64,000 bases of DNA from Sphingomonas sp. (GTDB lineage: Bacteria > Pseudomonadota > Alphaproteobacteria > Sphingomonadales > Sphingomonadaceae), in contig NZ_JAFKMA010000001.1 of NCBI RefSeq assembly GCF_017304635.1, forward strand, positions 1,302,001-1,366,000, written 5' to 3'. Both the position numbers and the translations under genes were made by a program. The notes beneath the pieces are model-generated. The model was not told the origin of the DNA and did no database searches. It saw only the letters and a list, made by a program, of their open reading frames with translations. Shown one piece after another: positions 1 through 64,000 of the stretch (the first letter of the stretch is position 1; each line of letters opens with the position of its first letter).

Positions 1-96
1 GCATTTCTGGCCCTCTCGTGCCCGGTTGTCGGGAGAGTTATGGGCGATTTTGCGGGGTTAGTCGCGGGCAAGTGATCTGCTCAATCACGCTTCGTT

Positions 97-167
97 GTTC
101 CTGCGAAAGCAGAACCCCAGAGCCACTAACGCGGCGCCGGCAACCCCGGACTCCTGCTTTCGCAGAA
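97..167. repeat. Intergenic inverted-repeat element, CTGCGAAAGCAG family
   Basis: CTGCGAAAGCAG (101-112) and CTGCTTTCGCAG (154-165) form an inverted pair about 40 bases apart. The same arms occur at 48378-48452 and 63438-63515. It lies in the 195-base spacer beyond the putA stop codon. No gene was seen in bases 1-195. Confidence 0.6.
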
Positions 168-195
168 ATCCGGGAGGATGAACGAGGCACCTTTT

Positions 196-3100
196 CTACC
201 CGATCATCATCAAACTCGCATTGCCGCCCGCCGCCGTCGTGTTGATCGAGGTCGACACTTCCTCGAGCAGCCAGTCGCATTGATACGCCAGCGGCTGGTC
301 AGGCGCGGCGGCGTGGACAGAGACGATCGGGCCGGGCAGCGCCGCGACCTCGGCGGCGACTTCGGTGACGTGGGTGGCATCGCCCTCAACCAGCGCCGCC
401 GCATAGGGCTCGCGCGTGTCGGCGGCGAACACCGCCGCGACGGTGCGCGGCAGGCCGGTCGGCAACCCCATGCCCGCGACCGTGCCGCGATTGCCCGTCG
501 CCAGCACCGCCGCCATCTGTTCGACCAGCCCCTCGCGCGTCGCCGGGCGCAACAGGATGCGGCCGCGCGGATGCAGCGCGTAGAGGTTGCGCTCGCCGAC
601 CGGCCCCGGCAGCGCGAGATCGACGCCGAGCGCCGATGCGTCGCCATAACGCCGCGCGACCGCCGCCCCGGCGCGGTCGCCGCCCGCATCAAGCCAATCG
701 GCGAAGTCGTGGAGCGGCGAATCGAGATGCTCGGCGCGCGCCGCGAACACCGGCGCCTGGGCGACCAGCCGGCCGAGATAGAGCGGCCCGCCCGCCTTCG
801 GCCCGGTTCCCGACAGGCCGCGCCCGCCGAACGGCTGCACGCCGACGATCGCGCCGATGACGTTACGATTGACGTAAAGGTTGCCGGCTTTCACTCGCGA
901 CGTGACGTGCGCGATCGTCTCGTCGAGCCGCGTGTGCAACCCGAACGTCAGGCCATAGCCGGTCGCGTTGATCGCATCGATCAGCGCGCCGAGCCGCTCG
1001 CGCCGATAGCGCACGACGTGGAGGACCGGGCCGAACACCTCGCGCTTCAATTCGGCTATGTCGGCGATCTCGATGATCGTCGGCGCGACGAAGGTGCCGT
1101 TGACCGCTTCGGCCGGCAGCGCCTGCTGCTCGATCCGCGCGCCGGCCTTGCGTATCGCGGCGACGTGCCGCTCGATATTTTCCTTCGCCTCGGCAGTGAT
1201 GACCGGGCCGATATCGACCTTCAGCGCGTCGGTGCGGCCGATCCGCAACTCCTTCAGCGCGCCCTTCAGCATCGCCAGCGTACGGTCGGCGACGTCCTCC
1301 TGCAGGCACAGCACGCGCAACGCCGAGCAGCGCTGACCGGCGCTGTCGAACGCGGAGACCAGCACGTCGGCGACTACCTGTTCGGCGAGCGCGGAGCTGT
1401 CGACGATCATCGCGTTCTGGCCGCCGGTCTCGGCGATCAGCGGGATCGGGCGGCCGGCGGGCGACAGCCGCGTCGCGAGCTGGCGCTGGATCAGCCGCGC
1501 GACCTCGGTCGAGCCGGTGAACATGACGCCGGCGGTCGCGGGCGCCGCGACCAAAGCCGCGCCGATCGCGCCGTCGCCGGGGACGAGTTGCAGCGCGTCG
1601 GCCGGGACGCCGGCGGCGTGGAGCAGGCGCACCGCCTCGGCGGCGATCAGCGGGGTTTCCTCGGCCGGCTTGGCGAGCACCGGATTGCCGGCAACCAGCG
1701 CCGCGGCAACCTGGCCGGTGAAGATCGCGAGCGGGAAGTTCCACGGGCTGATGCAGACGACGGGACCGAGCGGTTGCTGGTTCGCACCGAACGTGCCGCG
1801 CGCCTGCGCCGCGTAATAGCGCAGGAAGTCGATCGCCTCGCGCACTTCGGCGATCGCGTTGGGCAGCGACTTGCCCGCTTCGCGCATCACCAGTCCGAGC
1901 AGGATCGGCATCCGCGCCTGCATCGCATCGGCCGCGCGGTCGAGCATCGCGGCGCGCTCGACGACGGGGACGCCGGCCCAGCTCGCGGTGGCGGCGGTCG
2001 CGACGGCAGCGCTCGCTTGATCGGGCGAGACCTCGACGACCGTACCGACCACGTCGCGATGATCGGCGGGGTTGAGCACCGGGCGCTCGGTCCCCGCCCC
2101 GTCGCTCGCCGCCGCGCGCCAGTCGATCGCCGCACTCTCGCGCAACGCCGCGCTCAGCGCCGCCAGCGCGGTCTCGTCGCTCAGGTCGATCCCGGCAGAG
2201 TTGCGGCGGTCGGGGTAGAGGTCGGCGGGCAGCGCGATCAAATCGTGGCGCGCCCCGGGATGCGGCATCGCGCGGACCAGCTCGACCGGATCGGCGATCA
2301 TCTCGTCGATCGACACCGTCGGATCGGCGATACGGTTGACGAACGAGCTGTTCGCGCCGTTCTCCAGCAAGCGCCGCACGAGGTATGCGAGCAACGTCTC
2401 GTGCGTGCCGACCGGCGCGTAGATGCGGCACGGCCGGTCGAGCTTGTCCTTGCCGACAACCTGTTCGTACAGCGGCTCGCCCATGCCGTGCAGGCACTGG
2501 AACTCGTACTGGCCGACCGCGAAATCGGGCCCGGCGAGCTGGTAGATCGTCGCCAGCGTCTGCGCGTTATGTGTCGCGAATTGCGGGAACACCGCGTCGG
2601 GCGCCGCCAGCAGCTTGCGCGCGCAGGCGATGTACGCGACGTCGGTATGAACCTTGCGCGTGTAGACTGGGAAGTCGGCGAGGCCGTCGACCTGCGCGCG
2701 CTTGATCTCGGCATCCCAATAGGCGCCCTTGACCAACCGCACCATGATCCGCCGGCCGCTCCGCCGTGCGAGCTCGATGATCCAGTCGATCACGAACGGG
2801 CACCGCTTGCCATAGCCCTGCACCACGAAGCCGAGCCCGTTCCAGTCGGCCAGCTCGGTATCGAGCGCCAGGCTTTCGAGCAGATCGAGCGACAGTTCGA
2901 GCCGGTCGGCCTCCTCCGCGTCGATGTTGAAGCCAATGTCATAGCCCTTCGCGAGCAGCGCCAGCTTGCGCACGCGGGGCAGCAATTCGCCCATCACGCG
3001 GTCGGCCTGGGCCCGGACATAACGCGGGTGGAGCGCCGACAACTTGATCGAGATGCCCGGCCCTTCGTACACGCCGCGTCCGCCAGACGCCTTGCCGATC

Positions 3101-3804
3101 GCATGGATCGCGGTCTCGTAATCGGCGTAATAGCGGTCGGCGTCGGCCATCGTCGTCGCCGCCTCGCCCAGCATGTCGTAGCTGTAGCGGAAGCCCTTCG
3201 CCTCCAGCGCCCGAGCACGCTTCAGCGCTTCGGCGATCGTCTCGCCGGTCACGAACTGCTCGCCCATCATCCGCATCGCGAAATCGACGCCGCGGCGGAT
3301 CACCGGCTCGCCCGCCCGCGCGACCAGCCGCGCCAACGCCGCGCCCAGCCCGCGATCATCGACGCTGCCGACCAGCTTGCCGGTCACCACCAGGCCCCAG
3401 GTCGCCGCATTGACGAACAGCGACTTGCCCCCGCCGAGATGCGAGCCCCAGTCGCCGTCGGCGATCTTGTCGCGGATCAGCGCGTCGCGGGTCGCATCGT
3501 CGGGGATGCGCAGCAACGCCTCCGCCAGGCACATCAGCGCGACGCCTTCCTCGCTCGACAGCGCATATTCCTGGACGAGGCCCTCGACCCCGCTGCCCTT
3601 GTGATTGGCGCGAAGCGTGGTGACGAGCTGGCGCGCGATGTCGCGGACGGCGGCTCTGGTCGCATCGTCCAGTGTGGCGGCGTCGAGCAACGGCGCGAGC
3701 GCTTCGGCTTCATCGCGGCGATAGGCGGCGGTGATCGCTTGGCGCAGCGGCGATGGCTGGCGGATCGGCGGGGCGAAGGCGGCGAACGGGGGCTGGTCGG
3801 TCAT
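196..3804 (-). CDS. putA: Bifunctional proline dehydrogenase / L-glutamate gamma-semialdehyde dehydrogenase PutA
   Basis: 1202-residue PutA, which oxidises proline to glutamate in two steps: FAD-dependent proline dehydrogenase, then NAD-dependent P5C dehydrogenase. The dehydrogenase barrel lies at roughly residues 170-470 and ends in the conserved [16 protein letters not shown] stretch. The aldehyde dehydrogenase half follows at about 550-990, with [22 protein letters not shown] and the catalytic Cys at about residue 826 in GQRCSA. A C-terminal extension of about 200 residues follows, as in long type-B PutA proteins. There is no N-terminal ribbon-helix-helix domain, so it should not act as its own repressor. 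The divergent Lrp-type gene starting 98 bp away is the probable regulator. Confidence 0.97.
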
Positions 3805-3902
3805 GCCGCGAATATAGTGCGGACGCGGTTGACGATCCGACCTTTATTTTAGCTGTCGGTGGACGATATGACGCGGACAGGCGAATTGTCAGGACATCTA
3901 TT

Positions 3903-4367
3903 GTGGAAAATGCACAATCCGAAGTCGCATTGGATTCATTCGACCGCAAGATCCTCGCTGAACTCGCGATCGATGGCCGGATCAGCGTGACCGACCTCGC
4001 ACGCAAGGTCGGGCTGTCGAAGACGCCGTGTCACGTCCGGCTGCGGCGACTGATCGACGCCGGGGTCATCACCGGCTTTCGCGCGACGATCGATCCGGCG
4101 AAACTCGGGCTCGATCACGTCGCCTTCGCCGAGGTCAAGCTGACCGACACGCGCGAACAGGCGCTGGCCGAGTTCAACGCGGCGGTGCGGCGTATTCCCG
4201 AGGTCGAGGAATGCCACATGATCGCGAGCAGCTTCGATTATCTGCTCAAGGTGCGCACGCCCGACATTCGCCGCTATCGCACCGTGCTCGGCGAGCGCAT
4301 CTCTAGCCTACCGCACGTCGCCAGCACCTCGACCTTCGTCGCGATGGAGACGGTCAAGGACGGCTGA
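3903..4367 (+). CDS. Lrp/AsnC family regulator, probable activator of putA (PutR-like)
   Basis: 154 residues: an N-terminal winged helix-turn-helix (ALDSFDRKILAEL, ISVTDLARKVGLSKTPCHVR) followed by an AsnC/RAM ligand-binding domain (HVAFAEVKLTD, VEECHMIASSFDYLLKVR). I chose the GTG at 3903 because AGGA at 3891-3894 sits 8 nt upstream and homologues begin close to the LDSFDRKIL stretch; the frame stays open further upstream without a convincing ribosome site. Divergent Lrp-type regulators next to putA activate it in response to proline in several alphaproteobacteria. The role here is inferred from position; the family assignment is firm. Confidence 0.9.
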   Translation: MENAQSEVALDSFDRKILAELAIDGRISVTDLARKVGLSKTPCHVRLRRLIDAGVITGFRATIDPAKLGLDHVAFAEVKLTDTREQALAEFNAAVRRIPEVEECHMIASSFDYLLKVRTPDIRRYRTVLGERISSLPHVASTSTFVAMETVKDG

Positions 4368-4383
4368 CGTCTTCGGTCTCCAT

Positions 4384-4494
4384 CCGCCACCCCGACCTCG
4401 TGCCGGGGTCCACCGATGGGCTTTCCATAGCGCTGGAGGATCGAATGGTTCGCGCGCGGCCTGCCCTCACGCCACCGGCGTAACGGCGTGACGG
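4384..4494. repeat. Degenerate copy of the CACCCCGGCC...GTGACGG intergenic element
   Basis: The left arm CACCCCGACCTCGTGCCGGGG is clear and the right arm is eroded to GGCGTGACGG. The middle (GGAGGATCGA...GCGCGCGGC) matches the middle of the copy at 58829-58935, which shows common descent. It fills the space between the Lrp gene and the protease terminator. Confidence 0.5.
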
Positions 4495-4523
4495 TGCGCG
4501 CCGTCCCTGCCCCCTACCCCACG

Positions 4524-4556
4524 AAAAAGGGCGCGGCATCCATGGATGCCGCGCCC
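4524..4556 (-). terminator. Rho-independent terminator of the trypsin-like protease gene
   Basis: A perfect 28-bp palindrome (4529-4556, GGGCGCGGCATCC and its complement) is followed on the minus strand by TTTTT (4524-4528). It lies 23 bp beyond the stop codon at 4580, so it ends the minus-strand transcript. Confidence 0.85.
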
Positions 4557-4579
4557 CTCTTCATCGATCGATCAGGCGA

Positions 4580-5698
4580 TCAGGCGAACACGACCTTCGC
4601 CGCGCGGCGGCGCAGGCTGTAGCCGACGAAGCCGAAGCCCAGGATCAGCATCGCCCAGGTCGCCGATTCCGGCACCGGGGTGGTCACCGCGACCTTGCCG
4701 GCCAGATACCCGTTGATGAAGTCCTGGTTGTACGCCGTCAGCGTGTTGCCCATGATCTCGCCGACCGACGAGTTGGTGCACTTGCTGAGGTCGGTCGTCT
4801 TGGTCGTCGACCGGCTGCTGTTGTACGGATCGGTCGAGTTGCCGCCGCAATAGCCCTGGAAGATGCCGCCGGTGATGCCGAACGACGTCACCGAGACGAT
4901 CTGGCCGTTGATGAACTCGGGGCCGCCCGAATCGCCCGGCGACGAGCTCGCTTCGTCATTGCCGAAGCCGGTGTTCGACATGCCCAGGTTGCGCCCGAAC
5001 ACGTCGTGCGCCGCAGTGCCGTCGTCGAAGTCGGCGAGCACGACGCCGTGCGTCACGTCGCTGAACAGGTCGTCGCCGTACAGCTCGTACTGGTTGGTGC
5101 CGGTGCGCTTCTGGTAGTCGCTCAGGCTCGAATTGGTGCCGCTCGGGCCGCCGATCGTGCCGGTGCCGACTTCGGTGTACTGCTGCAGCGGGTCGCCGGT
5201 GTAGATGCTGTACGTGTCGTGGCCGGTCGCCGCCGTGCCCAGCGTGAACAGCGCCACGTCATGGCCCGACCCGATGTCGCCGGTGTGATCGGCGGTGTCG
5301 TAGCCCGAATTATAGGCATAGCCGGTCGCCGAATAGACTTCGGTCGCCGAGCCCAGCGACGGCAGGTAGAAGCGGATACGAGCGACCGGATCCGACGTTC
5401 CCGAGCTGGTGAACGGATAGACGCAGTGCGCCGCGGTCAGCACGGTCGTCGCGTTGAGCAGCGACCCGGTGCAGATGTAGCCCGAGTTCGGGCTCTGCGC
5501 GAGCGTGCTCACGGTCTGGATGAACACGGTGCCGACGCCGTTATATTGCGACGTCTGGTGCAGGTTGATCTGCGCGTTCGACGTGTACGTCATGTACTTC
5601 TGCGCGAGATCGCCGATCGCATAGTCGGCCGCCGACGCGCTCTGCGCGCTCAAGGCAACGCCGATCGCCAGCAGACTGCCGGTCAAAATCTTTTTCAT
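4580..5698 (-). CDS. Secreted trypsin-like serine protease with PEPxxWA-CTERM sorting signal
   Basis: 372 residues. An N-terminal signal peptide (MKKILTGSLLAIGVALSAQSASA) precedes an S1-family protease with His91 in LTAAHC, Asp147 in GHDVALF and Ser257 in PGDSGGP, all three catalytic residues in the expected order. The C-terminus (VPESATWAM, hydrophobic helix, RRR) is the PEPxxWA-CTERM signal of sphingomonads, with PES in place of the usual PEP. The start was placed at the ATG at 5698: AAGGGG stands about 9 nt upstream, and in-frame codons further 5' are not followed by a signal peptide. It probably acts outside the cell or at the surface; the substrate is unknown. A CtrA-type box lies about 100 bp upstream. 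Confidence 0.9.
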   Translation of the reverse strand: MKKILTGSLLAIGVALSAQSASAADYAIGDLAQKYMTYTSNAQINLHQTSQYNGVGTVFIQTVSTLAQSPNSGYICTGSLLNATTVLTAAHCVYPFTSSGTSDPVARIRFYLPSLGSATEVYSATGYAYNSGYDTADHTGDIGSGHDVALFTLGTAATGHDTYSIYTGDPLQQYTEVGTGTIGGPSGTNSSLSDYQKRTGTNQYELYGDDLFSDVTHGVVLADFDDGTAAHDVFGRNLGMSNTGFGNDEASSSPGDSGGPEFINGQIVSVTSFGITGGIFQGYCGGNSTDPYNSSRSTTKTTDLSKCTNSSVGEIMGNTLTAYNQDFINGYLAGKVAVTTPVPESATWAMLILGFGFVGYSLRRRAAKVVFA

Positions 5699-5799
5699 TT
5701 TACACATCCCCTTTGTCACGAAACCGAGGCTATTCATGACGTTATTACCCCGGCCCACTGACTTTGCTGCCATCGCCGCGACGAACGCGCAAGCGGATA

Positions 5800-5814
5800 T
5801 TAACTATTTGTTAA
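5800..5814. promoter_or_regulatory. Candidate CtrA-binding site TTAA-N7-TTAA
   Basis: TTAA, seven bases (CTATTTG), TTAA is an exact match to the full CtrA recognition pattern of alphaproteobacteria. It sits between the divergent protease gene (start 5698) and a small plus-strand gene (start 5929), in an AT-rich patch that stands out in this high-GC region. Binding is inferred from the pattern and position only. Confidence 0.5.
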
Positions 5815-5928
5815 GGATTTTTTTGGGACAGATTCGGGACACGTTCGCGGGGCTGGACCGGTGTGACCGACACGATGCTATAACATACCGGAAACGCGGC
5901 GATTCCGCGGGGTTTGAAAGGGTGACGC

Positions 5929-6132
5929 ATGCTCTATCTCGTTCTCGCTGCAGCGGCCGCCGCCGGGCCGCAGACGCATCCGACGCCGGCTGTCAGGCCG
6001 AGCGCCGTCCCATGCCGGGACAAAGACGGCCGATTCTCCCTCCACTGTTTTCCGCGCGGGACGGTGGTGAAGATGGCGGAACCGGCGGCCAAGCCGACAC
6101 CGACCAAGCGCCGGGTGCGATCGAAGAAGTAA
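5929..6132 (+). CDS. Small secreted protein of unknown function
   Basis: 67 codons. AAAGGG (5917-5922) lies 6 nt before the ATG, better than chance. The protein starts with a hydrophobic stretch (MLYLVLAAAAAAG) that could be a short signal peptide, then a Pro-rich part, two cysteines (PCRDKDGRFSLHCF) and a basic Lys/Arg tail (PTKRRVRSKK). It is convergent with the MFS gene, whose stop is 23 bp away. No family recognised. The ribosome site and composition support it, but a spurious ORF cannot be excluded. Confidence 0.5.
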   Translation: MLYLVLAAAAAAGPQTHPTPAVRPSAVPCRDKDGRFSLHCFPRGTVVKMAEPAAKPTPTKRRVRSKK

Positions 6133-6154
6133 CCGACCGACCAAGCGCCGCTGG

Positions 6155-7642
6155 TCAGCGCGTCTCCACCCGCAGCATCGCGATCGCCGCCAGCGCCATG
6201 ACGCCGGCCGCGAAGGCCATCGTCCAGATCGGCTCGGTCGGGAACCATGCCTTCATGATCGAGCCCATCACGGTCGCGACCAGCAGTTGCGGTACCACGA
6301 CAAAGACGTTGAACAATCCCATGTAAACGCCCAGCTTCTTCTGCGGCAGGCTCGATGCCAGGATGGCGTAGGGCATGGCCAGGATCGAGGCCCAGGCGAT
6401 GCCGATGCCGACCTCGCTCGCCAGCAGCCAGTTCGGATCGCGGATCGCGAAAAAGCTGGCATAGCCGACCGCCCCGCACAGCAGCCCGACGACGTGCGTT
6501 CGCACCTGCCCGATCCGCCGCGACAACCACGGCAGCAGCGTCAGCGCCGCGACGGCGGCGACGCCGTTATAGGTCCCGAACATCACGTCGACCCAGTTGG
6601 CGCCCTCCTGGTATCGCGCACTCGCCGGGTCGGTCGCGCCTAACGCATATTGCGCGACCACCGGGGTCGTATTGATCCACATGATGAACAGCGCCGACCA
6701 GCTGAAGAACTGGACCAGCGCCAGCCGTTTCATCAGCGTCGGCATGCCAGAGAAATCGCCGACGATGTGCCCCAGGATCGACGGCGCCGCGCCGCGCTTG
6801 GCGCCCGCGATCGCCACGATACTGGCGATACCGTACGCGATCAGCAGCGCGCCGAGCAGATAGACTTCCTTCTTGAGGCCGAACGCGACGACGGCGGCGA
6901 TCACCACCGCGCCGCCGGCGATCCACGCGGCGCTCGACCCGTAATCGCGCGCGGCGAGCAGGCGGATCGCGTCATGCGCTTCGGCTTCCGCCTCGCCATC
7001 GAATGCGGCCATCTCCGCCGGGCTGTATTCGCGCGTCGTCAGCACGGTCCATGCGACCGAGGCGAACAGGGCGATCCCGCCGAACCAGAAGGCGTAGCGG
7101 ACCGTATCGGGAATCGCGCCCGGCGCCGCGGTGTTGGCGACACCCAGATGCTCGAGCACCTTCGGGAAGATCGACCCGACCACCGCGCCTGCGCCGATGA
7201 ACGCGGTCTGCACCGCGTAGCCCGTCGCGTGCTGGTCCTTGCGCAGCATATCGCCGACGAACGCGCGGAACGGCTCCATCGAGATGTTGAGCGAGGCGTC
7301 GAGCACCCAAAGCATCGCGGCGGCGAACAACAAGGCGGGCGCGAGCGGCATCACCAGCAGCGCCAGCGTCGCCAGGATCGCCCCGGTCAGGAAATACGGC
7401 CGCCGCCGCCCCAGCCGCCCGAGCCACGTGCGGTCGGACATGTGCCCGATGATCGGCTGGACCAGCAGCCCGGTCAGCGGTGCCGCCACCCACAGCGCCG
7501 GCAAGTCGTCGAGGCTCGACCCCAATGTCTGGAAGACACGGCTCATGTTCGCGTTCTGCAACGCGAAACCGATCTGGATTCCGAAGAATCCGAACGAGAT
7601 GTTCCACAGTCCGGCAAAGGACTGGCGCGGCCGTTCGTTCAT
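6155..7642 (-). CDS. MFS sugar transporter, SLC45/MalY-like (probable maltose/maltodextrin permease)
   Basis: 495 residues with about 12 transmembrane helices. The start [20 protein letters not shown] and the loop [19 protein letters not shown] (the DRxxxRxGRRxP pattern between helices 2 and 3) are typical of the SLC45/sucrose-type sugar:proton symporters. The likely role is inner-membrane uptake of the oligosaccharides released by the neighbouring amylase. Start chosen at 7642 with GGGGAG just upstream; the longer in-frame version is Arg-rich and has no support. It is downstream of, and co-directional with, the LacI gene. The same pairing (MalY with MalI) occurs in the Caulobacter maltose locus; substrate specificity here is inferred from context. 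Confidence 0.88.
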
Positions 7643-7714
7643 CGCTCCCCTCGATCGTTCTCGTCTCGCGCGCGAGGGTGAGCGCGCCGCCGCCATGCGG
7701 TCAACCGGTCCGAT

Positions 7715-8743
7715 TCAGGGACTTGCGGTCGATCCGCGCACGATCAGCCGCGGCGGCAGGATCACCGCCGCGGTCGGCTCGCCGCGGATGCGCGCGAGCA
7801 GGGTATCGACCAGCAACTCTCCGGCGCGGCGATAGTCCTGCGCGATCGTGGTCAGCGGCGGATGCGTCAGGCCGGCGGCGGGCAGATCGTCGAACCCGAC
7901 CACCGCGACGTCGTGCGGCACGCGCTGCCCCGCCCCCTCCAGCGCGCGCATCGCCCCCATCGCGATCATGTCGCTGGCCGCGAACACCGCGTCGAACGCG
8001 ACTCCGCGCGCGAGCAATGCGTTGGCCGCGTCATAACCCGCCGCCTCGGTGGTGATGGCATCGACCTGGAGCGCCGGATCGACCGCGACCCCCGCCTCGC
8101 CCAGCGCCTCGACCAGCCCCTGATAGCGATCCTCGAATTCTGGATAATGGCTCGACGCCTCGCCCAGGAAAGCGATCCGCCGCCGCCCGCCGCCGAGCAG
8201 GTGCCGCCCCGCCTCGTACCCCCCCCGGACGTTGTCGCAGCCGATCGTCGCGCCCGCCGGCCCCTGCCGCACCGATCCCCAGCGCACGAAATGGGTCCCC
8301 TGCGCCTTCAACTGGTCGAGCCGCGAGCGGTAATCCTCATAATCGCCATAGCCGAGCAGGATGATCCCGTCGGCCTTGCGGCTATCCTCGTAATCGACGT
8401 GCCAGTCGTTGGAGAGTTGCTGGAACGAGGTCAGCAGGTCGTAGCCGCGCAGCGCACAGGTCCGCGTAATCGTCCCCAGCATCGCCAGGAAGAACGGATT
8501 GATGAGCGAATCGTCCGGCGTCGGATCCTCGAAGAACAGCAGCGCCAGCGTGTTCGACTGGCCGCGCCGCAGCGCCGACGCGTTCTTGTCGACCGTGTAG
8601 TTGAGTTGCCGCGCGATCGCCTCGATCCGCAACCGCGTCGCTTCGCTGACCGTGCGATCGCCGCGCAGCGCTCGGCTGACGGTCGGCTGCGACACGCCGG
8701 CCAGCGCGGCGATGTCGAAACTGGTCGGCTTTTCCAACGACAT
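7715..8743 (-). CDS. LacI family transcriptional regulator of the maltodextrin locus (MalI-like)
   Basis: 342 residues. The N-terminal HTH ([21 protein letters not shown]) and hinge helix ([10 protein letters not shown]) are canonical; a periplasmic-binding-like effector domain follows (about 65-340) with [21 protein letters not shown] near the end. It is transcribed away from the TonB receptor operon and toward the MFS gene 72 bp downstream, so it probably represses both arms and releases on a maltodextrin-derived sugar. Candidate operators are in the 149-bp divergent spacer. Confidence 0.93.
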
Positions 8744-8761
8744 GCCGCCCTCCCCAACGAA

Positions 8762-8779
8762 TGTTGCAATCCGGCAACA
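8762..8779. promoter_or_regulatory. Inverted repeat TGTTGC-N6-GCAACA in the LacI/receptor spacer
   Basis: Perfect 6-bp arms around a 6-bp spacer, 19 bp upstream of the LacI start codon. It could be an autoregulatory site; no known operator matches it exactly, so function is a guess. Confidence 0.3.
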
Positions 8780-8788
8780 GCATAAGTC

Positions 8789-8802
8789 TGAATACGTATG
8801 CC
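8789..8802. promoter_or_regulatory. Candidate LacI-type operator TGAATAC/GTATGCC
   Basis: A near-palindrome centred on CG (core ATACGTAT, 8792-8799, perfect; five of seven positions symmetrical overall), the form most LacI-family operators take. It lies about 90 bp upstream of the TonB receptor start, where repression of the operon would be expected. Confidence 0.4.
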
Positions 8803-8892
8803 GTGTGCTTCCCTTTGCCCGCCGTCAATTCCAATCACGATCGAGAATTGCCCGATCCGCGTCAGATGCGATCGGCCGCAGGGGAGGTTTTG

Positions 8893-11586
8893 ATGACTGC
8901 TTTCATTCGTCCGGCGTCGCGCACCCGTATCGCGCTGGCCATCGGCGTCAGCGCCGGGGCGCTGCTGCTCGGCGGCGGCACCGCCTTCGCGCAGACCGCC
9001 GCGACCTCGACGCCCGATGCGACGGCGCAGGACACGGCCGACGCGCCGGCGACCGGCGACATCGTCGTCACCGGCTTCCGTGCCGCTTTGGGCAAGGCGA
9101 CGGCCAAGAAGAAGAACGCCGAGACGGTGATCGAATCGGTCTCGGCCGAAGACATCGGCAAGCTGCCCGACAACGGCATCGGCGAATCGATCGCGCGACT
9201 GCCCGGCATCTCGTCGCAGCGGAATGCGGGTCGCGCCAACATCATCTCGATCCGCGGTTTTGGTCCGGACTTCTCGACCACCACGCTGAACGGTCGCCAG
9301 CAGACCACCACCAACGACAGCCGCGCGGTCGAGTTCGACCAGTATCCGTCGGAAATCCTGTCGGGCGTCGACGTGTACAAGACGGCGGAGGCGGATCACA
9401 CCGCCGGCGGCCTGGTCGGCAGCATCGACCTGCGCACCGTCCGCCCGCTCGAAGTCAGCCACCGCGTCCTCGCGATCGGCGCGCGCGGCACTTATGTCGA
9501 CCAGAAGATCGACCCGAATTCGAGCGACAAGGGCTATCGCGCCTACGCGACCTTCGTCGACAAGTTCATGGACGACCGGCTGGGCGTCGCGATCTCGGCG
9601 GCGTACACCGACGAGCCGTACCAGACCCGCGACTTCAACGCCTGGGGCTATGGCGGCTATCCGGGCGGCGGCACCGGCATGAACGGCATCAAGACCTGGT
9701 CGGAAACCGACAAGCTGAAGCGGTTCGGCACCAACGCAACCGTCCAGGCGCAGATGAGCGACAACTTCCTGGTCACGATCGACGGTTTCTATTCGCACTT
9801 CGTCGATCGCGTCGACCAGCGCGGTTTCGAAATGCCGTTCAACTGCGGCGGCGGCTGCGGTCACGACGCGATCTCGAACGTGAAGACCAACAGCAACGGC
9901 CTGGTCACCGCCGCGACCATCGCCGGGACGCCGCTGATCGAGAATTACGCCAACGACCGCACCGCCGACCAATATTCGATTGGCTGGAACATGGCGTGGG
10001 ACAACCACGACGGCTGGAAGGCGACGGGCGACCTCAGCTGGTCGCGCACGGTCCGCAAGGACAGCTCGATCCAGACGACCGCCGGCCTCGGCCGCGCGCT
10101 CGCCAACCCGACCGCGATCGTGTCGTACGTCGTGACCCCGACGGGTCCGCAGTTCACCAGCAACTATAACGGCGCGAGCTCCGCGCTGGTGCTGACCGAC
10201 GTTGAGGGCTGGAGCGGATCGCCGGTCCAGGCCGGCTATTCGAACCTGCGCAACACCAAGGACGACCTGGTCGAAGCGAAGCTGGAGGTCGAGCGCGAGA
10301 TCGGCGGCTTCGTGAAGTCGATCAAGGTCGGGGCGGACTTCACCACCCGGACCAAGACGCTGAACGCCAACGAAGGCTTCCTCAGCCCGCCGAACGGCGC
10401 CACTACCGCGGCGATCCCGTCGAACCTGCTGCTGACGCCGGTGTCGCTCGACCGCGGGCTCGGCAACATCATCGCCTACGACCCGCGGACGCTCGTCGCC
10501 AACGGCGTGCTCGTCTACATCCCGAACAGCTACGGCACGACCAAGGGCTACGGCATCGACGAAGACGTGCTGACGCCCTATGCGATGGCGACGCTGAACG
10601 GCCAGCTGGGCGGTGCCACGCTGACCGGCAATATCGGCGTGCAGGGCGTACACACCAGCGTCCTGTCGAGCGGCCAGACCTATCTGCCGGTCAAGGACGA
10701 TTACTGGATGGTCCTGCCCAGCATGAACCTGGCGCTGCGCACCAACAGCGACTTCGTGATCCGCTTCGCCGCGTCGAAGGAATATATGCGGCCGCGCATG
10801 GACCAGTTGAACAACGTCGTCAGCTTCGGTGTCGACACGACGCGCAGCCCGGCGATCTACAGCGGCGGCGGCGGCAATCCGTTGCTGCGGCCGTACCAGG
10901 CATGGGCGTTCGACCTGAACTTCGAGAAGTATTTCGGCTCGAAGGGCTATCTCGCGCTGCAGACGTTCTACAAGGACATCACCACCTATATCGATCCGAG
11001 CGCATTCGACCTGAACTTCGACTATTCGGGCTTCCCGAAGCCGGGCGGTCAGGTGCCGTCATCGCCGATCGGTCAGTTCAGCGGCCCGGTGAACACGCAT
11101 GGCGGCCACCTGTACGGCGCCGAAATCGCCGGGACGCTGCCGTTCGACGTGTTCTCGAGCGCGCTGGCGGGCTTCGGCCTGACCGGCGGTGGCGGCTACA
11201 CCATCACCAAGGTGTACGACTTCAAGGGTCAGGTGACGACGATCCCGGGCTATTCGAAGTGGGTCGGCAGCATCACCGCCTTCTATGAAGGGCACGGCTT
11301 CAGCGTCCGCGGCAGCATGCGCTATCGCTCGTCGTTCCTCGGCGACTTCGCGCTCTACAGCGGCGGGCTCGATCGCCAGAAGGTGCTGGCGGAGACGATC
11401 TACGATGCGCAGATCGGCTACGATTTCCCGAAGACGTCGGCGCTCGGCGGGCTGTCGCTCTATATCCAGGGCCAGAACCTGACCAACACGCGCTCGGCGA
11501 CGCTCGGCTCGACCGATCCGCTGTCGTTCCTGAAGTATCAGAGCTACGGGCGCCGCTTCGTCGGCGGGTTCACCTTCAAGTTCTGA
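8893..11586 (+). CDS. TonB-dependent receptor, probable maltodextrin outer-membrane transporter (MalA-like)
   Basis: 897 residues. A signal peptide ends near AFAQ (about residue 34), then the TonB-box region GDIVVTG (55-61), a plug domain (IGESIARLPGISSQR, ISIRGFGPDFSTTTLNGR) and a beta-barrel to the terminal Phe (GGFTFKF). The first amphipathic stretches belong to the large TonB receptors that sphingomonads, caulobacters and xanthomonads use for oligosaccharides. Start chosen at the ATG at 8893, preceded by GGGGAGG at 8881-8887; the reading frame extends upstream without a signal peptide. It heads the starch/maltodextrin operon and sits opposite the LacI gene; the Caulobacter counterpart MalA imports maltodextrins. 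Substrate inferred from the operon. Confidence 0.93.
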   Translation: MTAFIRPASRTRIALAIGVSAGALLLGGGTAFAQTAATSTPDATAQDTADAPATGDIVVTGFRAALGKATAKKKNAETVIESVSAEDIGKLPDNGIGESIARLPGISSQRNAGRANIISIRGFGPDFSTTTLNGRQQTTTNDSRAVEFDQYPSEILSGVDVYKTAEADHTAGGLVGSIDLRTVRPLEVSHRVLAIGARGTYVDQKIDPNSSDKGYRAYATFVDKFMDDRLGVAISAAYTDEPYQTRDFNAWGYGGYPGGGTGMNGIKTWSETDKLKRFGTNATVQAQMSDNFLVTIDGFYSHFVDRVDQRGFEMPFNCGGGCGHDAISNVKTNSNGLVTAATIAGTPLIENYANDRTADQYSIGWNMAWDNHDGWKATGDLSWSRTVRKDSSIQTTAGLGRALANPTAIVSYVVTPTGPQFTSNYNGASSALVLTDVEGWSGSPVQAGYSNLRNTKDDLVEAKLEVEREIGGFVKSIKVGADFTTRTKTLNANEGFLSPPNGATTAAIPSNLLLTPVSLDRGLGNIIAYDPRTLVANGVLVYIPNSYGTTKGYGIDEDVLTPYAMATLNGQLGGATLTGNIGVQGVHTSVLSSGQTYLPVKDDYWMVLPSMNLALRTNSDFVIRFAASKEYMRPRMDQLNNVVSFGVDTTRSPAIYSGGGGNPLLRPYQAWAFDLNFEKYFGSKGYLALQTFYKDITTYIDPSAFDLNFDYSGFPKPGGQVPSSPIGQFSGPVNTHGGHLYGAEIAGTLPFDVFSSALAGFGLTGGGGYTITKVYDFKGQVTTIPGYSKWVGSITAFYEGHGFSVRGSMRYRSSFLGDFALYSGGLDRQKVLAETIYDAQIGYDFPKTSALGGLSLYIQGQNLTNTRSATLGSTDPLSFLKYQSYGRRFVGGFTFKF

Positions 11587-11644
11587 TCCGTATCTGGCCC
11601 CGCCGGGTTGCGCCGGCGGGGCCGATCGTTTCTGAAGGTCGCGC

Positions 11645-13177
11645 ATGAGCCATTCCGCGCCCCTCGACCCCGCCCCGTTCCGGATCGTCATCGCCGGTGG
11701 CGGGACGGCGGGATGGACGGCCGCGGCGACGTGCGCGCGGTTCCTCGGCAACCGCGCGACGATCTCCCTGGTCGAATCGGACGCGATCGGCACGATCGGC
11801 GTCGGCGAGGCGACCATCCCGCAGATCCACAATCTGCTGATCGGGCTGGGGCTCGACCAGGCCGAGTTCCTGCGCCGCACCAACGCCAGCTTCAAGCTGG
11901 GGATCGAGTTCGTCGACTGGCGGCGGGTGGGACATTCGTACGTCCATAGCTTCGGCACGGTCGGGCGCGGGGTCGGGCTGATCCCGTTCCGCCAACTCTG
12001 GCTGCGCGGACGTGCGCTGGGCGTCGCGGGCGATTACGGCGACTATAGCGCCAACGTCGCCGCCGCCCGGCGCGGCAAGTTCGTGATCGGCGACGGGCGC
12101 GACCGCAACCTGCCCGACCTCGCCTACGCCTATCATTTCGACGCGACGTTGTTCGCCGCGATGTTGCGCGACTATGCCGAGGCGAACGGGGTGTGCCGGG
12201 TCGAGGGGACGATCGCCAGTGTCGAACGCAACGGCGCGAGCGGCGACATCCGCGCGCTGACGCTAGACGGCGGGCGCGCGGTCGTAGGCGATCTGTTCCT
12301 CGACTGTACGGGTTTTCGCAGCCTCCTGCTCGGCCAGGCGCTCGACGTGCCGTTCGTCGACTGGCGGCGCTACCTGCCCTGCGACACCGCGCTCGCCGTG
12401 CCGTGCGCGAACAGCGGCCCCTTGCGGCCCTATACCCAGTCGATCGCGCGGCCCGCGGGGTGGCAATGGCGTATTCCGCTCCAGCATCGCACCGGCAACG
12501 GCCACGTCTTCGCGTCCGAGTTCATGTCGGTCGATGAAGCGAGCGTGCTGCTGCTCGCCAATCTGGAGGGCGAGCCCCTCGCCGATCCGCGGCCGATCCG
12601 CTTCACCACCGGGCATCGGCGGGAGTTCTGGGCGGCCAATTGCGTCGGGCTCGGGCTGGCGGCGGGGTTCATGGAGCCGCTGGAATCGACCAGCATCCAC
12701 CTCGTCCAGTCGGCACTGGGGCGATTGCTCAACGTCCTGCCGCGCGACCTCACCGACCTCGCCACCGCGCGCGACACGTTCAACCGGCTGTCGACGATCG
12801 AGTGGCAGCGGGTGCGCGATTTCCTGGTACTGCATTACGTCGCCAACGATCGCGTCGGCGAGCCGTTCTGGGACCATTGCCGTCACATCGATCTGCCCGC
12901 GACGTTGGCGGAGAAGATCGCGTTGTTCGAAGAATCGGGCGCGTTCGTGCGCGAGGAGGACGAACTGTTCCTCGACGACAGCTGGGGACAGGTGATGCTG
13001 GGCCAGGGCATCGAACCGCGGAGCTGGTCCCCACTCGCCGACAATGTCGCGGGCGCCGAGATCGGGCCGTTCCTCGATACCCTTGCCCGGGCAGCTCGCG
13101 TCCGCGCCGACGCCATGCCCGACCACCGTTCCTTCATCGCCGCGATGACCGGCGCAAAAGCCGAGTCAGCCGCATGA
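11645..13177 (+). CDS. Flavin-dependent halogenase-like protein (tryptophan halogenase family), copy 1
   Basis: 510 residues. FAD-binding GGGTAGW at 18-24, the lysine that forms the oxidant in true halogenases at Lys84 (ASFKLGIEF), and the WxWxIP signature at Trp273 (WQWRIP), which blocks ordinary monooxygenation. The chloride-site motif Fx.Px.Sx.G reads FMEPLESTS (342-350): Ser348 is present but the terminal Gly is Ser. Homologues of this type commonly sit beside TonB receptors, and the characterised BrvH and Xanthomonas enzymes of that group halogenate indole rather than tryptophan. It starts 58 bp after the receptor gene; the next gene overlaps it by 4 nt. A flavin-dependent halogenase fold is nearly certain; the substrate is unknown. 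Confidence 0.88.
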   Translation: MSHSAPLDPAPFRIVIAGGGTAGWTAAATCARFLGNRATISLVESDAIGTIGVGEATIPQIHNLLIGLGLDQAEFLRRTNASFKLGIEFVDWRRVGHSYVHSFGTVGRGVGLIPFRQLWLRGRALGVAGDYGDYSANVAAARRGKFVIGDGRDRNLPDLAYAYHFDATLFAAMLRDYAEANGVCRVEGTIASVERNGASGDIRALTLDGGRAVVGDLFLDCTGFRSLLLGQALDVPFVDWRRYLPCDTALAVPCANSGPLRPYTQSIARPAGWQWRIPLQHRTGNGHVFASEFMSVDEASVLLLANLEGEPLADPRPIRFTTGHRREFWAANCVGLGLAAGFMEPLESTSIHLVQSALGRLLNVLPRDLTDLATARDTFNRLSTIEWQRVRDFLVLHYVANDRVGEPFWDHCRHIDLPATLAEKIALFEESGAFVREEDELFLDDSWGQVMLGQGIEPRSWSPLADNVAGAEIGPFLDTLARAARVRADAMPDHRSFIAAMTGAKAESAA

Positions 13178-15003
13178 TCCGTACCGCCTCTCTCACTTTC
13201 CTGCTCGCCGCGACCGCGTTGCCGGCTTTCCCCGCCCCGGCCCAGATCGCGCCGGCCGCCGCGTCCTATCGCGACCGCTTGCCGCAGGATGAGGTGATCT
13301 ATTTCCTGCTGCCCGACCGGTTCGAGAATGGCGATCCCGCGAACGATCGCGGCGGCCTGAGCGGCGACCGGCTGCGCACCGGCTACGATCCGACCGCCAA
13401 GGGCTTCTATCACGGCGGCGACCTGAAGGGGCTCGTCAAGCGGCTCGATTATATCCAGGCGCTCGGCGCGACCGCGATCTGGGTCGGGCCGATTTTCAAG
13501 AACAAGCCCGTCCAGGGCCCGCCCGGCAACGAAAGCGCGGGCTATCACGGCTATTGGATCATCGACTTCACGACGGTCGATCCGCACCTGGGCACCGACG
13601 CGGACTTCAAGGCGCTGGTCGATGCGGCGCACGCGCGCGGGATGAAGGTCTATATGGACATCATCGTCAACCACACCGCCGACGTCATCAAGTATCGCGA
13701 ATGCGTGCCCGATCAGCATTGCGCCTACCACAGCCGCGCCGATTATCCGTATCAGCGCCGGGGCGGAGTGAACGGCGCGCCGATCAACCCTGGTTTCGCC
13801 GGCGACGGCGTCCAGACGCGTGAGAACTTCGCCAAGCTGACCGACCCGAATTATGCCTACACGCCCTACATTCCGAAGGGCGAGGAGCATGCGAAGACGC
13901 CGGCCTGGCTGAACGACGTCACGCTCTATCACAATCGCGGCGATTCCGATTTCTATGGCGAGGATTCGCAGCTCGGCGACTTTTCCGGCCTCGACGATTT
14001 GATGACCGAGAATCCGAAGGTCGTCAGCGGCATGATCGATATCTTCGGCGGCTGGATCGACCGGTTCGGCGTCGACGGATTCCGCATCGACACGGCACAG
14101 CACGTGAACCCCGAATTCTGGCAGGCGTTCGTCCCCGCGATGCGCGCCCGCGCCGCGGCGAAGGGCATCCCCAATTTCCACATCTTCGGCGAAGTCGCGA
14201 CCGATCAGCTCGACCCGGCCCGCCTCGCCGAGCATACCCGCGTCGACGGCTTGCCCGCCGTGCTCGACTTCGCGTTCGCTCGCGCGGTGGTGGATACGGT
14301 CGGAGCCGGCGCCGGCACCAGCGAGCTGTTCCGCCTGTTCTTCGCCGACCCGATCTACGAAGGCGGGGCGGCCGGCGCCATGCAGTTGCCGACGTTCCTC
14401 GGCAATCACGATGCCGGACGGTTCGCGATGTTCGTTCGGCAGGGCATGCCCAAGGCGAGCGACGACGAGGTCCTGAAGCGCGTCGAGCTCGGCTATGCCA
14501 TGCTGCTGACGCTGCGCGGCGTGCCGACCATCTATTATGGCGACGAGCAGGGTTTCGTCGGCACTGGTGGTGACCAGCTGGCGCGCGAGGACATGTTCGG
14601 GAGCAAGGTCGCGGTCTATAACACCGACCGCCTGCTCGGCACGACCAAGACGACCGCGACGCCCAGCTTCGGGATGGACCATCCGCTGTTCAAGGAGATT
14701 GCCGCTTTGGCGCGCGTGCGGACCAGCCACCCCGCGCTCACCCGCGGCCGCCAGGTCGTGCGCACGTTCGGCGAGAAGCCGGGCCTGTTCGCCATCTCCC
14801 GCTTCGACCCGACCAGCGGACGCGAGATCCTGCTCGCGTTCAACACCTCGACCAGCCCGATCACGCAAAACGTGCTGGTCGAGACGCGGTCGGCCGCTTT
14901 CACCACGCTCGCCGGCCAGTGCGCCGCCACCGCGAGCGCACCGGGCAGCGTCAGCGTCACCCTGCCCGCCTTGGGCTATGCCGTCTGCGAGGCCCGGCCG
15001 TGA
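13174..15003 (+). CDS. Secreted GH13 alpha-amylase
   Basis: 609 residues. N-terminal signal peptide (MIRTASLTFLLAATALPAFPAPAQ), then a GH13 barrel: IYFLLPDRFENGD near the start, MDIIVNHTAD (region I), nucleophile Asp306 in GFRIDTAQH, acid/base Glu340 in IFGEVAT, and transition-state Asp413 in FLGNHDAGR, followed by a C-terminal beta domain. It hydrolyses alpha-1,4 glucan, probably in the periplasm or at the cell surface, feeding the receptor and permease of the locus. The ATG overlaps the TGA of the preceding halogenase-like gene (ATGA), and the frame upstream of it is only the halogenase shadow, so the start is well fixed. Confidence 0.95.
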   Translation: MIRTASLTFLLAATALPAFPAPAQIAPAAASYRDRLPQDEVIYFLLPDRFENGDPANDRGGLSGDRLRTGYDPTAKGFYHGGDLKGLVKRLDYIQALGATAIWVGPIFKNKPVQGPPGNESAGYHGYWIIDFTTVDPHLGTDADFKALVDAAHARGMKVYMDIIVNHTADVIKYRECVPDQHCAYHSRADYPYQRRGGVNGAPINPGFAGDGVQTRENFAKLTDPNYAYTPYIPKGEEHAKTPAWLNDVTLYHNRGDSDFYGEDSQLGDFSGLDDLMTENPKVVSGMIDIFGGWIDRFGVDGFRIDTAQHVNPEFWQAFVPAMRARAAAKGIPNFHIFGEVATDQLDPARLAEHTRVDGLPAVLDFAFARAVVDTVGAGAGTSELFRLFFADPIYEGGAAGAMQLPTFLGNHDAGRFAMFVRQGMPKASDDEVLKRVELGYAMLLTLRGVPTIYYGDEQGFVGTGGDQLAREDMFGSKVAVYNTDRLLGTTKTTATPSFGMDHPLFKEIAALARVRTSHPALTRGRQVVRTFGEKPGLFAISRFDPTSGREILLAFNTSTSPITQNVLVETRSAAFTTLAGQCAATASAPGSVSVTLPALGYAVCEARP

Positions 15004-16625
15004 ACGAGCTTGCCAGCATCGCCAGGGCGGACGCGACCACGCGCGAGTGGTGGCGCGGGGCAGCGATCTACCAGATCTATCCGCGCAGCTTCGCCGATTC
15101 GAACGGCGACGGGATCGGCGACCTGGCCGGGATCACCGCACATCTCGATCATGTCGCGTCGCTGGGGGTGGACGGCGTCTGGCTGTCGCCGTTCTTCACC
15201 TCGCCGATGGCCGATTTCGGGTATGACGTGGCGGATTATTGCGACGTCGACCCGATCTTCGGGACGCTCGCCGATTTCGACGCATTGATCGCCCGCGCGC
15301 ATGCGCTGGGGCTGCGCGTCATCATCGACCAGGTCTATTCGCACACGTCCGACGCGCATGCCTGGTTTACGGAGAGCCGCGCCGACCGCACCAACGCTCG
15401 CGCCGACTGGTATGTCTGGGCCGACGCCAAGCCCGACGGCAGCCCGCCGACGAACTGGCAATCGGTATTCGGCGGTCCCGCCTGGACGTGGGACGCGCGG
15501 CGCGGCCAATATTACATGCACAACTTCCTGAGCGCGCAGCCGCAGCTGAACGGCCACAATCCGGCCGTGCAGGATGCGTTGCTCGCGACGGCGAGGTTCT
15601 GGCTCGACCGCGGCGTCGACGGCTTCCGGATCGACGCGATCAACTTCGCGATGCACGATCCCGAGATGCGCGACAATCCACCCGCGCCGCCCAGCAACGG
15701 CGTGCGCACGCGGCCGTTCGATTTCCAGCTCCACGTCCACAACCAGAGCCATCCCGACATTCCGGGTTTCCTCGAACGCGTGCGCGACCTGACCGACCGC
15801 TACGGCGCGCGGTTCACGGTTGCGGAGGTCGGCGGGCCGGCGCCGGAGGCGGAGATGCACGCCTTCACCGCCGATCAGCGCCGGCTCAATTCGGCCTATG
15901 GCTTCAACTTCCTCTATGCCGACACGCTGACGCCCGCGCTGGTGCGCGACGCGGTCGAGCAATGGCCGGACACGCCGGGCACGGGCTGGCCGAGCTGGGC
16001 GTTCGAGAATCACGACGCGCCGCGCGCGCTGTCGCGCTGGGTCGGGCCGGAGCATCGGGAAGCCTTTGGGCGATTGAAGGTGCTGTTGCTGACGTGCCTT
16101 CGCGGCAACATCTTCCTCTACCAGGGTGAAGAGCTCGGCCTGACTCAGGTCGACATCCCGTTCGACCGGCTGCGCGATCCCGAAGCGATCGCCAACTGGC
16201 CGCTGACGCTGTCGCGCGACGGCGCGCGTACGCCGATGCCGTGGACGGCTGACGCGCCGCAACTGGGCTTCTCCACGACCGAGCCGTGGTTGCCGGTCGG
16301 CGCCGATCACGCCGCGCTGGCGGTCGATCGGCAGGAGGCGACGGCGGACTCGCTGCTCGCGCTGACGCGGCACCTGCTCCACTGGCGGCGCGCGAGCGAC
16401 GCGCTGCTGACCGGCACGATGCGGATCGTCGAGGCCGCCGGGCCCCTCCTGGTGTTCGAGCGCGAGGTGCCAGGACAACGCCTGCTCTGCGTATTCAACA
16501 TCGGCGACGGCGAGATTGCGTGGCGGCCCGACCAGCCCGAGCGCTGGCGCGTGATCGAGCAGGTCAACGATGTGACCGACTGGTGCTTCGGCGCGTTCGC
16601 CGCTCTTGTCGCGGAGCGGGCATGA
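15000..16625 (+). CDS. GH13 alpha-glucosidase (oligosaccharide-cleaving, cytoplasmic type)
   Basis: 541 residues, no signal peptide. The start WWRGAAIYQIYPRSFADSNGDGIGDLAGI is diagnostic of the alpha-glucosidase/oligo-1,6-glucosidase group. Catalytic residues: Asp212 in GFRIDAINF, Glu276 in VAEVGG, Asp339 in ENHDAPR. It should split imported maltodextrins to glucose inside the cell. The start is a GTG at 15000 overlapping the amylase stop (GTGA); the next gene overlaps its stop the same way. Length is normal for the family. Confidence 0.94.
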   Translation: MNELASIARADATTREWWRGAAIYQIYPRSFADSNGDGIGDLAGITAHLDHVASLGVDGVWLSPFFTSPMADFGYDVADYCDVDPIFGTLADFDALIARAHALGLRVIIDQVYSHTSDAHAWFTESRADRTNARADWYVWADAKPDGSPPTNWQSVFGGPAWTWDARRGQYYMHNFLSAQPQLNGHNPAVQDALLATARFWLDRGVDGFRIDAINFAMHDPEMRDNPPAPPSNGVRTRPFDFQLHVHNQSHPDIPGFLERVRDLTDRYGARFTVAEVGGPAPEAEMHAFTADQRRLNSAYGFNFLYADTLTPALVRDAVEQWPDTPGTGWPSWAFENHDAPRALSRWVGPEHREAFGRLKVLLLTCLRGNIFLYQGEELGLTQVDIPFDRLRDPEAIANWPLTLSRDGARTPMPWTADAPQLGFSTTEPWLPVGADHAALAVDRQEATADSLLALTRHLLHWRRASDALLTGTMRIVEAAGPLLVFEREVPGQRLLCVFNIGDGEIAWRPDQPERWRVIEQVNDVTDWCFGAFAALVAERA

Positions 16626-17533
16626 TCCGCGCGCTCGCGATGCTGGTGCTCGCGCTGGTCGCGACACCCGCGCTGGCCGAGACCGCGCCCGACACCGGCC
16701 GCTTCGTCGAGATTCCGGCAGCGACCTCGACCCAGCCGGAGATCGCCGCACCCCACATCGTGGTCTGGCTCCCGCCCGGCTATGACGCGTCACGCCGCCG
16801 CTACGCCGTGGTCTACATGCACGACGGCCAGAACGTGTTCTTCCCCGAGCGATCGGCGTTCCACAAGGTGTGGGGCGCGGACAAGGCAGCGCTGCGCCTG
16901 ATCGCCGCCAAGCGCGTCGCGCCGTTCATCATCGTCGCGATCGATAACCCGCTCGGCGCGCGCTACCGCCAGTATTTCCCGCAAGGCATTTACGACATCG
17001 CCCCCGCCGACGTGCGCGCGGTGTTCGACAAGAGTGCCGGCGGCCCGATCACCGGCGACGCGTACCTCCGTTTCCTGGTCCGCGACCTGAAGCCGATGAT
17101 CGACCGCACCTACCGCACGCTACCCGACGCCGCGCACACCGCGATGGTCGGGTCGAGCATGGGCGGGCTCATCACCTGCTACGCGTTCGTGCGCTATCCC
17201 ACGGTGTTCGGTCGCGCCGGCTGCGTCTCGACGCACTGGCTACTGACGATGCCGACCGAGCTGCCGCCGCACGCCGACGTGCTGGGGCTGTGGAAGCGCT
17301 TCTTCGCCGCGCACCTGGGCAAGCCCGCCGGGCGCAAGCTGTGGATGGACCACGGGACCAAGACGCTCGACGCCAATTACGCGCCGTGGCAGGCGGCGAT
17401 CGACGCGGAACTGGTCCGGCTTGGCTGGCGCGAGGGCCGCGATTTCGCGAGCCGTACGTATCAGGGCGCCGCACACGAGGAGAATGCCTGGGCGGCACGG
17501 ATGGACGACATCTTCGCCTGGCTGCTCGGGTGA
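16622..17533 (+). CDS. Secreted alpha/beta hydrolase, esterase D-like
   Basis: 303 residues. Signal peptide MIRALAMLVLALVATPALA, then an alpha/beta hydrolase with VVYMHDGQNVF (oxyanion side), the nucleophile elbow GSSMGG with Ser179, and HEENAW near the C-terminus carrying the probable catalytic His. It resembles the esterase D / enterochelin-esterase group. Starts with ATGA overlap on the alpha-glucosidase stop and ends with a GTGA overlap into the next gene, so it is translationally coupled. A role in removing acyl groups from the glucan, or in processing a product of the halogenase-like enzymes, is possible but unproven. Confidence 0.85.
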   Translation: MIRALAMLVLALVATPALAETAPDTGRFVEIPAATSTQPEIAAPHIVVWLPPGYDASRRRYAVVYMHDGQNVFFPERSAFHKVWGADKAALRLIAAKRVAPFIIVAIDNPLGARYRQYFPQGIYDIAPADVRAVFDKSAGGPITGDAYLRFLVRDLKPMIDRTYRTLPDAAHTAMVGSSMGGLITCYAFVRYPTVFGRAGCVSTHWLLTMPTELPPHADVLGLWKRFFAAHLGKPAGRKLWMDHGTKTLDANYAPWQAAIDAELVRLGWREGRDFASRTYQGAAHEENAWAARMDDIFAWLLG

Positions 17534-19008
17534 CGCCGCCCGGCCGCATCGTCATCCTGGGCGGCGGCACGGCGGGGTGGATCGCCGCCAATCTGTTCGC
17601 GCACCATATGGGCGGCGCGACACGCGTCACGGTGATCGAAAGCCCGGAGATCGGCATCGTCGGCGTCGGCGAGGGATCCACCCCGCAGTTGAAGGCGCTG
17701 TTCGACACGCTTGGCATCGCTGAACCCGAATGGATGCCGGCGTGCGACGCGACCTACAAGAACGGCATCGCGTTCCACGGCTGGTCGGAGGCACCAGGGT
17801 TCGCGCACTATTTCCACCCCTTCCCCGGCCCGCTCGACCTGCACACCGCGCCGACGTTCGTCGCGAACGCGCGCGCGCGGCGGCATCGTCGCGATGTGTG
17901 GGCGCATCCCGATCGCTTCTTCCTGCCGGCGCTGCTCGCGGCGGAGCGGCTGGCGCCGATCGCGCCGGAGAGCTTCCCGCTCGGGCCGAGCTACGGCTAC
18001 CATTTCGATGCACACAAGGTCGGCGCGTTCCTGCGCGACCATGCCGTCGCACGCGGGGTCGAGCACCTTCAGCGGCGCATCGTCGACGTCGCGGTGACGG
18101 ATGACCACGTCACGCATCTCGTCGCCGAGGACGGCGAGGCCATCGCTGGCGACCTGTTCGTCGATTCGAGCGGATTCGGCTCGATGATCCTGCAAGGCGC
18201 TCTCGGCGAACCGTTCCGCTCGTTCGCCGGCAATCTGTTCAACGACCGCGCGGTGGTGATGCCGACCCCGGCCGACCCGACCTTCACCGCCAGCGCCACG
18301 AAAGCGACGGCACTCCGCCACGGCTGGGCATGGGACATCCCGCTGACCAGCCGCACCGGCAACGGCTACGTCTATGCCTCGCGCTACACCTCGCCCGAGG
18401 AAGCGGAGGCCGAATTGCGCGCCCATCTCGGGCTCGGCGAGGACGGGGTGGCGCGGCATCTGGCGATGAAGGTTGGCCGGGTCGAGCGCAGCTGGGTCGG
18501 CAATTGCCTCGCGATCGGGCTGGCGCAGGGCTTCATTGAGCCGCTCGAGGCGACCGCGCTGCACATCGTCCAGGCGACGGTCGAGGGGTTCGTGCAGGCG
18601 TGGCAACAGGGCGGCTTCGGCCCGGCCGAACGCGATGCGTTCAACGCCGCGGTCGCGGCGCGCTACGACGGCATCCGCGACTATATCGTCTGCCACTATC
18701 GGATGAACCGGCGCACCGACACCGCCTACTGGCGCGACAATGCCGCCAACGACGACCTGTCGGATTCGCTGAAGGCGATCATCACCTGCTGGTTCACCGG
18801 CGGCGACCTGGAGCGCGAGATCGCCGACCAGGGGATCGGCGGCTATTACCCGGCGAGTTCGTGGCACTGCCTGCTCGCCGGCTACGGCCAGTTCCCTGCC
18901 CCCGCCGGCCCGCTGCAGGGCCAGGCGGAAATGACGGCGATCGACGATTTCCTCCGCCGCGCCGCGCTCAACTTCCGCGACCATCGCACGGTGCTCGACG
19001 CGCGCTGA
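17530..19008 (+). CDS. Flavin-dependent halogenase-like protein (tryptophan halogenase family), copy 2
   Basis: 492 residues starting at a GTG that overlaps the esterase stop. FAD site GGGTAGW (11-17), Lys77 in ATYKNGIAF and WAWDIP (Trp266) are all kept. The chloride-site motif is altered: FIEPLEATA (335-343) has Ala in place of both the conserved Ser and the Gly, while the Glu is kept. It is clearly divergent from copy 1 (different loops after residue 80), so it is not a recent duplicate. It ends the operon; no terminator was seen after it. It may be a catalytically altered halogenase or an FAD-dependent enzyme with another reaction. Confidence 0.85.
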   Translation: MTPPGRIVILGGGTAGWIAANLFAHHMGGATRVTVIESPEIGIVGVGEGSTPQLKALFDTLGIAEPEWMPACDATYKNGIAFHGWSEAPGFAHYFHPFPGPLDLHTAPTFVANARARRHRRDVWAHPDRFFLPALLAAERLAPIAPESFPLGPSYGYHFDAHKVGAFLRDHAVARGVEHLQRRIVDVAVTDDHVTHLVAEDGEAIAGDLFVDSSGFGSMILQGALGEPFRSFAGNLFNDRAVVMPTPADPTFTASATKATALRHGWAWDIPLTSRTGNGYVYASRYTSPEEAEAELRAHLGLGEDGVARHLAMKVGRVERSWVGNCLAIGLAQGFIEPLEATALHIVQATVEGFVQAWQQGGFGPAERDAFNAAVAARYDGIRDYIVCHYRMNRRTDTAYWRDNAANDDLSDSLKAIITCWFTGGDLEREIADQGIGGYYPASSWHCLLAGYGQFPAPAGPLQGQAEMTAIDDFLRRAALNFRDHRTVLDAR

Positions 19009-19147
19009 TGCCGTGATCCTTATCGCCAAACAGAAGCGATTGTTGGAGAATTGTAGGATTACATTTGTCAGCAGCGTGATGCGGCAAAACGACCTTTCAT
19101 TCCGAAAGACTGCGAGCGCGACCACCTTTTCAAGGAGTCGCTGACAA

Positions 19148-20986
19148 ATGGGTATCAATGCTTCGTTGCGTGCTGCCGTCAAAGCAGCAGGCGGCACACC
19201 GACCGACCTATCATTGGTCCACAATCTTCGTATCCTCGTTTCCCTCTACGGCAGCGTGCCGACGCAATGGAGCGTCATCGGGCTGCTGAGAGAAGCGGTA
19301 TCGGCCTCCGGCGAGACGCCGACGGACTATGATTCCGTACCATTATTACGGCAACTGATCGCCGCGCGCGGCGGAAACAGCACGGCGTACGATGTCGAGA
19401 CGCTTTACGGCCAATTGGCGGAACTGGGCCAAACGGCGCTCGGTGCGTTATCGCTTTCGAATAACCGCCTATTGGAAAACAGCGTCGAAGGGACTGTCAT
19501 CGGCAGCATCCTCGGCAAGAAGCCCGGATCGACGCTTTCGCTCATGGACGATGTCGGGCGGCAATTCGCCTTGGCCGGCAGTGGCGACGAGTGGACGCTC
19601 ACCGCCGGCACCAATCCGACGGATTACGAAACCGCTTCGGTCCATCATCCCGTTATCCGCGAAACGCTTGGCGGCGTGGATCATCCGTTCCGGGATTCGA
19701 CACTCACCGTCGAGATCACGAACGTATTCGAGCGGCCGGCCCTTCCACAACTGGCCCTGTCGAGCGCGACGTTCATCATCGGCCAGCCAGCGTCCGGAAC
19801 GATTACGGGTGCCACCGACGACAGTATCATCAGCGTCGGCGGCGTGCCCGATGGTCTCGTCATCGACGCCGTCGCACGAACATGGACTTGGGACGGTACG
19901 GGCCCTGTGGCATCGTCGACGATCACGCTCACGGAAACGCTTGAGGACAGCCCGAACAGTCCGCGCGTCAGTGCGATATCGGCAACCGTCATCGACAATT
20001 ACCAGGCAACCCCGCCCGTGCTGACCCGCACGTCCGTCGCGGGAGCAAACCCGATGTCGTGGTCGGGCTATTATGCGAACGTGATCGTCGGGAGCGACAA
20101 GATTCGTTGCCGGTGGCGCGTGAACGATGCTGCGTGGACCTACGAAACCGATCATCTCGTCAGCAGCGACGATTTCTTCGACAGCGAAGACGGCATGGCG
20201 TCTTTTGCCTGGCCGCTTTTCGATGCGACCGATTTTGCGGCTGGATCGATGGTCGAGGTCCAGGAAGGCGTTCTGCGCGGAGCAACGACTGCTTGGTCGG
20301 CCGTCCTGTCCGATACGATGGCCGGCCGGGTCGCGGCGGTGAAGCTCGCTTCCGAATTCCTCGATTTCGGCTATGCCAGCGGTACGGTCGCCATGCCATC
20401 GGCCATCGCGTGCCGTTCGAATGACAAGGTACTCGTATTGTTGGACTTCGCGTCCAACGGCGCCCCGACATTGGCCGGAGTGGACGCCGCGGGCGTCACC
20501 TTCGCGCCGGTCGGTGGAGGTACCGGCCACAACAACCATTACTGCTACGCCTATTTCGCCGACGTCGGCAGCGTAGCGTCCCTGGACAACCTTCGCGTGA
20601 CCACGACCGGCTCGACCCTGGGATGTGTCGTGCACGTCATCGCGGTTCGCAATGCGGCGGCCGGACCACCGGACGCAACGAACATCTATTTCGATACGCG
20701 AGCGGTCACAAATGCCGATACGCACGATGTCGATGCCGACATTCCCGTGCCCGATGGCGGCATCGCCATCCTGTGGGTGAGCATCGACGACGATCCAGGC
20801 TACCGCAACATGGCGGCGAGCGGGGCCGTCGAACTCGACAGCAAGGGCGACGGCGATGCGCGCCAAATCGGCGGCGTCGTCTACGCAAAAACGGTTTCGA
20901 GCGCCAATGTCACGATCCCCGGCTCGCCCCATGATGGCTATGGTTACGGTGATCTGCGCGTCGTCAATCTGATCTGGAGCCTGTGA
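19148..20986 (+). CDS. Phage-structural-like protein: N-terminal tandem repeats plus cadherin-like domain
   Basis: 612 residues with no signal peptide or membrane helix. Residues 4-90 hold four imperfect repeats of about 21 residues (LRAAVKAAGGTPTD, LRILVSLYGSVPTQ, LREAVSASGETPTD, LRQLIAARGGNSTA), a pattern I associate with virion proteins of alphaproteobacterial phages. About 97-190 looks like a cadherin-type beta sandwich (SNNRLLENSVEGTVIGSIL, DYETASVHH); further Ig-like beta domains and a Gly/Asp-rich C-terminus follow. AAGGAG (19132-19137) precedes the ATG by 10 nt. Codon use is less GC-rich than the neighbours, suggesting transfer. It is coupled (GTGA overlap) to the DUF1996 gene. The gene is certain; function is not known. 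Confidence 0.75.
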   Translation: MGINASLRAAVKAAGGTPTDLSLVHNLRILVSLYGSVPTQWSVIGLLREAVSASGETPTDYDSVPLLRQLIAARGGNSTAYDVETLYGQLAELGQTALGALSLSNNRLLENSVEGTVIGSILGKKPGSTLSLMDDVGRQFALAGSGDEWTLTAGTNPTDYETASVHHPVIRETLGGVDHPFRDSTLTVEITNVFERPALPQLALSSATFIIGQPASGTITGATDDSIISVGGVPDGLVIDAVARTWTWDGTGPVASSTITLTETLEDSPNSPRVSAISATVIDNYQATPPVLTRTSVAGANPMSWSGYYANVIVGSDKIRCRWRVNDAAWTYETDHLVSSDDFFDSEDGMASFAWPLFDATDFAAGSMVEVQEGVLRGATTAWSAVLSDTMAGRVAAVKLASEFLDFGYASGTVAMPSAIACRSNDKVLVLLDFASNGAPTLAGVDAAGVTFAPVGGGTGHNNHYCYAYFADVGSVASLDNLRVTTTGSTLGCVVHVIAVRNAAAGPPDATNIYFDTRAVTNADTHDVDADIPVPDGGIAILWVSIDDDPGYRNMAASGAVELDSKGDGDARQIGGVVYAKTVSSANVTIPGSPHDGYGYGDLRVVNLIWSL

Positions 20987-22431
20987 AAATGAAGACCAAG
21001 TTCATCGCGCTTGCCGCCTTGTTCGGCACCTCGCCTGCGATCGCGCAATCGTGGGGGCCGCTGGGCCAGCAAACACCGCTTTGGGTCCAAGTCCCGACGG
21101 TCGGCTATCCCGGTAATGACGTGACATCCGAGACGTTCACCGCGACGCAGGGCGGCGATCCGCCCGCGGTTGCCTACGAACCCGCCGATATCGACGAAGC
21201 GGGACGATACACTCGCAACCAGTGGATCGTGGGCGACGGCATTTCGCGCATCGACTCCGGTCAAGCGAAGTTCCGCACCAATTGCGCCTTCGCCAAATTC
21301 GGCCAGTTCGATCCGATCGTCGGACACGGCCAACCGGTGTTCGGCCACCACCATACCTTCTTCGGGAACATGGGGGTCACGGCAAATTCGGATTATGCGA
21401 GCCTGCGCAATTCGCCAAAATCGAGTTGTGCCGGCGGGCCGCTCAACGCCACCGCCTATTGGGAACCGACCCTGTTCTACGAAATCGCGGCCGGCGTGGT
21501 GGTGCCGGTCAAACCCAATATCGTGACGTTCTACTACAATCTCGAAGCCTATGTCGGTGCCGACAAGCGCGTCCGGCCGCTGAACGACTTTGCGTTCATC
21601 GGCGGCGTCAACCCGCAGGATCCGACCAACAGCGCGCGGCAGAGCGAGATTTCGACGGGTTTCGACAAAGCGCGGAACCGGCCGGGCCGGTATGACGGCT
21701 GGTATGGCTGGCAGTGTTACGCGAAGTCCGGGCCAAAAGTCGGCACGACGGTGATGCCGACCGGGCCGGGTGTGTTTCCGGCGCTGTCGGCGTCCTTCAC
21801 GCGCAATCTCGTGAACCCCGACGGCAGCGATCCGTGGCATGGCCAGTGCGAAGGGTCGGATTATACGCTGATCGCCAATATCGTCGCCCCGCCATGCTGG
21901 GACGGCAAGAACCTGCGGTCCCCCGATGGCCGCCAGCACATGCGCTATCCGCTCTATCGCGACGGCTATGGCGGTGAGGACGATCGGGTGTGCCCCGACC
22001 ATTGGTATTGGGTGATGCATTTCGAGGTGAAGACCGAATTTCCGGCCTACACCTTCGCCATGCGCCGCAAGATGTACCTGTCGTCGGACCGCATGGATCC
22101 GAACCCCGCCACGTGGCAAACACCCGGATCGACGATGCATTTCGACTGGATGGGCGGCTGGGACCGGCACGTCATGAACAGGTGGCTGATGATGTGCACC
22201 GGCACGCGGATCAACGGCCAGGCCGCCGCCGATCATCCGGACGGCTATACCTGCGGCGACAGTACGATTTCACAGACCGAGCGTCTGTTGGTCGGCAATC
22301 GTTCGCCCGATCCCACGCTGTCGAACGACCCCGTCGTCACCATGTCCGATTACGGTGCGCCGGGCACGCCGAGCAGCACACGCTTTGGGCTGGTGACGCC
22401 GGGAACCGCCGTCAACGCGACGACGCATTAG
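20983..22431 (+). CDS. Secreted DUF1996-domain protein
   Basis: 482 residues from the GTG that overlaps the previous stop; the ATG at 20989 is an alternative start. Signal peptide KTKFIALAALFGTSPAIAQ. The domain matches DUF1996: FRTNCAFAKFGQFDPIV, then GHHHTFFGN with His122-His124, and later HFDWMGGWD and CTGTRI. DUF1996 proteins are mostly known from fungi and actinobacteria as secreted proteins of unknown activity; the conserved His cluster suggests metal binding or hydrolysis (inference). Its partner upstream is a phage-structural-like protein, an odd pairing. Confidence 0.85.
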   Translation: MKMKTKFIALAALFGTSPAIAQSWGPLGQQTPLWVQVPTVGYPGNDVTSETFTATQGGDPPAVAYEPADIDEAGRYTRNQWIVGDGISRIDSGQAKFRTNCAFAKFGQFDPIVGHGQPVFGHHHTFFGNMGVTANSDYASLRNSPKSSCAGGPLNATAYWEPTLFYEIAAGVVVPVKPNIVTFYYNLEAYVGADKRVRPLNDFAFIGGVNPQDPTNSARQSEISTGFDKARNRPGRYDGWYGWQCYAKSGPKVGTTVMPTGPGVFPALSASFTRNLVNPDGSDPWHGQCEGSDYTLIANIVAPPCWDGKNLRSPDGRQHMRYPLYRDGYGGEDDRVCPDHWYWVMHFEVKTEFPAYTFAMRRKMYLSSDRMDPNPATWQTPGSTMHFDWMGGWDRHVMNRWLMMCTGTRINGQAAADHPDGYTCGDSTISQTERLLVGNRSPDPTLSNDPVVTMSDYGAPGTPSSTRFGLVTPGTAVNATTH

Positions 22432-22497
22432 GATCGTCACCCCGATTGATCCACATGACAAATCGATGCCGGCAGCTCGTCGCTGTCGGCGCGCCGA

Positions 22498-24423
22498 CTA
22501 TGCGACGCCGGTATCCGCCATTCGCGCGTCGTTGTGGCGCAGCGCCTTCAGAACCGTCTCGACGATCGCGTCGGCGTCGAGGCCGGCTTGGGCATATTGC
22601 AATTCCGGCTTGTCCTGGTCCTGGAACAGGTCGGGCAAGCGCATGGTGCGGAGCTTGAGGCCGGCGTCGATCAGGCCGGCGTCGCTGGCATAGGTCAGGA
22701 CGTGCGCACCGAGGCCACCGACCGCGGCCTCCTCGATCGTCACCGCGACTTCGTGCGTCGTCAGCAGGCGGCGGATCAGGTCCTCGTCGAGCGGCTTGGC
22801 GAAGCGGAGGTCGGCGACCGTTGTCGACAACCCCTTGGCATCGAGCGCATCGGCCGCCTTCAGCGCCTCCGCCAGCCGCGTGCCCAGCGACAGGATCGCG
22901 ACCTTCTTGCCTTCGCGGACGATGCGACCCTTGCCGATCGCCATCCGTTCGGGCGTCGCCGGCAGCGCGACGCCGGTGCCATTGCCGCGCGGATAGCGTA
23001 CCGCGATCGGCCCACTGTCGTGGAGCACGGCGGTGTGCGTCATGTGGACCAGCTCAGCCTCGTCCGCCGCCGCCATCACGACGAAGTTCGGCAAGGTCGC
23101 CAGATAGGTTACGTCGAAGCTGCCGGCATGAGTCGCGCCGTCCGCCCCCACCAGCCCGGCGCGATCGATCGCGAACCGCACCGGTAAATTCTGAATCGCG
23201 ACATCGTGCACCACCTGGTCGTAGGCGCGCTGGAGGAAGGTCGAATAGATCGCGCAGAACGGCCGCATCCCCTGCGCCGCCAAGCCCGCCGCGAAGGTCA
23301 CCGCGTGTTGTTCCGCGATGCCGACGTCGAAGGTGCGGTCGGGAAACGCCCTGGCGAAACGATCGAGCCCGGTGCCCGACGGCATCGCCGCGGTGATCGC
23401 GACGATCGTCGGATCGCTCTGCGCATCCTTGACGAGCTGGTCGGCGAAGACGTTCTGATAGGCGGGCGGCCCCGGCGGCGCCTTGGCCTGCGCGCCGGTG
23501 ATGACGTCGAACTTCTGGACGCCGTGATACTTGTCCGCCGCGGCTTCGGCGGGGCCGTAGCCCTTGCCCTTCTTGGTCACGACATGGACCAGGATCGGGC
23601 CCTGCTCGCTGTCGCGGACATTCTCCAGCACCGGGATCAGGTGGTCGAGATTGTGCCCGTCGATCGGCCCGACATAATAGAAGCCGAGCTCCTCGAACAA
23701 CGTGCCGCCGGTCACCATGCCGCGGGTGAATTCCTCGGCCTTTTCGGCGGCGTTGTGGACTCGCCGCGACAGCTTGCGCGTGATCTTCTTGGCGAGGTTG
23801 CGGAAGCCCAGATACTCGCTCGACGATACCATCCGCGCGAGATAGGCGGAAAGCCCGCCGACCGGCGGCGCGATCGACATGTCGTTGTCGTTGAGGATGA
23901 CGACCAGCCGGTTGCCCGCGGCCTCGGCATTGTTCATCGCCTCGTACGCCATGCCGGCCGACATCGCGCCGTCGCCGATCACCGCGATCGCCTTGCCCGG
24001 CCGTCCCGCCAGCTTGTTGGCGATCGCGAAGCCGAGCGCGGCGGAGATCGAGGTCGACGAATGCGCCGCGCCGAACGGGTCGTATTCGCTCTCGCTCCGC
24101 TTGGTGAACCCTGACAGCCCGCCGCCCTGGCGCAGCGTGCGGATGCGGTCGCGCCGCCCGGTCAGGATCTTGTGCGGATAGCATTGGTGCCCGACGTCCC
24201 AGATCAGCCGGTCGTCGGGCGTATCGAACACGTAATGGATCGCGACGGTCAGCTCGACCACCCCGAGCCCCGAGCCGAGATGACCGCCGGTGCTGCCAAC
24301 CGCGCTGATCGTCTCCGCGCGCAGTTCGTCAGCGAGCTGACGCAATTGACCGGGATCGAGCCGGCGCAGGTCGGTGGGCGTGTGGACGGTGTCGAGCAGC
24401 GGCGTCGCAGGAAGATCGGCCAT
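22498..24423 (-). CDS. dxs: 1-deoxy-D-xylulose-5-phosphate synthase
   Basis: 641 residues, full length. It condenses pyruvate and glyceraldehyde 3-phosphate, the first step of the MEP isoprenoid pathway (which also feeds carotenoids in sphingomonads). Thiamine diphosphate binding: [18 protein letters not shown] then NDNDMSI. Other hallmarks are [14 protein letters not shown] near the N-terminus, the transketolase pyrimidine-domain Glu in [15 protein letters not shown], and GPIDGHN. Only 66 bp separate its stop from the convergent DUF1996 gene. Confidence 0.97.
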
Positions 24424-24523
24424 CGGACCGCTGTACGCTAACCATATCGCGGTGTCGAATGATTGAACGATGCAGAAAGCATGCAGGCTCCGGCACTTGG
24501 CGCGGGCCGGGAGGCGGTGTCGA

Positions 24524-26521
24524 CTACTCCCCCAGCAGCCGCGCGACGCGGCTGGTCAGGTCGTCGACCGCGAACGGCTTGGTCAGCAATTCCATGCCGC
24601 GCTCGATATGGCCGTGGTTGAGCACGGCATTCTCGGCATAGCCGGTGATGAACATGACCTTCAGGCCCGGGCGCAGCTTGCGCGCGGCCTCCGCCACCTG
24701 CCGCCCGTTGAGCCCACCGGGCAGGCCGACATCGGTGATGAGCAGATCCACTCGCGCCGGCGATTCGAGCACGCGCAGGCCCGCCGCGCCGTCCGCCGCC
24801 TCGATCGTCGCATAGCCGCGATCGACCAGCGCGTCGTTGACCAGCATCCGCACGGTCGGCTCGTCGTCGATCACCAGCACGACCTGCCCGTCGCTCGCCG
24901 CGATCACCTCGATCGGGGCGGCGGCGTCCTCCGCCTCGTCGTCGCCGATATGGCGCGGCAGGTACACGCAGACCATCGTGCCGTGCCCGACTTCCGAATA
25001 GATGCGGACATGGCCGTGGCTCTGGCGCGCGAAGCCATAGACCATCGACAGGCCGAGCCCGGTCCCCTCGCCGATCGGCTTCGTCGTGAAGAACGGATCG
25101 AACACGCGGTCGAGCATGTCCTTCTCGATCCCGACGCCGGTGTCGCTGACGCACACCGTGGCGTACTGGCCGGGCTCCATGCCGCGTTCACGGGCGGCGC
25201 GTTCGTCGAGCCATTTGTTGGCGGTCTCGATCGTGATCCTGCCGCCATTGGGCATCGCATCGCGCGCATTGATGCACAGGTTGAGCAGCGCATTTTCGAG
25301 CTGGTTGGCATCGACCAGGGTCGACCACAGACCGGCGGCGGCGATCGTCTCGATCTCGATCCCCGGCCCGACCGTCCGCCGCACCAGTTCGGCCAGATCG
25401 CCGAGCAGGCGGTTGACGACCATCGCCTTGGGCGACAGCGTCTGCCGGCGCGAGAAAGCGAGCAGCCGATGGGTCAGCGCCGCCGCGCGCCGCGTCGCCC
25501 CCTGCCCGGCCGACAGATAGCGTTCGACGTCGCCGATCCGCCCCTGCGCGATCCGCGTGCGGATCATCTCGAACGCGCCCGAAATCCCGGCGAGCAAATT
25601 GTTGAAATCATGCGCGAGGCCGCCGGTCAACTGGCCGACCGCTTCCATCTTCTGCGCCTGGCGCAGCGCATCTTCGGTCTCGCGGTGCCGCTCCTGCTCG
25701 CGCAGGCGATCGGTCACGTCATAGACGAACTGATAGGCCCCGATCTGCCGCCCCTCGCCATCGAGCAGCGGGCTGAACCGCATTTCGTAGGAGCGCTGGT
25801 CGCGGGTCGGATCGCCGAACGGGCCGACCTCGACGAACGGCTCGCCGCCCAGCGCGCGGGCCCAGATCGCCTGGACCGCCTCGCGATGCTCGGGCTGCTC
25901 GGCCAGCACGTCGAGCATCGATTCGCCGACGGCCGGACGAACGCCATAGATGCGCTCGAACTCGTCGGCCGACGCCTTGTTGATCGCCAGCCAGCGGAAC
26001 TGCGTGTCGGCGACCTGGACGAACGCGTCGGTCCCCTCGACGATGTCGGCGAGCAGCTTGCGTTCGGCGAGCGCGGCGGCGACGCGCGCCTCCAGATGCT
26101 CGTTGAGCTGGCGCAGCGCCGTCTCCGCCTGGCGGCGCGCGGTGGCGTCCTTGAACAGTACCGCGACCTGTTTCGCCTCGGGCGGTTCGAGCCGGAAGGC
26201 GGAGAGTTCGAGGTGACGGCCGGTCGCGACCAGTTCCTGCTCGAACCGGATCGGCTGGCCGGTGCGCAACACCTCGCCATAGCGCGCGACCCAGGCATCG
26301 GCCTCGTCGGGCACCATCTCACGCAGCTTCTGGCCGACGACGTTGGGGATACCGGCGTTCAGTTCGTAGGCCGCATTCGCCTCGACATGCACATAGTCGC
26401 TGAGCGGCCCGTGCGGCCCATCGAAGAATTCGATGATGCAGAACCCCTCATCCATCGAATCGAACAGCGCCCGGTAACGGTCGCGCGACAGCGGAGCGGT
26501 GGCGGGGGAGTCGTCGCCCAT
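24524..26521 (-). CDS. PAS-containing hybrid histidine kinase with C-terminal receiver
   Basis: 665 residues, predicted soluble. Two PAS-type sensor regions (about 10-140 and 150-275) joined by a coiled coil; HisKA with phospho-acceptor His304 in GGLAHDFNN; HATPase with N box [17 protein letters not shown] and [12 protein letters not shown]; then a receiver domain with VLVIDDEP, phospho-acceptor Asp597 in [10 protein letters not shown], and KPF near the end. Having a receiver fused to the same protein implies a phosphorelay. No output gene is adjacent, so the pathway is unknown. PAS domains without transmembrane segments point to a cytoplasmic signal such as redox, light or a small ligand. 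Confidence 0.92.
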
Positions 26522-26679
26522 TCGTTTCGCCTAGAGAGGAAGCTGATGAGGATCAACTTGCGTCAGGCCGGGCGGTTCCGCGCGGGCGGGCGTCATGGCT
26601 TCCGGCGGTACGGAGCGCGGACACTCCAACCGACGCTGCACGCTCGCGCGACGCCGGCCGGCGGATCAACGGTCGAGGA

Positions 26680-27396
26680 TCATTGCGAGGCGGTCTGCGT
26701 GCACGAGAAATCGGACGGATAGGCCGCCGCTCCCAGATCGCGCACGACGCCGCCGGCGAACGCCGAGAAGCGGCGATGCTCCGGCGTAGGATTCGGGCCG
26801 ACCTGCGACAGCCGATTAAGCATGGCGACCAGCGGCCCCGAACACCCACCGGCCGCGATCGTCAGCGCCAGCGTCTGCGAGGCCAGCGGCGTGCCGCGTG
26901 GCGCAACCGGGCCGCCGCGATACTGGAAGTTGCGCATGCGGACGGCATCGGCGGTTCGCTTGAGCGGGTCGATCCTCTCGCCGACACCGGCGACGCCGAG
27001 CGCCAGCAACTGACTGCCCAAGTCGGACTTGGCCGGACGCGTGCGGCTCGCACTTTCGTCGAACCAGGTGATGAGCAGTGACGCCAGCCCGACTCGCTCA
27101 AGCGGCGATCGTACCGAATCGAGAACGGCGGCGGACAGCGCCACACCGTTGGCGGTCCGCGCCAGCGGGACGGCGTCGCTATCGGCGATCGCGATGCTGG
27201 GGCACGGCCGCTTGGACAGCGCGCAGATCCGGTCGACCTGCGCGATCAGATCGTTCGATACCTGACGAAATCCCGCGGAGGTACCGCCGCTATCGCCTAC
27301 GCCGTCGGACGCTTTGCGATGACCATCTGCGGCGACGCCGGTGCAGGACACGCCCACCGCGAGGGCCACGAGCAACGATCGATATCCACGCATCAT
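26680..27396 (-). CDS. Secreted protein of unknown function, faintly M48-peptidase-like but without HExxH
   Basis: 238 residues: signal peptide (MMRGYRSLLVALAVGVSCTGVAA), then no domain I can name. The stretch IAIADSDAVPLARTANGVALSAAVLDSV has the rhythm of the strand-plus-helix that precedes the HExxH motif in M48 metalloproteases (value, name, then start of the zinc helix), but the next helix reads LASLLITWFDESA and has no zinc motif. Four Cys in the mature part could pair. It lies between the kinase and the rpsI terminator, on the same strand as both. Confidence 0.65.
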   Translation of the reverse strand: MMRGYRSLLVALAVGVSCTGVAADGHRKASDGVGDSGGTSAGFRQVSNDLIAQVDRICALSKRPCPSIAIADSDAVPLARTANGVALSAAVLDSVRSPLERVGLASLLITWFDESASRTRPAKSDLGSQLLALGVAGVGERIDPLKRTADAVRMRNFQYRGGPVAPRGTPLASQTLALTIAAGGCSGPLVAMLNRLSQVGPNPTPEHRRFSAFAGGVVRDLGAAAYPSDFSCTQTASQ

Positions 27397-27606
27397 CGCC
27401 TCACCATCCGTCGAATAGCCAGGATGACACGTTAAGCAATCGGCCGTCCGATACTCAACCGAACGTTGGCGAATCAGGTAGCAATTCTATCGTCGAAGCG
27501 CGGCAGACAATGATGCCCCGTCGATTATTCTTTTCGGCGTAATGGTTTAGCCGACGTAGTGGTGGCCGAAGTTTTCGGCAGCTTCTTGTCGTCGGGCGAG
27601 CGCCAC

Positions 27607-27638
27607 AAAAAGGGCGGCCCCGGGGGGACCGCCCTTTT
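27607..27638. terminator. Bidirectional Rho-independent terminator after rpsI
   Basis: GGGCGG (27612-27617) pairs with CCGCCC (27629-27634), extended by C/G runs, with AAAAA on one side and TTTT on the other. On the minus strand the hairpin is followed by a T run, so it can end the rplM-rpsI transcript. Confidence 0.8.
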
Positions 27639-27652
27639 GATTCGGTGGCGCT

Positions 27653-27738
27653 GTCACGGAGTAAATCCGTGACCTCGGACGAGGCTTCGCCTCGCCGGCC
27701 GGCGCGTCGAGTCTTGGAATAGCTCGCGCTATTCCAAG
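27653..27738. repeat. Triple-hairpin element ending in AATAGC-N4-GCTATT
   Basis: Three perfect stem-loops in a row: GTCACGGA/TCCGTGAC (27653-27673), CGAGGC/GCCTCG (27680-27694) and CTTGGAATAGC/GCTATTCCAAG (27713-27738, loop TCGC). A structurally matching element lies at 50216-50307. The last stem ends 6 bp from the rpsI stop codon. Confidence 0.6.
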
Positions 27739-27743
27739 CTCTT

Positions 27744-28322
27744 TTATCGCTTGCTGAACTGGAAGCTGCGACGCGCCTTGGCGCGGCCGTACTTCTTGCG
27801 TTCGACGGTGCGGCTGTCGCGGGTCAGGAACCCGGCGCGCTTGACCGGCGTGCGCAGCGCCGGCTCGTACTTGGTCAGCGCCTGACTGATGCCATGCTTG
27901 ACCGCGCCGGCCTGGCCCGACAGGCCGCCGCCCTTGACGGTGCAGACGACGTCGTACTGGCCCTCGCGCTCGGTGATGCCGAAAACCTGGTTGATGACAA
28001 GGCGCAGCGTCGGACGCGCGAAATAGATTTCCTGGTCGCGGCCGTTGATCGTGATCTTGCCGGTGCCGGGCTTCAGCCAGACGCGGGCGACCGCATCCTT
28101 GCGGCGACCGGTGGCGTAGGCGCGGCCCTGCGCGTCGATCTCCTGCGCGCGGAGCGGCGCGGTCTCGGTCGGCTCGTCGAGATTGCCGGCCAGGTAATCG
28201 TCGGCGCGCGCATCCGAAGCGGCCTGCGCGGTCTCACCCTGCTGCTGCAGCACGGCGCCCAGGTCGGCCAGCGACTGGCGGCCGTCCGAAGTGCCGGCGT
28301 CGGTATTGTTCGTGTCGGCCAT
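27744..28322 (-). CDS. rpsI: 30S ribosomal protein S9
   Basis: 192 residues. The S9 core starts near residue 65 ([23 protein letters not shown]) and ends in the conserved basic tail [13 protein letters not shown], whose terminal Arg reaches the P-site tRNA in known ribosomes. The N-terminal 60 or so residues are an acidic, low-complexity extension found in sphingomonads and related alphaproteobacteria but not in the E. coli protein (130 residues). It overlaps the rplM stop by one base (TAATG), so the two are translationally coupled. Confidence 0.97.
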
Positions 28323-28801
28323 TATGCGCCCACCTTGTTCTTGCGGCTCATCGCCGCGATATCGAGGACTTCCGGGTTCTGCGCTTCGTGCGGATGCTCG
28401 GCGCCGGCGAAGATGCGCAGGTTGCGCATCTGCTGGCGGCCCAGCGGACCGCGCGGGATCATGCGCTCGACGGCCTTTTCCAGCACGCGCTCGGGGAAGC
28501 GACCCTCGAGCACCTTGCCCGCGGTGATCCCCTTGATGCCGCCGGCATAACCGGTGTGCTTGTAATAGACCTTGTCGGCCAGCTTCTTGCCGGTGAACTT
28601 GATCTTGTCGGCGTTGATGACGATGACGTTGTCACCGCAATCGACGTGCGGGGTGAAGCTGGTCTTGTGCTTGCCGCGCAGTACGTTGGCGATCACCACT
28701 GCGGCACGGCCGACGACCAGGTCGGTCGCGTCGACGATATGCCACTTCTTTTCCACCTCGTGCGGCTTGGCCGGCTTGGTGGTCTTCATCAGCGCCTTCA
28801 T
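28322..28801 (-). CDS. rplM: 50S ribosomal protein L13
   Basis: 159 residues. Signatures [36 protein letters not shown] and [11 protein letters not shown] identify L13. I set the start at the ATG at 28801 ([10 protein letters not shown]) with AGAAGG about 10 nt upstream; an ATG four codons later (28789) is possible. First gene of the rplM-rpsI pair; the minus-strand leader between here and ctaA (28802-28924) likely carries the promoter. Confidence 0.95.
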
Positions 28802-28924
28802 GGGCTGTTTGACCTTCTCTGTCAGAAAAACAAACGCGCGGCCGGTTACCCAGCCGCGTTCGTGGCGGCGCAATGCTGGTTTCGGCGCGGAAAGTCAAGC
28901 AAACGGCGCGTTTGCTGACGGGTA

Positions 28925-29968
28925 TTATGATACCGGACGGGTTACGGCGCGCCGGCCGGCGGCTTGGACGCCCCACGTCGTCGCCACCACCAGCAGCGCG
29001 CCGACCAACTGGTGCAGCGCGGCGAAGGCGATGTCGACTTCGCTCATCACCGTCGCGATGCCGAGCAGGATCTGGACGCCGACCGCGGCATGGATCGCGA
29101 TCGAGGCGCGGCGGTCGCTGGTCCGCACACGGCGCGCCAGCACCATCAGCGCGGCGAACGCGACCCACGCCCACCAGCGGTGGATGAAGTGAACGATCGC
29201 GGGATCACCGGTCAGCATCGCGCCGATCCCCTCCCCCTGCTGGCTGACCCCGGGGAACAGCGCGCCGTTCATCAGCGGCCAGTCCTTGGCGACCAGCCCG
29301 GCGCGCAGGCCCGCCATCAGCGCGCCGTAGAACAATTGCACCAGTAGCGCCGCCGCCGTCACCGCGCCGACGGTCGTGATCCGCGCCGGCCGCGCCGCCG
29401 GATCGCGCGCCAGATCGCGCAGGTCGAGCGCGGTCCAGATCGCCCCCGCCAGCGTGAACAGCGCCGTCAGCAGATGCGTCGCCAGCCATCCCGGCGCGAC
29501 CTCGGTCCGATGCGTCAGCCCGGAGCGCACCATCAGCCAGCCGAACGTCCCTTGCAGGCAGATCAACGCGAACAGCGCGAACAGCCGCCAGAAATATCCC
29601 TGCGGAATGCGCCGCCGCACTGCGAACCACACGAACGGGATCAGGAACACCATCCCGATGAACCGCCCCAGGAAGCGGTGGAAATACTCCCAGAAGAAAA
29701 TGCCCTTGAACTCGGCCAGGGTCATGCCGGCGTGGATCGCCTGATATTGCGGGATGCGGCGGTAATTGGCGAACTCGGCCTGCCACTGCGCGTCGTTCAG
29801 CGGCGGGACGACGCCGGTCAGCGGCTTCCACTCGGTGATCGACAGCCCCGATTCGGTCAGCCGCGTGATCCCCCCGACCACCACGATCGCGACGATCAGC
29901 GCGGCGACGAGGTAGAGCCAGTTGGCGATGGCGCGGGGGCGGACGGTCGGCATGTAAGGCGAAGACAT
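28925..29968 (-). CDS. ctaA: Heme A synthase (COX15/CtaA)
   Basis: 347 residues with eight predicted transmembrane helices. It converts heme O to heme A for aa3-type cytochrome oxidase. Four conserved heme/substrate histidines are visible in EYFHRFLGR, LATHLLTAL, HFIHRWWAW and ALHQLVGA, and the N-terminal GGITRLTESGLSITEWKPLTG is the family signature. Length is typical of the alphaproteobacterial COX15 branch rather than the shorter Bacillus CtaA. Confidence 0.95.
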   Translation of the reverse strand: MSSPYMPTVRPRAIANWLYLVAALIVAIVVVGGITRLTESGLSITEWKPLTGVVPPLNDAQWQAEFANYRRIPQYQAIHAGMTLAEFKGIFFWEYFHRFLGRFIGMVFLIPFVWFAVRRRIPQGYFWRLFALFALICLQGTFGWLMVRSGLTHRTEVAPGWLATHLLTALFTLAGAIWTALDLRDLARDPAARPARITTVGAVTAAALLVQLFYGALMAGLRAGLVAKDWPLMNGALFPGVSQQGEGIGAMLTGDPAIVHFIHRWWAWVAFAALMVLARRVRTSDRRASIAIHAAVGVQILLGIATVMSEVDIAFAALHQLVGALLVVATTWGVQAAGRRAVTRPVS

Positions 29969-29997
29969 CGCCGGCCCTTATCCGCTCAACCCACTAT

Positions 29998-30103
29998 CGT
30001 CATCCCCGCGAAAGCGGGGACCCATCTCCGGCGCCATCCACCAAAGCACCGGGCGCTCGTGGCGCGACGTCGGGAGATGGATCCCGCTTTCGCGGGGATG
30101 ACG
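29998..30103. repeat. Intergenic inverted-repeat element, CGTCATCCCCGCGAAAGCGGGG family
   Basis: Left arm CGTCATCCCCGCGAAAGCGGG with CCCATCTCC next to it; right arm is its inverted copy GGAGATGG...CGGGGATGACG. Each arm is itself a small hairpin. Fills the gap between the lipoprotein gene and ctaA. A relative lies at 54479-54568. Confidence 0.75.
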
Positions 30104-30130
30104 GTTAGAGGTCGGAGCAGGGCGCCTGGA

Positions 30131-30541
30131 TCACTTCGCGACGGCGCGGGCGAACTGGCCGTCGCCTTGCGGCGCGGCGACGATGTCGCGGGTGGTGCCG
30201 CCCTTGTCGACGATCTTGGTGTCGGGATCGCCCGCATCTGACCGCACGCCGGGGCTCGCCGAATCGCCGCCGGCCTGATCGAGCGTCGAGCGTTCCGCGC
30301 CACTACGCGGGGCCGAGCCGCCGAACAGCGCGTCGAGCGCCTGCGCCGACGGATTGTTGTCCTGCGGCCGGGCGACGCCGGGCTGCGGCGGCTGCAACGA
30401 GAAGTCGGGCGGCACCACCAGCGGCTGCGCGCGCGCGACCGAATATTCGTCGGGGCGCGCACGGTCGTAACCGCGATGGCCGCAGCCGGCGAGCAACAGG
30501 GCAACGCCGGCAACGGCGACGATCGGCACAACCTTACGCAT
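30131..30541 (-). CDS. DUF3035 lipoprotein
   Basis: 136 residues. A lipoprotein signal (MRKVVPIVAVAGVALLLAGC) gives a lipidated Cys after cleavage; the mature part is Pro/Gln-rich and disordered (RARPDEYSVARAQPLVVPPDF is the conserved DUF3035 start). Overlaps lspA by 8 bp. Genes of this family regularly follow lspA in alphaproteobacteria; no activity is known. Confidence 0.85.
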   Translation of the reverse strand: MRKVVPIVAVAGVALLLAGCGHRGYDRARPDEYSVARAQPLVVPPDFSLQPPQPGVARPQDNNPSAQALDALFGGSAPRSGAERSTLDQAGGDSASPGVRSDAGDPDTKIVDKGGTTRDIVAAPQGDGQFARAVAK

Positions 30542-31049
30542 CGGAAATCTCCACATCAGCTCGCGTGTCTCGCGGTTTCTCGCGCGTTAGCAGAGCGCGC
30601 GCGAGCAGGACGAGCACACCTATCGTAATCGCCGCATCGGCAAGATTGAAGTTCAAAAACGGCTCCCACGTGCCGAAGTGCAGATTGGCATAATCCTGCA
30701 CGTAGCCGAGCCGCACGCGGTCGAGGATGTTGCCGAGCGCGCCGCCCGCGATCATCCCCAGCGCGACCTGGTCGGCGCGGGCGGTCTCGCGCCACATCCA
30801 CACCACCACCGCGACCGCGATCGCCCCGGTCAGCGCGATCAGCACCCACGCCTTGTCCGGCCCCATTTGCAGGAAACCGAGCGAGACGCCGTGATTGTGG
30901 ACGTTGCGCAGCAGGAAGAACGACGTGACCTCGCGCTCCATGCCCTCCTCGGTCAGCCCCCACGGCCCGACCACCAGCCGCTTGACCAGCTGGTCGAGCA
31001 CGAAAAAGACCGCCGCGCTGGCGAGGCCGATGACGGGAACCCGCGCCAT
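30534..31049 (-). CDS. lspA: Lipoprotein signal peptidase (signal peptidase II)
   Basis: 171 residues, four transmembrane helices. The aspartyl protease pair is in GNILDRVRLG and FNLADAAITIG, and the N-terminal DQLVKRLV and RNVHNHGVSLGFL are conserved. It cleaves prolipoproteins in the inner membrane. The ATG shares one base with the ileS stop (TGATG), so I take 31049 as the start and not an earlier in-frame codon. Confidence 0.96.
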   Translation of the reverse strand: MARVPVIGLASAAVFFVLDQLVKRLVVGPWGLTEEGMEREVTSFFLLRNVHNHGVSLGFLQMGPDKAWVLIALTGAIAVAVVVWMWRETARADQVALGMIAGGALGNILDRVRLGYVQDYANLHFGTWEPFLNFNLADAAITIGVLVLLARALLTREKPRDTRADVEISDA

Positions 31050-33907
31050 CACGCCACCACCGCCGCGCAGCGATCGCACAGCGCACCGTCCTCGGTCACC
31101 TCGGGCAAGTGCCGCCAGCAGCGGCCGCATTTGTGGAACGCCGTGCGCGTGACGCCGAGTTCACCCTTGCTCACCTTGGCGACGATGAACGTCTCGGCCA
31201 GCGCGGCGGCGTCGGCGGGCAGATCGGGGACGGTCACTTCCGCCTCCAGACTCGACTTCACGACCTTCTCCCGGCGCAGCGGCTCGATCGCCTCGGTCAC
31301 GGTGCCGCGCAGGCGCCGGATGTCCTCCCAGTTGGTCGCGTTCGGCATGTCGCCCGGCAACGCAGGCAGTTCGGGCCATTCGAGCAGATGCACCGACCCT
31401 TGCGCATCGGGATAGCGCGTCTGCCACACTTCCTCCGCCGTGAAGCACAGGATCGGCGCGGCGTAGCGGACCAGCGCGTGAAACAACGTGTCGAGCACCG
31501 TCCGGTACGCGCGCCGCTTCGGGTCGCCGGGCGCATCACAATACAGGCAGTCCTTACGGATATCGAAGAAGAATGCCGACAGATCGTCCTGCGCGAAATC
31601 GGTCAGCGCGCGGATGTAGCGGTTGAACTCGAACGCCTGCACCGCCGCCTTCAGCTCGCCGTCGAGCTGCCCGAGCAGATGCAGGACATAGCGTTCGAGC
31701 GCCGGCATCTCGGCCACCGCGACGCGCTCACGCTCGTCGAACCCGTCGAGCGCGCCGAGCAGGTAGCGGAACGTGTTGCGCAGCTTGCGATACGCGTCGC
31801 TCGCCGTGCCCAGCACTTCCTTGCCGATCCGCACGTCGTCGAAATAATCGGTCGAGGCGACCCACATGCGCAGGATGTCGGCTCCGCTCTCGCCGATCAC
31901 CTTCAGCGGATCGACCACGTTGCCGAGCGATTTCGACATCTTGCGCCCGTTGCCGTCGAGCGCAAAACCGTGGGTCAGGACGGCGTCATACGGCGCGCGC
32001 CCGCGCGTCCCGCAGCTTTCGAGCAAGGACGACTGGAACCAGCCGCGATGCTGGTCCGACCCTTCGAGATAGAGGTCGGCGCGCACGCCCTCGCCATACC
32101 GCGCCTCGACGGTGAACACGTGAGTCGAGCCCGAATCGAACCACACGTCGAGGATGTCGTTCTGCGGCTCGTAATCGGCGAGGGCGTAATCGGGGCCGAG
32201 CAATGCCTGATGATCCGCGGTGAACCACGCATCCGCCCCGCCCGCGGCGAACGCTGCGACGATGCGCTCGTTCACGGCTGGGTCGTTGAGATACTGGCCC
32301 GTCGCCTTGTTGACGTACAGCGCGATCGGCACGCCCCAGGCGCGCTGGCGCGAGATCACCCAGTCGGGACGCCCGTCGACCATCGACCGGATGCGGTTCT
32401 GCGACCGCTCCGGCACCCATCGCGTCCGCTCGATCGCATCGAGCGCGAGTTCACGGAGCGTCGGGCCGTTGCCCTGGCCGTGGCCGAGCGGCGACGGATT
32501 GAGGCCGGCGGGATCGATCGACGGCAATTCCACCGCGACCGCCGCCTCCACTGGCGTCTGCGTCTGATCCATCGGGATGAACCATTGCGGCGTCGCGCGC
32601 TGGATCACCTTCGCCTTGGAGCGCCACGAATGCGGGTAGCTGTGCGCGAAATCGTCCGAGGCCGCGAGCAACGCCCCCGCCGCGCGCAAGTCGCTGCAGA
32701 TCGGCCCGTCGGACGCGACGAACTTCTTGTTGATGACGCTCCCCTGCCCGCCGAGCCACGGCCAGTCGGGCCGATAGAACCCCGCGCCGTCGACCGCGAA
32801 CACCGGGTCGATCCCGTGCGCCTTGCACAACAGGAAGTCGTCCTCGCCATGATCGGGCGCCATGTGGACGAGGCCCGTGCCCTGATCGGTCGTGACGAAA
32901 TCGCCGGGCAGGAACGGACGCGGCTTGGCGAAGAACCCGCCGAGGTGGTGCATCTGGTGGCGGGCGACGGCGCCGGCAAGTTGGGAGCCTTTGTAAGTCT
33001 CGCCTTCATAGCAAGCGAGGCCCGTTCGCCGCGAAAACGCTTCAACCAAATCAGCCGCCACTAGAAAAAGTGACTTGTAATCCGGCATATCGACCCGGAC
33101 GTATTCGATGTCCGGACCGTAGGCCAAAGCCTGATTGACCGGGATCGTCCACGGCGTCGTTGTCCAAATGACTGCGCGCGTTCCAACCAGCTCCGGCGCG
33201 TTGGGCGCCTCCATGATCTCGAACGCGACGTCGATCTGCGTCGACACGACGTCCTCATATTCGACCTCGGCCTCGGCCAGCGCGGTCTTCTCGACCGGGC
33301 TCCACATCACCGGCTTGGCGCCGCGATAGAGCTGGCCGCTTTCGGCGAACTTGAGCAATTCGCCGACGATCGCCGCCTCGGCATCGAACTTCATCGTCAA
33401 ATACGGGTCGTCCCAGTCGCCCATCACGCCGAGCCGCTTGAACTGCTCGCGCTGCACGGCGACCCACTTCTCGGCATAGGCGCGGCATTCGGCGCGGAAC
33501 TGCTGGACCGGTACGTCGTCCTTGTTCAGCTTCTTCGCGCGATAGGCTTCCTCGACCTTCCACTCGATCGGCAGGCCGTGGCAGTCCCAGCCGGGCACGT
33601 AGGGCGCATCCTTGCCGAGCAGCGACTGGCTGCGGACGACGATGTCCTTCAGCACCTTGTTCATCGCATGGCCCATATGGATGTCGCCATTGGCGTAGGG
33701 GGGGCCGTCGTGGAGGATGAAGCGCTCGCGCCCGGCACGCTGCGACCGCAGCTTGCCGTACAGGTCCATCGCCTCCCACCGCGCCAGGATCGCCGGTTCC
33801 TTCGCGGCGAGCCCGGCCTTCATCGGGAAATCGGTCGTCGGCAGGAAGACGGTGTCGCGCCAATCCTGCTTAGGGGTGTCGGCGGGCGGCGTAGTGGCGT
33901 CGGTCAT
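31049..33907 (-). CDS. ileS: Isoleucyl-tRNA synthetase
   Basis: 952 residues. Class I signatures are HMGH (HDGPPYANGDIHMGH) and KMSKS (GRKMSKSLGN); the editing domain sits between them. A C-terminal zinc site is visible as FHKCGRCW and LCDRCAAVV. Charging of tRNA-Ile makes it essential. It is followed directly by lspA and DUF3035, a widely conserved order. An 18-bp perfect palindrome stands just upstream of the start. Confidence 0.98.
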   Translation of the reverse strand: MTDATTPPADTPKQDWRDTVFLPTTDFPMKAGLAAKEPAILARWEAMDLYGKLRSQRAGRERFILHDGPPYANGDIHMGHAMNKVLKDIVVRSQSLLGKDAPYVPGWDCHGLPIEWKVEEAYRAKKLNKDDVPVQQFRAECRAYAEKWVAVQREQFKRLGVMGDWDDPYLTMKFDAEAAIVGELLKFAESGQLYRGAKPVMWSPVEKTALAEAEVEYEDVVSTQIDVAFEIMEAPNAPELVGTRAVIWTTTPWTIPVNQALAYGPDIEYVRVDMPDYKSLFLVAADLVEAFSRRTGLACYEGETYKGSQLAGAVARHQMHHLGGFFAKPRPFLPGDFVTTDQGTGLVHMAPDHGEDDFLLCKAHGIDPVFAVDGAGFYRPDWPWLGGQGSVINKKFVASDGPICSDLRAAGALLAASDDFAHSYPHSWRSKAKVIQRATPQWFIPMDQTQTPVEAAVAVELPSIDPAGLNPSPLGHGQGNGPTLRELALDAIERTRWVPERSQNRIRSMVDGRPDWVISRQRAWGVPIALYVNKATGQYLNDPAVNERIVAAFAAGGADAWFTADHQALLGPDYALADYEPQNDILDVWFDSGSTHVFTVEARYGEGVRADLYLEGSDQHRGWFQSSLLESCGTRGRAPYDAVLTHGFALDGNGRKMSKSLGNVVDPLKVIGESGADILRMWVASTDYFDDVRIGKEVLGTASDAYRKLRNTFRYLLGALDGFDERERVAVAEMPALERYVLHLLGQLDGELKAAVQAFEFNRYIRALTDFAQDDLSAFFFDIRKDCLYCDAPGDPKRRAYRTVLDTLFHALVRYAAPILCFTAEEVWQTRYPDAQGSVHLLEWPELPALPGDMPNATNWEDIRRLRGTVTEAIEPLRREKVVKSSLEAEVTVPDLPADAAALAETFIVAKVSKGELGVTRTAFHKCGRCWRHLPEVTEDGALCDRCAAVVA

Positions 33908-33925
33908 AGGTGCGGCGGCGTGTAG

Positions 33926-33943
33926 CGTGGGAAATTTCCCACG
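33926..33943. promoter_or_regulatory. 18-bp perfect palindrome upstream of ileS
   Basis: CGTGGGAAATTTCCCACG, symmetrical over its full length, 18 bp upstream of the ileS ATG. Position suggests an operator or a leader hairpin. No known regulator recognised. Confidence 0.4.
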
Positions 33944-33956
33944 TCATCTCCTCCTT

Positions 33957-34034
33957 CGTCATGCCGGACTTGATCCGGCATCCCGCTTCTTTCGTTGCGA
34001 CCAAGCGGGATCCCGGCTCAAGGCCGGGGTGACG
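33957..34034. repeat. Intergenic inverted-repeat element, CGTCATGCCGG family
   Basis: CGTCATGCCGGACTTGATCC...GGCATCCCG at the left and CGGGATCCCGGCTC...CCGGGGTGACG at the right form an inverted pair. The left arm is the TGCC/GGCA type and the right arm the CCCGG/CCGGG type, a mixed element. Confidence 0.65.
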
Positions 34035-34048
34035 GTCAGTCTTCGCGG

Positions 34049-34168
34049 GCGTTTTCCTACATGTCGATACCTTGCTAGACGGCCGACGCTCTTTCACATC
34101 GTCGTCTCTCGCCGGTCGCGACGTCAACCACGAGAAACCGCTACCCCCGTCAAGTTTGTCAATTTTGG
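34049..34168 (-). repeat. Dispersed TTGACAAACTTGACGGGG element, copy A
   Basis: On the minus strand: CCAAAATTGACAAACTTGAC then GGGGGTAGCGG, GACGTCGCG (34117-34125), CGATG-GAAA-AGCGT words and ATGTAGGAAAACGC. The same words in the same order occur at 52360-52474, except that the 14-base end word is inverted there. No coding frame. The minus-strand core points toward ileS and contains a TTGACA that could be a -35 box. Confidence 0.5.
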
Positions 34169-34189
34169 ACGCCAATGTTGGACAAGAGT

Positions 34190-35116
34190 CTAGGCCGCCA
34201 ACCGCCGCCGCACCTCCTCGACATCCCGCGCCATCTGCGCCTTGAGCGACTCCAGCCCGTCGAACTTCGCCTCCGGCCGGATGAAATCGATCAGCTCGAC
34301 CGCGATTTCCCGGCCGTACAGGTCGCCTGAGAAATCGAGGAAATAGGGCTCGAGCAATTCCTTCGGCGGATCGAAGGTCGGCCGCACGCCCAGATTGGCG
34401 GCACCGTCGAGCACCGTCCTGTCCTCCAGCCGTCCGCGCACCGCGTAGATCCCGAATTTCGGTCGCAGGTAATTCGCAAGATCGAGGTTGGCGGTCGGAA
34501 AGCCCAGCGTCCGCCCGACCTTGTCGCCATGCTGGACTACACCTGCGATCGTGTAGGGCCGCGTCAGCAGCCGCGCCGCTTCGCGCGGGTCGCCGTCGCG
34601 GAGTGCCGCGCGGATGCGGGTCGACGACACCGTGGCGCCATCCAGCATCACCGGCGCGATCGTATCGACCGAAAATCCCTGAGTTTTGCCGAGCGTACGC
34701 AGTTGCGCGGTGTCGCCGCTACGCCCTTTGCCGAACGTGAAGTCCTCGCCGGTCACGACGCCCGCCGCCCCCAGCGCGCCGACCAGCCGCTCGGTCACGA
34801 ACGTCTCCGCCGACAGCGCGGCGAGCTCGGCATCGAACCGGAAGACGTAGGTCGCATCCACCCCGGCGGCGGCGAACAGCGCAGCCCGCTGCTCGATCGT
34901 GGTCAGCCGGAACCGGGGGCTGTCGGGCCGGAAATAGCGCATCGGATGCGGGTCGAACGTCGCCACGATCGCTGGTCGTCCAGCCGCCCGCGCCCGCTCC
35001 ACCGCGCGACCGACGACCGCCTGATGCCCCAGATGAAACCCGTCGAAATTGCCGAGCGCGACATAGCCGCCGCGCAGATGCTCGGGCAGGGATCGGTCGC
35101 TCGGGATGCATTCCAT
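34190..35116 (-). CDS. ribF: Bifunctional riboflavin kinase / FAD synthetase
   Basis: 308 residues. The N-terminal adenylyltransferase has ALGNFDGFHLGHQAVV (the HIGH-like site), and STRIRAAL closes it; the C-terminal riboflavin kinase has GFPTANL and YAVRG. It makes FMN and then FAD. I chose the ATG at 35116; a TTG overlapping the folA stop would add 12 residues. Supplies the FAD used by PutA and the two halogenase-like proteins in this window. Between folA and ileS on the minus strand. Confidence 0.95.
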   Translation of the reverse strand: MECIPSDRSLPEHLRGGYVALGNFDGFHLGHQAVVGRAVERARAAGRPAIVATFDPHPMRYFRPDSPRFRLTTIEQRAALFAAAGVDATYVFRFDAELAALSAETFVTERLVGALGAAGVVTGEDFTFGKGRSGDTAQLRTLGKTQGFSVDTIAPVMLDGATVSSTRIRAALRDGDPREAARLLTRPYTIAGVVQHGDKVGRTLGFPTANLDLANYLRPKFGIYAVRGRLEDRTVLDGAANLGVRPTFDPPKELLEPYFLDFSGDLYGREIAVELIDFIRPEAKFDGLESLKAQMARDVEEVRRRLAA

Positions 35117-35148
35117 CGTCGCGCCTGTAGGGGGGCGGTCGCGCCGAC

Positions 35149-35616
35149 TCAATCGCGTTCGAGGCCGACGAAGCTGTAGGCCGGGCGGTCACCTTCGGCT
35201 GGATGGTCCTCGCGCGCCACCTCGCGCCAGCCGGCGAAGGGCGGTACACTGACGTCGCCCTTGGCTTCGACATGGACTTCGGTCAGCTCGATCCGGTCGG
35301 CGAGCGGTTCGAACAGCGCGAACACCTCCGCCCCGCCGATCACCATCGCGTCCTCGCCCGCCAGTGCCAGCGCCGCGTCCGGCGTCGCCGCCGTCTCCGC
35401 GCCCTCCGCCCGCCACGTCATGTCACGCGTCAGCACGATGTGCCGTCGCCCGGGGAGCGGTGCCGGAAAGCTCTCGAACGTCTTGCGGCCCATGACCATC
35501 GGCTTGCCCACGGTCAGCGCCTTGAACCGCTTGAGGTCGGCCGGCAGGTGCCACGGCAACCCCCCGTCGCGCCCGATCACGCCGTTGTCGGCGCGGGCCA
35601 GGATCAGCGTTATCAC
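35149..35616 (-). CDS. folA: Dihydrofolate reductase
   Basis: 155 residues. Folate and NADPH motifs: [21 protein letters not shown], the catalytic Asp/Trp region [15 protein letters not shown] and [11 protein letters not shown]. It regenerates tetrahydrofolate after thymidylate synthesis; the ThyA gene upstream overlaps it by 4 bp. Starts ATG, length typical. Confidence 0.96.
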
Positions 35617-36407
35617 ACCGCCACCGGCGCCTTGATATGCGCCTGCGCCTCGTACCCGACGAGACGGAAATCCTCATACTCGTACTGATCGATCGACGGC
35701 GGCTTGCGCAGGATTTCGAGCCTGGGCAGCGAGCCCGGCTCGCGCCCCAGTTGCTCGCGCGCCTGCTCCAGATGGTTCGCATACAGGTGGCAATCCCCCC
35801 CGGTCCACACGAACTCGCCGACTTCCAGCCCCGCCTGCTGCGCCAGCATGTGGGTCAGCAGCGCGTAGCTCGCGATGTTGAACGGCACGCCCAGGAAGAT
35901 GTCGGCCGAGCGCTGGTAGAGTTGCAGCGACAGCTTGCCGTTCGCGACATAGCATTGGAACAGGCAATGGCACGGCGCCAGCGCCATCGCGTGGAGCTCG
36001 CCGGGGTTCCACGCGCTCACCACCATGCGGCGGCTGGCCGGGTTGACCTTCAGCGTTTCGATCAATTCGGCGATCTGGTCGACATGCCCGCCCTCCGCCG
36101 TCGCCCAGTCGCGCCATTGCTTGCCGTAGACCGGGCCGAGATCACCATTCTCGTCGGCCCATTCGTCCCATATGCTGACCTTGCGATCGCGCAGCCACCG
36201 CACGTTGGTGTCACCACGCAGGAACCACAGCAATTCGACGATGATCGAGCGCAGGTGCAGCTTCTTGGTCGTCAGCACGGGGAAACCGGCGGCGAGGTCG
36301 AACCGCATCTGGTGACCGAAGACGCTGCGCGTGCCGGTGCCGGTCCTGTCCATCTGTTCGGCGCCGTGGTCGAGCGCGCGCTGCATCAGGTCGAGATATT
36401 GCCGCAT
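35613..36407 (-). CDS. thyA: Thymidylate synthase
   Basis: 264 residues, the same length as the E. coli enzyme. Catalytic Cys in [41 protein letters not shown] and YEDFRLVGY follow in the expected order. Makes dTMP from dUMP using methylene-tetrahydrofolate, with FolA recycling the folate. First gene of the thyA-folA-ribF-ileS run. Confidence 0.97.
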
Positions 36408-36502
36408 GTGCCGGGCTTAGCGCGGCGTGCCGAGCACGCCAAGCTCGCCAAAACGGAGGCATTGCCGCTGGGCGATCGCACACGCCGCCAGCACAGCGGC
36501 AC

Positions 36503-36889
36503 ATGCCGCCCGCCGCCTCTTCATCCCGCGATCTGCAATGGGCGCTCGACCTGTTCGCCCCCCTCGCCCGGCGGTCGTCGGAGGCGGCGGCGTTCGTCTA
36601 TCTTGATCCGAAATGGAGGATGGTCGGCATGCGCCACAGCGCGTCGCGGGACGCCGATTCGATCACCGTCGCGATCCGCACCGTCATGCGCGACGCGTTA
36701 TCCTACGATGCCCATTTCCTGGTGATGGCGCACAATCACCCGAGCGGCGACGCGACGCCGAGCCGCGACGACATCCTGTTCACCCGCCGCCTCGCCCGCG
36801 TGCTCGACGCGATCGGCGTGACCTTAGTCGATCACCTGATCGTCAGCGCGAATGCGACGTCGTCGTTCCGGCAGGCGGGGCTGTTGTAG
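36503..36889 (+). CDS. Short RadC-like JAB-domain protein
   Basis: 128 residues. The JAB metal site is HNHPSGDATPSRDD (His-x-His, Ser-Gly, final Asp) with FLVMA just before; VDHLIVSA closes the domain as in RadC. It lacks the N-terminal helix-hairpin-helix part of full RadC (about 220 residues). Its last 47 bases overlap, antisense, the end of the methyltransferase gene. Despite the RadC name the role of this family is not established. Ribosome site is weak, so the start is less certain. Confidence 0.78.
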   Translation: MPPAASSSRDLQWALDLFAPLARRSSEAAAFVYLDPKWRMVGMRHSASRDADSITVAIRTVMRDALSYDAHFLVMAHNHPSGDATPSRDDILFTRRLARVLDAIGVTLVDHLIVSANATSSFRQAGLL

Positions 36890-37613
36890 CCGCCTGTGCC
36901 AGGCGGCACGCGCGGATCGTCGCCGGTTCGGGACGTGGACCGACCGTGCGAAACCGCGCCATATAGCCGCCGGCCGAGGGCATCTCGTCGAACCCGACCA
37001 ATGTATAGCCGACCGCCGCGAACTCGCACCGCAGCAGTTCTGGCGGCGTCCCATGGTTCTGCGTCGGACGATTGGCGTCGACCACGATGACTTCGCCATC
37101 GGGCTTGAGCGACGGGCGCATCCGCCAGAGGAATTCGTAGGGCTGCGCGATCTCATGGTACATGTGCACCATCAGCACGCGGTCGAACGACTGATTGTCG
37201 GGCAGCATCGGATCGGCCGGAAGACCGAGCTTGACGCTGACATTCTCCAGCTGGTCGCGCTGCACGCGCTCGGCCAGCGCGTCGCGCACCTCCGGCACGA
37301 TATCCTCGGCCAGCACCCGCCCGTCCTTGCCGACCCGCGCCGCCAGACGGACCGTGTAATAGCCCTCGCCCGCGCCGATGTCCGCCACGGTCATGCCCTT
37401 GGCGATATGCGCCTTGCCCATGACTTCGCTGGCTTCGTTGAGGCGGTCGCGCGCTTCCTCGGTCGACCAGCGCGGCGAGACGATCGTCGCCACCGGCCGA
37501 TCGGGCGCCGGGAACGGCCCCGCCGCTTCGTGCCGCGGCGTCACGGTCGCGGGCCCGCCGTCGCACGCGGCGAGCAGCAGGGCTCCTGCGATCGCGGCGC
37601 GGGAGCGGATCAA
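36843..37613 (-). CDS. Class I SAM-dependent methyltransferase with lipoprotein signal
   Basis: 256 residues from a TTG that overlaps the prfB stop. The N-terminus ([20 protein letters not shown]) is a lipobox with LAAC, so the protein should be lipidated and exported. The rest is a Rossmann methyltransferase: motif I VADIGAGEGYYTVRLA, later RVLMVHMYHEI and DGEVIVVDANRP. Signal-peptide-bearing methyltransferases of this type occur in proteobacteria; how they get S-adenosylmethionine outside the cytoplasm is unexplained. If the TTG is not used, a shorter start would leave a normal cytoplasmic enzyme. Confidence 0.8.
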   Translation of the reverse strand: MIRSRAAIAGALLLAACDGGPATVTPRHEAAGPFPAPDRPVATIVSPRWSTEEARDRLNEASEVMGKAHIAKGMTVADIGAGEGYYTVRLAARVGKDGRVLAEDIVPEVRDALAERVQRDQLENVSVKLGLPADPMLPDNQSFDRVLMVHMYHEIAQPYEFLWRMRPSLKPDGEVIVVDANRPTQNHGTPPELLRCEFAAVGYTLVGFDEMPSAGGYMARFRTVGPRPEPATIRACRLAQAATTAPPAGTTTSHSR

Positions 37614-38737
37614 TCGACGTCCTCCACCTCGACCGCTTCACCGGTCACGCGTTGCGAGAGCGCGGCGGCCATGAACGATTCGAGATCGCCGTCGAGTACG
37701 TCCGACGGGCTGGTCGACGTGACGCCGGTGCGCAGGTCCTTTACCAGCTGGTACGGCTGCAACACGTAGCTGCGGATCTGGTGGCCCCAGCCGATATCGG
37801 TCTTGGTCGCATTCTCCGCATTCGCCGCTGCCTCGCGCTCGGCGAGTTCGCGTTCGTAGAGGCGCGCGCGGAGTTGGTTGTACGCCTCCGCCTTGTTCTT
37901 GTGCTGGCTGCGCTGGTTCTGGCACTGCACCACGATGCCGGTCGGAATGTGCGTGATACGCACCGCCGAATCGGTCGTGTTGATGTGCTGCCCGCCCGCC
38001 CCGCTCGCGCGATAGGTGTCGATGCGCAGGTCGCTTTCGTTGTAATCGACCTCGATATTCTCATCGACCACCGGATAGACCCAGACGCTGGCGAAGCTGG
38101 TATGGCGCCGCGCCGCGCTGTCATAGGGGCTGATGCGGACCAGGCGGTGCACGCCGCTCTCGGTCTTGGCATAGCCATAGGCGTTCTCGCCCTTCAGCAG
38201 CAGAGTCGCCGACTTGATCCCTGCCTGTTCACCTGAATGCTGATCGACCAGTTCGACCTTCAGCCCGTGGCGCTCGCCCCAGCGCTGGTACATGCGGCTG
38301 AGCATGCCGGCCCAGTCCTGACTCTCGGTGCCGCCCGCCCCCGCGTTGATCTCGACGTAGGTGTCGTTGGCGTCTGCCTCGCCGGCCAGCAGCGCCTTGA
38401 TCTTGTCCTGCTCGGCGCGCTTGGCGAGGTCAGCCAGCGCCTCGACCGCCTGGCCTTCCATTTCTGCATCGCCCTCGGCCTCGGCCATCTCGACCAGCTC
38501 GACGTTATCGCTGAGCTCGCTTTCGATCGCGCGGGTTGCGGTGATCGCCTCGTCCAGCCGGCGACGCTCGCGCATCACGTCCTGCGCGGCCTTCGGGTCG
38601 CTCCACAGCGCCTGGTCCTCGACGCGCGCGTTGAGCTCGTCCAGCCGGCGCAAGGCGCGGTCCCAGTCGAGGAAACGGCGCAACAGCGCCAGCGCGTCCT
38701 TGATCGTATCGACATGCGATTGCGCTTCGGCGCGCAT
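37610..38737 (-). CDS. prfB: Peptide chain release factor 2
   Basis: 375 residues in one uninterrupted frame, so there is no programmed +1 frameshift as in E. coli prfB. GGQ motif at 248-250 (GAGGQHIN) drives peptide release at UAA/UGA. The stop-codon recognition tripeptide, SPF in E. coli, reads SPY here (203-205, [14 protein letters not shown]). Followed by the methyltransferase with a 4-nt overlap. Confidence 0.97.
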
Positions 38738-38761
38738 CGTGAAAACTCCAAAAAACAGTGT

Positions 38762-38844
38762 CGTCGTCCCGGCGGAGGCCGGGACCGCTATGTAAGGAAG
38801 ACCCGCCCATGCCGCCAGCGGCCCCGGCCTCCGTCGGGGCGACG
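38762..38844. repeat. Intergenic inverted-repeat element, CGTCGTCCCGGCGGAGGCCGGGAC family
   Basis: Left arm CGTCGTCCCGGCGGAGGCC, right arm GGCCTCCGTCGGGGCGACG, inverted to each other about 30 bases apart. It fills the prfB-mrcA gap. Confidence 0.65.
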
Positions 38845-38855
38845 GCCGAGATCAC

Positions 38856-41366
38856 CTAGTAGATACCGCCCTGCCGTTGCAAGAAATCGCGGTCGCCGTC
38901 CTGATTGTCGTTCTCGGCCTTGGGCGCCTGGGTCGGCACCGGCACCGGCGGCAAGTCGCGGCGGATCGGGCCGCGGCGCGCCTCGCTCTCCGGCTTGAAC
39001 GCTTCCCAGATCACCGCGGCCTTGGGATCGTCGGTCGGCCACGCGCCGAATACCGGGCGCCCGGACGCGCGGTCGATGCGGATCATGCGGATGCCCGCCG
39101 GCGCGCGGAACGGCAGCTTGGGCAGGCCGTCATACGCCTTGACCGCCCATTCCTTGAAGATCGGCGCGGCGAGCGTCCCGCCCTGCGCATAGCCGCCCAG
39201 GTTCACCGGGCTGTCATAGCCGATATAGACGCCGCCGATCATCTGCGGCGTGCCGCCGATGAACCACACGTCCTTCGGCCCTGAATTGGTGCCGGTCTTG
39301 CCGAACATCGGCCGGTCGAGATCGCGCAGCACGGTCGCGGTGCCGCGCTGGATCACGCCCTCGGCGATATGCACCATCTGGTACGCGCTCATCGGCTCGA
39401 CGATCTGCTTGAGCCGGACGACCGGGCGCGGCATCGGCTTGCCGTTCCAGTCGGCCGCGTTGCAGCGGTCGCAGGCGCGCCAATTCTCCGGCCAGATCAC
39501 CTTGCCGTGGCGATCCTGCACGTAATCGACCATCGTCGGCGTACGGCCGCGACCGTTATTCTCCAGGATCGAATAGGCGTTGACCATGCGCTGCACGGTG
39601 GTCTCGCCGGCGCCCAGCGCGAACGAGAGGTAGGGCGGATATTTGCCGACGCCGATCTCATCCATCAGCTTGACGACCTTGTTCATGCCGGTCTGCGCGG
39701 CGGCGCGCACCGTCATCAGGTTTCGCGACTGTTCGATGCCCCAGCGCATCGTGTGCGGCCCCGACCCGCCGCCGCCGCCGAAGTTGCGGAAGCATTTGTT
39801 GCCCAGCCGGGCGCCCTGGAACACGCAGAACGGCCCGTCGACGATGATCGACGCCGGGGTCAGCCCGTTCTCGAGCGCGGCGGCATAGACGATCGGCTTG
39901 ATGGTCGATCCCGGCTGGCGCATCGCCTGGGTAGCGCGGTTGAACGACTGGACGCGATTGTCGAAGCCGCCCTGCATCGCCAGGATGCGGCTGGTCGCCG
40001 GTTCCTCGACGACGAAACCGCCCGAAATCTTGGGGACCGAGCGCAAGGCGTACGCGCCGCCTTCGGGTGCGACCGCGATGATGTCGCCGACCTCGATTGC
40101 GTCGGCCGCCGATCCGCCCTTGCCGCGCACCGGCATCGTCGCGCCGCTGCGCGGCATGCGGCCCGTGCTGCCGTCGGAGAAGCCGAGCGTGAAATCGCCG
40201 CCGTCGGCCGCCGTCACCAGCGCCGCGCGCCAGTCGTCATAGTCGAGCGATACATTGCTGGCGAGCAGCGCGCCCAGCCAATTGTCGCCGACCTCGACAT
40301 GCTTGAGCGGCCCGCTCCACCCGCGCCCATGGTCGTAGCGGAGCAGCCCGTCGCGCAACGCCTTCTGCGCCAGCGCCTGTTGCGTCGGGTCGAACGAGGT
40401 GCGGATCCACAAGCCCCCGCCATAGACGCTATACGGATTGCGCCCGCCGTCGCCGTCCTCGCCGAACTTCTGGATCAGCTGGCGGCGGACTTCCTCCATG
40501 AAGTAGCCGGGCACCGCCTCGAACGACGCGGTATGCTTGTTGACCGTACCGAGCGGCGACGCCGCGGCGGCGTCATGCTCGGCCTGGGTGATGTAGCCGT
40601 TCGCCAGCATCTCCTTCAGCACGTAGTTGCGCCGCGCCAGCGCCTTGTCGGTCTGGCGGTCGGGATCGTAGCCCGACGGTGATTTGGGCAGGATCGCGAG
40701 ATAGGCGAATTGCGGCAGCGTGAGCTGGCTGACGTCTTTGTCGAAATAGGCGTGTGCCGCCGCCTCGACGCCATAGGCGTTGCGGCCGAGGAAGATGGTA
40801 TTGAGGTAGATTTCCAGAATCTGCTGCTTTGTCAGCACGTTCTCCATGCGATAGGCGAGGATCGCTTCCTTCAGCTTGCGCATGTAGCTGTGCTCGTTGC
40901 CGACGAGCAGGACCTTGGCGACCTGTTGCGTGATGGTCGAGGCGCCGCGTGCGCGCTTGCCGCTGAACATGTTGTCCCACACGGCCGACACCACGCCGAG
41001 ATAATCGACGCCGTGGTGCGAGAAGAACGTCTTGTCCTCGGCCGACAGATAAGCGCCGATCAGCAGCTTCGGATAATCGTCGAAATTGAGTTCGACGCGG
41101 CGTTCGCGGGCGTAGGAATAGACCGGCATGCCGTTCACGTCGCGGACCATCGAGGGCAGCGGCGGCTCGTATTGCTTGAGCGCGTCGACCGACGGGAGCC
41201 CCGGCAGGACGAAGATCGCCAGCACCAGATAGACAAGCGCGATCAGCGCGGCGACGACCGCCAGCGCCTTGACCCACCAGCGCCGCCACAGCCGCCGGAT
41301 CGGGCCCGGCCCCTCGCCGGGCTCGCGCTTGATGGTGAACCGTGTTTCCGTGCCTGCCGCCGCCAT
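38856..41366 (-). CDS. mrcA: Penicillin-binding protein 1A, bifunctional transglycosylase/transpeptidase
   Basis: 836 residues. One transmembrane helix (about 33-57), then a GT51 transglycosylase with catalytic Glu110 in SAEDKTFFSHHGVD, and a transpeptidase with Ser487 in PGSTIKP, the SRN motif in QSRNLMT and KTGT near the C-terminus. Polymerises and crosslinks peptidoglycan in the periplasm. Sits between amiC and prfB, a common alphaproteobacterial order. Confidence 0.97.
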   Translation of the reverse strand: MAAAGTETRFTIKREPGEGPGPIRRLWRRWWVKALAVVAALIALVYLVLAIFVLPGLPSVDALKQYEPPLPSMVRDVNGMPVYSYARERRVELNFDDYPKLLIGAYLSAEDKTFFSHHGVDYLGVVSAVWDNMFSGKRARGASTITQQVAKVLLVGNEHSYMRKLKEAILAYRMENVLTKQQILEIYLNTIFLGRNAYGVEAAAHAYFDKDVSQLTLPQFAYLAILPKSPSGYDPDRQTDKALARRNYVLKEMLANGYITQAEHDAAAASPLGTVNKHTASFEAVPGYFMEEVRRQLIQKFGEDGDGGRNPYSVYGGGLWIRTSFDPTQQALAQKALRDGLLRYDHGRGWSGPLKHVEVGDNWLGALLASNVSLDYDDWRAALVTAADGGDFTLGFSDGSTGRMPRSGATMPVRGKGGSAADAIEVGDIIAVAPEGGAYALRSVPKISGGFVVEEPATSRILAMQGGFDNRVQSFNRATQAMRQPGSTIKPIVYAAALENGLTPASIIVDGPFCVFQGARLGNKCFRNFGGGGGSGPHTMRWGIEQSRNLMTVRAAAQTGMNKVVKLMDEIGVGKYPPYLSFALGAGETTVQRMVNAYSILENNGRGRTPTMVDYVQDRHGKVIWPENWRACDRCNAADWNGKPMPRPVVRLKQIVEPMSAYQMVHIAEGVIQRGTATVLRDLDRPMFGKTGTNSGPKDVWFIGGTPQMIGGVYIGYDSPVNLGGYAQGGTLAAPIFKEWAVKAYDGLPKLPFRAPAGIRMIRIDRASGRPVFGAWPTDDPKAAVIWEAFKPESEARRGPIRRDLPPVPVPTQAPKAENDNQDGDRDFLQRQGGIY

Positions 41367-41607
41367 GGGGTGCAGGCATTAGCAAATCTGCGAGCGGGCG
41401 CTAGCGGTGTTCGACGGGGCGAAGTTGGCGAAGGTGCCGCGCAGCAGGCCCGGGGTCGCGACGGCTCGCCGCGTAAGGCCAGCGCATCCGACCATCGATC
41501 CGGAACGTGGTGCATTGCCGACCAACAGGCGAAAAAATCAGCGAAACCGCGCCTCGAAAAGGCAAAGTTGGATTGCGGAGGCCCGGAAGTGGACGCCCCC
41601 CCCCCGG

Positions 41608-42861
41608 TCAGTCCCTCGACGCCACCCGCTTGGCGAAGTTGATCGTCACCGCGCGTTCGATGCTCTCGGCGATGCGGCGGCGGCCGTCGGGGGAATCGAG
41701 GAAGTCGGCGTCCTTCGGGTTCGAGATATAGCCGGTCTCGAACAGGATCGACGGCATGTCGGGCGCCTTCAGCACCATCAGCGACGCCATCTTGTGGAAG
41801 TTCGGGCGCAGCGGCATCAGCGGCGCCGCCTCGCGCCCCAGCAACCGCGCGAAATCGGCGCTGGTGTTCATCGTCTCGCGCTGCGTCAGGTCGATCAGGA
41901 TCGACGACACGTCGGGATTCTCGCTACCGAGATCGACCCCGGCGATGATGTTCGCCTTGTTCTCGCGCGCCGCCAGCCGCGCCGATTCCTTGTCGGAGGC
42001 GACTTCGGACAAGGTATAGATCGACGCCCCCGACGCGTCCCCCGCCCCCACGCTGTCGCAATGGATCGAGATGAACAGGTCGGCGTGGAGCTTGCGCGCG
42101 ATGCCGTAGCGTTCCTGCAACACCAGGAAGCGGTCGTCGTCGCGCGTCAGCGCGACGCGCACCCGGCCCGAGGCGAGCAGTTGATCGCGGATCGTCTTCG
42201 CGATCTTCAGCGTGACGTCCTTTTCCTTCAGGCCGCTGGTCGGCGAGATCGCGCCGGGGTCAAACCCGCCATGGCCCGCGTCGATCACCACCAGCGGGCG
42301 TCCGGCATCGCCATAGATACGCGGCAGCGACAGCCGCCGGCTCGGCAGCGGCACGTCCTGCGCCACGGCATAGCGGCGCGACGGCGGGCTGGTGTCGGTC
42401 AGATTGAACGGCGGCAGGAAGCGGATCCGCCCCTCCCCCGCGGCACGCGCGAAGGCGGCATCGGGCACGGTCCGCAGTTGCAGCGTCAGCGTGCGGCCGT
42501 CCGCGCCGAACGTGCCGCCGGCGATCACCGCCGGGCGCGACAGGTCGAACACGATCCGCGCACCGCCGCTCCGCGCGCCCTCGCGGACGCCGGTGACGAG
42601 GCCGCCCGTCGCGACGTCGCCCCCTGGCGCCATGCCGTCGACATCGAGCGCGATACGGTGCGGCGAGCCGAGCAGGAAGCCGGACGCCGCGGCGACGCGA
42701 CTGTCGAAGGTCAGGACGATCGCATCGTGGCGCACCTGGACGCGCTCGATCGTGCCCGCCCAGGCGGGCGCGCCGCCGAACCACATCGCCAGCATTGCCA
42801 GGAAAAACGACACCGCCGCGTCATGGCGCGGGCGCCCCCGGCCGGTCCAGCGAAAAACCAT
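41608..42861 (-). CDS. amiC: N-acetylmuramoyl-L-alanine amidase with AMIN domain (AmiC-like)
   Basis: 417 residues. Signal sequence in the first 35 residues, an AMIN domain (about 38-140) for cell-wall targeting, then an Amidase_3 catalytic domain whose zinc ligands are in IDAGHGG, GLKEKDV, SIHCDS and ILFETGYISN. Cuts the stem peptide from peptidoglycan, typically at division. A run of ten C residues lies just past the stop codon and does not touch the frame. Divergent from rne. Confidence 0.95.
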   Translation of the reverse strand: MVFRWTGRGRPRHDAAVSFFLAMLAMWFGGAPAWAGTIERVQVRHDAIVLTFDSRVAAASGFLLGSPHRIALDVDGMAPGGDVATGGLVTGVREGARSGGARIVFDLSRPAVIAGGTFGADGRTLTLQLRTVPDAAFARAAGEGRIRFLPPFNLTDTSPPSRRYAVAQDVPLPSRRLSLPRIYGDAGRPLVVIDAGHGGFDPGAISPTSGLKEKDVTLKIAKTIRDQLLASGRVRVALTRDDDRFLVLQERYGIARKLHADLFISIHCDSVGAGDASGASIYTLSEVASDKESARLAARENKANIIAGVDLGSENPDVSSILIDLTQRETMNTSADFARLLGREAAPLMPLRPNFHKMASLMVLKAPDMPSILFETGYISNPKDADFLDSPDGRRRIAESIERAVTINFAKRVASRD

Positions 42862-43380
42862 CTTCGAAATGCCCCGACTGCCGATCGCGTCATCCCGGCA
42901 TCGAGTCCGAGGATCGCGGTTAACTCCTGGGCTCCGCTATGCCGTGGCGCGGTCTTCGGTACGGTGAACTGATAGGGTTAACGCGCCGTTCGGCATATTA
43001 TTGCCGGCAAGCATCGGCGAATTTCTGCCAGTTGAAGCATGGCATGCGAGGTGCTACCTCCGCCGGCAACCGGGGCTGTGCGAGTATTGGTCGGCTTCGG
43101 TATTCACGGCCCGTCGTGATCGTTTCGCGATGCGGCGTATCCAGGTTGACGCGCGCAATGATGCATTTTCCCTGTTCCACGCTCCGCCCGGCCATCGCCG
43201 GCGGTCGCGTCGGCATGGGTGTCCCGGGCCACGCGCCCGGGCGTGCTCCGCGCGCGAAAGACGCACACCCACCCATCCGCGAAGCCAGGCACCGGACTGA
43301 CAATCCAGCGGCCGGCCGCGCGCGACTTATCGGCGCGCCCCTTCCTTCGTTCAGGGATCGGCGCGCCCGGAGACTATTAC
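42862..43380. other. Divergent intergenic region between amiC and rne
   Basis: 519 bases without a convincing gene. It must hold the promoters of both genes and the rne leader; GTTAAC words occur at two places (around 42920 and 42976) and a nested hairpin lies at 43217-43270. No -35/-10 pair can be named with confidence. Confidence 0.6.
43217..43270 (+). promoter_or_regulatory. Nested hairpin in the rne leader
   Basis: GGGTGT (43217-43222) pairs with ACACCC (43265-43270) around an inner hairpin CCCGGG/CCCGGG (43223-43241). In E. coli RNase E binds a hairpin in its own leader to limit its synthesis; similar feedback here is inference. Confidence 0.35.
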
Positions 43381-46119
43381 ATGACCATGCGTATGTTGAT
43401 CGACGCACGCCACCGGGAGGAAACCCGGGTGGCGGTCGTCAAGGGAAACCGCATCGAGGAGTTTGATTTCGAGAGTGCCGAGCGCAAGCAGCTCAAGGGG
43501 AATATCTACCTAGCCAAGGTCACGCGGGTCGAACCGTCGCTGCAAGCGGCGTTCATCGATTACGGCGGCAACCGCCACGGCTTCCTCGCTTTCTCGGAAA
43601 TCCATCCCGATTACTATCAGATCCCCAAGGAGGATCGCGAGGCGCTGCTCCGCGAAGAGGCCGAGCATGCCGCGCAGGAAGCCGCGTTGCGCGCCGAACT
43701 CGACGCCGAGGACGACGAGCATGAGGAAGAGCTCGACGCCGATCACGACCACGATCACGGCGACGACGACCATGCCGACGACGTTCAGGAGCCGAGCGAG
43801 GACGATATCGAGCGGCTCGACGACGACGGCGCGCCCGACGAGGAGGTCGCCGCCGGCCGCGAGAGCCGGGGTCGCCGCCGCCGCGGCAATGCCGGGTCGG
43901 ACGACCAGGTCGAGGCGTTGCGCCAGCGCCGCATGAACCTGCGCCGCCGCTACAAGATCGAGGATGTCATCAAGCGCCGCCAGGTGCTGCTGGTCCAGGT
44001 CGTCAAGGAAGAGCGCGGCAACAAGGGCGCGGCGCTGACCACGTATCTGTCGCTCGCCGGGCGCTATTGCGTGCTGATGCCCAACACGTCGCACGGCGGC
44101 GGGATCAGCCGGAAGATTTCGAACGCCGGCGACCGCAAGCGGCTGAAGTCGATCATGGCGGACCTGAAGCTGCCGCCGTCGATGGGCTGTATCGTCCGCA
44201 CCGCCGGCCTCCAGCGCACCAAGGTCGAGATCAAGCGCGACTTCGACTATCTGGCCCGGCTGTGGGACGGCATCCGCGAGACGACGCTGGCGTCGTCGGC
44301 GCCGGCCCTCGTCTATGGCGACAGCGACCTCATCAAGCGCGCGATCCGCGATATCTACAACAAGGATATCGACGAGGTCGTGGTCGAGGGCGACGAGGGC
44401 TATCGCCACGCCAAGGAATTCATGAAGCTGCTGATGCCGAGCCATGCCCGGCGGGTGAAGCATTATTCCGACGCGGTGCCGCTGTTCCAGCGCGCGCATG
44501 TCGAGGAACAGCTGGCAGCGATGTACCATCCGGTCGTCCAGCTGAAATCGGGCGGCTATCTGGTCATCAATCCGACCGAAGCGCTGGTGTCGATCGACAT
44601 CAACTCGGGTCGCTCGACCCGCGAGCGCTCGATCGAGCAGACCGCGACCGCGACCAACCTGGAAGCCGCGGCCGAGATCGCACGCCAGTTGCGGCTGCGC
44701 GACATGGCGGGCCTGGTCGTCATCGACTTCATCGACATGGACAACGGCTCGAACGTCCGCAAGGTCGAGAAGGCCATGAAAGAGGCGCTGAAGAACGACC
44801 GCGCCCGCATCCAGGTCGGCCGCATCTCGTCGTTCGGCCTAATGGAGATGAGCCGCCAGCGGCTGCGCACCGGCGTGCTCGAGGCGTCGACTCGCGCCTG
44901 CCCGCATTGCGAGGGCACCGGGCTGGTGCGGACGGCATCGTCGGCCGGCCTGTCGGCGCTGCGGCTGATCGAGGACGAGGCGGCGCGCGGGCGCGGCTCG
45001 ATCCTGACGCTGCGCGCGAGCCAGGAAGCGACGATCTACGTCCTCAACAAGAAGCGCGCCGACATCGCCGAGATCGAGGATCGCTACGGCGTCCAGGTCG
45101 TGGTGCTGCCCGACGGCGAGACCGAGGGCGCGCGCATGTCGGTCGAGGCGAGCGGTCCGCCCCCCGCCTACCAGCCGAAGTTCGCGGCGGTGGTCGAGGA
45201 AGAAGAGGACGACATCGTCGAGGAGGATTTCGACGAGGAAGCCGAGGCTGAGGACGACGAGCGCGAAGCGCGTGGCGGCGAAGGTCGCGAGCGCTCGGGC
45301 GACGATGGCAAAGGCCGCGGCAAGCGCCGCCGCCGCCGTCGCGGCCGGCGCGGTCGCGGGCGTCCCGAGGGCGAGGAAGGCGGCGAGACCGCCGAACGCT
45401 CGGGCGACGACGAAGCCGAAGGCGAAAGCGAGGGCGAATTCGTCGGCGAGCAGCCGGTCGAGGCGTCGGACGATGGCGGCGAACCGCGTCGCCGTCGCCG
45501 TCGCGGCCGGCGCGGTCGTCGCGGCGAGGCTGGCGGCGAGACCGCCGGTGGCGACGCTGCGGCCGACACCGCCGGCGACGCGACGCCCGAAGCGGCCGAT
45601 GCCGGCGACGCCGGCGCGGTGCTCGCGACGCACGCCAATCCCGACGTCCCCGTCGCGGTTGAGCCCGATGCCGCCGAGGCGGAGGCGCCCAAGCGCACCC
45701 GCCGCCGTCCCCGCGCTCGCGTCGCCGACGAGGCGGTCGCCGAGGCACCCGTCGCTGCGCCGGAACCGGCCGCGGAAGCTGCCGCCGCGGTGACTGCCGA
45801 AGCGCCGGCCAAGCCCAAGCGTACGCGCAAGAAGGTGGCCCCTGCGACCGAGGTTGCGGCGCCCGAGCCGGCCGTGACGGAAGAAGCACCCGCCGTCGCC
45901 GAGGCAGCGCCGGCTGAGGCACCGGCCAAGCCCAGGCGGTCGCGCAAGAAGGCGGAGGCGGCCCCCGCCCCGGCCAACGACGCGGCGCTGACGCCGGCGG
46001 TCGATGCCGACGGCGCCGCCCCGGCCGACGATGCCGCCGCCGGCACCGCCGAACCGGCCGAGGCAGCGGACGCCGCCGAGCCGCGCCGCGGCTGGTGGCA
46101 GCGCACCTTCGGCGCCTGA
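43381..46119 (+). CDS. rne: Ribonuclease E
   Basis: 912 residues. S1 domain at the N-terminus (IYLAKVTRVEPSLQAAFIDYG) interrupted by an acidic His/Asp/Glu-rich insert (about 95-180) typical of alphaproteobacteria; catalytic aspartates in SIDINSG and IDFIDMDN; the zinc-link Cys pair in CPHCEGTG. The C-terminal 300 residues are disordered with RRRRRRG RNA-binding blocks and Ala/Pro/Glu-rich repeats that would scaffold a degradosome. Start at ATG 43381 with GGAG 8 nt upstream; a second ATG at 43387 would also fit. Confidence 0.97.
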   Translation: MTMRMLIDARHREETRVAVVKGNRIEEFDFESAERKQLKGNIYLAKVTRVEPSLQAAFIDYGGNRHGFLAFSEIHPDYYQIPKEDREALLREEAEHAAQEAALRAELDAEDDEHEEELDADHDHDHGDDDHADDVQEPSEDDIERLDDDGAPDEEVAAGRESRGRRRRGNAGSDDQVEALRQRRMNLRRRYKIEDVIKRRQVLLVQVVKEERGNKGAALTTYLSLAGRYCVLMPNTSHGGGISRKISNAGDRKRLKSIMADLKLPPSMGCIVRTAGLQRTKVEIKRDFDYLARLWDGIRETTLASSAPALVYGDSDLIKRAIRDIYNKDIDEVVVEGDEGYRHAKEFMKLLMPSHARRVKHYSDAVPLFQRAHVEEQLAAMYHPVVQLKSGGYLVINPTEALVSIDINSGRSTRERSIEQTATATNLEAAAEIARQLRLRDMAGLVVIDFIDMDNGSNVRKVEKAMKEALKNDRARIQVGRISSFGLMEMSRQRLRTGVLEASTRACPHCEGTGLVRTASSAGLSALRLIEDEAARGRGSILTLRASQEATIYVLNKKRADIAEIEDRYGVQVVVLPDGETEGARMSVEASGPPPAYQPKFAAVVEEEEDDIVEEDFDEEAEAEDDEREARGGEGRERSGDDGKGRGKRRRRRRGRRGRGRPEGEEGGETAERSGDDEAEGESEGEFVGEQPVEASDDGGEPRRRRRRGRRGRRGEAGGETAGGDAAADTAGDATPEAADAGDAGAVLATHANPDVPVAVEPDAAEAEAPKRTRRRPRARVADEAVAEAPVAAPEPAAEAAAAVTAEAPAKPKRTRKKVAPATEVAAPEPAVTEEAPAVAEAAPAEAPAKPRRSRKKAEAAPAPANDAALTPAVDADGAAPADDAAAGTAEPAEAADAAEPRRGWWQRTFGA

Positions 46120-46129
46120 GCCGAAGGTC

Positions 46130-46224
46130 CGTCATTGCGCGCGCGGCGAAGCGATCCAGCGGTGCGATCGGTCACCCTGGCCGACACCCTGGATTGCTTC
46201 GTCGCCCCGCTCCTCGTCATGACG
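46130..46224. repeat. Intergenic inverted-repeat element, CGTCATTGCG...GAAGCGATCCAG family
   Basis: GAAGCGATCCAG and CTGGATTGCTTCG form the inner arms, with CGTCATTGCG at the left end and TCATGACG at the right. It sits directly after the rne stop. Confidence 0.6.
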
Positions 46225-46307
46225 GCGCGCCCCGCTTCATGGCGGGTTCACGCACCGGCGCGCAGGGAGCGGCACGAGGGCGACGCGGGGGATTCGGGGG
46301 TGAAGCC

Positions 46308-47654
46308 GTGAAGCGGTATTTCGCGATCTTCGCCGCGTTGATCCTGGCCTGGGCGCAACCCGCGCTCGCGCAGTCGATCCTGCGCGATGCCGAGACCGAG
46401 GCGCTATTCCGCGACATGTCGCGGCCCATGATCCTCGCCGCCGGCCTGTCCCCGCGCAACGTCCAGGTCGTGCTCATCAACGACGATTCGATCAACGCCT
46501 TCGTCGTCGGCGGGCAGACCGTCTATGTCCATTCCGGCCTGATCCAGGCTGCCGACACCGCCAACCAGGTACAGGGCGTGATCGCGCACGAGCTCGGCCA
46601 TATCGCCGACGGTCACGTCGTGCTCGCCGATGCCGGCTATCGCCCGGCGATGGGCATCTCGCTGCTGAGCCTGGTGCTCGGCATCGCGGCGATGGCGGCG
46701 GGTGCGGGCGATGCCGGCGCCGGGATCCTGGCGGCGGGCCAGCAGGCGGCGATGGGCAAGGCGCTGGCCTTCACCCGCGTGCAGGAAGCGACCGCCGATG
46801 CGACCGGCGCCAAGTTCCTGCGCGAGGCCGGGATCAGCGGCAAGGGCATGATCGAATTCTTCAAGAAGCTGGCGAACGAGGAATATCGCTACGGCTTGCA
46901 GAACATCGATCCGTACGCCCAGACCCACCCGCTGTCGAACGAGCGCGTCAACACGCTGAACGCCGACCTGCGCGCCTCCCCCGCCTGGAACAAGCCGCTC
47001 GACCCCGAGCTGGAGGAGCGGTTCAAGCGGGTGAAGGCGAAGCTGGAGGGCTATGTCGCGCCCTATGCGCGCACGCTCGTCGACTATCCGGAAAGCGACC
47101 AGTCGATCTACGGTCATTATGCCCGCGCCTATGCGTGGCACAAGGCGGGCTATCCCGACAAGGCCGACGCGGAGACGCGCGCGCTGATCCGCGCTCGCCC
47201 CGACGATCCCTATTTCCTGGAAATCCGTGGCCAGATCCTGCTCGAGGCCGGCCATCCGGCCGAGGCGATCGCGCCGCTGAAGGAAGCGAGCGAACTCACC
47301 CGCTACGACCCGCTGATCGTGACGACCTATGGCCACGCCCTGATCGCGACCGAGGACAAGGCCAACTATGCCGAGGCCGAGCGCGTGCTGAAGATCGCGG
47401 TCAACAAGGACGACGACAATCCGTTCGCCTGGTATCAGCTCGGCACCGTGTACGAACTGCGCGGCAACAATGCCGGCGCGATGCTGGCGACGGCCGAGCG
47501 CGCCAGCCTGACCGGCGACACCCGCACCGCCGTGTCGAGCGCGCGCGCGGCGATGGCGCAGCTGCCGGCCAATTCGCCCGACTGGGTGCGCGCGCAGGAT
47601 ATCGTGATGACCGGGCAGAACGAGCTCGACGACAAGAAGCACGACCGCAAATGA
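46308..47654 (+). CDS. M48-family metalloprotease with TPR repeats (BepA/YfgC-like)
   Basis: 448 residues from a GTG. Signal peptide VKRYFAIFAALILAWAQPALAQ, then the M48 domain: NAFVVGGQTVYVHSGL, zinc helix HELGH (VIAHELGHIADGH), and a later Glu ligand in RVQEATADATG. The C-terminal third is TPR-like. BepA-type proteases degrade misfolded outer-membrane proteins in the periplasm and help assemble LptD. It is coupled to the DsbA-family gene by an ATGA overlap, which fits a shared role in envelope protein quality control. Confidence 0.92.
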   Translation: MKRYFAIFAALILAWAQPALAQSILRDAETEALFRDMSRPMILAAGLSPRNVQVVLINDDSINAFVVGGQTVYVHSGLIQAADTANQVQGVIAHELGHIADGHVVLADAGYRPAMGISLLSLVLGIAAMAAGAGDAGAGILAAGQQAAMGKALAFTRVQEATADATGAKFLREAGISGKGMIEFFKKLANEEYRYGLQNIDPYAQTHPLSNERVNTLNADLRASPAWNKPLDPELEERFKRVKAKLEGYVAPYARTLVDYPESDQSIYGHYARAYAWHKAGYPDKADAETRALIRARPDDPYFLEIRGQILLEAGHPAEAIAPLKEASELTRYDPLIVTTYGHALIATEDKANYAEAERVLKIAVNKDDDNPFAWYQLGTVYELRGNNAGAMLATAERASLTGDTRTAVSSARAAMAQLPANSPDWVRAQDIVMTGQNELDDKKHDRK

Positions 47655-48370
47655 ACCGCTGGCTGTCGTCCACTGCCGCGCTTCCCGTCGTGGCGATCGT
47701 CGCCGCGTTGCTCGGCGCCGCCGTCACCTGGGTCGCGGCGCGTGGCGACGGGTCGCAGGTGCGCGACTATCTGCTCGAACATCCCGAAGTGCTGCCCGAG
47801 GCGATGCAGAAGCTGCGCGACCGCGAGACCGGCAAGCTGATCGCCGCCAACCGCGCCGACATCGTCACCCCGGTCGGCGGCGCGTGGGCGGGCAACCCCA
47901 ACGGCGACGTCACCGTCGTCGAATATCTCGACTATAATTGCGGATACTGCCGCGCCAGCCTGCCGATCGTCGACAAATTGATCGCCGCCGATCCCAAGGT
48001 GAAGGTGATCTATCGCGAACTGCCCGTGCTGAGCCCGGAAAGCGACACCGCCGCCCGCTACGCGATCGTCGCCGGGCGGATGGGCAAGTATCAGGCGCTG
48101 CACAACGCGCTCTACGCCGGCGGGCCGCTGAGCGAGGCGAGCATGGACGCGGCGCTGGTCAAGGCCGGACTCGACCCGGCGGCGGTCAAGGCGGCGGCCA
48201 AGAGCGACGACGTGACGCGCGCGATCCACACCAACCTCGCGATGATGCGCACGCTCGGCATGACCGGCACGCCGAGCTGGGTGATCGGCGACCGCGTTGT
48301 CTCCAGCATGATGCCGCTGGAGGACATGCAGGCCGCGATCGCGACGGCGCGCGCGGGGAACGCCAGCTGA
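47651..48370 (+). CDS. Periplasmic DsbA-family thiol oxidoreductase
   Basis: 239 residues. N-terminal membrane anchor or signal (PVVAIVAALLGAAVTWVAARG), a short DYLLEHPEVLPEAMQKL helix as in ScsC/DsbG-type proteins, then a thioredoxin fold with CGYC (Cys97, Cys100) and the cis-Pro GTPSW. Oxidises or isomerises disulfides outside the cytoplasm. ATG overlaps the protease stop. Confidence 0.92.
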   Translation: MNRWLSSTAALPVVAIVAALLGAAVTWVAARGDGSQVRDYLLEHPEVLPEAMQKLRDRETGKLIAANRADIVTPVGGAWAGNPNGDVTVVEYLDYNCGYCRASLPIVDKLIAADPKVKVIYRELPVLSPESDTAARYAIVAGRMGKYQALHNALYAGGPLSEASMDAALVKAGLDPAAVKAAAKSDDVTRAIHTNLAMMRTLGMTGTPSWVIGDRVVSSMMPLEDMQAAIATARAGNAS

Positions 48371-48377
48371 TCCTCGC

Positions 48378-48452
48378 GCTCCTGCGAAAGCAGGAGCCTA
48401 CGTTTCTATCCGTAACGCCTTCGGCTCTGGGTTCCTGCTTTCGCAGGAGCAC
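48378..48452. repeat. Intergenic inverted-repeat element, GCTCCTGCGAAAGCAGGAGC family
   Basis: GCTCCTGCGAAAGCAGGAGC and GTTCCTGCTTTCGCAGGAGC, each itself a hairpin, in inverted array just after the DsbA gene. Confidence 0.75.
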
Positions 48453-48505
48453 TGGGGTTGTTACGCACCGGTTCCACCCCCATCTCCCCACCAACAGGGG
48501 AAAGC

Positions 48506-49449
<944 letters not shown>

Positions 49450-49453
<4 letters not shown>

Positions 49454-50211
49454 ACGTCCACGGCGTCCTGGCGATCTATCGCTTCGAGATGGCGCGCGCT
49501 TTGCGGACCCTGTGGCAGAGCCTCGTCACCCCGGTCATCACGACCAGCCTGTATTTCGTCGTGTTCGGCGGCGCGATCGGCAGCCGGATCAACCAGGTCG
49601 GCGGGGTCGGCTATGGCAGCTTCATCGTGCCGGGGCTCATCATGCTGTCGCTGCTGACGCAGTCGATCGGCAATGCCTCGGTCGGGATCTACTTTCCGAA
49701 ATTCACCGGCACGATCTTCGAACTGCTGTCGGCACCGATCAGCGCGATGGAGATGGTGCTGGGCTATGTCGGCGCCGCCGCCGCCAAGTCGGTGATCCTC
49801 GGCCTCATCATCCTCGGCACCGCGGCGTGTTTCGTGCCCGTGCCGATCGCGCATCCGGTGGCGATGGTCGCGTTTCTGCTGCTGACCAGCATCGCGTTCA
49901 GCCTGTTCGGCTTCATCATCGGCGTCTGGGCGAAGGGGTTCGAGCAATTGAACTTCGTCCCGGCCCTGCTCATCACGCCGCTCACCTTCCTCGGCGGCGC
50001 ATTCTATTCGATCGACATGCTGCCTCAGCCGTGGCGGACGGTCAGCCTGTTCAACCCGGTCGTGTACCTGGTCAGCGGGTTCCGCTGGAGCTTCTTCGGC
50101 AAGGGCGACGTCGATATCGGGATCAGCCTGGCGGCGACGGCCGCCTTCCTGCTGCTGTGCCTCGGCGTGATCGCGTGGATTTTCCGGACGGGGTATCGGC
50201 TTAAAAACTAG
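49450..50211 (+). CDS. ABC-2 type exporter permease (NodJ/YadH-like)
   Basis: 253 residues with six predicted helices and the ABC-2 family signature ([22 protein letters not shown]) in the last third, plus [15 protein letters not shown]. Forms an exporter with the preceding ATPase. Convergent with the CocE gene; the gap between them holds a hairpin element. Confidence 0.93.
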
Positions 50212-50215
50212 CGGT

Positions 50216-50307
50216 GCGGCGAAGCCGCGCCGTCGGTCGATGCTGCGCTCGCCGGCCGTACTCGCCGCCGGGCCGCGAAATAGCGAACGCTATTTCGCTG
50301 CGGCGAG
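50216..50307. repeat. Hairpin element with GCGAAATAGC-N4-GCTATTTCGC
   Basis: GCGGC/GCCGC mini-hairpin (50216-50228), a GCCGGCC palindrome, then nested CTCGCCGC (50261-50268) pairing GCGGCGAG (50300-50307) around GCGAAATAGC/GCTATTTCGC (50275-50298). Same order of parts as 27653-27738. It lies between convergent stops and may end both transcripts. Confidence 0.55.
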
Positions 50308-52229
50308 CTACATCACCGGCAACGTCACCCGCGACCCCGCGCACACGCGCTGCGTCGCCTTCACATACGCGCTCGCCGGCGCGCGGGCGATGTTGGGGAC
50401 GAAGCTCTGCGGGTTGCGGTCGATCATCGGGAACCAGCTCGACTGAACCTGCACCATGATGCGGTGGCCGGCCTTGAACACATGGTCGTGGTCGCGCAAC
50501 GGCACGTCCCAGGCGACCACCTTGCCCGGCACCAGCGCCTGCGGGACGGTGTCGCTGGCGAGGAAGCGCCCACGGCGGACCTCCATCGCGACCGGCAGCT
50601 GATAGCCGTTGAGCGTCCGCGCGTAATCGCCGACCTTGCCCGCCGCCGGCACCGTCCTGGTGTCGTAGTCGTACGGCAGCACGTCGATCAGCTTGACCAC
50701 GAAGTCGCTGTCGGTCCCGCTGGTCGAGGCGAGCAGCGTCGCCGCCAGACTGCCGGTCACGGTCAGATCATGGTCGAGCGGCGCCGATACGTAGCTCAGC
50801 ACGTCGGGGCGATGATCGACAAAGCGCTGGTCGTCCGACTCCCATGTCCGCCAGTCAGGCGACTGGTACGTGCCGGTCATCGGGCGCTGGCGGAACGGCA
50901 CCGGGTTGGCGGGATCGCTGACGTAATCGCGGCACCCCTCGCCCTTGGCCGGCGCGGTGAAGGACAGCGAGCCGTCGGCGTGGAGGTAGAGCGCGGTCGC
51001 CTTCGCGCCGGCCGGCGGCCACGCCTTGTACGTCTTCCACGTCCACGATCCCGACTGGAACATCTTCGCCCGGAAATCGGGCCGCTCGCCCTGCTGGTGC
51101 AGCCAGTAGCGGAAGAACGGCGCCTGGATCTGGTCCTGGAACTCGATCCCGCTCTCGACCGGCAACGGGATCGGGCCGAGCCGGTCGCCCTTTCCCTGCC
51201 AGCCGCCATGGTTCCACGGCCCCGCGACGATCTGCGCGAGGTGATCGGGGTCGTTCTTTGCCTGGCGGAAATAGATCTGCCACGACCCCCACGGATCCTC
51301 CTGGTCCCAGAATCCGGCGACGTTGAGCGTCGGCACCGTCGTCCGGCCCAGCGCCATCTGCCAGTTCTGGTCGGTATAGAAGGCGTCGTGGTTGGGATGG
51401 TCGAGCAGCGCCGAGTACATCGGCACCCGCCCCTTGAAGTAATCGCGGTCGATCGCCGCCGCGTTGCCCTCCTTCAGGAAGAAATCGTAGGTATCGGGGA
51501 CGGGATAGACGAAATCCTTGTTCTGGGTCTTGTCGAGCTGGAGCGAGGACACCCAGTCGGTCGCATAGCTCAGCCGCAGCGCACCGTTGCGATGGAGATC
51601 GTCCGACTGCCAGTAATCGATCCATGCCGCCTGCGGGCTGACCGCCTTCAGCGCCGGATGCGGGTTCGCCAGCGCGACGGCGGCGGCGAAGCCCGGATAG
51701 GACACGCCCCACATGCCGACGCGGCCGTTATTGTTGGGCACATGCTTCACCAGCCAGTCGACCGTGTCGTAGGCGTCGGTCGCTTCGTCATGCCGACGCG
51801 GCCGTTATTGTTGGGCACATGCTTCACCAGCCAGTCGACCGTGTCGTAGGCGTCGGTCGCTTCGTTCGGCTCGGTCTTCACCCCGGTCGAGAGGGTGAAA
51901 TTGCCGTCCGACTTGAACCGCCCGCGCATCGACTGGAAGACGAAGATGTAGCCGTCCTTCATCAGGCTGCCGAACCGCCCGGCGCTGGGCGGCGCCCCGG
52001 CGGGCACGCCATAGGGGGTGCGCTGGAGCAGGATCGGCAGCGCGTCGCTACGATCGCGCGGGCGCAGGATCACGGTCTGCAACTTCGCCCCGTCGCGCAT
52101 CGGGATCATGATCTCTTCGTAAGTGAAGGGCGATTGCTCTGCGGCGTTGACGGTCGTCTGCGCGCGAGCGACGAAGGAGAGCGGGACCAGCGCCGCGACC
52201 GTCGCCAACAGGACCATGGATTTACGCAT
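50308..52229 (-). pseudogene. CocE/NonD-family hydrolase gene, frameshifted by a 77-bp tandem duplication
   Basis: The 5' part (52229 down to about 51747, 160 codons) has a signal peptide (MRKSMVLLATVAALVPLSFVARA) and the CocE start (YEEIMIPMRDGAKLQTVILRP); the 3' part (51750 down to 50308, in another frame) carries GVSYPGF with the nucleophile Ser, and the C-terminal jelly-roll domain. The frames meet in an exact 77-bp tandem repeat (51712-51865). Removing one copy gives 1845 bases, a continuous 614-residue X-Pro dipeptidyl-peptidase/cocaine-esterase-type hydrolase. The intact protein would be secreted; substrate unknown. The lesion may be real, reversible, or an assembly error. Confidence 0.88.
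51712..51865. repeat. Exact 77-bp tandem duplication
   Basis: 51712-51788 and 51789-51865 are identical over 77 bases. Neither end can be extended, so the unit is exact. 77 is not divisible by three, hence the frameshift. Confidence 0.97.
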
Positions 52230-52244
52230 CGTCATCCCCTCTAC

Positions 52245-52340
52245 CGTCACCCCGGCCTCGTGCTGGGGGCCACCGCGCCGCGATTCTCGCAGGCCGAGGG
52301 TGTGCGGCACGGTGGATGCGGGGACAAGCCCGGCAGGACG
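52245..52340. repeat. Intergenic inverted-repeat element, CGTCACCCCGGCC family
   Basis: CGTCACCCCGGCCTCGTGC at the left; GCGGGGACAAGCCCGGCAGGACG at the right. The right arm is diverged. Confidence 0.6.
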
Positions 52341-52359
52341 ATTTGGGGACCGGCCGGCG

Positions 52360-52474
52360 CCAAACTTGACAAACTTGACGGGGTAGCGGCGCGCGACGTC
52401 GCGCCACCCGGTCGTTGGTTCCGGCGATGAGAAACAGCGTGTCGGCGACCAGCCTGACACGCGTTTTCCTACAT
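52360..52474 (+). repeat. Dispersed TTGACAAACTTGACGGGG element, copy B
   Basis: CCAAACTTGACAAACTTGAC then GGGGTAGCGG, GACGTCGCG (52395-52403), CGATG-GAAA-AGCGT and GCGTTTTCCTACAT (52461-52474). Corresponds to 34049-34168, with the terminal 14-base word in the opposite orientation. It lies between the CocE gene and the glpX stop and does not point to a plus-strand gene. Confidence 0.5.
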
Positions 52475-52493
52475 TGGAAGCGGGCGGCGCGCG

Positions 52494-53474
52494 TCAGTCC
52501 GCGAGATGACCCACGCGATGCTCGCCCTTGACCCAGCGGACGGTGCCCGAGCTCGCGCGCATCACCACCGAGTTGGTCGTCAGCTTGTCGCCGCGCCGCT
52601 TCACCCCGTCGAGCAGCGAGCCGCTGGTCACCCCGGTCGCCGCGAAGATGCAGTCGCCCTTGGCCAGTTCCGCCAGGTCGTATTGCTTGTCGAGGTCCTC
52701 GATCCCCCATTTGCGCGCGCGTGCGCGCTCGTCGTCGTTGCGGAACAGCAGCCGCCCCTTGAACTGCCCACCGACGCAGCGCAGCGCCGCGCACGCCAGC
52801 ACGCCCTCCGGCGCGCCGCCCGACCCCATGTAGATGTCGATCGTCGTGTCGGGATTGGTCGTCGCGATCACCCCGGCCACGTCGCCGTCGCCGATCAGCA
52901 CCACGCCGCAGCCGAGCCCGCGCAGTTCGGCGATCAGCGCTTCGTGGCGCGGACGGTCGAGCACGCAGGCGATGACCTCGTGCGGTTCGACCCCCTTGGC
53001 GGCGGCGACCGCCTTCACGTTCTCGGTCGGCGACTTGTCGAGGTCGATCACGTTCGCCGGGTAGCCCGGGCCGACCGCGATCTTGTCCATATAGACGTCG
53101 GGCGCGTTGAGCAGGTTGCCCTCTTCGGAGATCGCCAGCACCGCGAGCGCGTTCGGCCCCGCCTTCGCGGTGATCGTCGTGCCCTCCAGCGGATCGAGCG
53201 CGATGTCGATCTTGGGCCCCTTGCCCGGCGCCGCGCCGACCTTTTCGCCGATATAGAGCATCGGCGCCTCGTCGCGCTCGCCCTCGCCGATCACGACGGT
53301 GCCGTCCATGTAGAGCTCGTTGAGCGCCGCGCGCATCGCCTCGACCGCGGCGGCGTCGGCCGCCTTCTCGTCGCCGCGCCCGATCAGGTGCGACGCCCCG
53401 ATCGCCGCCGCTTCGGTCACGCGGACCATTTCGAGCACGAGCACGCGGTCGAGTACCTGGCTGGCGGTGGTCAT
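52494..53474 (-). CDS. glpX: Class II fructose-1,6-bisphosphatase
   Basis: 326 residues. GlpX signatures: IGEGERDEAPMLYIGEKVG and DPLEGTT (metal-binding), GSGGAPEGVL and RCVGGQFKGRL. It makes fructose 6-phosphate in gluconeogenesis. It is the only FBPase gene seen in this window. Start at the ATG at 53474. Confidence 0.96.
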   Translation of the reverse strand: MTTASQVLDRVLVLEMVRVTEAAAIGASHLIGRGDEKAADAAAVEAMRAALNELYMDGTVVIGEGERDEAPMLYIGEKVGAAPGKGPKIDIALDPLEGTTITAKAGPNALAVLAISEEGNLLNAPDVYMDKIAVGPGYPANVIDLDKSPTENVKAVAAAKGVEPHEVIACVLDRPRHEALIAELRGLGCGVVLIGDGDVAGVIATTNPDTTIDIYMGSGGAPEGVLACAALRCVGGQFKGRLLFRNDDERARARKWGIEDLDKQYDLAELAKGDCIFAATGVTSGSLLDGVKRRGDKLTTNSVVMRASSGTVRWVKGEHRVGHLAD

Positions 53475-53572
53475 CGTGTCGGCAATCCTCTGCTAATCGA
53501 TCTGGTTGGCCGCGCGGATAGGCGGCGGACGTTACGAAGTCGAGACCGTGCCTCGACTCCCCCGTCACCCCG

Positions 53573-53653
53573 GCCTTGTGCCGGGGTCCACTTCTCCACG
53601 ATGGAAGAGAGTAGTTGTCGCACGGTGGATGCCGGGACGAACCCGGCATGACG
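53573..53653. repeat. Intergenic inverted-repeat element, CGTCACCCCGGCC family
   Basis: CGTCACCCCGGCCTTGTGCC and GGTGGATGCCGGGACG...CCCGGCATGACG form the inverted pair, between glpX and the glutaminyl cyclase gene. Confidence 0.7.
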
Positions 53654-53659
53654 TGTTGC

Positions 53660-54460
53660 TTATTGGCGGGCTGCCTCCTTCGGCGGCTTGATCTGGAACA
53701 GATATGGCCAGTCCTTGCCGGTAACGAACAGCCGGCGGTGCTTCGCGTCCCAGGCGATGCCGTTGGCGACGTCGTTGATGTCGGTCGCGCCCGACTGGCG
53801 GTGCAGTTCGCTCACGTCGATCCAGCCGACGACGCGGCCGGAGGTCGGGTCGATCCGCGCGATGCGATCGGTCAGCCAGACGTTGGCGAGGATCTCGCCG
53901 TCGACATATTCGATCTCGTTGAGGTTGGGCAGCGGCCGTCCGTCATGCGTCACGGTCAGGCGGCGGCGCACCTTGAAGGTGGCAGGATCGATGAAGCGCA
54001 GCACGGGGGTGCCATCGGACAGGATGACGTCGCGCCCGTCATTGGTCAGCGCCCAGCCCTCCCCGGTGTAGCGAAAGCTGCCGAGCTGCTTCAATTTGTC
54101 CTTCGACCAGCGGAAGCCGATGCCGTTCTTCCACGTGAGGCTCAGGATTTGGTCACCCCACGGCGCGATGCCCTCGCCATAGAGCGGCGGATCGACCGCG
54201 ACGCTCATCAGTACCTTGCCGGTCTTCAGGTCGACCTTGCGGATGCCCGAGCGGCCGATCGTCCCAGTCGATTCCCACAGCGCGCCGTCCTGGTAGAACA
54301 GCCCCTCGGTATAGGCATGCGGGTCGTGCGGGAAGGTCGCGACGACCTCGGCCGGGCGGACGGGTACGCTGGACGGGTCGAGCGCCGGGATTTCCTGCGC
54401 GACGGCGGGGCCGGCGAGGAGAAGCGCGAACAATGCGATACGACCCGACCTGAACCTCAT
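53660..54460 (-). CDS. Glutaminyl-peptide cyclotransferase (plant/bacterial type)
   Basis: 266 residues. Signal peptide MRFRSGRIALFALLLAGPAVAQ, then the Glu_cyclase_2 beta-propeller: HAYTEGLFYQDGALWESTG, YGEGIAPWGDQIL, YTGEGWALTNDG, LNEIEYVDGEILANVW and NDVANGIAWD. It turns N-terminal glutamine into pyroglutamate on exported proteins. The frame is open far upstream into the dapD region, but the signal peptide at 54460 sets the start. Confidence 0.93.
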   Translation of the reverse strand: MRFRSGRIALFALLLAGPAVAQEIPALDPSSVPVRPAEVVATFPHDPHAYTEGLFYQDGALWESTGTIGRSGIRKVDLKTGKVLMSVAVDPPLYGEGIAPWGDQILSLTWKNGIGFRWSKDKLKQLGSFRYTGEGWALTNDGRDVILSDGTPVLRFIDPATFKVRRRLTVTHDGRPLPNLNEIEYVDGEILANVWLTDRIARIDPTSGRVVGWIDVSELHRQSGATDINDVANGIAWDAKHRRLFVTGKDWPYLFQIKPPKEAARQ

Positions 54461-54478
54461 CCTGCCTATCCTTTTCTT

Positions 54479-54568
54479 CGTCATCCCCGCGCAGGCGGGG
54501 ATCCATCTCCCGCGCTTGCCACACGCTGAACCGACCGGAGATAGCCCCCCGCCTGCGCGAGGGTGACG
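54479..54568. repeat. Intergenic inverted-repeat element, CGTCATCCCCGCGCAGGCGGGG family
   Basis: CGTCATCCCCGCGCAGGCGG...ATCCATCTCC at the left, GGAGATAG...CGCCTGCGCGAGGGTGACG at the right. Close relative of 29998-30103. Confidence 0.7.
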
Positions 54569-54578
54569 GTAAAAACCG

Positions 54579-55403
54579 TCAGTCCCGCAGCAATTCGTTG
54601 ATGCTGGTCTTCGCCCGCGTCTGCGCGTCGGCGCGCTTGATGATGACCGCGCAGTACAGCGCCGGCTTCCCGTCGCCGCCGCCGATCGAGCCCGGCACGA
54701 CGACGGCATAGGGCGGCACTTCGCCCAGCACGATCTCGCCGGTCGCGCGATCGACGATCTTGGTCGACTTGCCGAGATAGACGCCCATCGACAGCACCGC
54801 GCCCTCGCCGACGCGGACGCCCTCGGCCACTTCCGACCGCGCGCCGATGAAGCAATTGTCGCCGATGATGACCGGATCGGCCTGCAACGGCTCGAGCACG
54901 CCGCCGATCCCGGCGCCCCCGGAGATGTGGACGTTGCGCCCGATCTGCGCGCAGCTGCCGACCGTCGCCCAGGTGTCGACCATCGTGCCTTCGCCGACAT
55001 AGGCGCCGATATTGACGAAGCTGGGCATCAGCACGGCGTTGCGACCGATGAACGCGCCGCTGCGCACGACGGCGCCGGGGACGACGCGGAAGCCTGCGTC
55101 GCGAAAACGGTTCTCGCCCCAGCCGGCGAATTTCGACGGCACCTTGTCGAACGCCGGTGCCCCCGCCGCCCCGCCATCGACCACCGCGTTGTCGTTGAGC
55201 CGGAACGACAGCAGCACCGCTTTCTTCAGCCATTGGTTGACGCGCCAGCCGCCCGCGCCGTCGGGCTCCGCCACCCGCGCCTCGCCCGCATCGAGCAGCG
55301 CCAGCGCCTGGTTCACCGCGTCGCGCACCGCGCCGGTGGTGCCGGGCGAGACGCTCGCGCGGTCCTCCCACGCGGCGTCGATCGTCGCAGCCAGGTCGGT
55401 CAT
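54579..55403 (-). CDS. dapD: 2,3,4,5-tetrahydropyridine-2,6-dicarboxylate N-succinyltransferase
   Basis: 274 residues, the E. coli length. A left-handed beta-helix (hexapeptide rows [49 protein letters not shown]) with an N-terminal helical domain ([16 protein letters not shown]). Step in lysine/diaminopimelate synthesis, which also feeds the peptidoglycan enzymes of this window. Its ATG overlaps the stop of the HAD gene by 4 bp. Confidence 0.96.
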
Positions 55404-56065
55404 GCTTCCTCCATCATCTCGTTCAACCAGTGGGTGACGTCGCGCGTCGTGAAGTCGACGTGCGACCGTTCGGCGTCGGCCGCCTGTTCGCTGCCGTTAT
55501 CGACCCACAATGTGGTCATGCCGATCGCCTTGGCCGGCGCCAGGTTGCGCGCCATGTCGTCGGCGAACAGCGACACCGCCGGGTCGAGGCCGTAGGCGTC
55601 GCACAGGCTGCGATAGGCTTCGGGCTGCGGCTTGGGGCGATAGTCGAGCGCGTGGACGTCGTGGATCGCCTCGAACGCCTCGCCCAGCCCGAGCCGCGCG
55701 AGGATCTTCGTCGCATAGGCGGCGTCGGCGTTGGTGAAGACCAGCTTGCGCCCCGGCAATCGCGCGATCGCGGCGGCGAGCGGGGCGTTCGCCTCCAGCA
55801 CGTCCATCTCGATATCGTGGACGTCCGCCAGGTAATGGTGCGGATCGACGCCATGTTCGGCCATTAGCCCGGCGAGCGTCGTGCCATGATCGTGGAAATA
55901 GCGCTTCTGCACCTGATACGCCGCGTCGCGCGTCACTCCCAGCGTCGTCGCGACATAGGCGGTGATGCGGCGATCGACCTGCTCGAACAGCCGTGCCTCG
56001 TGCGGGTACAGCGTGTTGTCGAGGTCGAAGATCCAGTTCCGGATCGAGGCCAGCCGCGCGTCCAT
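55400..56065 (-). CDS. HAD-family pyrimidine 5'-nucleotidase
   Basis: 221 residues. HAD motif [12 protein letters not shown] (nucleophile and acid/base aspartates), motif II FTNADA, Lys in RPKPQPEAY, and motif [13 protein letters not shown]. The Sdt1/pyrimidine nucleotidase branch matches best. Start at ATG 56065; the earlier in-frame codons are Arg/Pro-rich without a ribosome site. First gene of the pair with dapD. Confidence 0.9.
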
Positions 56066-56426
56066 GCGGCGTGCCCTAGGGGCCAGACCCCGGACTGGCA
56101 ATGGTCGGAACGGACCCGATTCCGACGCCCCGCGAGGCACGGGAATCGGTGGCCCCGACGGCGTGTGTGGCCGTCGCGCAACGCCCCCGCGCCGATGCTT
56201 TACCAGCACCGTTTACCAGTTAACCACTTCTGCGCGTAAACGACTGTGGTTAAAGCATGTTTTCCGTTTCGGCGCGGGAAATCGACGCGAATCTGCGCCG
56301 TTGCGCGGTGCCGCCGCGGCCATCTAATCACTGCACAGCCGCCGGGCGATGCCGGAGTCGGGAAATCGGTAACCACGATCCGACCCGAGGGCGACGACGG
56401 CGTTAACGAATTCAGGGGTGTGGCGT
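56066..56426. other. Intergenic region between HAD nucleotidase and subtilase genes
   Basis: 361 bases without a gene. AT-rich centre with nested inverted repeats at 56195-56258 and GTTAAC words; the promoter of the subtilase gene should be in the right part. Confidence 0.6.
56195..56258. repeat. Nested inverted repeats with TTAACCAC/GTGGTTAA arms
   Basis: Outer arms ATGCTTTA (56195-56202) and TAAAGCAT (56251-56258); inner arms TTAACCAC (56220-56227) and GTGGTTAA (56246-56253); the word TTTACCAG also occurs twice directly (56200-56207 and 56212-56219). TTAACC resembles a CtrA half-site. It lies upstream of a plus-strand subtilase gene and a minus-strand nucleotidase gene. Confidence 0.5.
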
Positions 56427-58805
56427 ATGGGGATGCGCGTTCGTTTGTTGCAGTCGGCGGCACTGACCGCCTGCCTCGCCACCGCCGCGTGCGGCAGCAG
56501 CGGCGGCGGCGGCGTCAGTTCGACCCCGACCCCGATCGCTGCGCCCGCGCCGACCCCCACCCCGACTCCGGTCGCGACGCCGACCCCGACGCCGACCGTC
56601 GCCGCCGTGCCGAGCAGCAACGACACCAGCGAATATCGCTCGACCGTCGGTGCGGTGTCGATGAACGCGCTGACCGCCTATGACCATGGCGCGACCGGCG
56701 CCGGGATCAAGGTCGGCGTGGTCGATACCGGGCTCGACATGGCGAGCGACCAGTTCACCGGCCGCGTCGACCCCGCCTCGCGCAACGTCGCCGGCGGCGC
56801 CAGCTATGACGATCAGGACGGCCACGGCACCGCCGTCGCCTTCACCATCGCCGGCGTGCGCAACGGATCGGGCACGCAGGGCGTCGCGTTCGGCGCGACG
56901 ATCATCGCGGCGCGCGCCGACACGCCGGGCAGCTGTGCCGCGGGGGGTGCCTCGGCCAGCGGCGACAGCTGCACCTTCGACGACGCCAACATCGCCGCCG
57001 GGGTCGACCTGGCGGTCAGCAACGGCGCGCGGATCGTCAACATCTCGCTCGGCGGCGACGCGCCGTCCTCGGCCCTGCTCGCCGCGCTCAACCGGGCGAC
57101 GGCGCGCGGCGTCATCATCGTCGTCTCGGCCGGCAACAACGGCAAGGACGCAGTCAAGGGCGCCTCGCCCGACGCGTTCGGCGCCGGCCTCGCCGACAGC
57201 CCCTATGCCCGCAACCTCGTGCTGATCGCCGGATCGGTCAGCGCCAACCCGACGCGACTGCCGAGCGGCGACACGATTTCCGACTTCAGCAACCGCGCCG
57301 GCACCGGCCCGGCGGCGGACCATTATATTGCCGCGGTCGGCGAGAATGTTCGCGCCCCGTGCAACGATACTGCCGTATGCCTCTGGTCCGGAACGTCTTT
57401 CTCCGCACCGCAGATCGCGGGCGCGGCGGCGCTGCTGGCGCAGGCATTCCCCAACCTGACCGGTGCGCAGATCGTCCAGATCCTGCTGACCACGACGCGC
57501 GACGCCGGCGCGCCCGGCACAGACAGCGTCTATGGCCGCGGCGTGCTCGATCTGACCCGCGCGTTCCAGCCGGCGGGCGGCATCACGACGACGACCGGCG
57601 CGTCGGTCAGCATGGCCGCCAACGGCACGCTGTCGGCGGCGATGGGTGATGCCAAGGTCGGCACGCTCGGCGCGATCATCCTCGACGGCTATGACCGCGC
57701 CTTCGCGATGGACCTGGCGCGCACGCTCGCGCGCACCACGCCGCAGCACGATTTGACCGCCGCGCTGACCGGGCGTCAGCAGAACGTCGCGTTCGACCGC
57801 GGCGGCACCAGCGTCGCGATGACGATCGCCCCGATCCGCAACGCCGGCCAGAGCGCCGCCGCGCTGACCGCGTTCGGCCTGAGCCGCGCCGATGCCGAGC
57901 AGTCGCGCGCCATCGCCGGCAGCGTGATCCAGCGGCTGGGCGACAAGTCGTCCTTCGCGATCGGGTTCGCCGAAAGCGGCCAGGGCCTGACCGCGCGCCT
58001 GTCGGGCCAGTCGGCCCCCGCCTTCCTGGTCGCGCGCGAGCCCGGCGCCGGCCTCGGCTTCGACAGCCGTGCGCGCGGTTCGGTCGCGGTGCGCCGCCAG
58101 CTCGGCGGCTGGGGCGTGACCGGCGCGGTCGAAAGCGGCGACGTGCTGGTGCGTGGCGACCGCGAGGTGCAGGCGGCGCTGGCCTATCGCTACGACCGCT
58201 CGGGTTATCAGCGCGCGGCGGTGACGATCGACCGCCGCTTCGGCGCGCTCGGCCTGTGGCTGGGCGGTAGCCGGCTGGCGGAGCGCGACACGATGCTGGG
58301 CGCGCGGCTGGGTGCCGGGCTCGGCAGCCCGCGCGCGACGAGCTGGTTCGTCGATGCGACCGCGCGGCTCGACGCCGGCAGCGGCTGGTCGATCGGCGGG
58401 TCGCTCCGCCGCGGCTGGACGATCGCCGACGTCCGTTCCGGCCTGACCGGGGCCGGTTCGCTGCGCAGCGCCGCCTTCTCGGCCGACGTCGCCAAGTCGG
58501 GTGTGTTCACGAAGGGCGACGGCCTGTCGCTCCGCATCGCCCAGCCGCTGCGCGTCACCGGCGGCGGGCTGTCGCTGCTGCTGCCGACCGGTTGGAGCTA
58601 CACCGATGGCCGGGTCAGCGATTACACCGCGCAGTTCCTCAACCTGACCCCCACCGGCCACGAGCTCGACGTCGAGGCGGCCTATGGCATCGCGGTCGGC
58701 CGCGGCGCGCTCCAGACCAACCTGTTCTACCGCCGCGACCCCGGCAATTTCGCCAGCATCCCGGCGGATTACGGCATGGCGCTGCGCTACGGATTCAGCT
58801 TCTGA
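56427..58805 (+). CDS. Subtilisin-like (S8) protease with C-terminal autotransporter barrel and lipobox
   Basis: 792 residues. Lipobox in the leader (ALTACLATAAC); a TPTP-rich linker (about 30-58); S8 domain with Asp100 in VVDTGLD, His133 in GHGTA and Ser324 in GTSFSAP; then about 370 residues ending in a beta-barrel with terminal Phe (GMALRYGFSF). Start taken at ATG 56427 because AGGGG (56414-56418) is 8 nt before it; GTG 56418 and ATG 56433 are alternatives. Probably surface-exposed or released. The combination of a lipobox and an autotransporter barrel is unusual. Confidence 0.9.
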   Translation: MGMRVRLLQSAALTACLATAACGSSGGGGVSSTPTPIAAPAPTPTPTPVATPTPTPTVAAVPSSNDTSEYRSTVGAVSMNALTAYDHGATGAGIKVGVVDTGLDMASDQFTGRVDPASRNVAGGASYDDQDGHGTAVAFTIAGVRNGSGTQGVAFGATIIAARADTPGSCAAGGASASGDSCTFDDANIAAGVDLAVSNGARIVNISLGGDAPSSALLAALNRATARGVIIVVSAGNNGKDAVKGASPDAFGAGLADSPYARNLVLIAGSVSANPTRLPSGDTISDFSNRAGTGPAADHYIAAVGENVRAPCNDTAVCLWSGTSFSAPQIAGAAALLAQAFPNLTGAQIVQILLTTTRDAGAPGTDSVYGRGVLDLTRAFQPAGGITTTTGASVSMAANGTLSAAMGDAKVGTLGAIILDGYDRAFAMDLARTLARTTPQHDLTAALTGRQQNVAFDRGGTSVAMTIAPIRNAGQSAAALTAFGLSRADAEQSRAIAGSVIQRLGDKSSFAIGFAESGQGLTARLSGQSAPAFLVAREPGAGLGFDSRARGSVAVRRQLGGWGVTGAVESGDVLVRGDREVQAALAYRYDRSGYQRAAVTIDRRFGALGLWLGGSRLAERDTMLGARLGAGLGSPRATSWFVDATARLDAGSGWSIGGSLRRGWTIADVRSGLTGAGSLRSAAFSADVAKSGVFTKGDGLSLRIAQPLRVTGGGLSLLLPTGWSYTDGRVSDYTAQFLNLTPTGHELDVEAAYGIAVGRGALQTNLFYRRDPGNFASIPADYGMALRYGFSF

Positions 58806-58828
58806 ACCACTTCTGTTGACGAAATGAC

Positions 58829-58935
58829 CGTCACCCCGGCCTTGTGCCGGAGTCCACTGCGCGGCTTCCGCAACGCCAGAGGATCGAGCGGTGCGCACGC
58901 GGCTCGGTGGACCCCGGCACGAGGCCGGGGTGACG
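58829..58935. repeat. Intergenic inverted-repeat element, CGTCACCCCGGCC family
   Basis: CGTCACCCCGGCCTTGTGCC and its inverted copy GGCACGAGGCCGGGGTGACG about 65 bases apart; the best preserved copy of this family here. Confidence 0.8.
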
Positions 58936-58985
58936 GTTGAGCCGGAACAGGTTGCGCCGCGACGCCGCCTCCCCATCTTCCCGCC

Positions 58986-59996
58986 ATGACCACGCTGTCC
59001 CTGCTCGATCTCGTCCCCGTCGTCGAAGGCGGCACCGTCGGCCAGGCGCTCGCCAACGCCGCCGACCTGGCCCGGCATGCCGAGGCGAGCGGCTATCATC
59101 GCTACTGGACGGCGGAGCATCACGGCATGGCCGGCATCGCCAGCGCGGCGACCGCCGTCGTGCTCGCGCATGTCGGCGCCGCGACCAGCACGATCCGGAT
59201 CGGCGCGGGCGGGATCATGCTGCCCAACCATGCGCCGCTGGTGATCGCCGAGCAGTTCGGGACGCTCGACGCGCTGTTCCCCGGCCGCGTCGATCTCGGG
59301 CTCGGCCGCGCGCCGGGCAGCGACCAGCGAGTCGCGATGGCGATCCGCCGCAACCTGGACAGCGACGCCAACGCCTTCCCGCGCGACGTGATCGAGCTGC
59401 AAAGCTATTTCGCGGGGGCCGATGATTTTGGGGGCCAACCCGCCATCCGCGCGACGCCGGGCGCTGGCGCCAAGCCGGAGATGTGGATCCTGGGGTCGAG
59501 CCTGTTCGGCGCGCAGCTCGCGGCGATGCTCGGCCTGCCCTACGCCTTCGCCTCGCACTTCGCGCCCGATGCGCTCGACCAGGCGCTGGCCTTCTATCGC
59601 CGCGACTTCCGCCCCTCGGCGCAACTCGACCGGCCCTATGCGATGGCCGGGTTCAACGTGTTCGCGGCCGATAGCGACGACGAGGCGGAATGGCTCGCCA
59701 GTTCGCAGCAGCAAGCGTTCGTGGCGCTGCGCACCGGCAATCCGCGCCAGTTGCCGCCGCCGGTCGCGGGCTATCGCGACAGCCTGCCGCCGCAGCACGC
59801 CGCGATCCTCGACCATGTCCTGCAATGCTCCGCGATCGGCGATCGCGCGACGGTGGCGCGCGGGCTCGCCGCGTTCGTCGAACGCACCGGCGTCGACGAG
59901 ATCATGGTGACCAGCTCGATCTACGACCATGCCGCCCGCAAGCGCAGCATCGCGATCGCGGCGGAGGCGATGCGGGAGACGGCGGTCGCCGCCTGA
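58986..59996 (+). CDS. Luciferase-like (LLM) flavin-dependent oxidoreductase
   Basis: 336 residues. A TIM-barrel LLM domain: [67 protein letters not shown]. It belongs to the group annotated YhbW-like, whose substrates are unknown. Single gene. Confidence 0.9.
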
Positions 59997-60088
59997 CGCT
60001 CGCCTGAACGCGGGGTAGTTTGCGGTTCACGCAACCAGCCGCGCGCGGCTTCGTTTTGTTTGCATCAGCAATGAGATGGAGAAGAATT

Positions 60089-60583
60089 ATGCGACGGCTC
60101 CTGATGGCCGCTCTGGCCGCTGGCGTGACGATCGCGCCGATCGCGGCAACCGCGCAGGACTATCCGCGCGATCACCGCGACGATCGTGACGGAGGGCGTG
60201 ACTGGCGTAGCGACCGCGACGGCCGGCGCGACTGGCGCGACGATCGCAATCGCGGCGATTGGCAGCGCTGGCGGAACTACGACTATAACCGGTTCGAGCC
60301 GGGCCAGCGTTACTATTATGCCGACCGCTATTATCGCGACGGTCGCTATTACCAGCCGCGCCGGCTGTATCGCACCGACCGCATCTATCGCGGGCAGAAC
60401 GGGCAATATTATTGCCGCCGCTCGGACGGCACCACCGGCCTGATCGTCGGTGGCGCGATCGGCGGCCTGATCGGCAATTCGCTGAGCTATGGCCGGTCGA
60501 ACACGCTCGGCACGCTGCTCGGCGTCGCCGGCGGCGCGGCGCTCGGCTCGGCGATCGATCGCGGGCAGGTCGTCTGCCGCTGA
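60089..60583 (+). CDS. Secreted Asp/Arg/Tyr-rich protein with glycine-zipper 2TM segment
   Basis: 164 residues. Signal peptide MRRLLMAALAAGVTIAPIAATAQ; a low-complexity part alternating acidic and basic residues (RDHRDDRDGGRDW) then Tyr-rich; C-terminal glycine zipper GLIVGGAIGGLIGN...GVAGGAALGSAIDRG that likely packs in the outer membrane. Ribosome site GGAG 7 nt upstream of the ATG at 60089; a longer frame upstream lacks one. Followed by a terminator. Likely an envelope protein, perhaps stress-related. Confidence 0.85.
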   Translation: MRRLLMAALAAGVTIAPIAATAQDYPRDHRDDRDGGRDWRSDRDGRRDWRDDRNRGDWQRWRNYDYNRFEPGQRYYYADRYYRDGRYYQPRRLYRTDRIYRGQNGQYYCRRSDGTTGLIVGGAIGGLIGNSLSYGRSNTLGTLLGVAGGAALGSAIDRGQVVCR

Positions 60584-60607
60584 GGCCGACCACCTCCACA
60601 CGACGGA

Positions 60608-60634
60608 AAGGGTCCGGTTCGCCGGGCCCTTTTT
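60608..60634 (+). terminator. Rho-independent terminator after the glycine-zipper gene
   Basis: GGGTCCGG (60610-60617), TTCG loop, CCGGGCCC (60622-60629), followed by TTTTT. A stable stem with a T run on the plus strand. Confidence 0.85.
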
Positions 60635-60638
60635 CGTG

Positions 60639-60869
60639 TCAGATGATGCCGCCGCCCAGCGACAGTCGCCCCGCCGCGATCAGCAGCAGGACGATGTTGA
60701 AGATCATCCCCGCCTTGTGCCGCGACAGCGCGCCGATCAGCACGCCGACCGCGCCGATCACCAGCGCGAGCCAGTTGATCCAGCCGAGGAACGGCGGCAA
60801 TCCGACCAGCACGACGACGGTCAGCAGCAGGCCGATGGCGATCGAGACGATATTGAACATGCCGCGCAT
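60639..60869 (-). CDS. Small integral membrane protein, unknown function
   Basis: 76 residues (or 73 from the ATG at 60860). Three short hydrophobic segments: IVSIAIGLLLTVVVLVGL, INWLALVIGAVGVLIGAL and GMIFNIVLLLIAAGRL. No family recognised. Convergent with the glycine-zipper gene, whose terminator is just past its stop codon. Confidence 0.7.
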   Translation of the reverse strand: MRGMFNIVSIAIGLLLTVVVLVGLPPFLGWINWLALVIGAVGVLIGALSRHKAGMIFNIVLLLIAAGRLSLGGGII

Positions 60870-60970
60870 GTGGGAACGCGCCGCCCGCGCGCAAGTCCCC
60901 GGCCCGGCGTAGCCCGATCTTAACCCCTGCCCCGCTACGCCCACCGGCGAACCATCGGAGTTTCGCCAGC

Positions 60971-61744
60971 GTGGCCTTTCGCCAGACTATCCTCCTCGCG
61001 CTCGTGCCGCTCGCGCTGACGGCGTGCGGCGGCAAGCAGCAGGCCGCCGCCGGCAACCTCGATTCGCTCGACGCCGAGCTGGCCGGGAACACCGGCGCCA
61101 ACGGCAGCGACGTGGCGATGCGCAGCGCCCTGCAGGACCAGATCATGGTCGATCCCGCGCTCGCCGGCCAGGCCAATGCCGACGCGATCCGCCCGCCGCA
61201 GCAGCCCTATTCGGGCGCGACCCCGCCCGATTCGGTCGCGGGCACGCGCAACGACGGCACCGTCACCGGCGGGTCCTCCTCCTCGGGCGGCGGCAAGCCG
61301 GCACCGGCGGCATCGGGCGCCTGCCCGCAATGCAAGGTGCGCGACGATTCGGTGACGCTCGGCGCGCTCGTCCAGCGCCAGCGCGACCGCCGCACCGCCG
61401 ATTGCGCCGGCCGGCTGCAATATTCGACCGGCTGGGTCCAGCGCCTGCCGCGCGACCTGCCGCTCTATCCCGACGCGCGGGTCGACGAGGCCGCCGGCGC
61501 GACCGCGGGCGGCTGCGCCTTGCGCGTCGTCAGCTTCTCGACCGCCGCGCCGGTGCAGTCGGTGGTCGACTGGTATTACGGTCGCGTAACCGCCGCCGGC
61601 TACTCCGCCGAACATCAGGCCGACGGCGCGCAGCACGTGCTCGGCGGCACCCGCGACAAGGACGGCGGCGCCTACGTCATCTACCTGCGCAAGCGGACCG
61701 ACGGCCGTACCGACGTCGATATCGTCGCCAATAACGGGGTGTAA
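60971..61744 (+). CDS. Lipoprotein of unknown function
   Basis: 257 residues from a GTG. Lipobox in the leader (LVPLALTAC). The first half is disordered and Gly/Ser/Ala-rich; the second half has a CPQC pair, RDLPLYPDARVDEA and a domain with TAAPVQSVVDWYYGRVTAAGYSAE, reminiscent of short alpha-beta domains. Single-gene transcription unit or upstream of crcB. Confidence 0.75.
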   Translation: MAFRQTILLALVPLALTACGGKQQAAAGNLDSLDAELAGNTGANGSDVAMRSALQDQIMVDPALAGQANADAIRPPQQPYSGATPPDSVAGTRNDGTVTGGSSSSGGGKPAPAASGACPQCKVRDDSVTLGALVQRQRDRRTADCAGRLQYSTGWVQRLPRDLPLYPDARVDEAAGATAGGCALRVVSFSTAAPVQSVVDWYYGRVTAAGYSAEHQADGAQHVLGGTRDKDGGAYVIYLRKRTDGRTDVDIVANNGV

Positions 61745-61771
61745 CGCCCCCTCCCGGTTTCCCGCCTTCAG

Positions 61772-61829
61772 CGCCCAGGCGCGGCCGCCTGCCCGATCAC
61801 GGACAGCAGCAGGTCGCCTCGCCTGGGCG
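61772..61829. repeat. Inverted repeat CGCCCAGGCG/CGCCTGGGCG upstream of crcB
   Basis: Perfect 10-bp arms 38 bases apart, 57 bp before the crcB start. It could fold as a leader stem; it does not match the fluoride riboswitch pattern as far as I can tell. Confidence 0.35.
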
Positions 61830-61885
61830 TTGGACACCGCCGATAGCGGGTTACGGCCCCGCCCCTTACCCGCTACAGCATCGCG

Positions 61886-62257
61886 ATGTATTTCCTTCTC
61901 GTCATGGCCGGCGGCGCGGTGGGCAGCGCGGCGCGCTACGGCACCGGCGTGCTGGCGGGACGCTGGCTCGGCACCGTCTATCCATGGGGCACGCTGGCGG
62001 TGAACCTGATCGGCGGGTTCGGCATGGGCCTGCTCGCCGGCAGTCTCGCGCGCATGGGCAGCAGCGAGTCGACCCGCGTGCTGGTCGGGGTCGGGCTGCT
62101 CGGCGGGTTCACCACCTTCTCGGCCTTCTCGCTCGATGCCGTGACGATGATCGAGCGCGGGCAATGGGGCGTGGCGGTCGGCTACGCGCTGGTTTCGGTG
62201 ATCGGGTCGGTGCTGGCGCTGTTCGGCGGGCTCTATCTGGTGCGGGGATTGGCATGA
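61886..62257 (+). CDS. crcB: Fluoride exporter CrcB/Fluc
   Basis: 123 residues with four transmembrane helices. GGAVGSAARYGTG, VNLIGGFGMG and GGFTTFSAFSLD are the family signatures; the last includes the Phe and Thr/Ser residues of the double-barrelled fluoride channel. Overlaps the next gene by 4 bp. Confidence 0.94.
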   Translation: MYFLLVMAGGAVGSAARYGTGVLAGRWLGTVYPWGTLAVNLIGGFGMGLLAGSLARMGSSESTRVLVGVGLLGGFTTFSAFSLDAVTMIERGQWGVAVGYALVSVIGSVLALFGGLYLVRGLA

Positions 62258-63417
62258 GCGACGTGCGCAGCTTCACCGTCGCGCCCGACGACGACGGCAT
62301 CCGGCTCGACCGCTGGTTCAAGCGACACCTGCCCGACACCAGCTTCACGATCGTCGCCAAATGGGCGCGAACCGGGCAGTTGCGCGTCGATGGCGCGCGC
62401 GCGACCCCGGGTGACCGGCTGGTCGCGGGGCAGACGCTGCGCGTGCCCCCGCCCGAGCCGGTCCAGGCGACCGCCCGGCCCAAACGCGAACGCCCGCCGC
62501 TCAGCGACGACGAGATCGCCTTCGCGCGCGAACTAGTGATCCATCAGGACGCACAGGCGCTGGTGCTCAACAAGCCGCCCGGCCTCGCGACGCAGGGCGG
62601 GACCAAGACGACCGCCCATGTCGACGGCCTGCTCGACGCGCTGACGTTCGGGGCAGAAGGGCGGCCGAAGCTGGTCCATCGGCTCGACAAGGATACGTCG
62701 GGCGCGCTGTTGGTGGCGCGCACGAGCCGCGCCGCTGCCTTCTTCGCCAAGAGCTTTTCGGGGCGGAGCGCGAAGAAGACCTATTGGGCGATCGTCGTCG
62801 GCGTGCCGTCGATCGAGGACGGCATGATCGAGCTGCCGCTGGCGAAGCAGCCCGGCACCGGCGGCGAGAAGATGCATGTCGACGAGGCCGAGGGCCTGCC
62901 GTCGCGCAGCCGCTATCGCGTGATCGAGCGCGCCGGCAACCGCGCCGCCTGGGTCGAGCTGACCCCCTTTACCGGGCGCACGCACCAGCTGCGCGTGCAC
63001 ATGGCGGCGATCGGCCACCCGATCGTCGGCGATGGCAAATATGGCGGGCCGGCCGCGTTCCTGACCGGCGGGATCAGCCGCAAGATGCACCTCCATTCGC
63101 GGCGGATCGCGGTCGATCATCCCGATGGCGGGCATCTCGACGTGACCGCCGAACTGCCGACGCATTTCGCCGAGAGCCTGGCGAGCCTGGGGTTCGAGCC
63201 GATGCTCGGCGACCGCATGCCGCTCGACGCTCCCCCGCCCCCGACCAAGGCGGACCAGAAGGCGAAGGCCAGGGCGCATGCCAAGACCGTGCGCAAGGAG
63301 CGCAAGGGCGAGCGACGGAACCGGGGCGGTGCGGAGACGCCGCGGCGGGGTGCGAGCGGCACGCGCAAGCCTGCGGCCAGGAAGTCCGAACCGAAACCGT
63401 CGCCCAAGAAGCGGTGA
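62254..63417 (+). CDS. RluA-family 23S rRNA pseudouridine synthase (RluC/RluD-like)
   Basis: 387 residues. N-terminal S4-type RNA-binding part (GIRLDRWFKRHLPDTSF), catalytic Asp in HRLDKDTSG, FTGRTHQLRVHMA and IVGDGKYGG. The last 70 residues are Lys/Arg-rich (KADQKAKARAHAKTVRKERK), presumably contacting RNA. The ATG overlaps the crcB stop. The uridine modified cannot be told from the sequence. Confidence 0.93.
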   Translation: MSDVRSFTVAPDDDGIRLDRWFKRHLPDTSFTIVAKWARTGQLRVDGARATPGDRLVAGQTLRVPPPEPVQATARPKRERPPLSDDEIAFARELVIHQDAQALVLNKPPGLATQGGTKTTAHVDGLLDALTFGAEGRPKLVHRLDKDTSGALLVARTSRAAAFFAKSFSGRSAKKTYWAIVVGVPSIEDGMIELPLAKQPGTGGEKMHVDEAEGLPSRSRYRVIERAGNRAAWVELTPFTGRTHQLRVHMAAIGHPIVGDGKYGGPAAFLTGGISRKMHLHSRRIAVDHPDGGHLDVTAELPTHFAESLASLGFEPMLGDRMPLDAPPPPTKADQKAKARAHAKTVRKERKGERRNRGGAETPRRGASGTRKPAARKSEPKPSPKKR

Positions 63418-63437
63418 TGCCCGTCTCACTCTCCACT

Positions 63438-63515
63438 GTGCTCCTGCGAAAGCAGGAGCCTAGGACCAAGGACGGCATCGCTTGCGGCCCTGGGCTCCTG
63501 CCTGCGCAGGAGCAC
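63438..63515. repeat. Intergenic inverted-repeat element, GTGCTCCTGCGAAAGCAGGAGC family
   Basis: GTGCTCCTGCGAAAGCAGGAG at the left and CTCCTGCCTGCGCAGGAGCAC at the right; relative of 48378-48452 and 97-167. Confidence 0.75.
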
Positions 63516-63532
63516 ATGCTAGAAATGGCCTG

Positions 63533-64000
63533 ATGCACCCCAACGCCACCTTCCGCTGGCAGGATCGCGAGGCGATGCGGGCGCTGGTCCGCGAGCTCGG
63601 GTTCGGCACCGTGTTCGCCGCGACGCCGGACGGTCCGCGTGTCGCGCACGTGCCCGTGGTGTGGCTGGACGACGACACGCTCGGGCTGCATCTTGCGCGC
63701 GGCAACGGGATCGTGCGGCATCTCGACGGCACGCCCGCCGTGTTCAGCGCGCTGGGACCGGACGGCTATATCAGCCCCGACTGGTACGGGCTCGGCCAGG
63801 ATCAGGTGCCGACCTGGAACTATGTCGCCGTCGAGCTGGAGGGCATCATGCGGCGGATGGCGCAGGACGAGCTGGTTGCGCAGGTCGACCAACTCTCCGC
63901 CGAACAGGAAGCGCGGCTCGCACCGAAACTGGCCTGGACGCGCGACAAGATGGATGCCGGACTGTTCGCGAAGATGACGCAGGCGATCGTCGGCTTCCGG
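63533..64000 (+). CDS. FMN-binding PaiB-like protein (truncated by the window end)
   Basis: At least 156 residues; the frame is open to the end of the window. RVAHVPVVWLDDDTLGLHLARGN, YISPDWYG and VPTWNYVAVE match the FMN-binding split-barrel proteins of the PaiB group, named as negative regulators of sporulation and protease genes in Bacillus. Role in an alphaproteobacterium is unknown. Start ATG 63533. Confidence 0.85.
   Translation, partial: MHPNATFRWQDREAMRALVRELGFGTVFAATPDGPRVAHVPVVWLDDDTLGLHLARGNGIVRHLDGTPAVFSALGPDGYISPDWYGLGQDQVPTWNYVAVELEGIMRRMAQDELVAQVDQLSAEQEARLAPKLAWTRDKMDAGLFAKMTQAIVGFR

Follow-up and report, generated by a model that had tools for sequence, protein, structure and literature searches.

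Structure of the interrupted hydrolase gene

The window analysed in this study is a stretch of 64,000 nucleotides from a Sphingomonas sp. genome, and forms part of contig C7 of an assembly (G000, referred to below as the own genome) of 3,183,506 bases in 7 contigs that is 99.9% complete. A CocE/S15 hydrolase gene, here named gene A, lies on the minus strand at 50308-52229 and is frameshifted by a 77-bp duplication, with the result that it is divided between two open reading frames in different frames, ORF1 (ATG at 52229, stop codon TGA at 51747-51749) and ORF2 (first start GTG at 51750, end at 50308). The features of the locus are listed below.

51747..52229, minus strand: N-terminal frame of gene A, with a signal-peptide-like start (by eye), matching positions 1-100 of the Peptidase_S15 profile (PF02129, 1.1e-25) and TIGR00976
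50308..51788, minus strand: C-terminal frame of gene A, with the rest of Peptidase_S15 (PF02129, 5e-26) and PepX_C (PF08530, 6.3e-27); first possible start GTG at 51750
51700..51702, minus strand: codon of the gene A nucleophile Ser (MWGVSYPG), opposite which the alignment places the Ala of chain 1nx9 of alpha-amino acid ester hydrolase (AEH)
51747..51750, minus strand: GTGA, formed by the ORF1 stop codon and an overlapping GTG that is in frame with ORF2; candidate re-initiation point
51712..51788, unstranded: copy 1 of the exactly duplicated 77-bp unit; on the minus (coding) strand it comes second
51789..51865, unstranded: 77-bp copy 2, identical to copy 1 and read first on the coding strand

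Having entered the second copy, ORF1 continues in the wrong frame for 13 codons up to its TGA, and the edge of the duplication is separated from the nucleophile Ser codon by three codons. The motif GMWGVSYPG of gene A was aligned with GMTGSSYEG of AEH 2b4k and GMTGSAYEG of 1nx9, the latter being identified as the inactive S205A mutant in PMC3890990. TIGR00976 (CocE_NonD) and PF02129 were matched over the cut-off by the two pieces of gene A and by those of a second gene described below (gene B), and PF08530 was matched over the cut-off by the C pieces of the two genes. These matches (PF02129, PF08530 and TIGR00976) bear out the proposal of the first-pass annotation that a CocE-family gene is broken by the duplication. 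Among solved structures, the closest relative of the C piece of gene A was 4pf1 (S15/CocE/NonD, 4.7e-96), followed by AEH structures. The same annotation held that removal of one copy restores a gene of 614 codons; the arithmetic agrees if the ATG at 52229 is taken as the start, since (52229-50308+1-77)/3 gives 615 codons including the stop, but the figure depends on that choice and an in-frame ATG is also found at 52235.

The 77-bp tandem duplication

The array at 51712-51865 was reported by TRF with a period of 77, 2.0 copies and a 100% match, and a script check found 51712-51788 to be identical to 51789-51865, with the repeat extending 0 bases to either side; an exact 77-bp tandem duplication, as first described from the letters alone, is thus confirmed. 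Exact tandem repeats were searched for in 1,019,634 plus 240,000 bases of the own genome, taken stretch by stretch (arrays crossing stretch borders would be missed) and with C3:1-5000 (5,000 bases) masked, so that the sample screened for repeats and lesions amounts to about 40% of the genome. In the approximately 1.26 Mb scanned, the 77-bp array was the sole exact tandem repeat with a period of 25-600. No exact tandem repeat with a period of at least 20 was found in 420,495 bases of relatives (65 loci), and none with a period of 25-600 in 560,000 bases of the relative G028. Because no other such repeat was found in the scanned sequence of either the own genome or the relatives, the array is not a product of chance. 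Separately, short exact arrays that can be read with periods of 12, 18 and 24 were seen at two loci (L037 407-459 and L139 18955-19008).

The regions around the breakpoints share no word of at least 4 bp, and hence show no microhomology; just a 5-bp inverted match was found between them. Slippage at short repeats was rejected as the origin of the duplication, as no shared word of that length is present. A hairpin-driven duplication was also rejected, since the coding strand at 51690-51790 folds no better than its shuffles (z 1.01; 169 of 200 shuffles fold at least as well).

Gene A in related genomes

Gene A was inspected in 33 of the 65 loci (L063-L095), which include no second isolate of the species, and the 77-bp duplication was found in none of these 33 relatives. 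In 31 of them the N and C pieces stand in one frame and the 25 shared codons are present once. The remaining two are L074, in which the N part is missing at a contig end, and L081 (Sphingomonas sp. PP-CC-1A-547, genome G058), in which a 1-bp deletion in the N-terminal part (about 2857-2872) shifts the frame of gene A and the unit is single-copy. This deletion lies further upstream in gene A than the duplicated unit, and the open frame is 571; the presence of such an orthologue suggests that gene A may be dispensable. When the own genome and 99 relatives were searched with the two halves of gene A, 27 genomes contained both halves, and in these the halves overlapped on the target by about the length of the unit, as expected of a single copy (our own count).

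A second interrupted member of the family

The only other PepX_C gene found in the own genome, gene B, is an AEH homologue located on contig C1 (locus L148). Its C piece matches AEH 2b4k at 3.6e-175, and in comparison with the AEH structures (PDB 2b4k, 1nx9 and 1mpx) and 4pf1, gene B is close to AEH and gene A is more distant. An in-frame TAG interrupts gene B at L148 1864-1866 (G000:C1 about 367636-367638) in the context GMIGS*YEG. The N piece aligns up to residue 164 of the AEH chain, which places the stop at residue 165, the Ser that is Ala in 1nx9. All 29 gene B orthologues that were fetched carry Ser at the position of the TAG (28 in the main comparison and L158 via a looser pattern), and 39 orthologues that align with almost the full query at no less than 61% identity have open frames of at least 644 aa and match without a stop (our own count). 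Some rows of more distant family members contain one stop in the match; that of gene A is its terminal stop by coordinates, and the single stops in the others are taken to be terminal as well. Recoding of the TAG was considered and rejected, since TAG is an ordinary terminator that ends 57 of 250 called genes here and 68 of 234 in G028.

The Peptidase_S15 and PepX_C domains of the CocE/NonD, S15 family are likewise present in genes A and B. Members of that family have the GxSYxG motif and the N-terminal part in a single uninterrupted frame, whereas both genes A and B are interrupted at the nucleophile elbow. With the frame of gene A broken just before the Ser and a TAG at the Ser of gene B, the two are best described as gene remnants rather than as working members. 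A stretch of 36 bp inside the duplicated unit is 94% identical between the two genes (window 51823-51858 against G000:C1:367551-367586).

Family count and background of broken genes

Nine PF02129 matches at eight places were found in the own genome, two of which are the pieces of gene A, together with two PF08530 genes with open frames of 498 and 466 aa. By our own count, there are 65 PF08530 genes among 36 same-genus relatives, and 64 of these lie in frames of at least 587 aa, a count that covers frames across the PepX_C domain and from which lesions near a start could escape; the remaining one (G012:C261) lies in a frame of 293 aa that starts at the edge of a contig. Of the 36 relatives, 34 have one PepX_C gene or more, the two that have none being 83% and 79% complete, and the number of PF08530 genes per same-genus relative ranges from 0 to 9. 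Outside the genus, 3 of 23 PF08530 matches are in short frames (two in G072 and one in G069). The frameshifted gene A orthologue mentioned above (G058/L081) belongs to the genus and falls outside these 36 relatives. One relative has four PF08530 genes in a stretch of about 23 kb (G030:C23:318954-341976).

The background of broken genes was estimated by comparing 400 called genes of G028 with the sampled sequence of the own genome, which yielded 165 comparable genes under filters of 65% identity, 70% coverage and 20 aligned residues on each side of the stop, a screen that would miss lesions near gene ends. Six of the 165 were flagged, and upon inspection these comprised three misplaced starts, one neighbouring tandem paralogue and two real interior lesions, both in the hydrolases. 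In the reverse comparison, with G028 as the genome tested, 180 of 804 called genes were comparable and four were flagged, none of which was judged to be a clear interior lesion. A high background of broken genes was considered on the basis of a looser screen and rejected, as the genes that it flagged resembled, in their sequence context, shadow frames and misplaced starts, and the stricter screen left, on inspection, only the two hydrolases. With 0 of 163 other comparable genes broken, the 95% upper bound on the background is 1.8%, and since gene A was given beforehand, this bound is the appropriate yardstick for finding gene B broken as well. The link between the two genes was found after the fact, and the occurrence of a broken gene B beside gene A is suggestive, but not proof, of more than background.

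Age of the lesions

Amino-acid changes confined to the own branch were counted against those confined to a sister branch (own/sister). For gene A with L063 as sister, the counts were 19/22, 21/21 and 16/21 in the C part and 11/11, 12/13 and 12/12 in the N part, while taking G028 as the sister gave fewer changes on the own branch (29/46 and 29/45, and 7/20 and 8/17). The first-pass annotation gave a very recent duplication as one of three readings, and this one holds so far as gene A has no own-branch excess and thus no sign of long decay; judged from these counts, its lesion looks recent. For gene B, there was little own excess with the outgroups L160 and L161 (23/19 and 22/20; N part 9/8 and 10/9), and more own changes with L159 (28/17; N part 19/7); the control gene glpX gave 14/7 with both outgroups. 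The excess seen with L159 means that the loss of gene B may be older, and its lesion is probably recent or somewhat older.

Origin and meaning of the duplication

The duplication is best explained, with a probability of roughly 0.6, as a real, recent, single-event loss-of-function in an S15/CocE hydrolase, one of two independent lesions that leave no intact S15 plus PepX_C gene in the assembly. We infer that it exists in the cell and that a blunt 77-bp tandem duplication could have arisen, for example, by end joining after fill-in at staggered nicks; the genome has a Ku homologue at C2:115085-115624. The duplication shifts the frame, so that translation ends ahead of the catalytic Ser, 13 codons into the second copy, and the downstream part would be made solely by re-initiation, its product being expected to lack the signal-like start. 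Gene B is stopped separately by the TAG at its catalytic Ser codon. Spontaneous short tandem duplications occur as loss-of-function alleles, and the present case is like them in its exact head-to-tail copy, its frameshift and its absence from the relatives examined; it differs from them in having no breakpoint microhomology and in the second independent lesion in the sister gene. Gene A alone would be an ordinary pseudogene, while together with gene B it suggests that the strain recently lost the function of an enzyme family kept by 34 of 36 sampled congeners, which offers a testable case of parallel loss.

The duplication could instead be an assembly artefact, in which graph edges overlapping by k = 77 were joined untrimmed to give a blunt exact copy while the real gene is intact. 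A k of 77 is a default of SPAdes, a common assembler, and equals the length of the repeat; exactly 2.0 perfectly identical copies, blunt and without extension or microhomology, resemble an untrimmed k-mer overlap, and the unit is single-copy in 31 of 33 relatives. However, exact overlaps of 149 bp were found in two contig-end pairs (C1 start/C4 end and C1 end/C7 end) among the 13 readable ends, the start of C3 being masked, which suggests that the final overlap length was 149 bp and not 77 and that junction-spanning words of 149 should come from reads. Had a multi-k assembler been used, one of its earlier k steps could still have been 77. There are also no N gaps in the own sample apart from the masked C3:1-5000; an excess of 77-bp repeats, considered as a sign of k-mer artefacts, was rejected because no second repeat of this type was present in the approximately 1.26 Mb scanned; and a random assembly error would not be expected to strike a family of which the only other gene found is broken too. 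A k-mer join is disfavoured on these grounds, and we regard an artefact with an intact gene as unlikely. Among the matches listed in searches of the literature on k-mer artefacts, tandem-repeat deletion, duplication switches, blunt duplications, and CocE/AEH and Sphingomonas, neither this locus nor such an artefact was described. The first-pass annotation had also proposed a reversible phase switch, by which loss and gain of a copy between the 77-bp repeats toggles the hydrolase in a population. RecA is not required for recombination between identical direct repeats of this size, as a study of E. coli plasmids reports for repeats of 35 and 82 bp (PMC7063769), and loss of one copy by slippage is plausible, but that study describes hardly any expansion. 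In a single-copy gene there is neither a repeat nor flanking homology or a shared breakpoint word of at least 4 bp from which the duplication could be regenerated, so that regaining a copy would not be easy and a two-way switch is unlikely. Phase-variable loci have a repeat tract that is shared by strains or species and varies in copy number, whereas none of the relatives examined has the repeat; moreover, gene B is broken by a nonsense codon, and copy loss in gene A would give no family-wide switch. The switch was thus not borne out and is considered very improbable, and the case warns against taking every exact tandem repeat for a phase switch.

Returning to a real loss-of-function duplication, the loss of the activity may have been tolerated or favoured. 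Neutral decay, a sub-case of our preferred explanation whose odds overlap with it, would mean that both hydrolases were dispensable and lost by drift and that their coincidence is meaningless. The variation from 0 to 9 PF08530 genes among same-genus relatives and the 1-bp deletion of gene A in L081 are in accord with such decay, which is set against the lack of any interior lesion judged real in the 163 other comparable genes and the retention of at least one PepX_C gene in all but two same-genus relatives, whose genomes are the 83% and 79% complete ones; we consider it possible, at well below even odds. Rather doubtful is the reading that selection removed an S15/AEH-type activity, to which the independent knock-out of two family genes on different contigs, both within 4 codons of the catalytic Ser, would point. 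Were it true, the activity itself would have become harmful, for example by activating an ester- or peptide-masked antibiotic in the niche. Both lesions may lie within 4 codons of the nucleophile by chance; for the edge in gene A alone, such a position has a probability of about 1.5%.
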